Shown here one piece after another: positions 1 through 50,221 of a stretch of DNA of 50,221 bases. The stretch's first letter is position 1. Every line of letters begins with the position of its first letter. The DNA is from Cryomorphaceae bacterium (GTDB lineage: Bacteria; Bacteroidota; Bacteroidia; Flavobacteriales; Schleiferiaceae): assembly GCA_020832345.1 (NCBI GenBank), contig JAFIEY010000206.1, positions 1 to 50,221 on the forward strand, read 5' to 3'. A program made the translations under genes and the position numbers. The notes under the pieces were generated by a model. That model saw only the letters and a list, made by a program, of their open reading frames with translations, was not told the DNA's origin and did not search any database.

Positions 1-2
1 CC

Positions 3-563
3 ATAGATGATGGTTTGATTATTTACGGTTCATTTCTAAACCACGCCCCTAGCAGGCTTTCAAATTTTGACACCCATCATTACATTCCCTTTATTGCAAA
101 AATTAATATGAATAGGGAAATTGAGTGGTGGCAACACCTAAAAGCTTGGGATGAACCGGAGGAACGAATTGAGTTTTTTGAAATTGTAAAAATCAAAGAT
201 GGGTTTTTAGGCTCCGGATATGCATGGAGAAGTAATAGTGTGGAAATGTGGATGATTCGATTAGACAGCAACGGATGTCTTACGGATGAGTTTTGTGAGT
301 TGCCACCACCGCCACCGGACAAAGCGGAATTTCTCATCTATCCAAATCCATCGGAATGGGGTGATTTTTTTCTGCGTGTACCGGAAAACACAAAGGGTGA
401 GGTGCAAATCATCGCTTTAGATGGCCGTATCGTTGATACTTTTTCCCTCGATGGAACGTCCACCATTTACGAACGTCACTTAGAACATCTATCGCGTGCG
501 GGGTATCTGGTTCGGGTAATCAATGGACGGGAAAATGTGTGGGTGGGAAAATGGTTTCGATGA
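3..563 (+). CDS. C-terminal part of a T9SS-exported protein (type A sorting domain), 5' end outside window
   Basis: The reading frame is open from the left edge, so the true start lies outside the window; the TTG at 15 is not a convincing start. About 185 residues are visible. The last 75 or so (from FLIYPNPSEWGDFFLRV) have the shape of a T9SS type A C-terminal sorting domain: a YPNP motif, beta strands with an 'ALDGRIV' turn, and an ending in GKWFR. In such proteins this domain directs export across the outer membrane and is then removed. The visible upstream portion is rich in Trp and aromatic residues and resembles the end of a beta-propeller or repeat protein, but its function cannot be told. 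A hairpin follows the stop within 10 bases. Confidence 0.75.
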   Translation: MDDGLIIYGSFLNHAPSRLSNFDTHHYIPFIAKINMNREIEWWQHLKAWDEPEERIEFFEIVKIKDGFLGSGYAWRSNSVEMWMIRLDSNGCLTDEFCELPPPPPDKAEFLIYPNPSEWGDFFLRVPENTKGEVQIIALDGRIVDTFSLDGTSTIYERHLEHLSRAGYLVRVINGRENVWVGKWFR

Positions 564-569
564 AACGAA

Positions 570-605
570 AAATCCCCGAACAAAAATTGAACGGGGATTT
601 GAAAT
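570..605. terminator. Hairpin between convergent genes, best as minus-strand terminator
   Basis: AAATCCCCG (570-578) pairs perfectly with CGGGGATTT (592-600) around a 13-base loop. Read on the minus strand the stem is followed by a short T run, so it fits a terminator for the gene at 625-1071; it also lies 7 bases past the stop of the plus-strand gene and could serve both. Confidence 0.7.
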
Positions 606-624
606 AATGTTGTTAAAGAAGCAA

Positions 625-1071
625 CTATCTTATTAAATTGACTGTGCCTTGCCTATTAAAAATTTGATTTTCCCGACCGGATTGCGGCGCGTAGGTGGCA
701 ACAATTTGGTATGCATAAACGCCTTGGGACAATTCTGAACCGTCAAAGGTTCCATCCCACCAAAAGTCCGGATGATGATTTTTTGCTTCAAAAACCTTTC
801 TGCCCCATCGATCAAAAATAACCATGGTAAATTCGACCATTTCACAAGCATCGTGAATTTTTACCCCAAACTTATCGTTGATATTATCGCCATTAGGCGT
901 AAACGCATTGGGAATATAGGGGATGCACTCGTCAATATCATATTCAGGCAGAGGGTTTCCGCTGCTGATTTGAGCCTGCATAGCAGATGTGCTTAAAAAA
1001 AACACACCGAAAAGTGCCATCATAAAAATATATGTACGTGCCATATCTAGTTTAACGTTGAATTTACGCAA
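625..1071 (-). CDS. Minimal T9SS type B (gliding-motility-type CHU_C) sorting-domain protein
   Basis: 148 residues. An N-terminal signal peptide (hydrophobic stretch about residues 12-32, ending near AMQAQ) is followed almost at once by a complete CHU_C / T9SS type B sorting domain: FTPNGDNINDKFGV (about 57-70), IFDRWGRKVFEAK (about 85-97), WWDGTFDG and SQGVYAYQIVATY. This domain normally sits at the end of very large adhesins; here there is almost no cargo ahead of it. An alternative start is the internal Met at residue 10, which still leaves a signal peptide. A consensus promoter lies 32 bases upstream of the chosen start. The role is unknown: it could be a tiny surface protein or a relic of a larger adhesin. 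Confidence 0.8.
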   Translation of the reverse strand: MRKFNVKLDMARTYIFMMALFGVFFLSTSAMQAQISSGNPLPEYDIDECIPYIPNAFTPNGDNINDKFGVKIHDACEMVEFTMVIFDRWGRKVFEAKNHHPDFWWDGTFDGSELSQGVYAYQIVATYAPQSGRENQIFNRQGTVNLIR

Positions 1072-1102
1072 TCTCCTTCACAAAGGGAATTGAAATTACG
1101 AG

Positions 1103-1132
1103 CAAATATAGGAATTTGTTTTATTACCACAA
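1103..1132 (-). promoter_or_regulatory. Bacteroidetes-type promoter of the CHU_C protein
   Basis: On the minus strand TTG (1132-1130), a 19-base spacer and TATATTTG (1110-1103) match the Bacteroidetes housekeeping consensus exactly. Transcription should begin near 1096, giving a leader of about 25 bases before the ATG at 1071. Confidence 0.7.
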
Positions 1133-1225
1133 CATTTTTTTATGTAAAGTGCCAAAAAATATTATTTAAAGGCGTTTTTACCTATGTTGCGATTACATGA
1201 GGTGCATCGTTTTTATAGCAAAAAC

Positions 1226-3082
1226 CTATTCCACCTCCACCAAATCATCTTTTTCTACCCGCAAATTGTCGATGATAAATTCTTGTCGCTGAGGTGTATT
1301 TTTCCCCATGTAAAAAGACAGCATTTTATCAACCGGGCTATCGCGATCTATCATCACCGGATCCAACCGAATATCTTTTGCAATAAAATGCTTAAATTCA
1401 TCCGGTGAAATTTCTCCCAATCCTTTAAATCGGGTTATTTCCGGTTTCACCCCGAGTTTCCGCATGGCCGCCCTTCGCTCTTCTTCGCTGTAGCAGTAAA
1501 TGGTTTCTTTTTTATTCCTTACCCGAAATAGAGGCGTTTGCAGAATATATAAATGTCCCTCGCGAACCAATTCCGGAAAGAATTGCAAAAAGAAAGTGAT
1601 CAACAACAAGCGGATATGCATACCGTCCACATCAGCATCTGTGGCTATCACCACTTGGTTATATCGAAGGTTTTCCAATCCATCCTCTATATCCAAGGCT
1701 GCTTGCAAAAGGTTGAACTCCTCGTTTTCATACACAACCTTTTTCGTGAGATTATAACAGTTTAAAGGTTTTCCTTTTAAACTAAAAACTGCCTGGGTAT
1801 TTACATCCCTTGCTTTGGTGATGGATCCACTCGCCGAATCTCCCTCTGTGATAAACAAGGTAGTTTCTTGTCTGCGTTCATTTTTTAAATCCGTATAATG
1901 CACGCGACAATCGCGGAGTTTTTTATTGTGCAAACTTACTTTTTTGGCACGCTCTCTTGCGAGCTTTCGAATGCCCGCCAAGTCTTTGCGCTCCCGTTCC
2001 GCCCGTTGAATTTTCTTCAGAATAATTTCTGCTACAGCGGGGTTTTTGTGAAGGTAATTATCGAGTTGGGTTTTAACAAAATCTATCACAAAGGTTCTTA
2101 CCGTGGGCAAATCGGGTCCCATATCCGCAGAACCCAATTTGGTTTTGGTCTGAGATTCAAAAACCGGCTCAATCACTTTAATGCTCAATGCACCGATTAC
2201 GGATTGCCGCACATCGGTATGGTCGAACTGCTTGTTGTAGAATTCGCGCATGGTTTTCACCAACGCCTCACGAAAAGCTGCCAAATGCGTACCACCTTGG
2301 GTTGTGTGTTGTCCGTTTACAAAGCTGTAATAGGTTTCAGACTGTGATTTTTCGCTGTGGGAAATGGCAACTTCAATATCCTCCCCCCTTAGGTGAATAA
2401 CCGGATGAAGCACCTCAGTATCAATATTTTCCTCCAATAGATCCCGAAGTCCATTTTCCGAATAAAACTTTTCCCCATTAAAAATAATGGTCAGTCCGGG
2501 ATTTAAATACGTGTAATTCCGAATCAGTCGTTCGATATATTCATTGACAAATCGGAATTTTTTAAAGATTGATTTATCGGGACGAAATTGAACCAATGTG
2601 CCTTTTCGCGAAGCACTTTCAGCTACGGGTTGATCTTCAACCAGCACACCTTTTTCAAAAACAGCAACTTTGGCCTGTCCGTCGCGAACACTTTGAATTC
2701 GGAAAAATTCTGAAAGTGCGTTCACCGCCTTGGTTCCCACTCCATTTAAACCTACGGACTTTTTAAAGGCATTTGAATCGTATTTTGCCCCGGTATTGAT
2801 TTTACTCACACAGTCGATGACTTTCCCCAATGGTATTCCTCGACCAAAATCCCTTATACTCACCTCCTCTTCGGTAACCTTCACCTCAATGGTTTTTCCG
2901 GTTCCCATAACAAACTCATCGATGCTGTTGTCGATCACCTCTTTGATGAGGATATACACGCCGTCGTCGGGTGAACTCCCATCGCCGAGTTTCCCGATAT
3001 ACATACCGGGTCGCAAGCGAATATGTTCTTTCCAGTCGAGCGACCGGATGTTATCTTCTGTGTATTTGGTATTCTCCGCCAT
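1226..3082 (-). CDS. parE: DNA topoisomerase IV subunit B
   Basis: 618 residues. Subunit B of a type IIA topoisomerase: it binds and hydrolyses ATP and, with the A subunit, passes one DNA duplex through another to separate daughter chromosomes. Visible landmarks: RPGMYIG (24-30), the GHKL ATPase motifs EVIDNSIDE (48-56, catalytic Glu), DFGRGIP (78-84) and [13 protein letters not shown] (from 111), then the TOPRIM motifs EGDSASGS (about 413) and [10 protein letters not shown] (about 482). Length and the opening [20 protein letters not shown] fit ParE rather than GyrB. The A subunit gene, often next door in related genomes, is not in the following sequence; instead 154 bases separate parE from the CHU_C gene. 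Confidence 0.93.
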
Positions 3083-3267
3083 TTTTACTTTCTACAATTT
3101 GATGCAGCAATTTACAAATACAAGTACCATTCATGTTGGTTGGTGATAATAACTTTTTCACAGGAAATGAACAATGTATTCGAGTTAAAAAGCCCTTCCA
3201 TATTAATGTTTTGTGAACTTACTTTGCAGCCTCGTTGTTTGATATCCAAAATTTAGAAACATTCGAT

Positions 3268-4410
3268 ATGAAATTTGAACTTACCGAAGAGCATTTGATG
3301 ATTCAAAAGGCAGCGCGTGATTTTGCCCAAAACGAATTATTACCCGGTGTTATTGAGCGGGATACCCACGAAAAATTCCCCACTGATCAAATAAAAATGA
3401 TGGGCGAACTCGGCTTTATGGGCATGATGGTAGATCCCAAATACGGCGGAAGCGGAATGGACACCATATCATACGTTTTGGCCATGGAAGAAATCTCTAA
3501 GATTGATGCCTCGGCCTCGGTCGCCATGTCAGTAAATAATTCACTTGTTTGCTGGGGATTGGAAAAATACGGTACCGAAGAACAAAAAGAAAAGTTTTTA
3601 AAGCCTTTGGCGAGCGGACAATTATTGGGCGCATTTTGCTTATCTGAACCCGAAGCCGGTTCGGATGCGACTTCGCAAAAAACCACCGCGATTGACAAAG
3701 GTGACCACTACCTATTAAATGGAACCAAAAACTGGATCACCAACGGAAATACCGCCAGTATATATTTGGTTATGGCACAAACCGACGTTGAAAAAGGTCA
3801 CCGCGGTATCAACTGTTTAATTGTTGAGCGCGATATGGCTGGTTTTACGGTGGGTAAAAAAGAAGAGAAAATGGGAATTCGCGGTTCGGATACCCACTCT
3901 CTGATGTTTTCAGATGTCAAAGTTCCCAAAGAAAACCGTCTTGGTGAGGATGGATTCGGGTTTAAATTTGCCATGAAAGTATTATCGGGCGGACGTATTG
4001 GTATTGCTGCCCAGGCATTGGGTATTGCAGCCGGCGCTTATGAACTCGCTTTAAAGTATTCCAAGGAGCGTAAAGCTTTTGGGAAAGTAATCAGCAACCA
4101 CCAGGCGATCGCCTTTAAGTTGGCCGATATGGTTACCGAAATTGATGCCGCTCGTTTATTGGTTCACCGTGCAGCTTGGTTGAAAGACCAAGGACTTCCC
4201 TTTGATAAAGAAAGTGCAATGGCTAAACTATTTGCATCAGAAGTGGCCATGAAACATACCGTAGAAGCAGTACAAGTTCATGGCGGTTACGGTTATGTCA
4301 AGGAGTACCACGTAGAGCGTTTGATGCGTGATGCAAAAATCACCCAAATCTATGAGGGTACCTCAGAAATTCAGCGTTTGGTGATCTCTCGAGAAGTATT
4401 AAAAGATTAA
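3268..4410 (+). CDS. Acyl-CoA dehydrogenase (short/branched-chain type)
   Basis: 380 residues from ATG 3268, chosen because MKFELTEEHLMIQ is the usual family beginning; an in-frame codon at 3235 would add 11 unconserved residues. FAD-dependent alpha,beta-dehydrogenation of acyl-CoA in fatty-acid or branched-chain amino-acid degradation, passing electrons to ETF. Motifs: FCLSEPEAGSD and WITNG (flavin/substrate binding), the C-terminal four-helix domain, and QIYEGTSEIQRLVI with the probable catalytic base Glu363 in the position used by short- and branched-chain enzymes. Closest guess is butyryl-CoA dehydrogenase, but the substrate cannot be fixed from sequence. The gene stands alone, with a strong terminator 22 bases past the stop. 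Confidence 0.92.
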   Translation: MKFELTEEHLMIQKAARDFAQNELLPGVIERDTHEKFPTDQIKMMGELGFMGMMVDPKYGGSGMDTISYVLAMEEISKIDASASVAMSVNNSLVCWGLEKYGTEEQKEKFLKPLASGQLLGAFCLSEPEAGSDATSQKTTAIDKGDHYLLNGTKNWITNGNTASIYLVMAQTDVEKGHRGINCLIVERDMAGFTVGKKEEKMGIRGSDTHSLMFSDVKVPKENRLGEDGFGFKFAMKVLSGGRIGIAAQALGIAAGAYELALKYSKERKAFGKVISNHQAIAFKLADMVTEIDAARLLVHRAAWLKDQGLPFDKESAMAKLFASEVAMKHTVEAVQVHGGYGYVKEYHVERLMRDAKITQIYEGTSEIQRLVISREVLKD

Positions 4411-4431
4411 ATTTCATGTTTTTTACATACT

Positions 4432-4463
4432 AAACCACTTCCCAAAAAGAAGTGGTTTTTTTA
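4432..4463 (+). terminator. Rho-independent terminator after acyl-CoA dehydrogenase
   Basis: AAACCACTTC (4432-4441) pairs perfectly with GAAGTGGTTT (4449-4458) around a 7-base loop and runs into a T tract (to 4461). It separates the acyl-CoA dehydrogenase from the peptidase gene that follows on the same strand. Confidence 0.9.
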
Positions 4464-4485
4464 TTCACATCAAAACATAATTCCA

Positions 4486-6504
4486 ATGAACGTCCTTCTA
4501 AAACCTTTTGAAACGCCATTTTCATCCACACCTTTTGACCGTATAAAAACCGACGACTACCTGCCGTCCATTCAACATTGGATTGAGGTGAGCAAAAGTC
4601 GCATTGCTTCCATTCGCGATGCCAGCACCCCACCAACATTTTCCAACACTGTTGAGGCTTTGGAATTTTCACAGGAAGAACTCAACAGGGTAAGTTCGGC
4701 TTTTTTTAATCTCAACTCAGCCGAAACAAGCGACGAAATGCAAGCCAAAGCACAGGAAATTGCACCTCTGTTAAGCGCTTTTGGCAACGATATCATCCTC
4801 GATGAAAAACTTTTTGAAAGAATTAAGTCCATCCCCGAGGACAGCATACCACAAATCGCAGAAGCAAAAATGTTGTACCAAAAAACCCTGCGGGCTTTTG
4901 AACGAAATGGTGCCAACTTATCAGACGAAGACAAAGAAAAACTCCGCAACATTGACACTGAACTCAGTGCATTAAGTCTAACCTTTGCGGAAAATGTACT
5001 TCGGGACACCAACAGTTTTAAGTTTTTTATCGAAGACCAAAGCGATTTGGCCGGTCTTCCCGAATTTGCCGTACAGCGAGCTGCGGACGCGGCTGAAGTT
5101 GAAGGACAACAAGGAAAATGGCTTTTTTCCTTAAAACCCGACAGCTATTTGGATTTTATGAAATATAGTAGTCGAAGGGGTTTGCGCGAGAAGATGTACC
5201 GTGCCTTTGCAAAACGGGGCATGGCATCGGAGGAGAAATCCAATTTGCCCGTAATTCAAAAGATTGTGGACCTCCGTCGAAAGCGTGCTAAATTATTGGG
5301 ATATAACTCGCATGCGCATTTCACGCTGGAAGAACGAATGGCCGGAAATGAAAAAACCGTTTGGTCATTTTTGCAATCACTGGAAGAAAAAGCCTTGCCT
5401 TATGCAAAAAAAGATATTGAAAGACTCCGTGCCTTTGCGGAAAACATGGATGGTATCTCCAAACTGGAAAAATGGGATGTGAGTTACTATATGGAAAAAC
5501 TCAAAAAACGCGAACTCAACATCGATGATGAAGCTCTGAAACCATATCTTCCTCTGCCATCAGTCACGAAGGGGATTTTTTCTATTTGCAAAAAGCTCTA
5601 CGGTATTTCATTTAAAAGAAGAACTGATGTGCCGGTCTATCACCAAGAAGTAGAGACCTATGAAGTACTCGACGAAAACGGCAACTTTCTCGCCTTATTT
5701 TACATGGATTTTTATCCCCGTTCCGGGAAACGCGCAGGGGCTTGGATGACATCATATCGCGGACAAAGCAAAAAAGACGGGGAAGACCGCCGGCCACATA
5801 TAAGTATTGTATGCAATTTTAATCGACCCGGAAAAAAGCATCCGGCGCTACTTACATTTCAAGAGCTCACCACCTATTTCCACGAGTTTGGCCACGCCCT
5901 TCACGGCATGTTGGCCCGGGGCACTTATGGCAGTTTAAGCGGCACCAACGTATATTGGGACTTTGTGGAACTCCCCTCCCAAATATTTGAAAACTGGTGT
6001 TACGAAAAAGAATCTCTCGATCTCTTTGCTCGTCATATTGAAACGGGAGAACCCATTCCTGAGGAAATATTTGAAAACATTAAAAAACAACGCATTTTCT
6101 TTGAGGGATATGCAACGATACGGCAACTCACATTTGCAAAACTCGACATGTCATGGCATAGTTTAAGCCCTGAGACCTCCATTCCAGATATATTTGAAAT
6201 GGAAAAGTCCATTACCCGCACCCTGGATTTTTTGCCGGAGGTTGAAGATTCGAGTATTAGCGCGGCTTTTAGTCATATTTTTCAAGGGGGATATGCTGCT
6301 GGGTATTACAGTTATAAATGGAGTGAAATGTTAGAATCTCAAGCATTTAAAGTTTTTGAGAGAGAAGGAATATTTAGTGCCAAAACCGCTGCGGAATTTC
6401 GAAAGTTACTGGAAACCGGAGGTGCTGAGGATCCTGCAAAACTATTTGAAACCTTTGTTGGAGATTCACCCAAACCCGATGCCCTTTTGGATCGCATTGG
6501 TTGA
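4486..6504 (+). CDS. M3 family zinc oligopeptidase (oligopeptidase A / peptidyl-dipeptidase type)
   Basis: 672 residues, the normal size for bacterial M3A peptidases, with no signal peptide, so probably cytosolic. It should cleave short peptides, including cleaved signal peptides and degradation products. The zinc site is complete: HEFGH at 466-470 (His466, Glu467, His470) with the third ligand Glu495 in VELPSQIFENW, the same 29-residue spacing as in thimet-type enzymes. The C-terminal FQGGYAAGYYSYKWSE (about 604-619) carries the conserved substrate-binding Tyr/Gly loop. Whether it is an endopeptidase (PrlC-like) or dipeptidyl carboxypeptidase (Dcp-like) cannot be decided, so no symbol is given. 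The gene has its own transcription unit and ends close to a repeat element. Confidence 0.92.
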   Translation: MNVLLKPFETPFSSTPFDRIKTDDYLPSIQHWIEVSKSRIASIRDASTPPTFSNTVEALEFSQEELNRVSSAFFNLNSAETSDEMQAKAQEIAPLLSAFGNDIILDEKLFERIKSIPEDSIPQIAEAKMLYQKTLRAFERNGANLSDEDKEKLRNIDTELSALSLTFAENVLRDTNSFKFFIEDQSDLAGLPEFAVQRAADAAEVEGQQGKWLFSLKPDSYLDFMKYSSRRGLREKMYRAFAKRGMASEEKSNLPVIQKIVDLRRKRAKLLGYNSHAHFTLEERMAGNEKTVWSFLQSLEEKALPYAKKDIERLRAFAENMDGISKLEKWDVSYYMEKLKKRELNIDDEALKPYLPLPSVTKGIFSICKKLYGISFKRRTDVPVYHQEVETYEVLDENGNFLALFYMDFYPRSGKRAGAWMTSYRGQSKKDGEDRRPHISIVCNFNRPGKKHPALLTFQELTTYFHEFGHALHGMLARGTYGSLSGTNVYWDFVELPSQIFENWCYEKESLDLFARHIETGEPIPEEIFENIKKQRIFFEGYATIRQLTFAKLDMSWHSLSPETSIPDIFEMEKSITRTLDFLPEVEDSSISAAFSHIFQGGYAAGYYSYKWSEMLESQAFKVFEREGIFSAKTAAEFRKLLETGGAEDPAKLFETFVGDSPKPDALLDRIG

Positions 6505-6515
6505 TTTCTAGTTTT

Positions 6516-6640
6516 GAGTCTGCTCCAAAAAGTCCCCTTGTGCCAAAATCTTCCTTGTCTATAGACTTTTGAATCCTCACTTGCTCCGGATCAAAAATCC
6601 CCTCGATTTTGATTGAAATCATCCTTTTTAGAGTGGACTC
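6516..6640 (-). repeat. Dispersed repeat with terminal inverted repeats, copy A
   Basis: 125 bp bounded by GAGTCTGCTCC on the left and GAGTGGACTC on the right, imperfect inverted repeats of each other (16 positions, three transitions). Read on the minus strand it matches copy B (18751-18887) almost base for base, apart from about 12 extra bases in B. It fills the gap between the convergent peptidase and glucosaminidase genes. A short open frame running through copy A is closed by stops in copy B, so it is not coding. A MITE-like or REP-like element is the likeliest class. Confidence 0.8.
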
Positions 6641-6645
6641 ATTTA

Positions 6646-7524
6646 TTATTTCTTCGATTTTCTAATCCGCCAACGCAAGTGAATTTTATCGCCCCCCTCC
6701 GGCTGCTCTCCTACAAGCATCCGGTTTCGGTAATACAGCTTACGTAATTTAATGCCGTGAAGTTGAGAAATATCGTGCATGCCCTCACCGGGATTGACAA
6801 TATGGTATTTGGTCTTTCCTCTATTTCGCTTTTGTTGTAAAAAAATCACATCACCGGGCGCAACTATTTCTTCATACGTGAAATCGTTGTATTTTATAAT
6901 TCTACGAATGGAAACCCTTGTTCGATCACTTACCTCCTCCAAAGTCTCACCTTCTTGCACCAAGGTATAGCGCAGTCCACTGGCATGTTTAAATTCTAAA
7001 TCTTCCGGTCGGGAAATGTCCATTGCATCATATACATACAACTGATAATCTTCAATAATCCTAATAAGCACATCGGCGTATGTTGGACTGGTTGCATACC
7101 CGGCCTTTTTTAACCCTTTCGCCCATCCCTTATAATCAGTAATCTCCAGATCAAATAGCGCTTTATATCTACCACGCTCCACCAAAAACAAGGAGTGATC
7201 TCTAAAGCTCTCCTCAGGAGTTTTATACTTTCTAAAACACTCATTTTTCTCGTCATCATCGTGGAAAATCTTCTTTCCTTCCCAATCGAGATGACACTTA
7301 ATGCCAAAGTGATTATTGGCTTCTTTTGCCAATCGGCTTGTGCCATTTCCCGATTCTAAAATTCCCTGAGCCAATGTTATACTGGCCGGAATTTTATACT
7401 TTATCATTTCCTGAATGGCAATATCTTTATACTTCCGAATATATTCCAAACGATCTTCATTCTGACCGAAAGCACTTTGCGTAAATATCAAGAAACCGAT
7501 AAGACTAAATAGTGTTGATTTCAT
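6646..7524 (-). CDS. Secreted N-acetylglucosaminidase with two LysM domains
   Basis: 292 residues from ATG 7524 (an earlier codon at 7542 adds six residues before the signal peptide). The signal peptide is KSTLFSLIGFLIFTQSAFGQ. A FlgJ/LytD-like glucosaminidase domain covers about 25-165, with the probable catalytic Glu57 in GILESGNGTSRLA and the family signature NNHFGIKC. Two LysM modules for peptidoglycan binding follow (about 185-230 and 238-282). It should trim glycan strands in the periplasm. It is the last gene of a murF / PLP-enzyme / glucosaminidase run and overlaps the preceding gene by 20 bases, so the three are very likely cotranscribed, a context consistent with cell-wall turnover. 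Confidence 0.88.
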   Translation of the reverse strand: MKSTLFSLIGFLIFTQSAFGQNEDRLEYIRKYKDIAIQEMIKYKIPASITLAQGILESGNGTSRLAKEANNHFGIKCHLDWEGKKIFHDDDEKNECFRKYKTPEESFRDHSLFLVERGRYKALFDLEITDYKGWAKGLKKAGYATSPTYADVLIRIIEDYQLYVYDAMDISRPEDLEFKHASGLRYTLVQEGETLEEVSDRTRVSIRRIIKYNDFTYEEIVAPGDVIFLQQKRNRGKTKYHIVNPGEGMHDISQLHGIKLRKLYYRNRMLVGEQPEGGDKIHLRWRIRKSKK

Positions 7525-8422
7525 TGGGTAAAGACATTCCAAAATTTTTGTTCCAAAGATTCTCCCGACCGAGCCAGCCGGGAAGCCCTCCTGTATGGAT
7601 GACCAATATTTTTTTATTGGGCAAATATCCGGCCTTTATTTGCTTTTCCAAAAAATAAAACACCTTCCAAGTGTAAACCGGATCCAGTAGCAATTGGGTT
7701 TCCAGAAAAAATCCTTTTATCCATTCCATGTTTTGCGCGGATAATTTCCCAAAGGCAGGCAGTGCTTCGTCAACATGTACTTTTGGGCGACTTGCAGTAA
7801 TTTTTTTCAGCATTTTCTCCCAATCGTCGTGTGGAATTTTTAAGGCTGAAACACCTTCAACTGATACCACATCCCCCCAGGCTTCTGAAAACCCGGCCAA
7901 TGTAGTTCCCGTACCACAACCCAGCAAAACCAGGTCAAAACCTTCGGGAATAGACGCTGACGACAAACTTTCCACCACTTGTTCAACTCCATCTCGACCA
8001 CCTCCACCCTCACCTATCCATTGACCGAGAATATTTTCGGGTATGTATTCCGGTTGGTGAAATTCAGTGAAATCTCTTCGGGAAACCGGAACACAATCAA
8101 TACCTGCCGATTTAAAAAAATTGACAAAGCGTGAGGGCGTATCCATTCCCCGGATAAAAAATCGTGTTGGGATTTGAAAACATCGGCTAATTTCAGCCAT
8201 GGCGAGCAAATGGTTACTCCACATACCTCCGGCAGAAGACCATCCAGTATTTTTTAAATTTTCAAGATTGTGCAAGTGACGAAAGAGTTTCCGCCATTTA
8301 TTTCCACTGACAAACGGGTGTACAGTATCGTCGCGAAAAACCCATACCTCAACTTGTGCTTTTTCAGCAACATGCCAGTGGAGTTTTTCCAATGGGATTT
8401 TTACCGGAACGACGAAGTTCAT
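7505..8422 (-). CDS. PLP-dependent ACC deaminase / D-cysteine desulfhydrase family protein
   Basis: 305 residues, fold type II PLP enzyme. The Schiff-base lysine is probably Lys42 in SGNKWRKL; a glycine-rich phosphate-binding loop LLGCGTGTTLAG lies near 166-177, and IHTGGLPGWLG near the C-terminus closes the active site. Family members are called 1-aminocyclopropane-1-carboxylate deaminase or D-cysteine desulfhydrase; which D- or cyclic amino acid this one uses is not evident, and many Bacteroidetes homologues are untested. Only 3 bases separate it from murF upstream, and it overlaps the glucosaminidase gene downstream. The location beside murF hints at D-amino-acid metabolism, but that is inference. 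Confidence 0.85.
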   Translation of the reverse strand: MNFVVPVKIPLEKLHWHVAEKAQVEVWVFRDDTVHPFVSGNKWRKLFRHLHNLENLKNTGWSSAGGMWSNHLLAMAEISRCFQIPTRFFIRGMDTPSRFVNFFKSAGIDCVPVSRRDFTEFHQPEYIPENILGQWIGEGGGGRDGVEQVVESLSSASIPEGFDLVLLGCGTGTTLAGFSEAWGDVVSVEGVSALKIPHDDWEKMLKKITASRPKVHVDEALPAFGKLSAQNMEWIKGFFLETQLLLDPVYTWKVFYFLEKQIKAGYLPNKKILVIHTGGLPGWLGRENLWNKNFGMSLPNEINTI

Positions 8423-8425
8423 GAA

Positions 8426-9718
8426 TTAAAGAATTTCCAACAAGGATTCCATTTTCATGCCCCGCGAGCCTTTGAGAAGTATAATCGAATTGGTTATGGG
8501 GTTGTCGATAAGCCGATCCCGCAGGTTATCCATGTTTTGGTATATCTCCAAATTGGCAAAACCATCTAGTCCCCTAACTGTATTAAAAATTTCCCCAACC
8601 AAAATAACTTTTTCGATACCTAATGAAACAGCAGTATTGGCAATTTGTTTGTGTTCCTGTTTTGCAAACAGGCCGAGTTCAAACATATCTCCAATAATGG
8701 CACAGCGATTTCCCTCAAGTGTTGTGAGCGAAAGCAATGAGGCCTCAACGCTAGTTGGGTTTGCGTTATATGCGTCTAAAAACACCTTATTGCTGCCGGT
8801 TTCCACCCATTGCGAGCGATTATTCCCCGGAATATAGCTGTGAATACCCTTCTTTATTGCAGACATCGGAATAGACAAATAGCAGCTTAATGCGGCTGCG
8901 GATGCAATGTTAGAATAATTAAAAATTCCCGTCATTTGGGTTTCTATTTCTGTCCCCGCAACAATAACTCGTAAAAAGGGATCTTCCCCAACCAAAAGGT
9001 CTATAAAACAATCAACATTTCCCAAGCCATAGGTATAACGCTGCATGCCTTCACTCCGTTTCATTTGAATATCATCGTCTGCATTGACAATGGCTACCCC
9101 ATTTCGTTTTCTCAGATATTCGAAAAGCTCAGATTTACCCTGAATGACACCTTCCGGTGAACCGAAACCTTCCAAATGTGCTTTACCATAATTCGTTATT
9201 AGCCCCACATCAGGCTTGGTAATTTCTGAGAGCATTTCAATTTCTCCTACCGAACTAGCACCCATCTCCACTATGACGTATTCGTGCTCAGGTCTTATAC
9301 GAAGCAAAGTAAGTGGCACACCAATATGATTATTGAGATTACCTTCCGTGGCCAACACCCTATGGGTTTGACGAAGTACTGCATAAATCAACTCCTTAGT
9401 GGTTGTTTTCCCATTACTTCCGGTAAGTCCAATTACTGTAGCATTAGACCGCTGACGATGAAGAGTTGCAATTTCTTGAAGTGCGAGTAACACATCGGGC
9501 ACTTTAAAAACGTTTTCGGAACTCGAAAACCAGGGAGAATCAACGACGGCATAACTAGCTCCATTGGCGATTGCCTCGTGAGCAAATTGGTTGCCATCAA
9601 AGTTGTCGCCTCGCAACGCAAAAAATATAGAACCTTCTCGTATGGATCTGCTGTCAATACTTACGCCCGTACTATTTAAAAAAGCCTTGTAAATATGGTT
9701 TATCAGGTCTAAATGCAT
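8426..9718 (-). CDS. murF: UDP-N-acetylmuramoyl-tripeptide--D-alanyl-D-alanine ligase
   Basis: 430 residues. Cytosolic ATP-dependent ligase that adds D-Ala-D-Ala to the UDP-MurNAc-tripeptide, the last soluble step of peptidoglycan precursor synthesis. The N-terminal substrate domain carries STGVSIDSRSI (about 16-26) and FFALRGDNFDGN; the ATP loop is GLTGSNGKTTTKE with Lys104; the central NYGKAHLEGFGS and the C-terminal DAYNANPTSVEASL are standard Mur ligase motifs. It is the first gene of the minus-strand wall operon. No consensus promoter could be found in the AT-rich gap upstream. Confidence 0.94.
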   Translation of the reverse strand: MHLDLINHIYKAFLNSTGVSIDSRSIREGSIFFALRGDNFDGNQFAHEAIANGASYAVVDSPWFSSSENVFKVPDVLLALQEIATLHRQRSNATVIGLTGSNGKTTTKELIYAVLRQTHRVLATEGNLNNHIGVPLTLLRIRPEHEYVIVEMGASSVGEIEMLSEITKPDVGLITNYGKAHLEGFGSPEGVIQGKSELFEYLRKRNGVAIVNADDDIQMKRSEGMQRYTYGLGNVDCFIDLLVGEDPFLRVIVAGTEIETQMTGIFNYSNIASAAALSCYLSIPMSAIKKGIHSYIPGNNRSQWVETGSNKVFLDAYNANPTSVEASLLSLTTLEGNRCAIIGDMFELGLFAKQEHKQIANTAVSLGIEKVILVGEIFNTVRGLDGFANLEIYQNMDNLRDRLIDNPITNSIILLKGSRGMKMESLLEIL

Positions 9719-10154
9719 GTTCGAAATTTTACCATCGGTTTTACCCGAAAAATTAACAATAATAAGCTAAACGATTCCATCAAACACTTTGGCAAAAACA
9801 TCCTAAAAACGGACGAGTTTTTAAAAGCATCGGAAAATCTAATCAATTTAAAAAAAATTAGTAGAGTTGAATCAATAAGGACATCAGGTTAAATGATAAT
9901 AAAAACAAGCTTTCTTAAATAAGTAAAGGAATGATTACCCCAAATACTTAACGGCGCAAAAATATTTCTAAAAAAACTAATATCCAATACCTTAAATGCA
10001 AAAAAGATAATAAAAAGTCTTCGCAATAAAATGTCACAAAATATTAAGCCTTCGAATTACCAAAAAAATTTAAACCTGGAAAATAAACCCCAATATTAAA
10101 GACCATCCGCTATTTCCATGCATTCCAAAATACCCTAATGCCATGTTTGCACCC
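9719..10154. other. AT-rich intergenic region between divergent murF and dgt
   Basis: About 440 bases, strikingly rich in A and T. No credible gene is seen on either strand. There is a weak hairpin formed by AAAAAC and GTTTTT near 9806-9825. It presumably holds the promoters of murF and dgt, but only the dgt -7 element is recognisable. Confidence 0.5.
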
Positions 10155-10162
10155 TATTTTTG
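10155..10162 (+). promoter_or_regulatory. Probable -7 element of dgt
   Basis: TATTTTTG matches the TAnnTTTG element exactly, but no TTG is found at the expected distance upstream. If used, transcription would start near 10168, excluding the ATG at 10138 and supporting the ATG at 10177 with a leader of only about 8 bases. Confidence 0.45.
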
Positions 10163-10176
10163 CAAAAAATCATTTC

Positions 10177-11565
10177 ATGGCTAAAATAAGTTGGGAGAAT
10201 TGTTTTTCGGGTATTCGGTTTGGCGCCAAACCAGGGGAAGAGGCTGCCAGAACAGAATACGAGCGCGACTACGATAGAATTATATATGCTTCACCCTTTC
10301 GACGACTTCAAAATAAAACCCAGGTTTTCCCACTGCCCGATGCTGTATTTGTCCACAACCGTCTCACCCACTCGCTCGAAGTGGCCAGTGTTGGCCGTTC
10401 TATGGCCAAAATGTGTGGAAAGTTTTTAATCGAAAAGCATGGGCAAAATTGGAATCCTTCGACCAAACAGTTTTACGCCCACGATCTTTCATCCGTTATT
10501 TCAGCCGCTTGCTTAGCCCACGACATAGGTAATCCTCCTTTTGGACACAGCGGAGAAGCTGCCATTGGACAGTTTTTTACCGACCGTAAAAACCTGGATA
10601 TCGACGGTATTAACCTCAGAGCGTATTTTGATGATGCCTGCTGGAACGACCTTACCAGATTTGAGGGCAACGCCAATGGATTTAGGCTACTCACCCATCA
10701 ATTCCCCACCCGTTTACCAGGCGGTTTTCGCCTAACTTACACCACCCTTGCAGCCATGGCAAAATACCCTTGTGAGGCCATTGCTTCAAACGGGGGTAAA
10801 GGATTGCACCGGAAAAAATTCGGTTTTTTCCAAGCCGACAAAGATCGATTTCTCGAAATGGCCGACCGCCTGAACATGGTTGTTGATCAAGATTCGCCCA
10901 GGGTATATTTGCGGCATCCGTATGTCAGTTTGCTAGAAGCCGCAGACGATATTTGTTATTTAATTATGGATTGGGAGGATGCGCACCGATTGGGCATCAT
11001 CTCTTTTGAAGAGGCACAATCAGCCTTATTGAATCTTTTAAATGCCGCAGGTTCAGATCGGGAACGAACAGCGAGTTATCTCGATGGGTTGCGAGAAGAT
11101 AAAAATGAAAGTATTGCGTATTTACGAGCGATTGCCATTGGTAAATTAATTCACGAATGCGTGGAGGTTTTCTCCAAAAATAGTGAAGAAATCCTTCGAG
11201 GCACCTATCCAAATGCGCTTATTGATGATATTCCCGAAGAAATATCTCACGCATTAAAAACAATTAAAACAACCTCAATTGAAAAAATTTACCGACACGC
11301 ATCGGTTGCCCGAATTGAGCTGAGCGGTTTTCAGGTGATCACCGGATTACTCGATGCCTACATTCCGGCAGTTTTGAGAAAAAAACCAACCGGAGCCGAA
11401 AAAAGTCTTTTACAACTCCTTCCCGGGCAATACCGAAGTATGGAACAAGATACACCCTACGAAAAGGTCATGTCCATTTTGGATTTTGTTTCCGGGATGA
11501 CTGATATTTATGCCCTAAAGACCTTCCAGGAACTGAAAGGCATTCGGATATCACTGTACTCCTAA
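10177..11565 (+). CDS. dgt: Deoxyguanosinetriphosphate triphosphohydrolase (HD-domain dNTPase)
   Basis: 462 residues from ATG 10177, chosen because MAKISWENCFSGIRFG fits the family start and because a -7 element lies between it and the upstream ATG at 10138. The enzyme hydrolyses dGTP (or dNTPs generally) to the nucleoside and tripolyphosphate and helps set the dNTP pool. HD-domain metal ligands are visible: His65 in NRLTHSLEVA, then His115-Asp116 in CLAHDIGNPPFGHSGE. YASPFRRLQNKTQVFPL (about 37-53) is typical of the dGTPase family. Its stop codon overlaps the stop of the convergent CotH gene by three bases, leaving no room for a separate terminator. Confidence 0.92.
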   Translation: MAKISWENCFSGIRFGAKPGEEAARTEYERDYDRIIYASPFRRLQNKTQVFPLPDAVFVHNRLTHSLEVASVGRSMAKMCGKFLIEKHGQNWNPSTKQFYAHDLSSVISAACLAHDIGNPPFGHSGEAAIGQFFTDRKNLDIDGINLRAYFDDACWNDLTRFEGNANGFRLLTHQFPTRLPGGFRLTYTTLAAMAKYPCEAIASNGGKGLHRKKFGFFQADKDRFLEMADRLNMVVDQDSPRVYLRHPYVSLLEAADDICYLIMDWEDAHRLGIISFEEAQSALLNLLNAAGSDRERTASYLDGLREDKNESIAYLRAIAIGKLIHECVEVFSKNSEEILRGTYPNALIDDIPEEISHALKTIKTTSIEKIYRHASVARIELSGFQVITGLLDAYIPAVLRKKPTGAEKSLLQLLPGQYRSMEQDTPYEKVMSILDFVSGMTDIYALKTFQELKGIRISLYS

Positions 11566-14500
11566 TTTTTTATAAACCGAACTACCTGCTCCTCACCGGA
11601 AATCAAAGTGATGCGCATCAAATATGATGACTTCGGCAGATTTCCTGAAGGAACTGTCCAATGTTCTGCCCGCTTATTTCCGGTGGCAACTTTTTGGCCA
11701 TGCAAATTATAAACCACAACATCAGTAATTTCTTGCTCTCCCTTAATGTAAATGTCGGCTTGAGTAGGATTGGGAAAAACCTTCACAAGCTTCTGTTTTT
11801 CTGATTGCTGGGTGTGCAAATAACTTTTACCCTCAACCGCGATATTATTAATATGCACTCTATTCCCTAAATCCAAAAACCTTTGCTCACCTCCAAATCG
11901 AATTCGAATGCGGAAATCGGGGTTGTCGTCCGCTTCTGTTACACCTTTAAAATCAACTTCAAATACCCGGTATGTTGATGGTAAGTAAAAATTGTTTTTG
12001 GGAATTCCGGCATCTGTCCATTGTCCATTAGCCCAATATTCCACAATAACTGCATTTGCTGCTCCGTCATTTTCTGCGGCGAAAGAGAGTTTTATTTCTC
12101 TTCTTCCATGTGTGGGAATCAATAATTCTATATAGCTTTCATCATTTTCATTGGCCAGCGGTTGCCGAATTTGCAAACCGCGAACTGCCGTGTTCTCATA
12201 CGGGGTATTGTTGTTGGCTTGCGGGCGGTAGTTCAAAGGCGTCGGCTGGTTTCGTCGCTCAAGTGATCCTTTACGCCATAGTGGGTGTTGGCTGTTAAAC
12301 GGGTAGCCGGAAAAACAAGACTTATACGAAAGAACACCGTTAAATCCCGTTCGAGTGTAGTTGGCCATTAAGGAGTCGAGTGGCGTATTGTTGCTAATAT
12401 TATTGTCAAATAACCAGAAATAAATCACGTCATCCGGCGTGCTGTCCAAGGCAAAATTAGCCTGAATATTTAGGTGTGTCGTTTGGTTTAGATACAGACT
12501 ATCTTCTATACTACTTACATCCCCTGACCAGTGGGTAAATACATATCCATGTTTTGGAATGGCTTTCAAAGTGATGGGAATACCCCTAAAATATTTGCCC
12601 TCCCAAGGATAAGGATCCGGGTCAACGCCAAGGGTTTCTGGTTTTATGGATATGGTATTGATGTGTACGTAACCGGCAGCTGTATCCGATACATTTAGGG
12701 TTACATCAATGGTATGGGGAATTCCAAAATGACTACGGATATTATCCCGAACTTGATTGGGTCGTTGGTTACCCCAGTCAATTAAATCTTGCCGCTCATC
12801 AAGCGTATAAAATTCACTTCGATCCGAGCGAAGGCTATCCTCTCCGAGATATGGCAAAATTTCAGCACGCACCGAATCCGTGATGGCAATAAACCGCCAT
12901 GGTAAATAAGCGGTATTTAGCATATCTGCAAAACGGTTGATAAAGTCAATTTTAAAACCATCATTATCCAATAGTCCTCCAAAAACGCGGTCGTTTAGAC
13001 TGGCCTGAGACGCCCAGTGGGACAACCAGTTTCTGTCGTTGCGAAGCGCTTGTTCAAAGTCCTGTGTGTACATCCGCCACTTGCCGTCACCAAATTCGGG
13101 ATTTTCGGGATTCCTAACCTTCCAGTAACTTCTTTCATAATGGGTATCACCGGAAAATATTTGCAAAACCATGTGGTCGATAAAAGACCTCATACACAAC
13201 ATGCTATCTGCTTGAGCGAAAAGCGCCGGATTTGACATATCATTGTAGATGATAAAGTTCCGCATGGCAAAATAGTCGTTCATATCACCAGTCTCACCAA
13301 TTTCTAAATGACAATGAGTGCGCCGGCATTCCACTTCGACAATGTTATCCGAGTTTACGTTATAATTGTACGCATAGTGAAACTGATCTACCCGATCTCT
13401 AATGGCCGTAAGTCCCCAGTATTCTCCATTGATAAAATGAATAGCCGGTTTAACTCTTGAAACGCCATTGAATATTGGCTGAACCAGTCTGTGAAAAACC
13501 ACATCGTTGTACACCGGTCCTCCAGCTCCATCGCCGCGCAACAAAATTCGCTTGTAAAGCGTATTTCCCGGGTTTTTGGTGTCGGTTACGGGTTCATCAA
13601 AAAGGTCGTGGTCAAATTCATTTTTCTCATCATATACGTTACGGGCATAAAGTCGAAGATTTTTTATGATTCGATTTCGGGAAAAATTGCCGTGAATCCT
13701 AAATCCGGCATTCTGGTTAAATTCAGGTGTCATGGAATTGGGTTCAAAAAACTCAACGTGTAGCGGATATTCCCAAAATCGACCTCTTCGCCAATAGTTT
13801 CCGTACATCGGTCGATTAGCATTAGAAGCTGTGGGATTACTCGTCCGCCAATTGTCAAAGGTCACCCCGGCATTATAAACTCCTGTGTAATAATCAAATA
13901 AATAATTTTCTTGAATTTTTAAAGAAATAACCGGGATGCTATATGGATTTCCTTGTGGCCAAACAAAATAGGTATTGGATGCCTCCGTTGACTCCATTCC
14001 CGCGGAATAAGCTTTTGCCCGCACAACAACTGCCTTCCTCACAGGTGATGGCGGTAGATAAATAGGGTGTTGTCTTGTATTAAACTGAGTGAAATAATCG
14101 GGTTCTGCAGATCGGTCGTAAACCAAAATGGCCGAATCGTATGCAAGTGAATTGTAGGTTGCCTGCAACATCGGCCCAAATGGCGTTCCCGGAAAAAACG
14201 GGTAGGTATTCTTGTAAGGATAGGTTGTGCCATTGAGGTTTGAAATATCGGGCTCAGATCCATCAAGGGTGTAAATTATGGTAACTGAGGTATCTGGATG
14301 AGATAGTTCGAGATAAAAAGAATCGGTGTAAAGTCCGGGTGGATGAGAAAAGGTAGGTGGTGTAAATATGGTATCACTCGGTGTTGTATTGTTATAAAAT
14401 CCGGGTGTGGGCTGGTGAAAGTACGTCCAAGAACCCGTTCCGTTGGGGAATCGACCGTAAGACACGTCCCGTTGAAGCGCCACCGGGGGCAAAAAATCGA

Positions 14501-14873
14501 CTTGAACGCCAAGATTATCGGTTAGGACAATCTCTTCACCGGAAGAAGATATTGAAAAGTTGGTGTGCAATGGAGCACCCACAGAATCTCGATTTTTTCC
14601 AGAAGCCCAAACTATCAAAAACGTGTCCGGTGGTAAAAGCACCTCGGGGAAAACCCAACGAAATGGCATACTTGCGTTGTCCGACAATCCAAAGCCTTGA
14701 AGATTTATCGTATCCGTACCGGCATTGTAAATTTCAATCCAATCCTCCGCGTCGTAATCCTCGTCGTGAATGGTGTTGTAGTTGGAAGAAACCAGTTCGT
14801 TGAGTACAACCTGGGCTTTTATTCCTGAGAATACCAAAAAATTAAGGACAATATATAAAAGTATTTTTCTCAC
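11562..14873 (-). CDS. Large secreted lamin-tail / CotH kinase-like protein with T9SS sorting domain
   Basis: 1103 residues from GTG 14873, which opens a clean signal peptide (RKILLYIVLNFLVFSGIKAQ) and lies 38 bases past a consensus promoter; the frame remains open to 14942, but that would start inside the promoter. Domains in order: lamin-tail domain (about 20-140, VVLNELVSSN...DWIEIYNAGTDTI), a chitobiase-like beta-sandwich (about 175-300, YTLDGSEPD), a CotH kinase-like domain (about 330-660, FRIHGNFSRN, NGEYWGLTAIRDRVDQFHY), an InlB-type repeat (about 760-820, HGYVFTHWSGD), a beta-sandwich, and a type A sorting domain (VKVFPNPTQADIYI). CotH domains can phosphorylate secreted proteins; whether this one is active, and its target, are not known. 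Expected at the cell surface or released. Confidence 0.87.
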   Translation of the reverse strand: MRKILLYIVLNFLVFSGIKAQVVLNELVSSNYNTIHDEDYDAEDWIEIYNAGTDTINLQGFGLSDNASMPFRWVFPEVLLPPDTFLIVWASGKNRDSVGAPLHTNFSISSSGEEIVLTDNLGVQVDFLPPVALQRDVSYGRFPNGTGSWTYFHQPTPGFYNNTTPSDTIFTPPTFSHPPGLYTDSFYLELSHPDTSVTIIYTLDGSEPDISNLNGTTYPYKNTYPFFPGTPFGPMLQATYNSLAYDSAILVYDRSAEPDYFTQFNTRQHPIYLPPSPVRKAVVVRAKAYSAGMESTEASNTYFVWPQGNPYSIPVISLKIQENYLFDYYTGVYNAGVTFDNWRTSNPTASNANRPMYGNYWRRGRFWEYPLHVEFFEPNSMTPEFNQNAGFRIHGNFSRNRIIKNLRLYARNVYDEKNEFDHDLFDEPVTDTKNPGNTLYKRILLRGDGAGGPVYNDVVFHRLVQPIFNGVSRVKPAIHFINGEYWGLTAIRDRVDQFHYAYNYNVNSDNIVEVECRRTHCHLEIGETGDMNDYFAMRNFIIYNDMSNPALFAQADSMLCMRSFIDHMVLQIFSGDTHYERSYWKVRNPENPEFGDGKWRMYTQDFEQALRNDRNWLSHWASQASLNDRVFGGLLDNDGFKIDFINRFADMLNTAYLPWRFIAITDSVRAEILPYLGEDSLRSDRSEFYTLDERQDLIDWGNQRPNQVRDNIRSHFGIPHTIDVTLNVSDTAAGYVHINTISIKPETLGVDPDPYPWEGKYFRGIPITLKAIPKHGYVFTHWSGDVSSIEDSLYLNQTTHLNIQANFALDSTPDDVIYFWLFDNNISNNTPLDSLMANYTRTGFNGVLSYKSCFSGYPFNSQHPLWRKGSLERRNQPTPLNYRPQANNNTPYENTAVRGLQIRQPLANENDESYIELLIPTHGRREIKLSFAAENDGAANAVIVEYWANGQWTDAGIPKNNFYLPSTYRVFEVDFKGVTEADDNPDFRIRIRFGGEQRFLDLGNRVHINNIAVEGKSYLHTQQSEKQKLVKVFPNPTQADIYIKGEQEITDVVVYNLHGQKVATGNKRAEHWTVPSGNLPKSSYLMRITLISGEEQVVRFIKN

Positions 14874-14910
14874 AAATAAACTATGATTTAAATGAAAATA
14901 GATGAATCCC

Positions 14911-14942
14911 CAAAGATAAGACTTTTTGACACTTAGTGCCAA
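14911..14942 (-). promoter_or_regulatory. Bacteroidetes-type promoter of the CotH gene
   Basis: Minus strand: TTG (14942-14940), a 21-base spacer, then TATCTTTG (14918-14911). The predicted start near 14904 gives a leader of about 30 bases and supports GTG 14873 as the translation start. Confidence 0.65.
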
Positions 14943-15062
14943 ATGAAAGTTTCCATTTTAGTAAGCGACCACAAATCCCGGTAAATGGCGTTACTCGATG
15001 ATTAAAACGCAAGTCGCCCAACAATATGTAACATTTATTGTTATGGAATGAAAAGAATCATT

Positions 15063-15761
15063 ATGTCAAAAAATATATTAATCATTGGGGGAAACTCAGG
15101 AATTGGGAAAGCCCTAATTGAAAAACTTTCTTCTGAAAATCACAACCTCTTTGTGGCCAGCCGCAATCCCGATCCCAACCCTTCCCACGGCATTCACACC
15201 CAGTCAATTGATGTTACTGCTGAGGGTGAGATTTCACTCAATGACTTACCCGAAAAATTAGACGGTCTGGTTTATTGTCCGGGTAGCATCAACCTGAAAC
15301 CTTTTAACAGGCTTTCGCAGCAAGACTTTCAGAATGATTTAAACATTAATTTTTTCGGTTTGGTCAAAGTTTTACACCATACCATTCCAAATCTGCGAAA
15401 ATCGGGAAACGCTTCGGTGGTCGCTTTCTCTACAGTTGCCGTAAATACGGGCATGCCTTTTCACGCTTCAGTAGCCAGTGCAAAAGCCGCAGTTGAGGGG
15501 CTTATGCGTTCACTCGCCTCAGAATACGCACCTGTGGTTCGATTTAATATTATTGCACCATCACTTACCGACACCCCTTTGGCGGAGGGATTGTTGGGCA
15601 GCGAACGCAAAAGGGAAGCCGCGGAGGATCGTCATCCTTTGAAAAAAGTGGGACACCCCGGGCAACTGGCCGCCACTGCAGCCTTTTTACTCTCCGAAGA
15701 GGGCAGCTGGATCAGTGGTCAGACATTTCATATAGATGGGGGCATGTCAAACCTAAAATAA
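15063..15761 (+). CDS. Short-chain dehydrogenase/reductase-like protein lacking the catalytic Tyr
   Basis: 232 residues from ATG 15063 (an ATG at 15048 adds five). The Rossmann fold is clear: the nucleotide loop GGNSGIGKAL (about 9-18), central strand LDGLVYCPGSI in place of the usual NNAG, INFFGLVKV, and a C-terminal GSWISGQTFHIDGGM. The expected Tyr-x3-Lys reads Val137-A-S-A-Lys141 (HASVASAK), so the general acid/base Tyr is missing while Lys is kept; STVAV stands where the catalytic Ser lies. It probably binds NAD(P)H, but ordinary reductase chemistry is doubtful. It is the first gene of a three-gene run with a flavin reductase and a photolyase, suggesting a role in flavin or photolyase function, which is inference. 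Confidence 0.82.
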   Translation: MSKNILIIGGNSGIGKALIEKLSSENHNLFVASRNPDPNPSHGIHTQSIDVTAEGEISLNDLPEKLDGLVYCPGSINLKPFNRLSQQDFQNDLNINFFGLVKVLHHTIPNLRKSGNASVVAFSTVAVNTGMPFHASVASAKAAVEGLMRSLASEYAPVVRFNIIAPSLTDTPLAEGLLGSERKREAAEDRHPLKKVGHPGQLAATAAFLLSEEGSWISGQTFHIDGGMSNLK

Positions 15762-15779
15762 AAACCAAACCGAATTATT

Positions 15780-16394
15780 TTGAAAACTTTCATCAACCAA
15801 GCTGATTTTGAAAAAATGGAGCGATTTTATCGCGTTTCATTTTTTAATACCCTCTCCGGTATCCGCTCTCCATTCTTAATTGGAACTGCCAATGGACAAG
15901 GGCAAACCAATTTGGCTATTTTCAATTCTCTGGTACACATTGGTGCAAATCCACCGGCATTGGGCATCGTTTTTCGCCCCTCTACCATTCCCCGTCATTC
16001 TTTGGAAAACCTAATTGAAACCGGTGTCTATACCCTGAATTTGGTGACCACACCCATGATTGATAGCGCCCATCAAACCTCGGCGAAGTACGACCGGGAG
16101 ATTTCCGAGTTTAGCGCCGTAGGACTAAACCCTATATACTACGAAGACTTCCACGCACCTGGGGTAGAAGAATCACCGCTTACACTTTTGATGAAGTTTC
16201 GGGAAAAGCACCACATCGCCATCAATGACACTGTATTTGTGGTTGGCGAAATACTCGGGGTTTCGACAGATAAAACATTCATCGACGACAACGGGTCCTT
16301 TCTACACCAAAAAATGCAAACGGCACTTGTTAGCGGACTCGATGATTATTATCAATCCAAAAAAATGGTAACTAAAGCTTATGCCCGACCCTAA
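15780..16394 (+). CDS. Flavin reductase family (FMN-binding split-barrel) protein
   Basis: 204 residues beginning at TTG 15780; MKTFINQADFEKMERFYRVSFFNTLSG fits the family beginning better than the ATG at 15816. The protein shows the FMN-binding split-barrel pattern: SPFLIGTANGQGQTNLAIFNSLVHIGANPPALGIVFRP is the flavin-phosphate region, and TGVYTLNLV and AHQTSAKYDREISEF follow. Such proteins reduce flavin with NAD(P)H or carry tightly bound FMN. It starts 18 bases after the SDR-like gene and overlaps the photolyase gene by 14 bases, so it is translationally linked to photolyase; supplying reduced flavin to it is a reasonable but unproven idea. Confidence 0.85.
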   Translation: MKTFINQADFEKMERFYRVSFFNTLSGIRSPFLIGTANGQGQTNLAIFNSLVHIGANPPALGIVFRPSTIPRHSLENLIETGVYTLNLVTTPMIDSAHQTSAKYDREISEFSAVGLNPIYYEDFHAPGVEESPLTLLMKFREKHHIAINDTVFVVGEILGVSTDKTFIDDNGSFLHQKMQTALVSGLDDYYQSKKMVTKAYARP

Positions 16395-17685
16395 AATTCA
16401 CATACATTGGTTTCGTCGTGATTTGCGACTAAACGACCACAGCGCACTTTCGGCTGCCTGCCAATCCGGTTTCCCGATTCTTCCCGTCTTTATATTTGAT
16501 CCTAAAATCCTCCATTATTTACCGAAAAAAGATCAGCGGGTACACTTTATTCACCAAACACTTTGTGAAATAAAAAAACAGTTGGAGAATCGTGGTAGTA
16601 CCCTCAAAGTTTACTTCGACACACCCATCGAAGCTTGGAAAAAAATAACATCTGAATACGACGTTCAATCCGTTTCCGTGGTGCGTGATTACGAACCGTA
16701 CGCTCAAAAACGCGACAAAGCCATCCATGCTTATTTGAAAGATAAAAGCATAGAAATGAAAGGATATAAAGATCAAGTCATCTTTGAGAAAAATGAAATC
16801 ACCAAGGATGATGGCGGATATTATGCTGTCTTCACCCCCTACAGAAAACAATGGGAAAAACACTTAACGGATAAAGATTTGCAAGAATTTCCTATAAACT
16901 TGGATAAATTTCATAAATCCGCCCCTAAACCGATGATTGGGCTATCCGAAATGGGTTTTGAAAAAACCGACCCGATTCACTTCCCCACGCCTTCAGTCAG
17001 TGATGCGATAATTGAACATTATGACCAAAAACGAGACATCCCATCAATACGGGGAACATCAAGGCTCAGCGTTCATCTTCGATTCGGAACAGTTTCCATC
17101 AGAGCATTGGCAAAACGGGCGAAATCGTTAAATCATACTTTTTTAAACGAATTGATTTGGCGCGAATTCTACCAAATGACGATGTACCACAATCCCCAAT
17201 CTGCAACCAAAGCCATAAAACCTGCTTATGACAACATTGAATGGGAAAACAATGAGCAGCAATTTGAGGCTTGGTGTGCCGGAAAAACCGGATATCCTTT
17301 GGTGGACGCTGGAATGCGTGAATTAAACACAACCGGCTTTATGCACAACCGCATCCGAATGCTGACGGCGAGTTTCCTTACCAAGCACCTTTTAATTGAC
17401 TGGAGATGGGGAGAACGTTACTTTGCTGAAAAACTCCTTGACTTTGATTTAGCGTCAAATGTAGGCGGATGGCAATGGGCAGCAGGGTGTGGAAATGATG
17501 CCGCGCCCTACTTCCGAATTTTCAATCCGCATACGCAATTAAAAAAATTCGATCCCAAATTGGAATATGTGCAAAAATTTGTAACAGAGTATGGTACACC
17601 TGCGTACCCCGGTGAAATCATCGAACATAAAGTCGGCAGAGAGCGGGCCTTGGAACGGTATAAACTCGGATTAAATGGCAGGTGA
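16381..17685 (+). CDS. Deoxyribodipyrimidine photolyase / cryptochrome family protein
   Basis: 434 residues. IHWFRRDLRLNDHSAL (4-19) opens the N-terminal alpha/beta antenna domain; the FAD-binding helical domain covers about 200-425, with RGTSRLSVHLRFGTVSIRAL, ELIWREFYQMTMYHNP, WCAGKTGYPLVDAGMREL, TGFMHNRIRML and LASNVGGWQWAAGCGNDAAPYFRIFNP, all standard for class I CPD photolyases. Light-driven repair of cyclobutane pyrimidine dimers is the likely function; a cryptochrome-like or (6-4) activity cannot be excluded. It is the last gene of the SDR / flavin reductase / photolyase unit. Confidence 0.9.
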   Translation: MPDPKIHIHWFRRDLRLNDHSALSAACQSGFPILPVFIFDPKILHYLPKKDQRVHFIHQTLCEIKKQLENRGSTLKVYFDTPIEAWKKITSEYDVQSVSVVRDYEPYAQKRDKAIHAYLKDKSIEMKGYKDQVIFEKNEITKDDGGYYAVFTPYRKQWEKHLTDKDLQEFPINLDKFHKSAPKPMIGLSEMGFEKTDPIHFPTPSVSDAIIEHYDQKRDIPSIRGTSRLSVHLRFGTVSIRALAKRAKSLNHTFLNELIWREFYQMTMYHNPQSATKAIKPAYDNIEWENNEQQFEAWCAGKTGYPLVDAGMRELNTTGFMHNRIRMLTASFLTKHLLIDWRWGERYFAEKLLDFDLASNVGGWQWAAGCGNDAAPYFRIFNPHTQLKKFDPKLEYVQKFVTEYGTPAYPGEIIEHKVGRERALERYKLGLNGR

Positions 17686-17905
17686 AAGGAATCTAATGCA
17701 CGGGAAATAAACAGAGTCAATAATCTAACCAAATTCAATTACCGATTTTTTAGTGATTGGCGTTTTGAAATATCAATCCCAAGGTTACATTAATTATAGG
17801 AGATACTGATTTTTAGGTAAATTGATTTGGCGCATTTTGCTTTTCTAAAAATAATGAAATTGTCCCTATATTTACCATTTCAAAACCCACTAAATCACTG
17901 TGAAA

Positions 17906-18670
17906 ATGAGATGCTTAATATTTGGCTTGGTTTTAATAAGCTTTTTTTCGACCTGTAATAAAATTGATGATTCGGGAAATTATATAAATTTGAATTTTGC
18001 AGATATTTCCAATAAACCTTGGATAAATCAGAACCACACCTACGGAAAGCTTATAGATATTGATGGAAATGAATATGCGACGATTAAGGTAGGTCATTAT
18101 GAATGGATGGCTGAAAATCTGAAAACCAGCAGGTTTTGTAACGGTGACTCCATACCCCATGAAGCTGACTCCATAGGATGGAGTAATTTAAGCACGACTG
18201 CATGGTCGCATTTTGACAATAACCATCAATTTGAATTCGCAGTGGGTAAATTATATAATGGATTTTCTGTTTTAGACACGCGAAATATTTGTCCATGCAA
18301 TTGGCGCATACCCACAAAAGAAGAGTGGGAATATTTGATTAATGAAAATAATGGCACGACGAAGGCCGGCAGTATGTTGAAGAGTGAAGTAACCCATAGT
18401 TCATCCGCTGATCCCGATTGGTTTTGGCAGCCCGACAATTATGGCGCTGACAACGCAAGCGGTTTCTCGGCCTTGCCCGGCGGTGAACGCTCTCACAATG
18501 GGGAGTTCAACTGGATGGGGATGACCGGGAATTGGTGGAGTTCTACCGAAGTTGTAAGTAACAGTTTAGTCGCTATTGCAATATTACATCAGACCAATGC
18601 TTTGGGGATTGGCAACCTTAATCTGGGAAATGGATTTTCGGTACGTTGCGTTAGGGAAACGGAAAAGTGA
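17906..18670 (+). CDS. FISUMP-domain lipoprotein
   Basis: 254 residues from ATG 17906 (GTG at 17900 adds two). MRCLIFGLVLISFFSTC is a lipoprotein signal peptide with Cys17 as the lipidation site. Most of the mature protein is one 'Fibrobacter succinogenes major paralogous' domain: IKVGHYEWMAENLKTSRFCNGDSIP (about 52-76), NICPCNWRIPTKEEWEYL, GFSALPGGERSHNGEFNWMG, NWWSSTE and GFSVRCVRE at the end. Such domains are abundant in exported Bacteroidetes and Fibrobacteres proteins and resemble formylglycine-enzyme/C-type-lectin-like folds; the molecular role is not known. It stands alone and is followed by repeat copy B. Confidence 0.85.
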   Translation: MRCLIFGLVLISFFSTCNKIDDSGNYINLNFADISNKPWINQNHTYGKLIDIDGNEYATIKVGHYEWMAENLKTSRFCNGDSIPHEADSIGWSNLSTTAWSHFDNNHQFEFAVGKLYNGFSVLDTRNICPCNWRIPTKEEWEYLINENNGTTKAGSMLKSEVTHSSSADPDWFWQPDNYGADNASGFSALPGGERSHNGEFNWMGMTGNWWSSTEVVSNSLVAIAILHQTNALGIGNLNLGNGFSVRCVRETEK

Positions 18671-18750
18671 AATATCAAAAAAAATTCAAATTTCCAAAAA
18701 GTTTAATGGTCTCACTCTTTGGTGTGAACCCGCCAAAACTTTCCAAATAA

Positions 18751-18887
18751 GAGTCCACTCCAAAAAAGGATGATTTCAATCAAAATCGAGAGGATTTTTG
18801 AACCGGAGCTAATTAGTTGTTAGTGAGGATTCAAAAGTCTATAGACAAGGAAGATTTTGGCAGAAAGGGTCTTTTTAGAGCAGACTC
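18751..18887 (+). repeat. Dispersed repeat with terminal inverted repeats, copy B
   Basis: 137 bp from GAGTCCACTCC to GAGCAGACTC. It shares long identical blocks with copy A on the other strand, for example AGGATTCAAAAGTCTATAG and ACAAGGAAGATTTTGGCA. It differs by scattered substitutions and about 12 extra bases near 18815-18830 (around TAATTAGTTGTTAG). Like copy A it lies between the 3' ends of convergent genes (FISUMP gene and gltA). Confidence 0.8.
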
Positions 18888-18902
18888 AAAAATGTTTGTC
18901 GC

Positions 18903-18939
18903 AAAAAAAAAAAGCCGCTCAATTTGAACGGCTTTTTTT
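18903..18939. terminator. Bidirectional terminator between the FISUMP gene and gltA
   Basis: GCCG (18914-18917) pairs with CGGC (18929-18932), extended inward, and is flanked by 11 A on the left and 7 T on the right. It works in either direction; on the minus strand an internal mismatch becomes a G-U pair and the T tract is longer, so it best fits the end of gltA. Confidence 0.85.
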
Positions 18940-18956
18940 GAATTATATGGGATTAT

Positions 18957-20264
18957 TTACTTTGCTGCAAATTTAGCTTTCAGCAATTCCGTTGTTGTAG
19001 AACCAGGTCGTTCAATTGGAAACCCGAGTACGCGATCCCAAATCAAACTGGCCATGGTACCCAATGAGCGACTAACACCAAACATAACGGTATAGAAATC
19101 GTACTGGGTAAGTCCATAGTGCATGAGCAACTGACCTGAATGTGCATCCACATTTGGCCAAGGATTTTTTACTTTTCCGGTGGCTTTGAGGATGTCGGGC
19201 ACAACTTCATATACACGGCTTACGATGAGGAATAATTCATCGTGCGGCATGTGTTCCATGGCAAATTCACGTTGGGCTGTGTATCGGGGATCGGTTTTCC
19301 GCAAAACTGCGTGACCAAATCCGGGTATAACTTTCCCGTCGTTGAGGGTTTTCTTCACATACGACGCTATTTGCTCTTTTGATGGTAATCCACCCCCCAA
19401 CTCGTCGCGCATAGAAAGAATCCAGCGGATTACCTCCTGATTGGCCAAACCGTGAAGAGGACCAGCCAATCCGGCCATTCCTGCTGTAAATGATAAATAA
19501 GGGTCACTAAGTGCGCTGCCCACCAAATGAATGGCATGGGCTGAAACATTACCTCCCTCATGGTCTGCATGAATGGTCATGTACATACGCATGAGTTCGT
19601 AAAACTCTTCGTTGTTAAAACCGAGCATGTGAGCAAAATTACCAGACCAGTCGAGCTTGCTATTGGGCTCGATATGGTCGCCTTCGTGGTACATCCTACG
19701 GTAAATATAAGCTGCAATACGTGGAAGACGAGCAATGAGGTTCATGGCATCTTCATATACAGGCTCCCAATAATCCTTTTTGTTAATACCTTCTCTGTAA
19801 GCACGCTGAAATTCCGACTCCGTGCGAAGGGCAGTAATTCCCGCCAAAAACTGGGTCATTGGATGGGCATGTTTGGGAAATGCGTCAATAATTTTAAAGA
19901 CGTGGTGTGGCACTTGTGCCCGTCTTGCCCAATTATTACTCATCCGGCGAACATCGTCCTCTGAAGGTAGTTCGTTCATCAACATGAGATAAAAAATACC
20001 TTCGGGTAATGGTTGTTTACCTCCCGGGTATGCGGGTAACTTTTCTTGTAATTCGGGAATACTATAACCGCGAAAGCGAATACCTTCTTCCGCATCGAGT
20101 TTGGAAGTTTCGGTAATCAGTGCTGGCATACCACGCATACCGGCGTATAGTTGTGATACTTTTATCTCGCCAATGACTTCATCTCCGTGGGCGGCGATAA
20201 AGTCCTTTACTTCCTTGACGGAGTTCTCAATCCTCGATTCAAAATGCGCTTTTAACTTATCCAT
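18957..20264 (-). CDS. gltA: Citrate synthase (eukaryotic-like form)
   Basis: 435 residues. Condenses acetyl-CoA with oxaloacetate to citrate at the entry to the TCA cycle. Catalytic residues are in place: His271 in AGPLHGLANQEV, His318 in GFGHAVLRKTDPRY and Asp372 in NVDAHSGQLL. The sequence style (RGMPALITETSKLDAEEGIRFRGYSI, NFAHMLGF, HADHEGGNVSAH) is that of the eukaryotic/mitochondrial-like type typical of Bacteroidetes, not the E. coli hexameric type. Twenty bases separate it from eno upstream, and a bidirectional terminator follows, so it is probably the last gene of a carA-eno-gltA transcript. Confidence 0.94.
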   Translation of the reverse strand: MDKLKAHFESRIENSVKEVKDFIAAHGDEVIGEIKVSQLYAGMRGMPALITETSKLDAEEGIRFRGYSIPELQEKLPAYPGGKQPLPEGIFYLMLMNELPSEDDVRRMSNNWARRAQVPHHVFKIIDAFPKHAHPMTQFLAGITALRTESEFQRAYREGINKKDYWEPVYEDAMNLIARLPRIAAYIYRRMYHEGDHIEPNSKLDWSGNFAHMLGFNNEEFYELMRMYMTIHADHEGGNVSAHAIHLVGSALSDPYLSFTAGMAGLAGPLHGLANQEVIRWILSMRDELGGGLPSKEQIASYVKKTLNDGKVIPGFGHAVLRKTDPRYTAQREFAMEHMPHDELFLIVSRVYEVVPDILKATGKVKNPWPNVDAHSGQLLMHYGLTQYDFYTVMFGVSRSLGTMASLIWDRVLGFPIERPGSTTTELLKAKFAAK

Positions 20265-20284
20265 GTATGTGGTGTTTTATTTGA

Positions 20285-22698
<2,414 letters not shown>

Positions 22699-22704
22699 GG
22701 CGTG

Positions 22705-22712
22705 CAAAGGTA
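22705..22712 (-). promoter_or_regulatory. -7 element of the carA operon
   Basis: Minus strand TACCTTTG matches TAnnTTTG exactly; the -33 position reads GTTC rather than TTG. The predicted start of transcription (about 22698-22700) falls on the ATG of carA. Confidence 0.5.
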
Positions 22713-22780
22713 AGATTTAAGAAAAAAATTGAACGACCTTTTATCCGAATCCGGTGGATAAAAAACCAAATTATAGGTTA

Positions 22781-22818
22781 AAAAAAAGGGACAATGAAAA
22801 AATCATTGTCCCTTTTAA
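22781..22818 (-). terminator. Terminator of the ribosomal superoperon
   Basis: GGGACAATGA (22788-22797) pairs perfectly with TCATTGTCCC (22803-22812) over a 5-base loop. On the minus strand the stem is followed by seven T. It lies about 20 bases past rplQ and marks the end of the roughly 17 kb ribosomal transcription unit. Confidence 0.93.
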
Positions 22819-22837
22819 AAAATAAGATAAACAAAAT

Positions 22838-23491
22838 CTAAGCATTGTCCTCTTTTGCATCATTTTTACCTTCGGCATCTTCTGATTTAGCGGCTTTAGG
22901 AGCAGCTTCAGCCTTAGTTTCTTCTTTGGGTGCTTCTGCTTTAGCTTTAGGCGCTGCTTGGGCTTTCGGTTCAGCTTTCGCTTTTGGCTCAGCTTTAGAT
23001 TCCGCTTTTTTAGATTCCGCTTTTGGTGCAGTTTCAGTCTTTGCAGTTTCGGTGCTGGCGGCATCAGAAGATTTTCCACCACGACGACTTCTGCGCGTTG
23101 TCTTTTTGGTTTCTTCTTTTCCGGCGTAAAGCTCGTTGTAATCGACCAACTCGATCATGGCCATTTGTGCGTTATCACCTAAGCGTGTGCCCAATTTGAT
23201 AATTCTGGTATAACCACCGGGACGGTCAGCAACCTTAACGGCAACATCGCGAAACAGTTCCGTAACGGCGTGTTTGTTCTTAAGATAGCTAAACACAATC
23301 CTTCTGGAGTGTGTTGTATCATTTTTTGATTTGGTGATCAAAGGTTCGACATATTTACGCAATTCACGTGCTTTAGCCACAGTGGTCTCAATGCGTTTAT
23401 GCTCGATCAATGAACAAGCCATATTGGAGAGCATCGCCTTTCGGTGTGATGCGGTACGACCTAAATGGTTGAATTTTTTTCCGTGTCTCAT
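22838..23491 (-). CDS. rplQ: 50S ribosomal protein L17 with long charged C-terminal tail
   Basis: 217 residues. Residues 1-125 or so are ordinary L17 ([20 protein letters not shown] at the start), a protein near the peptide exit tunnel. The remaining 85-90 residues are a low-complexity tail of Ala, Lys, Glu and Pro with repeated [13 protein letters not shown] units, ending in an acidic [14 protein letters not shown]17 is about 120-130 residues in most bacteria; tails exist in Bacteroidetes but this one is long. Last gene of the superoperon, 42 bases after rpoA, followed by the terminator. Confidence 0.95.
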
Positions 23492-23533
23492 TATCTATAT
23501 TGACTTTTCTTTATTGAGGCTTACCCAATAAAA

Positions 23534-24526
23534 TTACTCTTTGTCTAATTTGTATTTTGAAAGATCCATACCGAATTCCAGTCCTTTGTTGGCGACCAAC
23601 TCGTCCAGTTCAGTAAGTGATTTCTTTCCGAAGTTTCTAAACTTCATCAAGTCTGATTTGGTATAAGTAACCAAATCTCCGAGGGTATCAACTTCTGCGG
23701 CTTTAAGACAATTCAAGGCACGAACAGAAAGATCTAAATCTGCAAGTTTGGTCTTCAAAAGTTGACGCATGTGCAGAATTTCCTCATCGTAGGTTTCAAC
23801 TTCGGCAGTTGGGCTTGATTCGATGTCGATAAGATCATCAGAGAAAAGCATAAAGTGCTGAATGAGGATTTTAGCCGCTTCGGTAAGGGCATCCTGCGCG
23901 TGAACACTTCCGTCAGTAATCACTTCAATGATGAGCTTTTCAAAGTCCGTCTTTTGCTCAACACGGAAATTTTCAATACTGTACTTAACGTTTTTGATGG
24001 GGGTAAAGATTGCATCTAGGAAGATGGTTCCAACCGGAGCGGTAACTTTACGGTTATCCTCAGCGGGAACATATCCACGACCCTTTTCAATATTGAGTTC
24101 AAAATTGAGTTTGACTGTATCATCCATGTGGCAGATTACCAGATCGGGGTTCAAAACTTGAAACCCACTGATAAACTGAGCGAGGTCACCGGCTGTCAAT
24201 TTATCTTGTCCAGAAACAGAAACCTTCACCAATTCTGAATCTTGCTCTTCAATTTGCTTTTTGAAACGTACTTGTTTAAGGTTAAGTACAATTTCAGTTA
24301 CGTCTTCAACAACGCCTTTAATGGTAGAAAACTCGTGGTCAACACCTTCAATACGCAATGAAGTGATGGCGTAACCTTCAAGAGAAGATAGCAACACTCT
24401 GCGAAGTGCATTACCAATGGTCAGACCATAACCCGGTTCAAGTGGACGAAATTCAAATTGTCCTTCGAACTCGTTGGCGTAATTCAAGATTACTTTATCA
24501 GGTTTTTGAAAATTCAAAATTGCCAT
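23534..24526 (-). CDS. rpoA: RNA polymerase alpha subunit
   Basis: 330 residues. Alpha dimerises to nucleate RNA polymerase assembly; its C-terminal domain contacts DNA and regulators. The N-terminal assembly domain (about 1-235) holds [25 protein letters not shown]; an acidic linker leads to the C-terminal domain (about 255-320) with [20 protein letters not shown] and the helix-hairpin-helix [15 protein letters not shown]. Twenty-two bases after rpsD, 42 before rplQ: the usual alpha-operon order. Confidence 0.97.
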
Positions 24527-24548
24527 AATCGCTGGGGATTCAAAAATA

Positions 24549-25154
24549 TTATTTAGAGTACAATTCCACGATCAACTGTTCCTTGATATTCTCAGGAATC
24601 TGTTCGCGCTGCGGCACTATGATAAGTTTGCCGGATTTTGTGTCGTTATTCCACTCCAACCAGTCGTGAGATTGGCGGCTAGAGGAAAGCGAATCAGAGA
24701 TAGTTGAAAGACTTTTAGATTTTTCACGTACACCGATTTGATCACCGGGTTTAACGCTATAGCTGGGAATGTTGATGATATCACCATTAACAACTATGTG
24801 GCGGTGGGAAACCAACTGACGTGCAGCACGACGGGTAGGTGCAATTCCAAGGCGGTAAACAATATTGTCTAGTCTTGTTTCGCACAATTGCAACAACACC
24901 TCACCGGTGATACCTTTAGAGCGGCTAGCTTTCTCAAACATGTTGGCGAATTGTTTTTCCAAAATACCGTAGGTATATTTGGTTTTTTGCTTTTCAGCCA
25001 ACTGCACCGCGTATTCAGATTTTTTACCACGACGACGGTTGTTACCGTGCTGTCCGGGAGGGTAATTTTTGCGCTCCAGTGCGCGATCGGGACCGAAAAT
25101 AGCTTCACCAAAACGGCGGGCAATTTTTGAAGATGGGCCAGTGTATCTTGCCAT
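24549..25154 (-). CDS. rpsD: 30S ribosomal protein S4
   Basis: 201 residues. Primary 16S rRNA-binding protein that starts assembly of the small subunit body. The beginning [16 protein letters not shown] and the S4 RNA-binding domain ([34 protein letters not shown], about 90-125) are clear. The N-terminal Cys cluster of zinc-binding S4 forms is absent. Between rpsK and rpoA as in the alpha operon; in other bacteria S4 represses this operon, but no such site could be identified here. Confidence 0.96.
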
Positions 25155-25182
25155 AACTAGGAAAATTCTTTAAAATGAAAAA

Positions 25183-25572
25183 TTAGACTCTTCTGCGTTT
25201 GGGTGGGCGACATCCGTTGTGCGGAAGAGGGGTTACGTCGATAATCTCGGTAACTTCAATACCTGCATTGTGAATGGTGCGGATGGCGCTTTCACGACCG
25301 GCACCTGGGCCTTTTACATAGACCTTCACCTTTTTCAAACCTGCTTCTGAAGCTACCGCAGCCGCGTCTTCAGCTGCAGTTTGCGCAGCGTATGGGGTGT
25401 TTTTCTTCGACCCGCGGAATCCCATTTTTCCGGCAGATGACCAGGAGATTACCTGACCATTGTTGTTGGTCAAAGAAACAATAATGTTGTTGAAGGTGGC
25501 AGAAATGTGTGCTTGGCCCATGGCCTCAACAACAACTTTTCTCTTCTTCGTGCTTTTGGTTGATTTTGCCAT
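25183..25572 (-). CDS. rpsK: 30S ribosomal protein S11
   Basis: 129 residues. Small-subunit platform protein near the E site and the Shine-Dalgarno/anti-SD helix. [46 protein letters not shown] and the end [10 protein letters not shown] are diagnostic. The N-terminus carries a short basic extension ([11 protein letters not shown]). Twelve bases after rpsM, 28 before rpsD. Confidence 0.96.
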
Positions 25573-25584
25573 CTCTCAGATAGA

Positions 25585-25962
25585 TTATTTGGTTGCCTTC
25601 TTCTTGTTGGCAACAGTTTTACGACGGCCCTTACGGGTACGAGAGTTATTCTTGGTTCGCTGTCCACGAAGGGGAAGACCCAAACGGTGACGGATACCAC
25701 GGTAACAGCCAATGTCCATCAATCGCTTGATGTTTAACTGCGTTTCTGAACGCAATTCACCTTCAACTTTGAAATTGTCGGTAATGGAATTACGAATGGA
25801 AGTGATCTGATCATCACTCCAATCATTGACTTTTGTGTCGTAGTCAACACCTGCCGATTCCAAAATTTGGCGGGCACGGCTGCGTCCTACTCCATAAATG
25901 TACGTGAGTCCAATCTCACCTCTTTTTTGTTTGGGTAAATCTACCCCTGAAATTCTAGCCAT
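25585..25962 (-). CDS. rpsM: 30S ribosomal protein S13
   Basis: 125 residues. Small-subunit head protein that forms intersubunit bridges and contacts the P-site t[36 protein letters not shown] (helix-two-turns-helix) and the basic tail [21 protein letters not shown] fit the family throughout. It follows rpmJ by 11 bases. Confidence 0.96.
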
Positions 25963-25973
25963 ACGAAATGGGA

Positions 25974-26090
25974 TTAACCTTGTCTTTGTTTGAACTTAGG
26001 ATTCTTTTTGTTGATCACATATAAGCGACCCTTGCGGCGTACAATTTTGCACTCCGGACTTCTCTTTTTGAGTGAAGCTCTAATCTTCAT
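25974..26090 (-). CDS. rpmJ: 50S ribosomal protein L36 (zinc-free form)
   Basis: 38 residues read directly from the minus strand: it starts [17 protein letters not shown] and ends [12 protein letters not shown]. It keeps only one of the four residues that bind zinc in C+ L36 (a single Cys14), so it is the C- form. It sits between infA (11 bases) and rpsM (11 bases), the expected place. Confidence 0.94.
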
Positions 26091-26101
26091 TGCTGCGGTT
26101 T

Positions 26102-26317
26102 TTAGTATCTATAAGTAATTCTTGCCTTGGACAAATCATACGGCGACATCTCCATCTTGACCTTATCTCCGGGCAGTAGTTTGATGTAGTTCATCCGCAT
26201 CTTACCGGAAATGTGTGCCGTTACTATGTGGCCATTCTCCAACTCAACGCGAAACACTGCGTTGGATAGTGCCTCAATTATTGTTCCGTCTTGTTCTATT
26301 AACGATTTTTTTGACAT
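26102..26317 (-). CDS. infA: Translation initiation factor IF-1
   Basis: 71 residues, one S1/OB-fold. It binds the 30S A site during initiation with IF-2 and IF-3. [65 protein letters not shown] covers nearly the whole conserved family sequence. It follows secY directly (16 bases); the adk and map genes found here in many bacteria are absent. Confidence 0.96.
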
Positions 26318-26333
26318 TCTGTCTGGTTGCTTA

Positions 26334-27677
26334 TTAAACGTTAAAAGTTGCTCGCCCCTTCAATCGGCCTGACTTCATCAATCCGTCATAATGACGTGCC
26401 AATAAGTAGCTTTCAATTTGTTGCAATGTATCCAAAACTACACCAACCATAATCAACAAACTGGTGCCGCCGTAAAAATAGGCAAACTGTGTGTTGATAT
26501 CTGCCTGCATGGCAAAGGCGGGTAGAATTGCTAATATAGCAAGGAAAATTGAACCTGGAAGGGTTATTCGAGATAAAACGGTATCTAAGAACTCTGCAGT
26601 TTGCTTTCCAGGTTTGATTCCGGGAATAAAACCGCCGTTCCTTTTAAGATCGTCAGCCATTTGGTTCGTGTTGATCTGAATGGCTGTATAAAAATAGGTG
26701 AATAATATGATGAGGATGGCAAAAATCAAATTGTACCAAAATCCGGCAATATCGCTAAATACGGTCACTACCCAACTTGCCGATTCACTGTCTCCTCCTG
26801 CATAACTAATAAAAGTAATGGGGATAAACATAATGGCCTGGGCAAAGATAATGGGCATTACACCCGCAGCATTTACCTTTAAAGGTATGTATTGACGAGC
26901 TGCACTTGCACCTTGCGCCAATCTACCACCGGCTACGCGCTTGGCATACTCCACCGGCACTTGTCGGACTGCCTGCACCAGCGCCACAGCGAGAATAATA
27001 ACTATAAAGAGCGCGGCGATTTCCACAATAAACAGTACCAATCCACCACCTTGACTTTCAAATCTGGAGAACAACTCCTGAAGGAAGCTCTGTGGAAGTG
27101 TTGCAATGATACCCACCATTATCAGAAGTGAAATTCCGTTACCAATACCTTTGTCTGTAATGCGCTCACCGAGCCACATGGCAAAAATGGTTCCGGCCAC
27201 GAGTACAATAATTCCCATAATCCAAAACATTTGGGGGGAAACGGTAAGTTGTACACCTTGATTTGTCAGGTTGGCGAGATATCCGGGAGCCTGAGCAGCA
27301 GTAATCAAAATTGTCAATCCGCGGGTAAGTTGGTTTTTCTTTTTGCGGCCACTTTCACCTTCCTTATCCATTTTCTGGATGGCCGGTACAGCCACTGCCA
27401 TCAATTGAATAACAATAGATGCAGAAATGTATGGCATAATACCCAGCGCAAGGATAGAGGCATTGGCAAATGCACCTCCCGTAAAAGCATTTAGGATACC
27501 GAGCAATCCACCCTCAGTTTGACTGGCCAAACCGGCCAAACTCTGGGAATCAATACCGGGCAACACAACGTTTGATCCAACGCGGAAAATAAACAACAGT
27601 CCAATGGTTAAAAGGATTTTGTCGCGCAATTCCTGGATTTCCCAAATATTTTTGATGGTATCTATAAAACGCTTCAT
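26334..27677 (-). CDS. secY: Protein translocase channel subunit SecY
   Basis: 447 residues. Ten hydrophobic segments form the inner-membrane channel for Sec-dependent export, here including all T9SS and lipoprotein precursors. Landmarks: the start [35 protein letters not shown] (about 77-91), the cytosolic loop [38 protein letters not shown] (about 238-275), and the C-terminal [24 protein letters not shown]. Ten bases after rplO in the spc part of the superoperon. Confidence 0.96.
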
Positions 27678-27687
27678 TCGAGAGTAT

Positions 27688-28137
27688 TTAAGCTGTTATG
27701 GCTTTACCACCGGCCTTTTCAATGGCTTCGATAGCAGATTTAGAAAACTTATTGGCGGTAACTTCTAGTGCAGCTTTTAATTCTCCACGACCTAGCACCT
27801 TTACCAAATCACTTTTTCCGCAAGCACCCAATTCATTTAAGATTTCGGGTGAAACTTTATCTGTGATGCGATTGTCATCAATCATACGCTGCAAGTCATC
27901 GAGGTTGATGGCTTTATACTCCACGCGGTTGGGATTTTTAAATCCAAACTTAGGAACGCGACGTTGTAGTGGCATTTGTCCACCTTCAAATCCTTTCTTA
28001 CGGCTATATCCGCTGCGGCTCTTGGCACCTTTGTGCCCACGAGATGCAGTTCCACCTGAACCGGAGCCTTCTCCGCGTCCGAGGCGTTTTTTTGTACGGG
28101 TTGAGCCGTTCGCTGGTTGTAAGTTATGTAAATTCAT
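27688..28137 (-). CDS. rplO: 50S ribosomal protein L15
   Basis: 149 residues. Late-assembly large-subunit protein. [43 protein letters not shown] is the Gly-rich RNA-binding start; [17 protein letters not shown] is the family signature; the C-terminal half ([27 protein letters not shown]) is the globular L18e/L15 domain. Twenty-two bases after rpmD. Confidence 0.96.
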
Positions 28138-28159
28138 TACAATAATTTTCTTCAGTCAA

Positions 28160-28342
28160 TTAGTTTACTTCTTCAACAGCAACCAAATGGTTGACTTTAT
28201 TGATCATACCTTGAATCTGGGGAGTCAATTCCACTTCTACCGTGGAATTCATCTTGTTAAGTCCCAGTGCAATCATGGTGTCTTTTTGGCGTTTTGGACG
28301 CTTGATGGTACTGCGTACCTTGGTTATTTTTACTTTGGCCAT
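28160..28342 (-). CDS. rpmD: 50S ribosomal protein L30
   Basis: 60 residues from the ATG at 28342; the frame is open further upstream, but those residues overlap the end of rpsE and are not conserved. [49 protein letters not shown] is the complete L30 fold. Ten bases after rpsE. Confidence 0.93.
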
Positions 28343-28352
28343 GATTAATGTT

Positions 28353-28874
28353 TTAACCGTTAAATACTTTTTCCAAAGGAATACCTCTAGTTTTGGCGAT
28401 GGTATAAGCATCGCGTAAATCCGTAAGGGCTTTGAAAGTTGCCTTCACCACATTGTGTGGGTTGGAAGATCCTTTGGACTTGGCCAAAACATCGTGTACT
28501 CCAAAACTTTCCAACACAGCACGCATCGCACCACCGGCAATTACACCGGTACCGTTTGAGGCGGGACGAAGGAAAACTCTTGATCCACCAAATTTAGCGT
28601 TTTGCTCGTGTGGGATGGTGCTTTTCAGGATGGGCACGCGAACCAAATTTTTCTTGGCATCCTCAACTGCCTTAGCAATCGCTTCAGAAACCTCTTTGGA
28701 ACGACCAGTACCGTAACCTGCAACTCCAGCTTCATTTCCTACCACAACGATAGCAGTGAATCCGAAAGTACGACCACCTTTGGTTACCTTAGTTACACGA
28801 TTGATGGCTACCAAACGATCGGTTAGTTCCAAACCGCTGGGCTTAACTCTTTGTATGTTATTCATTTTGTTCAT
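28353..28874 (-). CDS. rpsE: 30S ribosomal protein S5
   Basis: 173 residues (an ATG three codons later is an alternative start). S5 helps keep decoding accurate and forms the mRNA entry site. The N-terminal double-stranded-RNA-binding domain carries [42 protein letters not shown], with the spectinomycin-loop region in wild-type-like form; the C-terminal part has [37 protein letters not shown]. Five bases after rplR. Confidence 0.96.
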
Positions 28875-28879
28875 ACCGT

Positions 28880-29233
28880 TTAAAATTTAAGACCACCTTC
28901 TCGTGCGCCTTCAGCCAAAGCCTTAACACGACCGTGATACAAGTACCCGCCGCGGTCGAAACGACAGGTTGAAATATTATTTTCCAAAGCCTTTGCAGCA
29001 AGAATTTTTCCCAATTCGTTTGCTTGTTCAACTTTGTTGCCTTTGGCGTCTTTTAGTTCGTTCAGAGATGAAACACCAACGATGGTTTTACCGTTGAGAT
29101 CATCAATGAGCTGAGCATAGATAGCCTTATTGCTTCTGTACACTGAAAGACGTGGCATTTCAGGGGTTCCGGAAACATGTTTGCGAATGCGCATCCGAAT
29201 GCGGTTTCTGCGCTGAAGTTTTGTGATCGCCAT
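28880..29233 (-). CDS. rplR: 50S ribosomal protein L18
   Basis: 117 residues. Binds 5S rRNA and helps attach it to 23S rRNA. The basic start [41 protein letters not shown] and the end [28 protein letters not shown] are typical. Six bases after rplF. Confidence 0.96.
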
Positions 29234-29239
29234 ACTATA

Positions 29240-29791
29240 TTATTTTCCTGCTGTTTTACCAGCTTTTCTACGAATTTGTTCTCCGACGTAGCGCACACCT
29301 TTTCCTTTGTAAGGCTCAGGTTTGCGCAATGAGCGGATTTTAGCTGCAGCCATACCCAATAATTGTTTGTCGTGTGAAGACAAGTGAATTACCGGATTTT
29401 TACCTTTAGCCATTTCCGCTTCAACTTTAATTTCTTTGGGTAATGCCACAACGATATTGTGTGAATAACCCAAGCTGAGATCGAGGCTTTGACCTTGAGA
29501 AGCGGCGCGATAACCCACACCGACCAATTCAAGAGAGCGTTTGTAACCTTCACTAACACCCACTACCATATTTTGGATAAGGGCACGGTACAATCCGTGA
29601 AGAGCTTTGTGAGGTTTTGATTCACTGGGACGCTTTACCTCCAGTATGCCATCATTAATTTCGATGGAAAAGGAAGGGTCATAGTCCTGGGTGAGCGTAC
29701 CCAACTTCCCTTTAACGGTGATCAAACCGTCTTTGGCAGTTATCTCAACGCCCTGGGGAATATTTATGAGTGCTTTACCTATTCGAGACAT
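29240..29791 (-). CDS. rplF: 50S ribosomal protein L6
   Basis: 183 residues with two similar alpha/beta domains. MSRIGKALINIPQGVEI starts the family; KSLELVGVGYRAASQG-like (KRSLELVGVGYRA) and the C-terminal signature IRSLRKPEPYKGKGVRYVGEQIRRKAGK are clear. It lies near the factor-binding site of the large subunit. Eighteen bases after rpsH. Confidence 0.96.
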   Translation of the reverse strand: MSRIGKALINIPQGVEITAKDGLITVKGKLGTLTQDYDPSFSIEINDGILEVKRPSESKPHKALHGLYRALIQNMVVGVSEGYKRSLELVGVGYRAASQGQSLDLSLGYSHNIVVALPKEIKVEAEMAKGKNPVIHLSSHDKQLLGMAAAKIRSLRKPEPYKGKGVRYVGEQIRRKAGKTAGK

Positions 29792-29809
29792 TACGCTTGA
29801 CTTAAAAAA

Positions 29810-30211
29810 TTAATATACTAAGCAGAGAACTTCTCCACCTACCTTTTCCTGACGAGCCTGCTTATCTGTCATTACACCTTTATTGGTGGAGACAATGGCA
29901 ATGCCCAGTCCATTTAGCACACGGGGTAAATCGTCGGATGCATTGTAACGACGCAAACCGGGGCGACTAACACGTTTTAGGGTGCGAATAGCCGGTTGTT
30001 TTGTGACCGGGTTGTACTTCAAGGCGATTTTAATCTGACCTTGCTTGTTTTCGGTTTCCTCCTTTTTATAGTTAAGGATATAACCTTGCTCGTGCATGAT
30101 TTTACACATATCGAGGCGAAGGTTACTCGCGGGGACGACCACAACTTTATGACCAGCCATGCTGGCGTTGCGGATACGCGTAAGAAAATCTGATATAGGA
30201 TCTGATAACAT
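29810..30211 (-). CDS. rpsH: 30S ribosomal protein S8
   Basis: 133 residues from ATG 30211, chosen because MLSDPISDFLTRIRNA matches the family start; an ATG at 30220 adds three residues. S8 binds the central domain of 16S rRNA. The C-terminal signature RVSRPGLRRYNASDDLPRVLNGLGIAIVSTNKGVMTDKQAR is complete. In E. coli S8 represses the spc operon; no similar RNA site was found here. Confidence 0.95.
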   Translation of the reverse strand: MLSDPISDFLTRIRNASMAGHKVVVVPASNLRLDMCKIMHEQGYILNYKKEETENKQGQIKIALKYNPVTKQPAIRTLKRVSRPGLRRYNASDDLPRVLNGLGIAIVSTNKGVMTDKQARQEKVGGEVLCLVY

Positions 30212-30229
30212 TTCTTTCAATTTACAGAA

Positions 30230-30499
30230 TTACCAACTTGCTTTTTTCACCCCGGGAATAAGACCGGCGTTTGCCATTTCGCGGAAGGTCACACGGCTGA
30301 TGCCGAATTGACGCATGTACCCGCGGGGACGACCGGTAAGCTTACAACGATTGTGCTTGCGGACAGGAGAAGCATTCTTAGGCAACTTTTGGAGACCTTC
30401 TGAGTCACCGGCAGCCTTGAGCTCTTCTCTTTTTTTGGCGTATTTTTCAACCATTTCAGCGCGTTTGCGCTCTCTGGCTTTCATCGATTCTTTGGCCAT
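30230..30499 (-). CDS. rpsN: 30S ribosomal protein S14 (zinc-free form)
   Basis: 89 residues, the long C- form without the four-Cys zinc site of short S14. [19 protein letters not shown] starts it; [40 protein letters not shown] is the conserved C-terminal half in the small-subunit head. Six bases after rplE. Confidence 0.95.
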
Positions 30500-30505
30500 A
30501 GTGAT

Positions 30506-31066
30506 TTATTTTTTCTGGAAGGGAATTCCAAAGTTGGTTAACAATGCTTTTGCTTCTTTATCGGTATTGGCGGAAGTCACAAAAGTGATGTCCATACCGG
30601 AAATTCGGTTTACCTTATCGATGTCGATTTCGGGGAAGATGATTTGCTCAGTAATACCTAGGGTATAATTTCCACGTCCATCAAAACCTGAGGCTTTTAC
30701 ACCGTTAAAGTCGCGGATTCGTGGAAGCGAACTCACTACAAGACGATCGAGGAATTCATACATTCGGTTTTTGCGAAGGGTTACTTTCACACCGATGGGC
30801 ATACCCTTTCGGAGTTTAAAGTTTGAAATATCCTTTTTGGAATACGTCGCAATTGCCTTTTGACCGGAAATACGTGTCATTTCGTCAACGGCGTACTCGA
30901 TGAGTTTTTTGTCGGCAGTAGCTGCACCAACGCCTTGGCTGATGACAATCTTTTCCAATACAGGAACCTCCATGACGGATTTATATCCGAATTCATCGCG
31001 CATGGCCTTAACAATAGTCTCGCGGTACTGTTGCTTAAGGCGCGGTATGTAGGTTGTGGCTTCCAT
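30506..31066 (-). CDS. rplE: 50S ribosomal protein L5
   Basis: 186 residues. 5S rRNA-binding protein that contacts the P-site t[52 protein letters not shown] and the end [37 protein letters not shown] are diagnostic. Its ATG overlaps the stop of rplX by one base (TAATG), so the two are likely translationally coupled. Confidence 0.96.
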
Positions 31067-31386
31067 TATTTAATTACTTCTTTTGTTTTTTTGCTATAGC
31101 GAACGGATTTACCGTTTTCATCTTTGGTGCGACCGGTACGAGTAGCTTCACCGGTAGCGGGGTCGATCAACATCAGGTTGGAGATGTGAAGTGGGGCTTC
31201 GCGTTTTACGATGCCACCTTGAGGGTTTTGCGCAGAAGGTTTGTTGTGACGGTGAATGAGGTTAACACCTTCAACAACCGCACGATCTTTTTCGGTGACG
31301 ACACGTAGTACAACACCTTCACTGTCTTTATGCGCACCGGAAATAACTTTTACCTTATCGCCTTTTTTGATGTGAAATTTTTTCAT
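31066..31386 (-). CDS. rplX: 50S ribosomal protein L24
   Basis: 106 residues from ATG 31386; another ATG lies directly before it and the frame is open to 31425, inside the end of rplN. Assembly-initiating large-subunit protein with a KOW motif: [22 protein letters not shown], then [40 protein letters not shown]. Overlaps rplE by one base. Confidence 0.94.
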
Positions 31387-31396
31387 CATTGAAATT

Positions 31397-31765
31397 TTAA
31401 AGCACTTCGGGTGCAAGTGAAACAATCTTCATGTATTGCTTGTCGCGAAGTTCCCTTGCAACCGGGCCAAAAACGCGTGTTCCGCGCATTTCACCGGTGG
31501 GGTTTAATAACACACAAGCATTATCATCAAAACGGATATAAGATCCATCTCCACGACGTACTTCTTTTTTGGTACGTACGACAACTGCGGTACTCACTTG
31601 CCCTTTCTTTACGTTGCCGGAGGGCGTAGATGCTTTTACACTAACTACGATTTTATCTCCAACAGAGGCATAGCGGCGCTTTGTCCCGCCCAACACACGA
31701 ATAACCAACACTTCACGTGCCCCTGTGTTATCCGCAACTACTAATCTGGATTCTTGTTGTACCAT
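31397..31765 (-). CDS. rplN: 50S ribosomal protein L14
   Basis: 122 residues. [44 protein letters not shown] and the C-terminal [27 protein letters not shown] are complete. Forms an intersubunit bridge at the large-subunit interface. One base after rpsQ. Confidence 0.97.
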
Positions 31766-31766
31766 C

Positions 31767-32027
31767 TTATTTTGCTCTTTCGAGGATTTCTACCAAACGC
31801 CAGTTCTTTGTTTTGCTCAAAGGACGCGTTTCCATTATTTTTACCAAGTCACCTGCATTACACTCGTTTTTTTCATCGTGTGCATGAAATTTATTGGAAA
31901 GCTTGATAAACTTACCATACTTGGGGTGCTTTCTTTTGCGCTCAACCATAACCACTATGGACTTGTCCATTTTGTTGCTGCTTACGATTCCGATGCGCTC
32001 CTTGCGAAGATTTCTAGTTACTTCCAT
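31767..32027 (-). CDS. rpsQ: 30S ribosomal protein S17
   Basis: 86 residues, OB-fold primary 16S-binding protein. [77 protein letters not shown] covers the whole family. Five bases after rpmC. Confidence 0.96.
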
Positions 32028-32032
32028 CGCTG

Positions 32033-32239
32033 TTATGATTTATTGTGTTCTTCTCGATTACGACGAGCAATCTCGGTTAACATCCGGGCGACATCGCGAC
32101 GCTTGGCGCGCAATACCATGGGATTTTCTAATGGAGAAATAGCGTGCGCCATGGTTAGGCGGTTAATTTCGCGTTTCTCTTCATAGACCTTGTCTTCAAG
32201 GTCTTTGGTGCTGAGTTGTGTTACTTCTGACATTTTCAT
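32033..32239 (-). CDS. rpmC: 50S ribosomal protein L29
   Basis: 68 residues, two-helix protein by the exit tunnel. [52 protein letters not shown] fits L29; ends in EEHNKS. Twelve bases after rplP. Confidence 0.94.
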
Positions 32240-32251
32240 TTCAGCCGTGCT

Positions 32252-32677
32252 TTATTGTTGTGATACAAAATCGCGGCGAACCATTAACTTGGTTCTAACC
32301 GGGAGCTTTTGAGCAGCCAAGCGCAAGGCTTCTACTGCAATCTCCTCATTTACGCCGTCGATTTCAAAAAGAATACGACCGGGACGAACAACAGCTGCCC
32401 AGAATTCGACAGATCCCTTTCCTTTACCCATACGTACCTCAAGAGGTTTCTTGGTAACGGGCTTATCGGGGAAAATACGAATCCACAACTGACCTTCACG
32501 TTTCATATAACGGGTAGCAGCGATACGAGCGGCTTCAATCTGACGAGAGGTAACCCATTTTGAATCAAGTGATTTGATTCCGAAGCTACCAAATGCAAGC
32601 TGGGATCCACGGTGGGCATTGCCCTTCATTTTGCCCTTAAACTGCTTGCGGAATTTTGTTTTCTTTGGCTGTAACAT
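32252..32677 (-). CDS. rplP: 50S ribosomal protein L16
   Basis: 141 residues. Organises the A-site region of the large subunit. [19 protein letters not shown] starts it; [67 protein letters not shown] is conserved, including the Arg loop near the tRNA elbow. Twelve bases after rpsC. Confidence 0.96.
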
Positions 32678-32689
32678 TTCTGTATGGCT

Positions 32690-33412
32690 TTATGCTTTTC
32701 TCTTACGACGACCGCCTCCGCCCTGGCCACCACGTTGGGTAGTACCGGTTGTTTTGGTCGTTCCAAGGAAATTAGACAAATCACGTTTTCCGTACACTTC
32801 ACCTTTCATGATCCAAACTTTTACTCCAATACGACCGTAGGTGGTGTGGGCCTCGGCCAAAGAGTAATCGATATCTGCGCGGAATGTATGTAGGGGCGTA
32901 CGACCATCCTTATACATTTCTGAACGGGCCATTTCAGCACCGTTCAAACGACCGGAAATCTGAACCTTGATGCCTTCAGCACCCATTCGCATGGTTGCAC
33001 CAATGGACATCTTAATGGCACGACGGTAAGAAATACGTCCTTCAATTTGGCGGGCAATGCTATCGGCTACCAATTTGGCATCTAATTCGGGACGCTTAAT
33101 TTCAAAGATATTGATTTGAATATCCTTACCGGTGAGTTTTTTCAACTCCTCTTTCAGCTTGTCAACCTCGGCACCACCTTTACCGATAATAACACCCGGA
33201 CGAGCAGTTGTTACGGTTACGGTTACGAGTTTCAAAGTACGTTCTATTAAGATACGGCTTACACTGGCTTTGTTTAAGCGAGCGTACAAGTAATTGCGAA
33301 TTTTGTTGTCTTCGGCTAGTTTATCACCGTAATCACGGCCACCATACCAAGCACTTTCCCAGCCTCTGATGTATCCTAAACGATTTCCTATGGGGTTGGT
33401 CTTTTGTCCCAT
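32690..33412 (-). CDS. rpsC: 30S ribosomal protein S3
   Basis: 240 residues. Part of the mRNA entry tunnel and its helicase. [31 protein letters not shown] at the start, the KH domain with [22 protein letters not shown], and the C-terminal domain [22 protein letters not shown]...LRFTRADIDY-like region are clear. It ends in a Gly/Arg/Lys-rich tail ([17 protein letters not shown]). Start and rplV stop share one base. Confidence 0.96.
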
Positions 33413-33858
33413 TATGCTGTAGTTGTTTGTTCGTTATCAGTTTCTACTTCCGCAGTTTCAACAACATTGCGCGCCCCCAATTCCAAAATTACGTGGTTTG
33501 AGCGTTTGCGAATGCGATGTGCACGACCTTGAGGAGCCGGTTGAATACGCTTAAGCATGCGACCGCCGTTCACTTGGATTTCTTTGATGTAAACACCGGA
33601 TTCTTCCATGCGAAGGTCTTCGTTTTTAGCCTGCCAGTTGGCGAGGGCTGAAAGGAGAAGTTTCTCCAAACGAATGGCCGCGTGTTGCGGACTATTTTTC
33701 AATGTAAAAAGCGCCTTATCCGCGTCCATTCCACGTACCATATCAGCCACCAAACGCATTTTGCGCGGTGATGTTGGCACATCATTTAAGCGGGCAAACA
33801 CCCTTTCCTTAAGCGCAGCTTTTCTGGCGATAGCTGCATTTCTTTTTCTGGCACCCAT
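33412..33858 (-). CDS. rplV: 50S ribosomal protein L22 with acidic C-terminal tail
   Basis: 148 residues. Lines the peptide exit tunnel. [52 protein letters not shown] is the globular core; [30 protein letters not shown] is the tunnel hairpin. After the core an acidic tail ([17 protein letters not shown]) extends about 20 residues. The N-terminus has a basic extension ([18 protein letters not shown]) beyond E. coli L22. Confidence 0.95.
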
Positions 33859-33871
33859 ATCGGTCTATTTT

Positions 33872-34150
33872 TTAGCGCTTTTTATCTTTCTTGTTACCGG
33901 CATGCCCGCGGAAATTACGCGTGGGAGAAAATTCACCCAATTTATGGCCTACCATGTTTTCAGTGATATAAACGGGGACAAAAGTCTTTCCGTTGTGCAC
34001 AGCAATGGTTTGACCAACGAACTCCGGAGAGATCATTGACGCCCTACTGTACGTCTTGATGACGGTCTTTTTACCGCTTTCTACATTGGCCAACACACGT
34101 TGATCCAATTTGTAGTGAATAAATGGTCCTTTTTTTAACGAACGAGCCAT
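33872..34150 (-). CDS. rpsS: 30S ribosomal protein S19
   Basis: 92 residues. Small-subunit head protein that forms a complex with S13. [18 protein letters not shown] at the start and [44 protein letters not shown] are diagnostic. Three bases after rplB. Confidence 0.96.
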
Positions 34151-34153
34151 GGC

Positions 34154-34981
34154 TTATTTTTTACGACGTTCAACGATGAACCGGTTAGTAGCATTTTTCT
34201 TAGATCTGGTCTTGTAACCTTTAGCAGGTACTCCGTTACGTGAACGAGGATGTCCGCCTGATGAGCGACCCTCTCCACCACCCATGGGGTGATCAACAGG
34301 GTTCATCGCAACACCCCGGGTACGTGGACGGCGACCTAACCAACGTTTACGACCGGCTTTTCCGCTAACCTCAAGGGCGTGATCAGAGTTGCTTACACTA
34401 CCAATAGTGGCACGACACTCAGTCAACACAAGGCGAACCTCAGAACTGGGCATTTTAAGAACAGCATATTTGCCGTCTCGGGCTACCAATTGCGCATAAG
34501 CACCGGCAGAACGAGCCAAAATAGCTCCTTGTCCGGGACGCATTTCAACACAACTTACCACACTACCCATTGGAATATCCTTTAAAGGCATACAATTTCC
34601 AATATTGGGCGTAGCTTTCTCACCACTCATTACTTCAGCACCCACTTCCAATCCGGTAGGAGCGATGATATAACGTTTTTCACCATCTGCATAGTGAAGA
34701 AGGGCGATTCGAGCGGTGCGGTTAGGATCGTATTCAATGCTGGCAACTTTGGCCGGAACATTATCCTTATTGCGCTTAAAATCGATTTCGCGAAGTTTGC
34801 GTTTGTGACCACCTCCGGTGTAACGCATGGTCATTTTACCGGTATTATTTCTACCGCCGGATTTTGACTTCCCTTTAGTAAGTGACTTCAAAGGCTTGTT
34901 ATCGGCAGTGACTTCCTGAAAGGAATTCATTACGCGGAAGCGCTGTGAAGGCGTTGTGGGTTTTAATTTACGTACAGCCAT
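34154..34981 (-). CDS. rplB: 50S ribosomal protein L2
   Basis: 275 residues. Essential for peptidyl-transferase function and subunit joining. [28 protein letters not shown], the SH3-like domain, and the C-terminal signature [38 protein letters not shown], with the conserved His near the active centre, are present. Five bases after rplW. Confidence 0.97.
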
Positions 34982-34986
34982 CGTGA

Positions 34987-35277
34987 CTAAATATTATTGA
35001 AAAAATCGATGGTTTCTCCACTGCGTATTTCTACGACTGCCTTTTTGTAAGGTGCGGTTTTACCTTTGATCATTCCTGATTTGGTATAACGTGATTTGGG
35101 CTTAGGCGCCACAATCATGGTGCGAACTTTCTCAACATGAACGCCGTAAAAAGCTTCAACCGCTTCTTTGACCTGGATCTTGTTGGCTCCTTTGTTCACC
35201 ATGAATGCATAACGGTTACGCACTTCTGCGTCTTCCGTGGCCTTCTCCGTGATGATTGGTTTTACTAAAACGTTCAT
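34987..35277 (-). CDS. rplW: 50S ribosomal protein L23
   Basis: 96 residues. Docking site at the tunnel exit for trigger factor and [55 protein letters not shown] fits the family, followed by the rRNA-binding loop [27 protein letters not shown]. Two bases after rplD. Confidence 0.95.
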
Positions 35278-35279
35278 GT

Positions 35280-35909
35280 CTATTTACTAATTGTCGTTTC
35301 CAAATTTCCCAAAGCTTGCTCAGTAAACACGATATTTTGCGAGCGCATAATATCATAAGTGTTTAGATCAGAAGATGTTATAACATTAACACCCTGTAAA
35401 TTTCGGGAGGACAAATATACATTTTTATTTGGCTCACCAAGCACTAAAAGAAATTTTTTCTCGCCTAATTCAATATTTTTTGCAAAAGAGACGAAATCCT
35501 TTGTCTTAGGTGATTGAAATTCAACTCCTTCAAGCACTTTTATGGCATTTTCTTTGGCCTTCATACTCAATGCAGAAAAACGCGCTAGCTGTTTTACTTT
35601 TTTGTTGAGCTTAAAACCATAACTGCGGGGGCGGGGTCCAAAAGCTGTTCCACCACCACGGTGCAAAGGTCCTTTTAGTGATCCGTAACGGGCACCGCCG
35701 GTTCCTTTTTGTTTGTGGTGTTTCTTTGTGGTGCGAGAAATCTCTGCACGCTCTTTTGATTTATGCGTACCCTGACGACGATTGGCCAAGATGTTACGAA
35801 CATCCAACCATATCGCGTGTTCGTTGGGCGTTACGCCAAAGATGCTGTCGTTAAGGGTTACCTTACGACCGGTATCTTTTCCTTCCTTATTGATGATGCT
35901 TAGTTCCAT
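35280..35909 (-). CDS. rplD: 50S ribosomal protein L4
   Basis: 209 residues. Tunnel constriction protein; in enteric bacteria it also represses its own operon. LDVRNILANRRQGTHKSKERAEISRTTKKHHKQKGTGGARYGSLKGPLHRGGGTAFGPRPRSYGFKLNKKVK is the signature tunnel loop and core. Shares one base with the stop of rplC. Confidence 0.96.
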   Translation of the reverse strand: MELSIINKEGKDTGRKVTLNDSIFGVTPNEHAIWLDVRNILANRRQGTHKSKERAEISRTTKKHHKQKGTGGARYGSLKGPLHRGGGTAFGPRPRSYGFKLNKKVKQLARFSALSMKAKENAIKVLEGVEFQSPKTKDFVSFAKNIELGEKKFLLVLGEPNKNVYLSSRNLQGVNVITSSDLNTYDIMRSQNIVFTEQALGNLETTISK

Positions 35910-36532
35910 TACTTCTCAATAATTACGAATGAATTCTTATGTCCGGGAACAGCGCCTTTCAACAATAAAAGGTTCTTTGCTGCATCGACTTTTACTACAC
36001 GTAGGTTTTGAATCTTTGTGCGTGTTCCGCCCATACGTCCGGCCATTCGCATTCCTTTAAATACGCGGCTGGGGGTTGAACCGGCTCCAATTGAACCCGG
36101 GTGACGCGCACGGTTGTGTTGACCGTGGGTAGATTGACCTACCCCGCCAAAGCCGTGACGCTTGACCACACCTTGAAATCCTTTTCCCTTTGATGTTCCC
36201 ACTACATCTACAAAGTCGCCTTCAACAAAGACCTTATCCACAGCGATGCTATCGCCGAGATTTACAGCTTCTGAAAAATCGTTATCAAACTCAACAAACT
36301 TACGCTTGGGCGTAGTGTTGGCTTTCTTAACATGACCGATGAGTGGTTGGCCGAGGTTCTTCTCCTTCATCTCACCGAAAGCGAGCTGAACTGAAGAATA
36401 CCCGTCAACATCTTCTGTTTTGATTTGTGTTACCACACAGGGACCCGTTTCAACGATGGTACACGGAATCATTTTTCCGTTCGCATCGTATATACTGGTC
36501 ATCCCTATTTTTTTTCCTATTAAACCAGGCAT
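35909..36532 (-). CDS. rplC: 50S ribosomal protein L3
   Basis: 207 residues from ATG 36532 ([16 protein letters not shown]); the frame is open to 36556 but those residues overlap the end of rpsJ. One of the first assembling large-subunit proteins. [60 protein letters not shown] is the conserved core, including the Gln methylated in E. coli L3. Twenty bases after rpsJ. Confidence 0.95.
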
Positions 36533-36552
36533 TGTTTCTCGATTAAATCTTA

Positions 36553-36858
36553 TCAAACTTTAATTTCAACTTCAACACCACTGGGTAGTTCCAATTTCAT
36601 CAAAGCATCGATGGTTTTGGCGGAGGAACTATAAATGTCCAGTAGTCTCTTGTAAGAAGAGAGCTCAAATTGCTCGCGGCTCTTTTTATTTACGTGGGGT
36701 GAGCGGAGCACAGTGTATATTCTTTTGCGAGTAGGCAATGGAATTGGACCATTGACTACAGCACCTGTGCTCTTCACTGTTTTTACGATCTTATCGGCTG
36801 ATTTGTCAACCAAATTGTAATCGTAAGATTTTAACTTGATGCGAATGCGCTGACTCAT
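36553..36858 (-). CDS. rpsJ: 30S ribosomal protein S10
   Basis: 101 residues. Small-subunit head protein, also the NusB partner in antitermination. [73 protein letters not shown] is complete. It follows fusA by 12 bases; the tuf gene found between these in many proteobacteria is absent. Confidence 0.97.
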
Positions 36859-36870
36859 TATTTGCTGTTA

Positions 36871-39000
36871 TTAAGCGGGTTGACCTTTTACTTTTGCAAT
36901 AACCTCCTCCGAAATATTTTTCGGCGTTTCGGTGTAGTGGCTGAATTCCATACTTGAGGTAGCTCTACCTGAAGTGATGGTACGCAGGGCAGTTACATAT
37001 CCGAACATCTCTGACAATGGTACTTTGGCCTTGATGATTTGCGCACCACCTCGACTGTCCATACCTTCTACTTGACCACGACGTTTGTTGAGGTCACCTA
37101 CTACATCACCCATGTTTTCCTCCGGTGTCGTAACTTCTACTTTCATAATCGGCTCCAAAACTACGGGTGAGGCTTTTCTTGAAGCTTCACGGTACGCCAT
37201 TTTAGCAGCCAATTCAAATGATAGTGAATCTGAATCCACAGGGTGGAACGATCCGTCCTTCAGGGTAACTTTCATGGAGTCCATGATGAAACCGGCAAGC
37301 GGCCCATTCTTCATGGCATCTCTGAATCCTTTCTCTACTGATGGTATGTATTCTTTGGGAATATTACCACCTTTAATCTCGTTTACAAACTGAAGTCCTT
37401 CTTTTCCTTCATCCGCAGGTGACATGGTAAATACGATATCCGCAAATTTTCCACGACCACCAGTTTGCTTTTTGTAAACCTCTCGGTGATTAACTGTTCC
37501 GGTGATGGCCTCCTTGTACTGAACTTGAGGCGCACCTTGGTTACATTCAACCTTAAATTCACGCTTCAAACGATCCACAATAATTTCGAGGTGAAGCTCA
37601 CCCATTCCGGAAATCACGGTCTGCCCGCTATCCTCATCGGTGTGTACACGGAAAGTTGGATCCTCCTCTGCTAGTTTATTTAATGCCATTCCAAGACGAT
37701 CAACATCTGCTTGAGATTTTGGCTCCACCGCCAAACCGATTACCGGCTCAGGGAAAGTCATGGATTCAAGTACGATGGGATGCTTTTCGTCGCAAAGCGT
37801 GTCACCAGTGCGGATGTCTTTAAAACCAACACCTGCACCAATGTCACCAGCTTCTAAGGCTTCGATGGCATTTTGCTTATTTGAGTGCATTTGGAAAATG
37901 CGAGAAATACGTTCTTTTTTCCCTGTACGGGTATTGTGTACATAAGAACCCGCATCTAAACGACCGGAGTATGCACGGAAGAAACACAAGCGACCTACAT
38001 AAGGGTCAGTTGCAATTTTAAAGGCAAGTGCAGCAAAAGGCTCGTCAACATTAGGACGTCGTTTCTCCTCTGCATCTGTTTTGGGGTTAACACCCACAAT
38101 CGCTTCTACATCAAGAGGAGATGGCAAATAAGACATTACCGCGTCGAGCATGGCCTGTACACCTTTGTTTTTAAAGGCTGACCCACAAAGGATGGGTGTA
38201 ATGGCCATATCGCAAGTAGCTTTGCGGATGGCAGCTTTCATTTCATCTTCGCTGATGCTATCGGGGTCTTCAAAGAATTTCTCCATCAAAACATCATCGT
38301 ATTCCGCAACGGCTTCGACGAGTTTTTCACGATATTCATCAACAATTTCAACTAAATCCTCGGGCACATCTATAAAGGTATAAGTCATACCTTGAGTAGA
38401 ATCGTCCCAAATAATACCACGACGTGTAATCAAATCGACTACGCCAGTAAATTCAGCTTCAGAACCGATGGGCACTTGAAGTGGAATTGCATTGGCACCC
38501 AATCGCTCTCTGATTTGACTTACAACGCTAAAGAAATCTGCACCACTGCGGTCCATTTTGTTCACAAAGCCCAAACGAGGCACTTTGTACTTATCCATCT
38601 GGCGCCACACAGTTTCTGATTGTGGCTCTACACCACCAACGGCACAATATAGGGCAACAGCACCATCAAGTACACGCATAGAGCGCTCCACTTCCACGGT
38701 AAAGTCAACGTGTCCGGGCGTATCAATGATGTTAATTTTGTATTCTTTGGTTTCGTCAGTCGGCTGGCCTTGCTCGGTAGGAAATTTCCAGAAGCAAGTA
38801 GTAGCAGCAGAGGTAATGGTAATACCGCGCTCCTGTTCTTGTTCCATCCAGTCCATGGTAGCGGCACCATCGTGTACTTCACCAATTTTATGGCTCACAC
38901 CGGTATAATATAGGATACGCTCAGTGGTTGTGGTTTTACCAGCATCAATGTGCGCACTAATACCAATATTACGGGTATATAAGAGATCTTTTTTTGACAT
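36871..39000 (-). CDS. fusA: Elongation factor G
   Basis: 709 residues. GTPase that drives translocation and, with RRF, ribosome recycling. G1 is [10 protein letters not shown] (about 16-25), then DTPGHVDFT and NKMDRSGAD, followed by domains II-V; the end has [23 protein letters not shown]. No insertions or lost motifs are seen, so it is the housekeeping EF-G. Third gene of the superoperon, 15 bases after rpsG. Confidence 0.96.
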
Positions 39001-39015
39001 GTCTTTTCTTCTTAC

Positions 39016-39486
39016 TTAGAATCGGAAATGTGAAAATGCTTTGTTGGATTCAGCCATTTTATGCACATCCATACGTTTTTTTACAGCGGCGCCTTCCTCC
39101 TTAGAAGCTGCTAGAACTTCGTTGGCAAGACGCTGCGCCATGGTTTTTTCGTTGCGCTTACGCGAGTATGCGATCAACCATTTCATGGCAAGTGATATTT
39201 TTCTATCGGGACGAATTTGTACCGGAATCTGGAAGTTTGCACCACCTACCCTACGGCTGCGAACCTCTACGTGAGGCATCACATTGGTGAGCGCTTCTTT
39301 CCACACTTCCAAACCATTGTTGGCTTCAGTTTTTTCGGAAACACGATCGATGGCTTCGTAGAAAATTGCGAATGATTTTTCCTTTTTACCGTGCAACATC
39401 ATCATATTGACGAAGCGGGTTACCAACGGATCATTGAAACGTGGATCTGGTAAAAGCGGGCGTTTTTTTGCTCTGGTCTTTCTCAT
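39016..39486 (-). CDS. rpsG: 30S ribosomal protein S7
   Basis: 156 residues. Nucleates the head of the small subunit. RFNDPLVTRFVNMMMLHGKKEKSFAIFYEAIDRVSEKTEANNGLEVWKEALTNVMPHVEVRSRRVGGANFQIPVQIRP is diagnostic. Twelve bases after rpsL. Confidence 0.97.
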   Translation of the reverse strand: MRKTRAKKRPLLPDPRFNDPLVTRFVNMMMLHGKKEKSFAIFYEAIDRVSEKTEANNGLEVWKEALTNVMPHVEVRSRRVGGANFQIPVQIRPDRKISLAMKWLIAYSRKRNEKTMAQRLANEVLAASKEEGAAVKKRMDVHKMAESNKAFSHFRF

Positions 39487-39498
39487 GACAGCACTTTA

Positions 39499-39879
39499 TT
39501 ATTTTTTATCCTTTGGACGTTTGGTTCCATATTTAGAGCGTCGCTGTTTACGACCGTCAACGCCGGCTGTATCGAGGGCGCCCCGTACAATGTGGTATCG
39601 CACACCGGGTAAGTCTTTCACCCTGCCACCACGTACGAGTACGATGGAGTGTTCTTGCAGGTTGTGACCTTCACCCGGAATGTAGGCATTCACCTCATTT
39701 CCGTTGGTCAAACGCACACGCGCTACTTTACGCATGGCTGAATTTGGCTTCTTTGGAGTAGTGGTATACACACGTGTACATACTCCTCTTCTTTGCGGGG
39801 ACGCATCAAGGGCAAGTGACTTGCTCTTCTTCTTGATTTGGTTGCGCCCTTTGCGCACTAACTGTTGAATAGTCGGCAT
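39499..39879 (-). CDS. rpsL: 30S ribosomal protein S12
   Basis: 126 residues. Decoding-centre protein. [21 protein letters not shown] and [23 protein letters not shown] keep Lys at both sites where streptomycin-resistance changes occur, so the sequence is of the sensitive type. First gene of the superoperon; a perfect promoter lies 61 bases upstream of the ATG. Confidence 0.97.
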
Positions 39880-39940
39880 ACTGACTCGAAACTATTTGTT
39901 ACTCAATATTGTGATTTTATACCCTACTTTTAAGGGACTG

Positions 39941-39970
39941 CAAATGTATAACAATTTGAGACACTAGCAA
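39941..39970 (-). promoter_or_regulatory. Promoter of the str-S10-spc-alpha superoperon
   Basis: Minus strand: TTG (39970-39968), exactly 19 bases, then TACATTTG (39948-39941): a perfect Bacteroidetes housekeeping promoter. Start of transcription near 39934 gives a leader of about 55 bases before rpsL. No further strong promoter was seen up to rplQ, so it may drive most of the 17 kb unit. Confidence 0.75.
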
Positions 39971-40235
39971 GCATGGGTTAATATTTTTTTTTCAGAATAA
40001 TACAAAACCTTTGATTTTTTAGCAAACCCCACCATTTACAAGCCTTAAGCGATGATGCAAACCTTCAAAAACCCAAATCATCGACAGTACATTTTCTCCC
40101 ATTTTGGAATGTTTTAGGAAAAAACACCAAAAAAAAACCTTGCATTCCTACGTGTTTTTCGTCTAAAATAGCATGTGGGTTTCCTTTTGCTGGAAACGTG
40201 GCTCGTGAACAGCAATCAAATCCTTTTATATTTTC

Positions 40236-40484
40236 ACACCTGATAATAGGTCAAGGGCGCCTGCCACCCCCATTATCATCCATTGCAAACAAATACATAC
40301 GCACGTGGGGGTGTCATCAGGCTGTCCGCTTTAGCCACCGATTTCGTGACCAACATCGGCGGGGCGTGCGGGGTCTGCTCCTATCGTCGCAGCCGCCACC
40401 GCCCACACCGCTGTACGGCCACGAAACCGGTGGGCTGCCGCTTCCATCCCTGGCGCCGGATGAACAATCACACAAAATAGGTGT
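40236..40484. ncRNA. Candidate structured RNA, GC-rich island between rpsL and pyrG
   Basis: About 250 bases that are very GC-rich within an AT-rich gap and have nested complementary segments. ACACCT (40236-40241) pairs with AGGTGT (40479-40484) and closes the whole. GGGCGCCTG (40255-40263) pairs with CAGGCTGTCC (40318-40327), continued by CACCCCCA (40265-40272) with TGGGGGTG (40306-40313). GCCACCGATTTCGTGACC (40334-40351) pairs with GGCCACGAAACCGGTGGGC (40417-40435); inside it CTGC/GCAG and GG/CC form a further hairpin (about 40371-40394). The strand is open: the long third helix has G-U pairs only if transcribed from the minus strand, whereas the first arm favours plus. A -7-like TAGATTTG (40562-40555, minus) is a possible promoter. 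RNase P, tmRNA and SRP RNA signatures were sought and not found. Confidence 0.5.
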
Positions 40485-40554
40485 CAAGAAATGAATTCTA
40501 TTAACCCCACAAGTATTGTATGCCATAAGGAGAATGCACCGCATATTACACCCG

Positions 40555-40562
40555 CAAATCTA
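40555..40562 (-). promoter_or_regulatory. Possible -7 element reading toward the structured RNA
   Basis: Minus strand TAGATTTG matches TAnnTTTG exactly, about 70 bases ahead of the closing helix of the RNA candidate. No TTG is found at 17-23 bases upstream, so the assignment is weak. Confidence 0.25.
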
Positions 40563-40574
40563 TAAAGGTAAGTA

Positions 40575-40601
40575 GAGCCTAGCCATAATGTCATAGTGGC
40601 T
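40575..40601 (+). repeat. Hairpin repeat, divergent copy 1
   Basis: GAGCCTAGCCATAATGTC, then ATAGTGGCT. It resembles the copies at 45410 and 50192 at most positions. AGCCA and TGGCT at its ends can pair over a short loop. Confidence 0.55.
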
Positions 40602-40632
40602 GAACTAGAAAGTTCGAGAGCAAGGCTTGCGA

Positions 40633-40650
40633 CCCCGATAGCTATCGGGG
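40633..40650. repeat. Perfect 18-bp palindrome
   Basis: CCCCGATAGCTATCGGGG is identical on both strands. It lies in the pyrG upstream gap; the core GCTATCGG recurs about 75 bases later. The role is unknown; a dispersed palindrome or a regulator site are both possible. Confidence 0.6.
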
Positions 40651-40738
40651 GGAAAACAGTGATTTTACATGAGTAAATGACCTTTTTTCCAACCGAGCAT
40701 AACGCAGCTATCGGACTTTCTACACAGACACTAATTAA

Positions 40739-42427
<1,689 letters not shown>

Positions 42428-42455
42428 TACAACAACTAGTTAGTCCATTCGTATA

Positions 42456-44237
42456 ATGAACAAAAAAACCGATATCAACAGCATCATAGGATTTTTCCTC
42501 ATTGGCTTGGTGCTCATATATTTCTTTTGGCAAGATGCACCTCAACCCACTGAGGGCATAAACACACCTCCCGCTTCCACCGAAAAACAAATGTCGCCTT
42601 CGGAAGACGACGAAGCACCGGCTGCCTTCAATGATGATTCCGACCGCACAGTTGTCCCGGATACCAATCAGTTGCCCGTACAGAATTTTACCCTGGAAAA
42701 CGAACTTGTCCGCATGGACATCCGTTCCCGAGGTGCTCGTCCGCAAAACATCAGACTTAAGAATTTTGATACCTACGAAATTTTTGAAGGAAAAGATGAA
42801 GCACCCCTTTATCTGGCCAAAGATGGTAATTTGCGATTTAATGTGGATTTGGGAAATGAGCTATCCACCGCTCAGTTGAATTTTCAGGTTGTGGAACAAA
42901 GCTCGGGAAAACTAAAACTTCAGGCGACTACCCCCAAAGGAAATGTGTATATTACCTACCACCTTCCTCCCGATGAATATCAGGCCGACATCAGAATTCA
43001 AACAGATTTTGACGTTACCGACCCCACCCTCCACTATGCCATGCGCGCCATTCGTCACGAGAAAAATGACGATTACGAACGCAATAAAACAACGGTATAT
43101 TACCACATGGTGGAAAAGGATAAATCCGATTACCTTTCAGAAACACGTGATGTGTCTAAGGAAAAGGAAAACATCAATTGGTTTGCCTTCAAACAACAAT
43201 TCTTTTCCACCATCATCCGGTACGATGGCACATTTCCACTGGTAGAAATGGAGACCAAAGGACTGGAGGGTGATTCGGAATACACCAAAAACCTCAAGGC
43301 CTCTGCGCGGGTTCGTAATACCGGAACGCTGGATCTTCCTCTACATTTATACACCGGACCCAATCGTTTTAAAGTACTAAAAAAGTACGGACAAGGTTAC
43401 GAAAAAGTGGTGCCGCTGGGTTGGGGTATTTTCGGATGGATCAACCGAGGAGTTATTATCAACATATTTAGTTGGCTCGAAACTTACGGACTCAATTACG
43501 GTATCATTATTTTGCTGATGACCTTAATGATTAAGATTGTCTTATTTCCACTTACCTACGGTTCTTATAAATCCATGGCAAAAATGCGGGTACTTAAACC
43601 CGAAATTGATGCCATCAACGAGAAGTATAAGGACAAAGATGCCATGAAAAAACAGCAGGCCACCATGAAACTCTATCAGGAGGCCGGGGTAAATCCGCTG
43701 GGCGGGTGTATCCCCATGTTGTTTCAAATGCCCATCCTATTTGCCATTTTCCAATTTTTCCCGGCATCTATAGAATTGCGCCACCAATCATTTCTTTGGG
43801 CAAATGACCTTTCGTCATACGACTCCATCTACAACCTGCCGTTTTCCATACCTTTCTACGGCGATCATGTGAGTTTATTTACCCTTTTAATGACCGTGAC
43901 CACCATCATGTACACCTACATGAACCAACAACTTTCCGGTGGAAATTCACAGTATCCCCAATTGAAATATGTGATATATTTGATGCCAGTGGTTTTCTTG
44001 GGTGTATTTAACAACTTCGCCGCAGGTTTGAGTTACTATTATTTTGTCGCCAACCTCATTACTTTTGGCCAACAATTTGCGATACGCGGTATCATTGACG
44101 AGGAAAAGATTTTGGCCAAGATTGAAGAGAACAAGAAAAAGCCAAAAAAACAATCCAAATTTGCACAAAAAATGGAAGAGTTGGCCAAGCAACAGGGCAA
44201 AACGCTTCCTCAGCAAAAAAAGAACAAGAAAAAATAG
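42456..44237 (+). CDS. yidC: Membrane protein insertase YidC
   Basis: 593 residues. Inserts and folds inner-membrane proteins with SecYEG or alone. The N-terminal transmembrane segment is IIGFFLIGLVLIYFFW (about 9-24); a large periplasmic beta-domain follows (about 60-340); the conserved insertase core (about 365-560) holds LMTLMIKIVLFPLTYGSYKSMAKM and EAGVNPLGGCIPMLFQMPILFAIFQFF. The end is Lys-rich (KPKKQSKFAQKMEELAKQQGKTLPQQKKNKKK), as in ribosome-contacting tails. pyrG-yidC is a common pairing in Bacteroidetes. Confidence 0.95.
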   Translation: MNKKTDINSIIGFFLIGLVLIYFFWQDAPQPTEGINTPPASTEKQMSPSEDDEAPAAFNDDSDRTVVPDTNQLPVQNFTLENELVRMDIRSRGARPQNIRLKNFDTYEIFEGKDEAPLYLAKDGNLRFNVDLGNELSTAQLNFQVVEQSSGKLKLQATTPKGNVYITYHLPPDEYQADIRIQTDFDVTDPTLHYAMRAIRHEKNDDYERNKTTVYYHMVEKDKSDYLSETRDVSKEKENINWFAFKQQFFSTIIRYDGTFPLVEMETKGLEGDSEYTKNLKASARVRNTGTLDLPLHLYTGPNRFKVLKKYGQGYEKVVPLGWGIFGWINRGVIINIFSWLETYGLNYGIIILLMTLMIKIVLFPLTYGSYKSMAKMRVLKPEIDAINEKYKDKDAMKKQQATMKLYQEAGVNPLGGCIPMLFQMPILFAIFQFFPASIELRHQSFLWANDLSSYDSIYNLPFSIPFYGDHVSLFTLLMTVTTIMYTYMNQQLSGGNSQYPQLKYVIYLMPVVFLGVFNNFAAGLSYYYFVANLITFGQQFAIRGIIDEEKILAKIEENKKKPKKQSKFAQKMEELAKQQGKTLPQQKKNKKK

Positions 44238-44267
44238 GCATTGAATGCCATGAAAAACCCTTAAAAA

Positions 44268-44741
44268 ATGAAACATTATATCGGCCTTCTCTGCATTGGA
44301 CTTTCCGTTTTCCTAAGCGGTTGCGCCAGTAGTCAAACAAAACTCATCAAAGCATTTGAAAAAGCGGGAACTGAAGCTTTTGTAAGTTTTGAACGGACAG
44401 CTTGTTTTGGCACCTGTCCGGTATATACCGTAAAAATCTCGGGGGATTTAAAAATAACCTACAAAGGTCGTGAATTTTCGCAACCCAAAGGAGAATATGA
44501 AGCCACCATCACTTCAGAGGAATGGAAAACCCTTCAGGAGAAAATTGCCATGACTCGTTTTTTTGAATTGGAAGATGAATACGATGGCTATATCACCGAT
44601 GTTCCCTCCGCCATTACCACGGTTCATATCAACGAAAAACGAACCAAACGGGTTTTAAATAAATGGGAGGCACCGGAAGATCTCGTTCGTTTAGAGACAC
44701 ATATAGATCAACTTTGGCAGAAGTATTTTAAAGAGCAATAG
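44268..44741 (+). CDS. DUF6438-type lipoprotein
   Basis: 157 residues. MKHYIGLLCIGLSVFLSGC is a lipoprotein signal peptide with lipidation at Cys19. The mature part FERTACFGTCPVYTVKISGDLKITYKGREF (about 42-71) is the hallmark of the DUF6438 family, whose function is unknown; the two Cys of CFGTC could form a disulfide. It follows yidC by 30 bases and is followed 8 bases later by an esterase gene, so it belongs to the pyrG unit. Probably periplasmic, on the inner or outer membrane. Confidence 0.8.
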   Translation: MKHYIGLLCIGLSVFLSGCASSQTKLIKAFEKAGTEAFVSFERTACFGTCPVYTVKISGDLKITYKGREFSQPKGEYEATITSEEWKTLQEKIAMTRFFELEDEYDGYITDVPSAITTVHINEKRTKRVLNKWEAPEDLVRLETHIDQLWQKYFKEQ

Positions 44742-44749
44742 ATTATAAT

Positions 44750-45391
44750 TTGACAAGTTTTCAAAAGCATTCCATTTCGGTACAAAAAACCGCCAGATAC
44801 CACTTTCGTCCGGCGGAGGGCATTGTCAAAGCCCAGTGGATAATAGCGCACGGATACGGCCAACTTACGCAATATTTTTCGCAAAAATTCGCCGATATTT
44901 GTGTCAATCACGAACTCATCATTCCTGAAGGATTGCATCGTTTTTACCTACAAGGAACGGATGGTCGCGTTGGCGCAAGCTGGATGACCAAAGAGGAGCG
45001 CGAAACCGACATTCAAGATTATTTGGGTTATCTAAACGACCTTTACAAACATCACAAAAAGTCTTCACCGCTTATAGCATTTGGATTTTCTCAGGGCGTA
45101 GCAACTATATGCCGCTGGATTGCACAATCTAAAATTCGTCCGGATCATTTAATTATATGGGCTGGCGTCATTCCGCCCGACATGGATATTGAAGTATGGC
45201 GAAAGGTTTACGAAGAAGTGCCGATTACCATATTTGTAGGAACAAAAGATCCTTACCGCACATCCTTTCACGATGAAATGTATCAATCCCTAAAGGAAAA
45301 AAGTCCCAACGTAAACCTAATCGAATTTGCGGGAAAGCACGAGGTGAAGCCGGACATATTGCAGAATTGGATTCAGGAACGGGAATGGTGA
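44750..45391 (+). CDS. Alpha/beta-hydrolase (carboxylesterase / phospholipase-like)
   Basis: 213 residues starting at TTG 44750, eight bases after the preceding gene; no in-frame ATG occurs before the first conserved strand. The nucleophile elbow is FGFSQG with Ser114; Asp in VGTKDPYRT (about 165) and His in AGKHEVKPD (about 198) complete the triad. WIIAHGYGQLTQYFSQKFADI is the first strand and oxyanion region. No signal peptide, so cytosolic. Esterase, thioesterase or lysophospholipase activity are all possible; the substrate is not evident. Confidence 0.8.
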   Translation: MTSFQKHSISVQKTARYHFRPAEGIVKAQWIIAHGYGQLTQYFSQKFADICVNHELIIPEGLHRFYLQGTDGRVGASWMTKEERETDIQDYLGYLNDLYKHHKKSSPLIAFGFSQGVATICRWIAQSKIRPDHLIIWAGVIPPDMDIEVWRKVYEEVPITIFVGTKDPYRTSFHDEMYQSLKEKSPNVNLIEFAGKHEVKPDILQNWIQEREW

Positions 45392-45409
45392 GGTCAATTC
45401 TAAAAAATA

Positions 45410-45436
45410 GAGCCTGTCCACAAAGTCAACATGGCT
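45410..45436 (+). repeat. Hairpin repeat, copy 2
   Basis: GAGCCTGTCCACAAAGTC, then AACATGGCT. It is nearly identical to the copy at 50192 and in the same orientation; it lies 19 bases past the esterase stop. The two mark the limits of the AT-rich accessory tail. Confidence 0.65.
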
Positions 45437-45511
45437 ATTATTCGGCAAGATATAAACCAATGCCCCTTAATACAGGGCGTTCGCTTCATTCATTTTAGTA
45501 CCCAATCCAAA

Positions 45512-45970
45512 TTACAGTCTTTCTTGAATATCTTGAAACAAAGCTTCCCATAAAACGATTTCTCCCGCTCCACCTTTTATCGCCCAAATCTTTCTATGCG
45601 AAGCATTTACTTCGCCAATATAAATATTTGGGGTTAAAACAACTTTGGTATTTCCAGGCGAAACCTCCTTAATATCAACGATATATAATCGGTAGTTGTT
45701 TTGATAAACTGCAGTAGTAGTTGATGTTGCTGCACCAGATGTCGAAATCATTTTTTGTTTGGTTTTCAAATAACCTTCCTCATACTTGTCTATATCAATT
45801 ACATAATTTTTTGAGGCCAGTGTCAATTTTACGGCTTCATAAACTGATTTCTTATCAGCTTCAAAAACACGGGTTCCGTGTTCTTCGATAATCTCGGGAG
45901 TTAGACGAGCTGCACAACTCGTTAATGCAATCAACCCAATAAATGCTGAAAAAATTTTTAATACTTTCAT
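45512..45970 (-). CDS. Small lipoprotein of unknown function
   Basis: 152 residues. MKVLKIFSAFIGLIALTSC is a lipoprotein signal with Cys19. The mature part begins with FEADKKSVYEAVKLTLASKNYVIDIDKYEEGYLKTK (about 36-71), a pattern of alternating helix and strand seen in several outer-membrane assembly lipoproteins (BamC-like folds), followed by beta strands (NNYRLYIVDIKEVSPGNTKVVLTP). That comparison is of style only. It has its own consensus promoter 26 bases upstream of the ATG. Confidence 0.75.
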   Translation of the reverse strand: MKVLKIFSAFIGLIALTSCAARLTPEIIEEHGTRVFEADKKSVYEAVKLTLASKNYVIDIDKYEEGYLKTKQKMISTSGAATSTTTAVYQNNYRLYIVDIKEVSPGNTKVVLTPNIYIGEVNASHRKIWAIKGGAGEIVLWEALFQDIQERL

Positions 45971-45995
45971 GACTGATTGTTTAGATTAAGTACGG

Positions 45996-46025
45996 CAAAT
46001 ATATAATGAATATCAATTAATTCAA
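45996..46025 (-). promoter_or_regulatory. Promoter of the small lipoprotein gene
   Basis: Minus strand: TTG (46025-46023), 19-base spacer, TATATTTG (46003-45996); perfect consensus. Leader about 20 bases before the ATG at 45970. Confidence 0.7.
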
Positions 46026-46166
46026 AATAATTTTACGTCATCAATATCAAGCGTTCAAAATTTAAAATTAAGAGCAATTTTTTTCGTGGCAATGGACAAA
46101 AAATAATGGTATTAAAGGTTTCGGCTAAAAATTTAAAAACAAAACAACATGGATTATTTCGAAAAA

Positions 46167-46928
46167 CTAATGTCTAAAAAGGGAAATTGTTTTCGCCTGA
46201 TAGCCATTGTATATTGAAGGGTACATACTACTATCATTGATAGATTCATAGATCCAAACAAACAAATCTACCTCACGACCATCAAAACAAATATACGGTT
46301 GCCACGTTCCGTCATCTGCCTGAATCATTTTCCACTGTCCGCCAAAAGCAGTCTTGAAAACCTCACCTGCAAGCGCTATAAAATGTATAGTGTAGTTCAT
46401 AAATTCAGAAGCACTTTTTCCCTTCGTATTAATTAAATGAGCCATTTGCCCATCTACCTTTCTAAGGAATAATTCATTCAAATCGTATGAATCGCCATTT
46501 AGATTCAGGAAATGCAAAAGATCTTTGATTAACTTAGAGACATTTTCGGGAAACCTTTCATTGTATGGGTTGAGTCCATTTAAAATACTTCGAGACATCG
46601 GCCCATTTAGTAGCTTACCAATATCTGCCTGGGAGCTATAAAGAAACGCTTGTTTATCATAAACAACAAGCACTTGTTCATTTTCAAAAAGGTGCGTCTT
46701 TCTCTTGTCCGTAGATAAATCCAAAATGAGATTTCCATGAAACGTCTTGATTAAATCTTGTGCATCCTCAATGGACAATTCTTCGTATTCAATTGTAATC
46801 GAATCACTAAGTTGGATGAATTTTTTCATGGTATTTTGAGTAAAAGTAGGAAAAATAAAAAGCATGAACAAAGCGGATAAAATTACTTTTTTTCCGGATA
46901 GCAAAAATAATATACTTTCTCCCAACAT
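46167..46928 (-). CDS. Exported protein of unknown function
   Basis: 253 residues from ATG 46928, chosen because a hydrophobic stretch VILSALFMLFIFPTFTQ follows as a signal peptide; the frame is open to 47000, but a -7-like element overlaps that region. After the signal comes FIQLSDSITIEYEELSIEDAQDLIKTFHGNLILDLSTDKRKTHLF, then helices and the C-terminal YICFDGREVDLFVWIYESINDSSMYPSIYNGYQAKTISLF. No family was recognised. It may be periplasmic or surface-exposed. AT-rich, on the same strand as the three following unknown genes. Confidence 0.6.
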   Translation of the reverse strand: MLGESILFLLSGKKVILSALFMLFIFPTFTQNTMKKFIQLSDSITIEYEELSIEDAQDLIKTFHGNLILDLSTDKRKTHLFENEQVLVVYDKQAFLYSSQADIGKLLNGPMSRSILNGLNPYNERFPENVSKLIKDLLHFLNLNGDSYDLNELFLRKVDGQMAHLINTKGKSASEFMNYTIHFIALAGEVFKTAFGGQWKMIQADDGTWQPYICFDGREVDLFVWIYESINDSSMYPSIYNGYQAKTISLFRH

Positions 46929-47048
46929 ATTTCCAAGACGTATTTCCGACCTTTGCGAAGCATGGTGGGAAGAACCTGTTTTTCTCCACCACATATCCAA
47001 ATATTAGGACAGTTTGTATTGTAGTTACGAGTGGCAATATAGCTGGCG

Positions 47049-47939
47049 CTATTCTTCATCACAACTTAAACCAATTATAGTTTTTCGTGGCAATACTTTT
47101 TTCAATGCCTTATAGTATAATGCATATTCACCACAACTACCAATATCTAAAAAAACAAACCTCAGTTTCTTAAAGTCCTTTAATGCTTCAATATACTCAA
47201 ATTTAAAATCAGCAAATATTTCTAAATAAACTAATTCCTTTAAAGCACTAATGGAAGAAAATTTGTTTTTATCAAAAATATTGTCGCTTAAAACCAGTAC
47301 TTGTAAATTTTTAAAATTTTTCAGATCTACATGAAAATCAAGATTCGTATTTTGATGAAGAAATCCAATTTCATTTATACTGGTAATGTTCTCCATTAAA
47401 TTTTCAAAATAATTAGATAAGAATACAGAGTCTTCTATAACCTCATTTATGTAAATGGAAAGATAGCTTAAATTTTTGTTTTCCTGTAAACGATTAATAT
47501 CAGGCAAAGCCATTTCATTGATAAAGCCCATTCCCAAATATTCCAATTTAGGTGCATTATATAAAAACTCCGGAAAAATGCTATCCATCAATAGTTGCAT
47601 TGAAAAATCAAACAATTCCGGAAAACAATTGGAATCAACGCAACTAATAATTTTTTTTTCACTATCTATTATACCTAAATATTTAATTTTCTTTAATTTA
47701 CAAAGGTCGCAAAAATTCCCATAAATATCTGTCAACATTAAAATTTCAACATTAGGAAATTTTGTAAAATCTTCATATTTAAATGAATCACTTGAATAAA
47801 CATTTTCAACCCACAATTCCTTAATTTCATCATTATCCATTCCGTGGTTATATCGCAGATTAATAATTCTATCTTGCGAAGAGGCGCAACCAACAATGAG
47901 AATTTTTAAGAAAAAAATTAAGTATTTATGGTTTTTCAT
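47049..47939 (-). CDS. Leucine-rich-repeat-like lipoprotein of unknown function
   Basis: 296 residues. MKNHKYLIFFLKILIVGC is a lipoprotein signal peptide (lipidation at Cys18). The rest shows irregular leucine-rich-repeat periodicity, for example FPNVEILMLTDIYG, IKYLGIIDSE, APKLEYLGMGFINEMALPDI, NLSYLSIYINEV, FKNLQVLVLSDNIF, LKELVYLEIFADF and FKKLRFVFLDIGSCG, about 20-25 residues apart. Such folds bind proteins; the partner is unknown. Very AT-rich, unlike the housekeeping genes in the window. Confidence 0.7.
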   Translation of the reverse strand: MKNHKYLIFFLKILIVGCASSQDRIINLRYNHGMDNDEIKELWVENVYSSDSFKYEDFTKFPNVEILMLTDIYGNFCDLCKLKKIKYLGIIDSEKKIISCVDSNCFPELFDFSMQLLMDSIFPEFLYNAPKLEYLGMGFINEMALPDINRLQENKNLSYLSIYINEVIEDSVFLSNYFENLMENITSINEIGFLHQNTNLDFHVDLKNFKNLQVLVLSDNIFDKNKFSSISALKELVYLEIFADFKFEYIEALKDFKKLRFVFLDIGSCGEYALYYKALKKVLPRKTIIGLSCDEE

Positions 47940-48036
47940 TTTAGTTTATACGATTATTTTCGTGATTTATTGCACCACTATCCACCTAAACTCTATTCAT
48001 TCAATACCTCGAAAATATCATAAAGCCAACAATCAT

Positions 48037-48834
48037 TTAACAATAAACCGTCTTCATCAAAATAAAATACTGCAAGGTTACACTTTCTTTCTTTTTGCTG
48101 TTGGGTGGTGGTAATTCGAGATAAGCAGGGTAATTAAAGTATGGCAAGTAGAAAATCATTTCATCTGAAGAATCTGTATAACGACGAATACTTTTATTTT
48201 TACCTAAAGATGATTTGCCACGAAGATATGTAAAATATTCTAAATTTGGATTCATGGGAAAACGCTTCGCATATAAAGGATATACCCTCCAAACTTTACT
48301 GAAGGTAAAAGGGAATTTATATTCCCAAATAATTTTACCTGAATGATGATATACAAACATTTCTATATCATAATTTAATTTATTGTATAAACGTGCCTTA
48401 TCATAAGCATTAAGTGAAATATCTTCATTAACTGAACGAAGAATTTTATTGAAAAAATCAACACTTATATCATCTACAAAAGCTTTTATACGCTTATCGT
48501 AAACGTATAATCTACTGTAATGTTGACCTAATAATGAAAACATAACACTAATAAAAATAAAATCATCTGTCAACCCATTAAAAGACTTAGAATAAAAATA
48601 AGTTGATCTTATAATGCTTTTGATAGAGTCAATTTCATTCTTTTTCAATTTCTTCTTTTTGGTACTTTCAAGGTAAGCTATATAAATTTCTGTAGCTTTT
48701 TGATCTAAAAACAAGGTAACAATTGGTTCAATTGAATCGTTAGTGGCGTGCGTATAGTTTCCGCAGAAACTACCAAAGCAAATAATAAGCAACAATACTT
48801 GCTTAAAAATCTTTCCGAAATCTATCATAATCAA
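48037..48834 (-). CDS. Exported protein of unknown function
   Basis: 265 residues. The N-terminal IFKQVLLLIICFGSFCGNYTHA looks like a signal peptide, cleaved near residue 30. The mature part is rich in Lys, Tyr and Phe, with a KKKKLKKNEIDSIKSII segment, a middle region VDDISVDFFNKILRSVNEDISLNAYDKARLYN, and WRVYPLYAKRFPMNPNLEYFTYLRG. No known domain was recognised. No transmembrane segment beyond the signal. Spaced about 100 bases from its neighbour, so it may have its own promoter. Confidence 0.6.
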   Translation of the reverse strand: MIMIDFGKIFKQVLLLIICFGSFCGNYTHATNDSIEPIVTLFLDQKATEIYIAYLESTKKKKLKKNEIDSIKSIIRSTYFYSKSFNGLTDDFIFISVMFSLLGQHYSRLYVYDKRIKAFVDDISVDFFNKILRSVNEDISLNAYDKARLYNKLNYDIEMFVYHHSGKIIWEYKFPFTFSKVWRVYPLYAKRFPMNPNLEYFTYLRGKSSLGKNKSIRRYTDSSDEMIFYLPYFNYPAYLELPPPNSKKKESVTLQYFILMKTVYC

Positions 48835-48900
48835 AAAATCTTATGGCAAAATATTTCAATCCTCTTTTTTACGACAAACTAATCCCTAATTAACCTATAA

Positions 48901-49902
48901 TCACCACCCCTCAATCAACTCCTCCAACGGATAAATTTCAGGATCTCCGTAATGCTTAAAACATTCAAGTTCATTGTTTGAGGTGAACCGAAAATCTTTA
49001 AAGTCTTTAATATCAAGAGATGTAAATAAACCTCCTTTCAAATTAATGATTCTAATGTATGAACCGTAAAAACCATGTGTTTCTACGAATAAATAGTTTT
49101 TATAAAGCTGGATGGTTAATTCTCTATCGTCAACCATCACTTCATTACGATTCAGAGACCAAAAGGATGGCTTTGGGTTTAGTATTAACCATGAATACAA
49201 TTTGTTAACCTTTAAGAAAACACAACCAAAATGTTCAAAGTAAGAAATGGAATCATTTATTTTGAATTCCTTGAAGTTTTCAGATCTGATTTTGTCTCCC
49301 CAGAAGTGCCAAAATATTTTCATGTTTTCACTTTCAAGCTCCTCAAATATTTCCTTTTCCTTTCCATGTGCATAAAAATCACCAAGACAATGCCAGCCAT
49401 TTTCCCATAGATCATTTAACTTATCGGAAAGAATGTATTGTTTTTCAACCAAGGGTAAAACAGTATCATATTTAAAACAAACGTTTTTATTGATGTATTT
49501 AATATGTTTGTTTAGATCACTAATGTCAATTGATTCCAACATATGACTAGGCGTTTGACAACTCGAAAAAATCGTGTCAAATGCGGGAATTTCTTCAAAA
49601 TACACTTCGGAAAAAACAGCTTTTATTACATCTACATCATTTAATTCATCATAAATTGCAAAACAATCGCCTAAATTAAACCTATTATATGCCATTAAGG
49701 CTTCTATATGAAAACTTTCCAACGAATTCCCGTCAATAAATTCAATGTAAGTAGGAATATACTTTGGCAATCTAATGAAATCAAGTTTCAGAGTATCTTC
49801 AATGCCATTATTGGTAAAATCTTTAACAATGACTCTTTCTTGTGAAAAAACATTCACACTACTTATTAATAATACAAACAATAAGAATTTCTTTGTTAGC
49901 AT
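48901..49902 (-). CDS. Exported protein of unknown function with an FG-GAP-like start
   Basis: 333 residues. MLTKKFLLFVLLISSVNVFS is a signal peptide. The first mature segment, VIVKDFTNNGIEDTLKLDFI, resembles the D-x-[N/G]-x-[D/N]-G calcium-type loop of FG-GAP repeats ('DFTNNGIEDTLKL'). The remainder has alternating strands with many acidic residues and ends SFRFTSNNELECF-like (DFRFTSNNELECFKHYGDPEIYPLEELIEGW). No enzymatic motif was seen. Last complete gene of the AT-rich tail. Confidence 0.62.
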   Translation of the reverse strand: MLTKKFLLFVLLISSVNVFSQERVIVKDFTNNGIEDTLKLDFIRLPKYIPTYIEFIDGNSLESFHIEALMAYNRFNLGDCFAIYDELNDVDVIKAVFSEVYFEEIPAFDTIFSSCQTPSHMLESIDISDLNKHIKYINKNVCFKYDTVLPLVEKQYILSDKLNDLWENGWHCLGDFYAHGKEKEIFEELESENMKIFWHFWGDKIRSENFKEFKINDSISYFEHFGCVFLKVNKLYSWLILNPKPSFWSLNRNEVMVDDRELTIQLYKNYLFVETHGFYGSYIRIINLKGGLFTSLDIKDFKDFRFTSNNELECFKHYGDPEIYPLEELIEGW

Positions 49903-49963
49903 ATCAAAGTGTTTTTTTAGTATTTATACCTACTCAAATCATACATCCGAATTTGGTAATATC

Positions 49964-50188
49964 TTAATGTAACAACTCTTTGATAGGCTTTAGTACTTCC
50001 CGAACCACCAAGTTTACCTTTTTTTGAATATCGGAGCCAAAGTGTAAATCCAAATTCCTTCTTTTGGGTAAATATATGGAGCCTCCTAAACCTTCTGGAT
50101 CAGTTCCAAAAACAACGCTATAACATATTTTTCCATAAAAATCGTATTTACCCACTTTGTACAATCCCAAGTCTTTCTCCCTTATTAA
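49964..50188 (-). pseudogene. Probable 3' remnant of a gene of unknown function
   Basis: A frame of about 74 codons (from LIREKDLGLYKVGKYDFYGK to VLKPIKELLH) with no ATG; the only in-frame start is a TTG at 50170. A stop codon (50191-50189) ends the frame upstream exactly where the hairpin repeat begins (50192). The residues look protein-like (FYGKICYSVVFGTDPEGLGGSIY) rather than random, which suggests the C-terminal part of a gene whose front was removed or displaced by the repeat-bearing insertion. It could still be a small gene with a TTG start. Confidence 0.45.
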
Positions 50189-50191
50189 TTA

Positions 50192-50221
50192 GAGCTTGTC
50201 CATAAAGTCAAAGTGGCTAGG
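50192..50221 (+). repeat. Hairpin repeat, copy 3, running off the window
   Basis: GAGCTTGTCCATAAAGTC, then AAAGTGGCTAG, closely matching the copy at 45410. It starts exactly at the end of the truncated frame and may be the terminus of a larger element outside the window; terminal sequences of this sort occur in insertion sequences, but none is visible here. Confidence 0.6.

Follow-up and report, generated by a model that had tools for sequence, protein, structure and literature searches.

Between two genes that we take, from their open frames, to be rpsL (39499–39879, minus strand) and pyrG (40808–42427, plus strand) lies a short island of strongly paired, GC-rich DNA, and the question is whether it is an RNA belonging to its neighbours, one copy of something more widespread, or a product of chance. 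The window analysed is the whole stretch of 50,221 nucleotides from a Cryomorphaceae bacterium, whose genome we call the source genome. Across 40257–40456 the GC content is 0.635 versus 0.42 for the whole window, with AT-richer gaps on both sides (0.35 for 39880–40257 and 0.40 for 40458–40807), and RNA folding gave z-scores of −3.9 for the plus and −6.3 for the minus strand. An open frame of 98 amino acids (40198–40494) spans the hairpin.

Fold, strand and shared architecture

The earlier note had described a GC-rich structured island in an AT-rich gap, which these values of GC content and folding confirm; its 17-bp helix is equally real and forms the base of the conserved arm (Table 1). The outermost 6-bp closure that it drew at the island limits found no support. 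It falls beyond the part common to the copies, and the 14 positions preceding that part at the 5' end, compared across 22 copies of the source genome, are hardly conserved, with a mild preference for C at the last few positions; the closure therefore looks like chance pairing. On the 3' side of 22 copies, the five positions after P1 are loosely conserved (C in 20, C in 17, A/T in 20, A in 17 and A in 15).

Table 1 Parts of the window copy, listed in the 5' to 3' order of the minus strand after the whole element
Feature	Position	Strand	Remarks
Whole element, long-armed Flavo-1-like structured RNA/hairpin repeat	40257–40456	−	200 nt
Closing helix P1, 5' strand (GCGCC)	40452–40456	−	Pairs with 40257–40261; compensatory changes in relatives
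5' foot (AGGGATGGAAGCGGCAGCC)	40433–40451	−	Most invariant columns of alignment A1 lie here
Long GC-rich arm, including the 17-bp helix	40337–40432	−	Covariation (helices 4–7) and fold
3' foot (GGCTAAAGCGGACAGCCTG)	40318–40336	−	Alignment A1
P3, hypervariable second hairpin	40262–40317	−	Sequence differs among copies of the source genome, stem kept
Closing helix P1, 3' strand (GGCGC)	40257–40261	−	Pairs with 40452–40456; covariation
3' tail, loosely conserved elsewhere, here CCTTGA	40251–40256	−	C, C, then A/T-rich in other copies

Read on the minus strand, the general plan runs from a closing helix P1 (NNGCC pairing with GGCNN) through a 5' foot (AGGGATGGNAGCGGCAGCC), an arm whose length varies, a 3' foot (GGCTAYAGCGGACAGCCCG) and an optional P3 to the second P1 strand. 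The short closing helix and the foot are the conserved parts; the long arm and the second hairpin of the window copy vary greatly, with compensatory changes, and the conserved unpaired bases differ between the two sides of the foot. P3 is almost wholly different between most copies of the source genome while its stem is retained, and a few pairs of copies share it.

Covariation was measured on an alignment (A1) of 28 rows taken from 42 full copies, 14 close ones being left out; duplicates (L063, L067, L076, L083) and copies that were truncated at contig ends, incomplete or not caught by the patterns (L010, L012, L017, L020, L021, L023, L025, L026, L034, L040, L061) had been removed beforehand. 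The compensatory changes for which the earlier note had proposed a search were found: both sides have changed in 33 of the 47 pairs, 86.0% of cells pair, and none of 500 shuffles reached the alignment in any of five measures. All 28 rows form the two P1 pairs 1–163 and 2–162, each of which occurs in three pair types. The covariation score was 0.355 versus 0.05–0.08 with slid partners, of which some excess is expected because the A1 structure was drawn by RNAalifold from the same rows.

Within the 35 well-paired columns, 867 cells are Watson–Crick, 34 G-U, 15 A-C and 57 other (1081, 44, 32 and 151, respectively, for all 47 pairs), and the sense fold has the lower energy in 38 of 42 full copies. 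The excess of G-U over A-C cells and the sense-fold energies lean towards the minus strand as the one that folds. A structured non-coding element on the minus strand, as proposed from the first inspection, is borne out; that strand is the better paired one and has the lower z-score.

Dispersed copies and their relation to Flavo-1

We made a covariance model, R1, out of 28 copies from several Bacteroidota. At E ≤ 0.01, and with 150 of 251 candidates scored, it has 58 matches in the source genome, four of which are truncated at contig ends; BLAST of 40150–40560 against the same genome, run at E ≤ 1, returned 43 matches, one of them the query stretch itself. These 58 matches, together with the folding z-scores, rule out a chance origin of the structure, and the single-copy reading of an unnamed housekeeping RNA, one of two suggestions in the earlier note, fails on the same number. 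Within the family, 12 of 41 genomes including the source genome were positive for R1 at E ≤ 0.001, with 1 to 53 matches each (the top counts being 53, in the source genome, 25, 13, 12 and 8). In a phylum-wide sample of 395 genomes, again including the source genome, at least 28 carried R1 matches, these counts being lower bounds owing to stricter filters and eight scored candidates per genome. A 23-base foot pattern picked out 23 stretches in named genomes, 19 of which were judged on reading to be whole elements (L062, L065, L073 and L077 carry the 5' motif only and are not counted as elements). Their hosts are Flavobacteriales, Cryomorphaceae, Schleiferiaceae, Sediminibacterium, with seven elements in one MAG, Prolixibacteraceae and one unplaced Bacteroidetes MAG; viral contigs gave no match to the foot pattern.

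Some copies are part of larger arrangements. Several in the source genome (L004/L017, L006/L009/L011/L013 and L005/L014) have about 75–200 bases of 5' flank in common at roughly 89–100% identity, a number of them at contig ends, and these are either larger composite repeats or assembly effects. The stretches around L014 and L019 are related (75% identical over 565 bases), each with an element copy on the same side, and encode what we take to be serpin-like proteins. Five of the seven elements of Sediminibacterium MAG03 (L064, L066, L069, L072 and L082) contain a near-identical inner palindrome (CTTTCCAAAGTT...AACTTTGGAAAG) within P3, which looks like the insertion of a further hairpin repeat.

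A family name is provided by Rfam at reduced stringency. When 231 bases were searched, the window copy (40311–40465, minus strand) matched Flavo-1 (RF01705) over model positions 1–76 of 76 with 31.5 bits and E = 3.6e−5; the match was absent from the output when 931 bases were searched, and a second copy of the source genome (L119) reached 23.4 bits (E = 0.005, 191-base search). The gathering score of Flavo-1 is 42 bits, and Rfam does not report the family here because the window copy scores below it. At the gathering score, neither the window nor 16 loci from named genomes gave any Rfam match, which agrees with the earlier note as far as RNase P, tmRNA and SRP RNA in the window are concerned. 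Its proposed Rfam check thus had a divided outcome, Flavo-1 being identified at 31.5 bits and the match staying below the gathering score; since the curated score is not reached, we do not file the element as a member of Flavo-1.

At E ≤ 0.01 and with 150 candidates scored for each model (of 848 in the case of RF01705), the Flavo-1 model found 0 matches in the source genome versus 58 for R1, and it found none in three congeners either (up to 150 candidates scored per genome). With the same number scored, seven genomes of the same order belonging to genus g21, presumably Flavobacterium, gave 41 to 127 RF01705 matches each, three other genomes of the order 40, 40 and 19, and two of the class one each; 0 of 14 control genomes matched. 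In the reverse direction, 19 of the 28 R1-found loci L124–L151, from other genomes of the order and class, were given to Rfam (L125 and L151 not among them), and 18 matched Flavo-1 at E ≤ 0.5: ten reached the gathering score and eight more matched at E ≤ 0.014, L135 being the one with no Flavo-1 match. Long arms are found at five g21 loci (L124, L125, L126, L130 and L151), where the apical loop, GCGAC....GGAAGC, resembles the one in the wider group around the window copy; as Flavo-1, L124 scores 50 bits, over the cut-off, L130 36.1 and L126 30.8.

The element shares with Flavo-1 the foot and hairpin architecture, a full-length model match and many dispersed copies in Bacteroidota, and accepted Flavo-1 RNAs are among the matches of R1, the model made from this element and related ones. 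It differs in its arm, which is about 96 nt long and GC-rich as against about 30 nt in the best copies of another genome (G433), and in the extra hypervariable hairpin P3; long arms, there AT-rich, are also present in g21 (L124, L126 and L130). We therefore place the window element beside Flavo-1, as a relative that is divergent and long-armed. Since the Rfam model reports none of this long-armed branch in the source genome, Flavo-1 may be more widespread among Bacteroidota than annotation suggests.

Host function or copying between sites

We put a probability of roughly 0.6 on the island belonging to a dispersed family of non-coding hairpin repeats, related to Flavo-1, that are copied between sites and whose foot is recognised as a folded single strand. 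The foot, folded as single-stranded RNA or DNA, would be bound by a trans-acting factor, and this putative factor would spread or exchange copies and arms among intergenic sites; the window copy would then be an insertion between two divergent operons, with no special role for rpsL or pyrG. We judge this likelier than a host small RNA or an mRNA element, and prefer it because of the mixed orientation of the copies and the published passages on Flavo-1 described below.

Under the host-RNA alternative, which we regard as possible though distinctly less probable, the copies would be transcribed as small RNAs or within mRNAs to the benefit of the host, the foot would bind a protein for stability or processing, and the arms would drift because only pairing matters. 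Rfam's typing of Flavo-1 as an sRNA favours it, as does the preference for the sense strand in both pair types and folding energies, which fits RNA and counts against the dispersed-repeat reading. Orientation relative to genes speaks against a host RNA. G433 has 111 Flavo-1 copies at E ≤ 0.001, spread along the chromosome, and among the best 30 of these, 29 with a gene on both sides, 11 are in tandem sense, 12 in tandem antisense, 4 in convergent and 2 in divergent arrangement; in the source genome, 19 of 30 loci were classed, as 8 tandem antisense, 4 tandem sense, 4 divergent and 3 convergent. The genes in these counts are open frames from a simple script, with frames over the element set aside, rather than annotations. 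Relative to replication, copies in G433 show a weak orientation bias: the best split, 19 plus and 37 minus versus 33 plus and 22 minus (p = 0.008, best of the scanned split positions), roughly agrees with the switches in GC skew sampled at 20 places, and we call it weak because the split was chosen by scanning and a patch at 1.35–1.9 Mb has reversed skew.

In the literature, Flavo-1 appears as a table row in Weinberg 2010 (PMC2864571) and as a table row without function in a further paper (PMC9029176). The Flavo-1 passages of a transcriptome study of F. psychrophilum report that several 5' transcribed regions coincide with Flavo-1 matches, and that the matches appear to lie indistinctly in sense and antisense, many outside transcribed regions, giving no real clue to function (PMC9723704). 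Our searches of open-access text turned up no paper that treats Flavo-1 as a repeat which moves or swaps its arms. With a constant foot and an exchangeable arm occurring in sense and antisense alike, the question moves from the targets of an sRNA to what recognises and spreads the hairpin.

Comparison of single sites yields evidence for both readings. At one site in g21, beside a conserved gene (L128), 30 of 61 searched genomes were compared; the foot was found by the strict pattern in 10 of the 30 species, L128 included, and by eye in several more rows with one or two departures (e.g. L185, L190, L194 and L199), the remaining rows holding remnants or nothing recognisable. Feet are similar among the element-bearing species, and several arms are unrelated in sequence yet paired. 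Replacement of the arms on retained feet counts in favour of the copied repeat. The keeping of the foot at this orthologous site by a fair share of the 30 species, with the arms changing, favours a host RNA: presence at the same site in many species could equally reflect selection for a host function. Species that lack the element have remnants here or AT-rich sequence unrelated to it, so that there is no clean empty site in which to read a target duplication.

The second comparison concerns two copies, L015 in the source genome and L031 in genome G003 of the same genus, that apparently occupy the same site (66% identity over 235 bases of flank). The core of L031 is 0.909 identical to that of L015 and closer to several other copies of the source genome (L003 at 0.93, L004 and L013 at 0.923, L006 at 0.916), as expected if copies exchanged; mean core identity among 22 copies of the source genome is 0.85 (231 pairs). 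These identities fit exchange or copying between sites without proving insertion. Weighing against the reading as a copied repeat are the lack of a clean empty site, of a target duplication and of a tied transposase in the loci seen, the window's Flavo-1 score below the curated cut-off, and the 0 Flavo-1 matches among the 150 of 848 candidates scored in the source genome.

A bolder version of the copied-repeat reading, which we offer tentatively and think rather unlikely as a whole, would place Flavo-1, together with the long-armed forms related to it, in a new class of hairpin elements, in which the foot is the predicted recognition site of dedicated machinery that would swap or re-copy arms among up to a hundred or more sites per genome via a folded single-stranded (RNA or DNA) intermediate.

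Palindromic DNA repeats, known transposases and the ribosomal operon

A plain palindromic DNA repeat of MITE or REP type, moved by a known transposase and with no single-strand-specific recognition, would account for the multiple intergenic copies and for the near-perfect palindromic arms of the g21 copies. The element resembles MITEs and REPs with their RAYT (Y1) transposases in being a short intergenic hairpin repeat present in tens of copies and both orientations, but differs in having no long terminal inverted repeats, target duplication or tied Y1 gene in the loci inspected. Its ends are inverted over just 5 bp, and no target duplication was seen by eye in the flanks, where no empty site of a close strain is at hand to compare. 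The conserved unpaired bases, unlike on the two sides of the foot, are likewise at odds with a DNA palindrome, and we consider this explanation improbable. Mobilisation by Y1/RAYT was itself rejected, as no Y1 gene adjoined a copy in the 12 loci inspected of 55 Y1 transposase matches in 16 genomes; one of the 12 had a Flavo-1 match, about 1 kb off.

HEARO, the omega RNA of IscB-type elements, is likewise a structured RNA with many stand-alone copies. It found no support, there being no Rfam HEARO match in the window or the loci scanned; the IscB N-terminal domain PF14239 had 0 matches in the source genome, and 0 of 14 controls matched either.

The sole Y1 match of the source genome (L093, G000:C99:38083–38376) contains two internal stops, and next to it is an Acido-Lenti-1 match that scores under the cut-off. 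In another genome (L254, G398) a Y1 gene is flanked by Acido-Lenti-1 matches on both sides, of which one is at the cut-off and the other below. Both loci suggest that Acido-Lenti-1, an 'sRNA' in Rfam, may be the end of an IS200-like element. Two Flavobacterium genomes are included in the REP-count table of the RepRanger paper, in a passage that mentions neither Rfam nor RAYT (PMC12306157).

An RNA of the ribosomal operon, whether leader or housekeeping, is very improbable: it has only position in its favour (about 380 bases upstream of rpsL), and the cis element suggested by the earlier note is contradicted by the 58 genome-wide matches and by BLAST, which at E ≤ 1e−3 found nothing similar within 1.5 kb upstream of rpsL in L087, L088 and L089, from the three same-genus genomes that cover this stretch, so we see no special tie to the operon. 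rpsL and pyrG are on separate contigs in all four same-genus draft genomes.

The same intergenic gap also holds a second repeat family (40569–40739, about 170 bp), found in at least 26 other places of the source genome and in all four same-genus genomes, in one of which (G001) a copy lies directly upstream of pyrG; it forms a long helix with a CCCGATAGCTATCGGG palindrome at about −52 kcal/mol.
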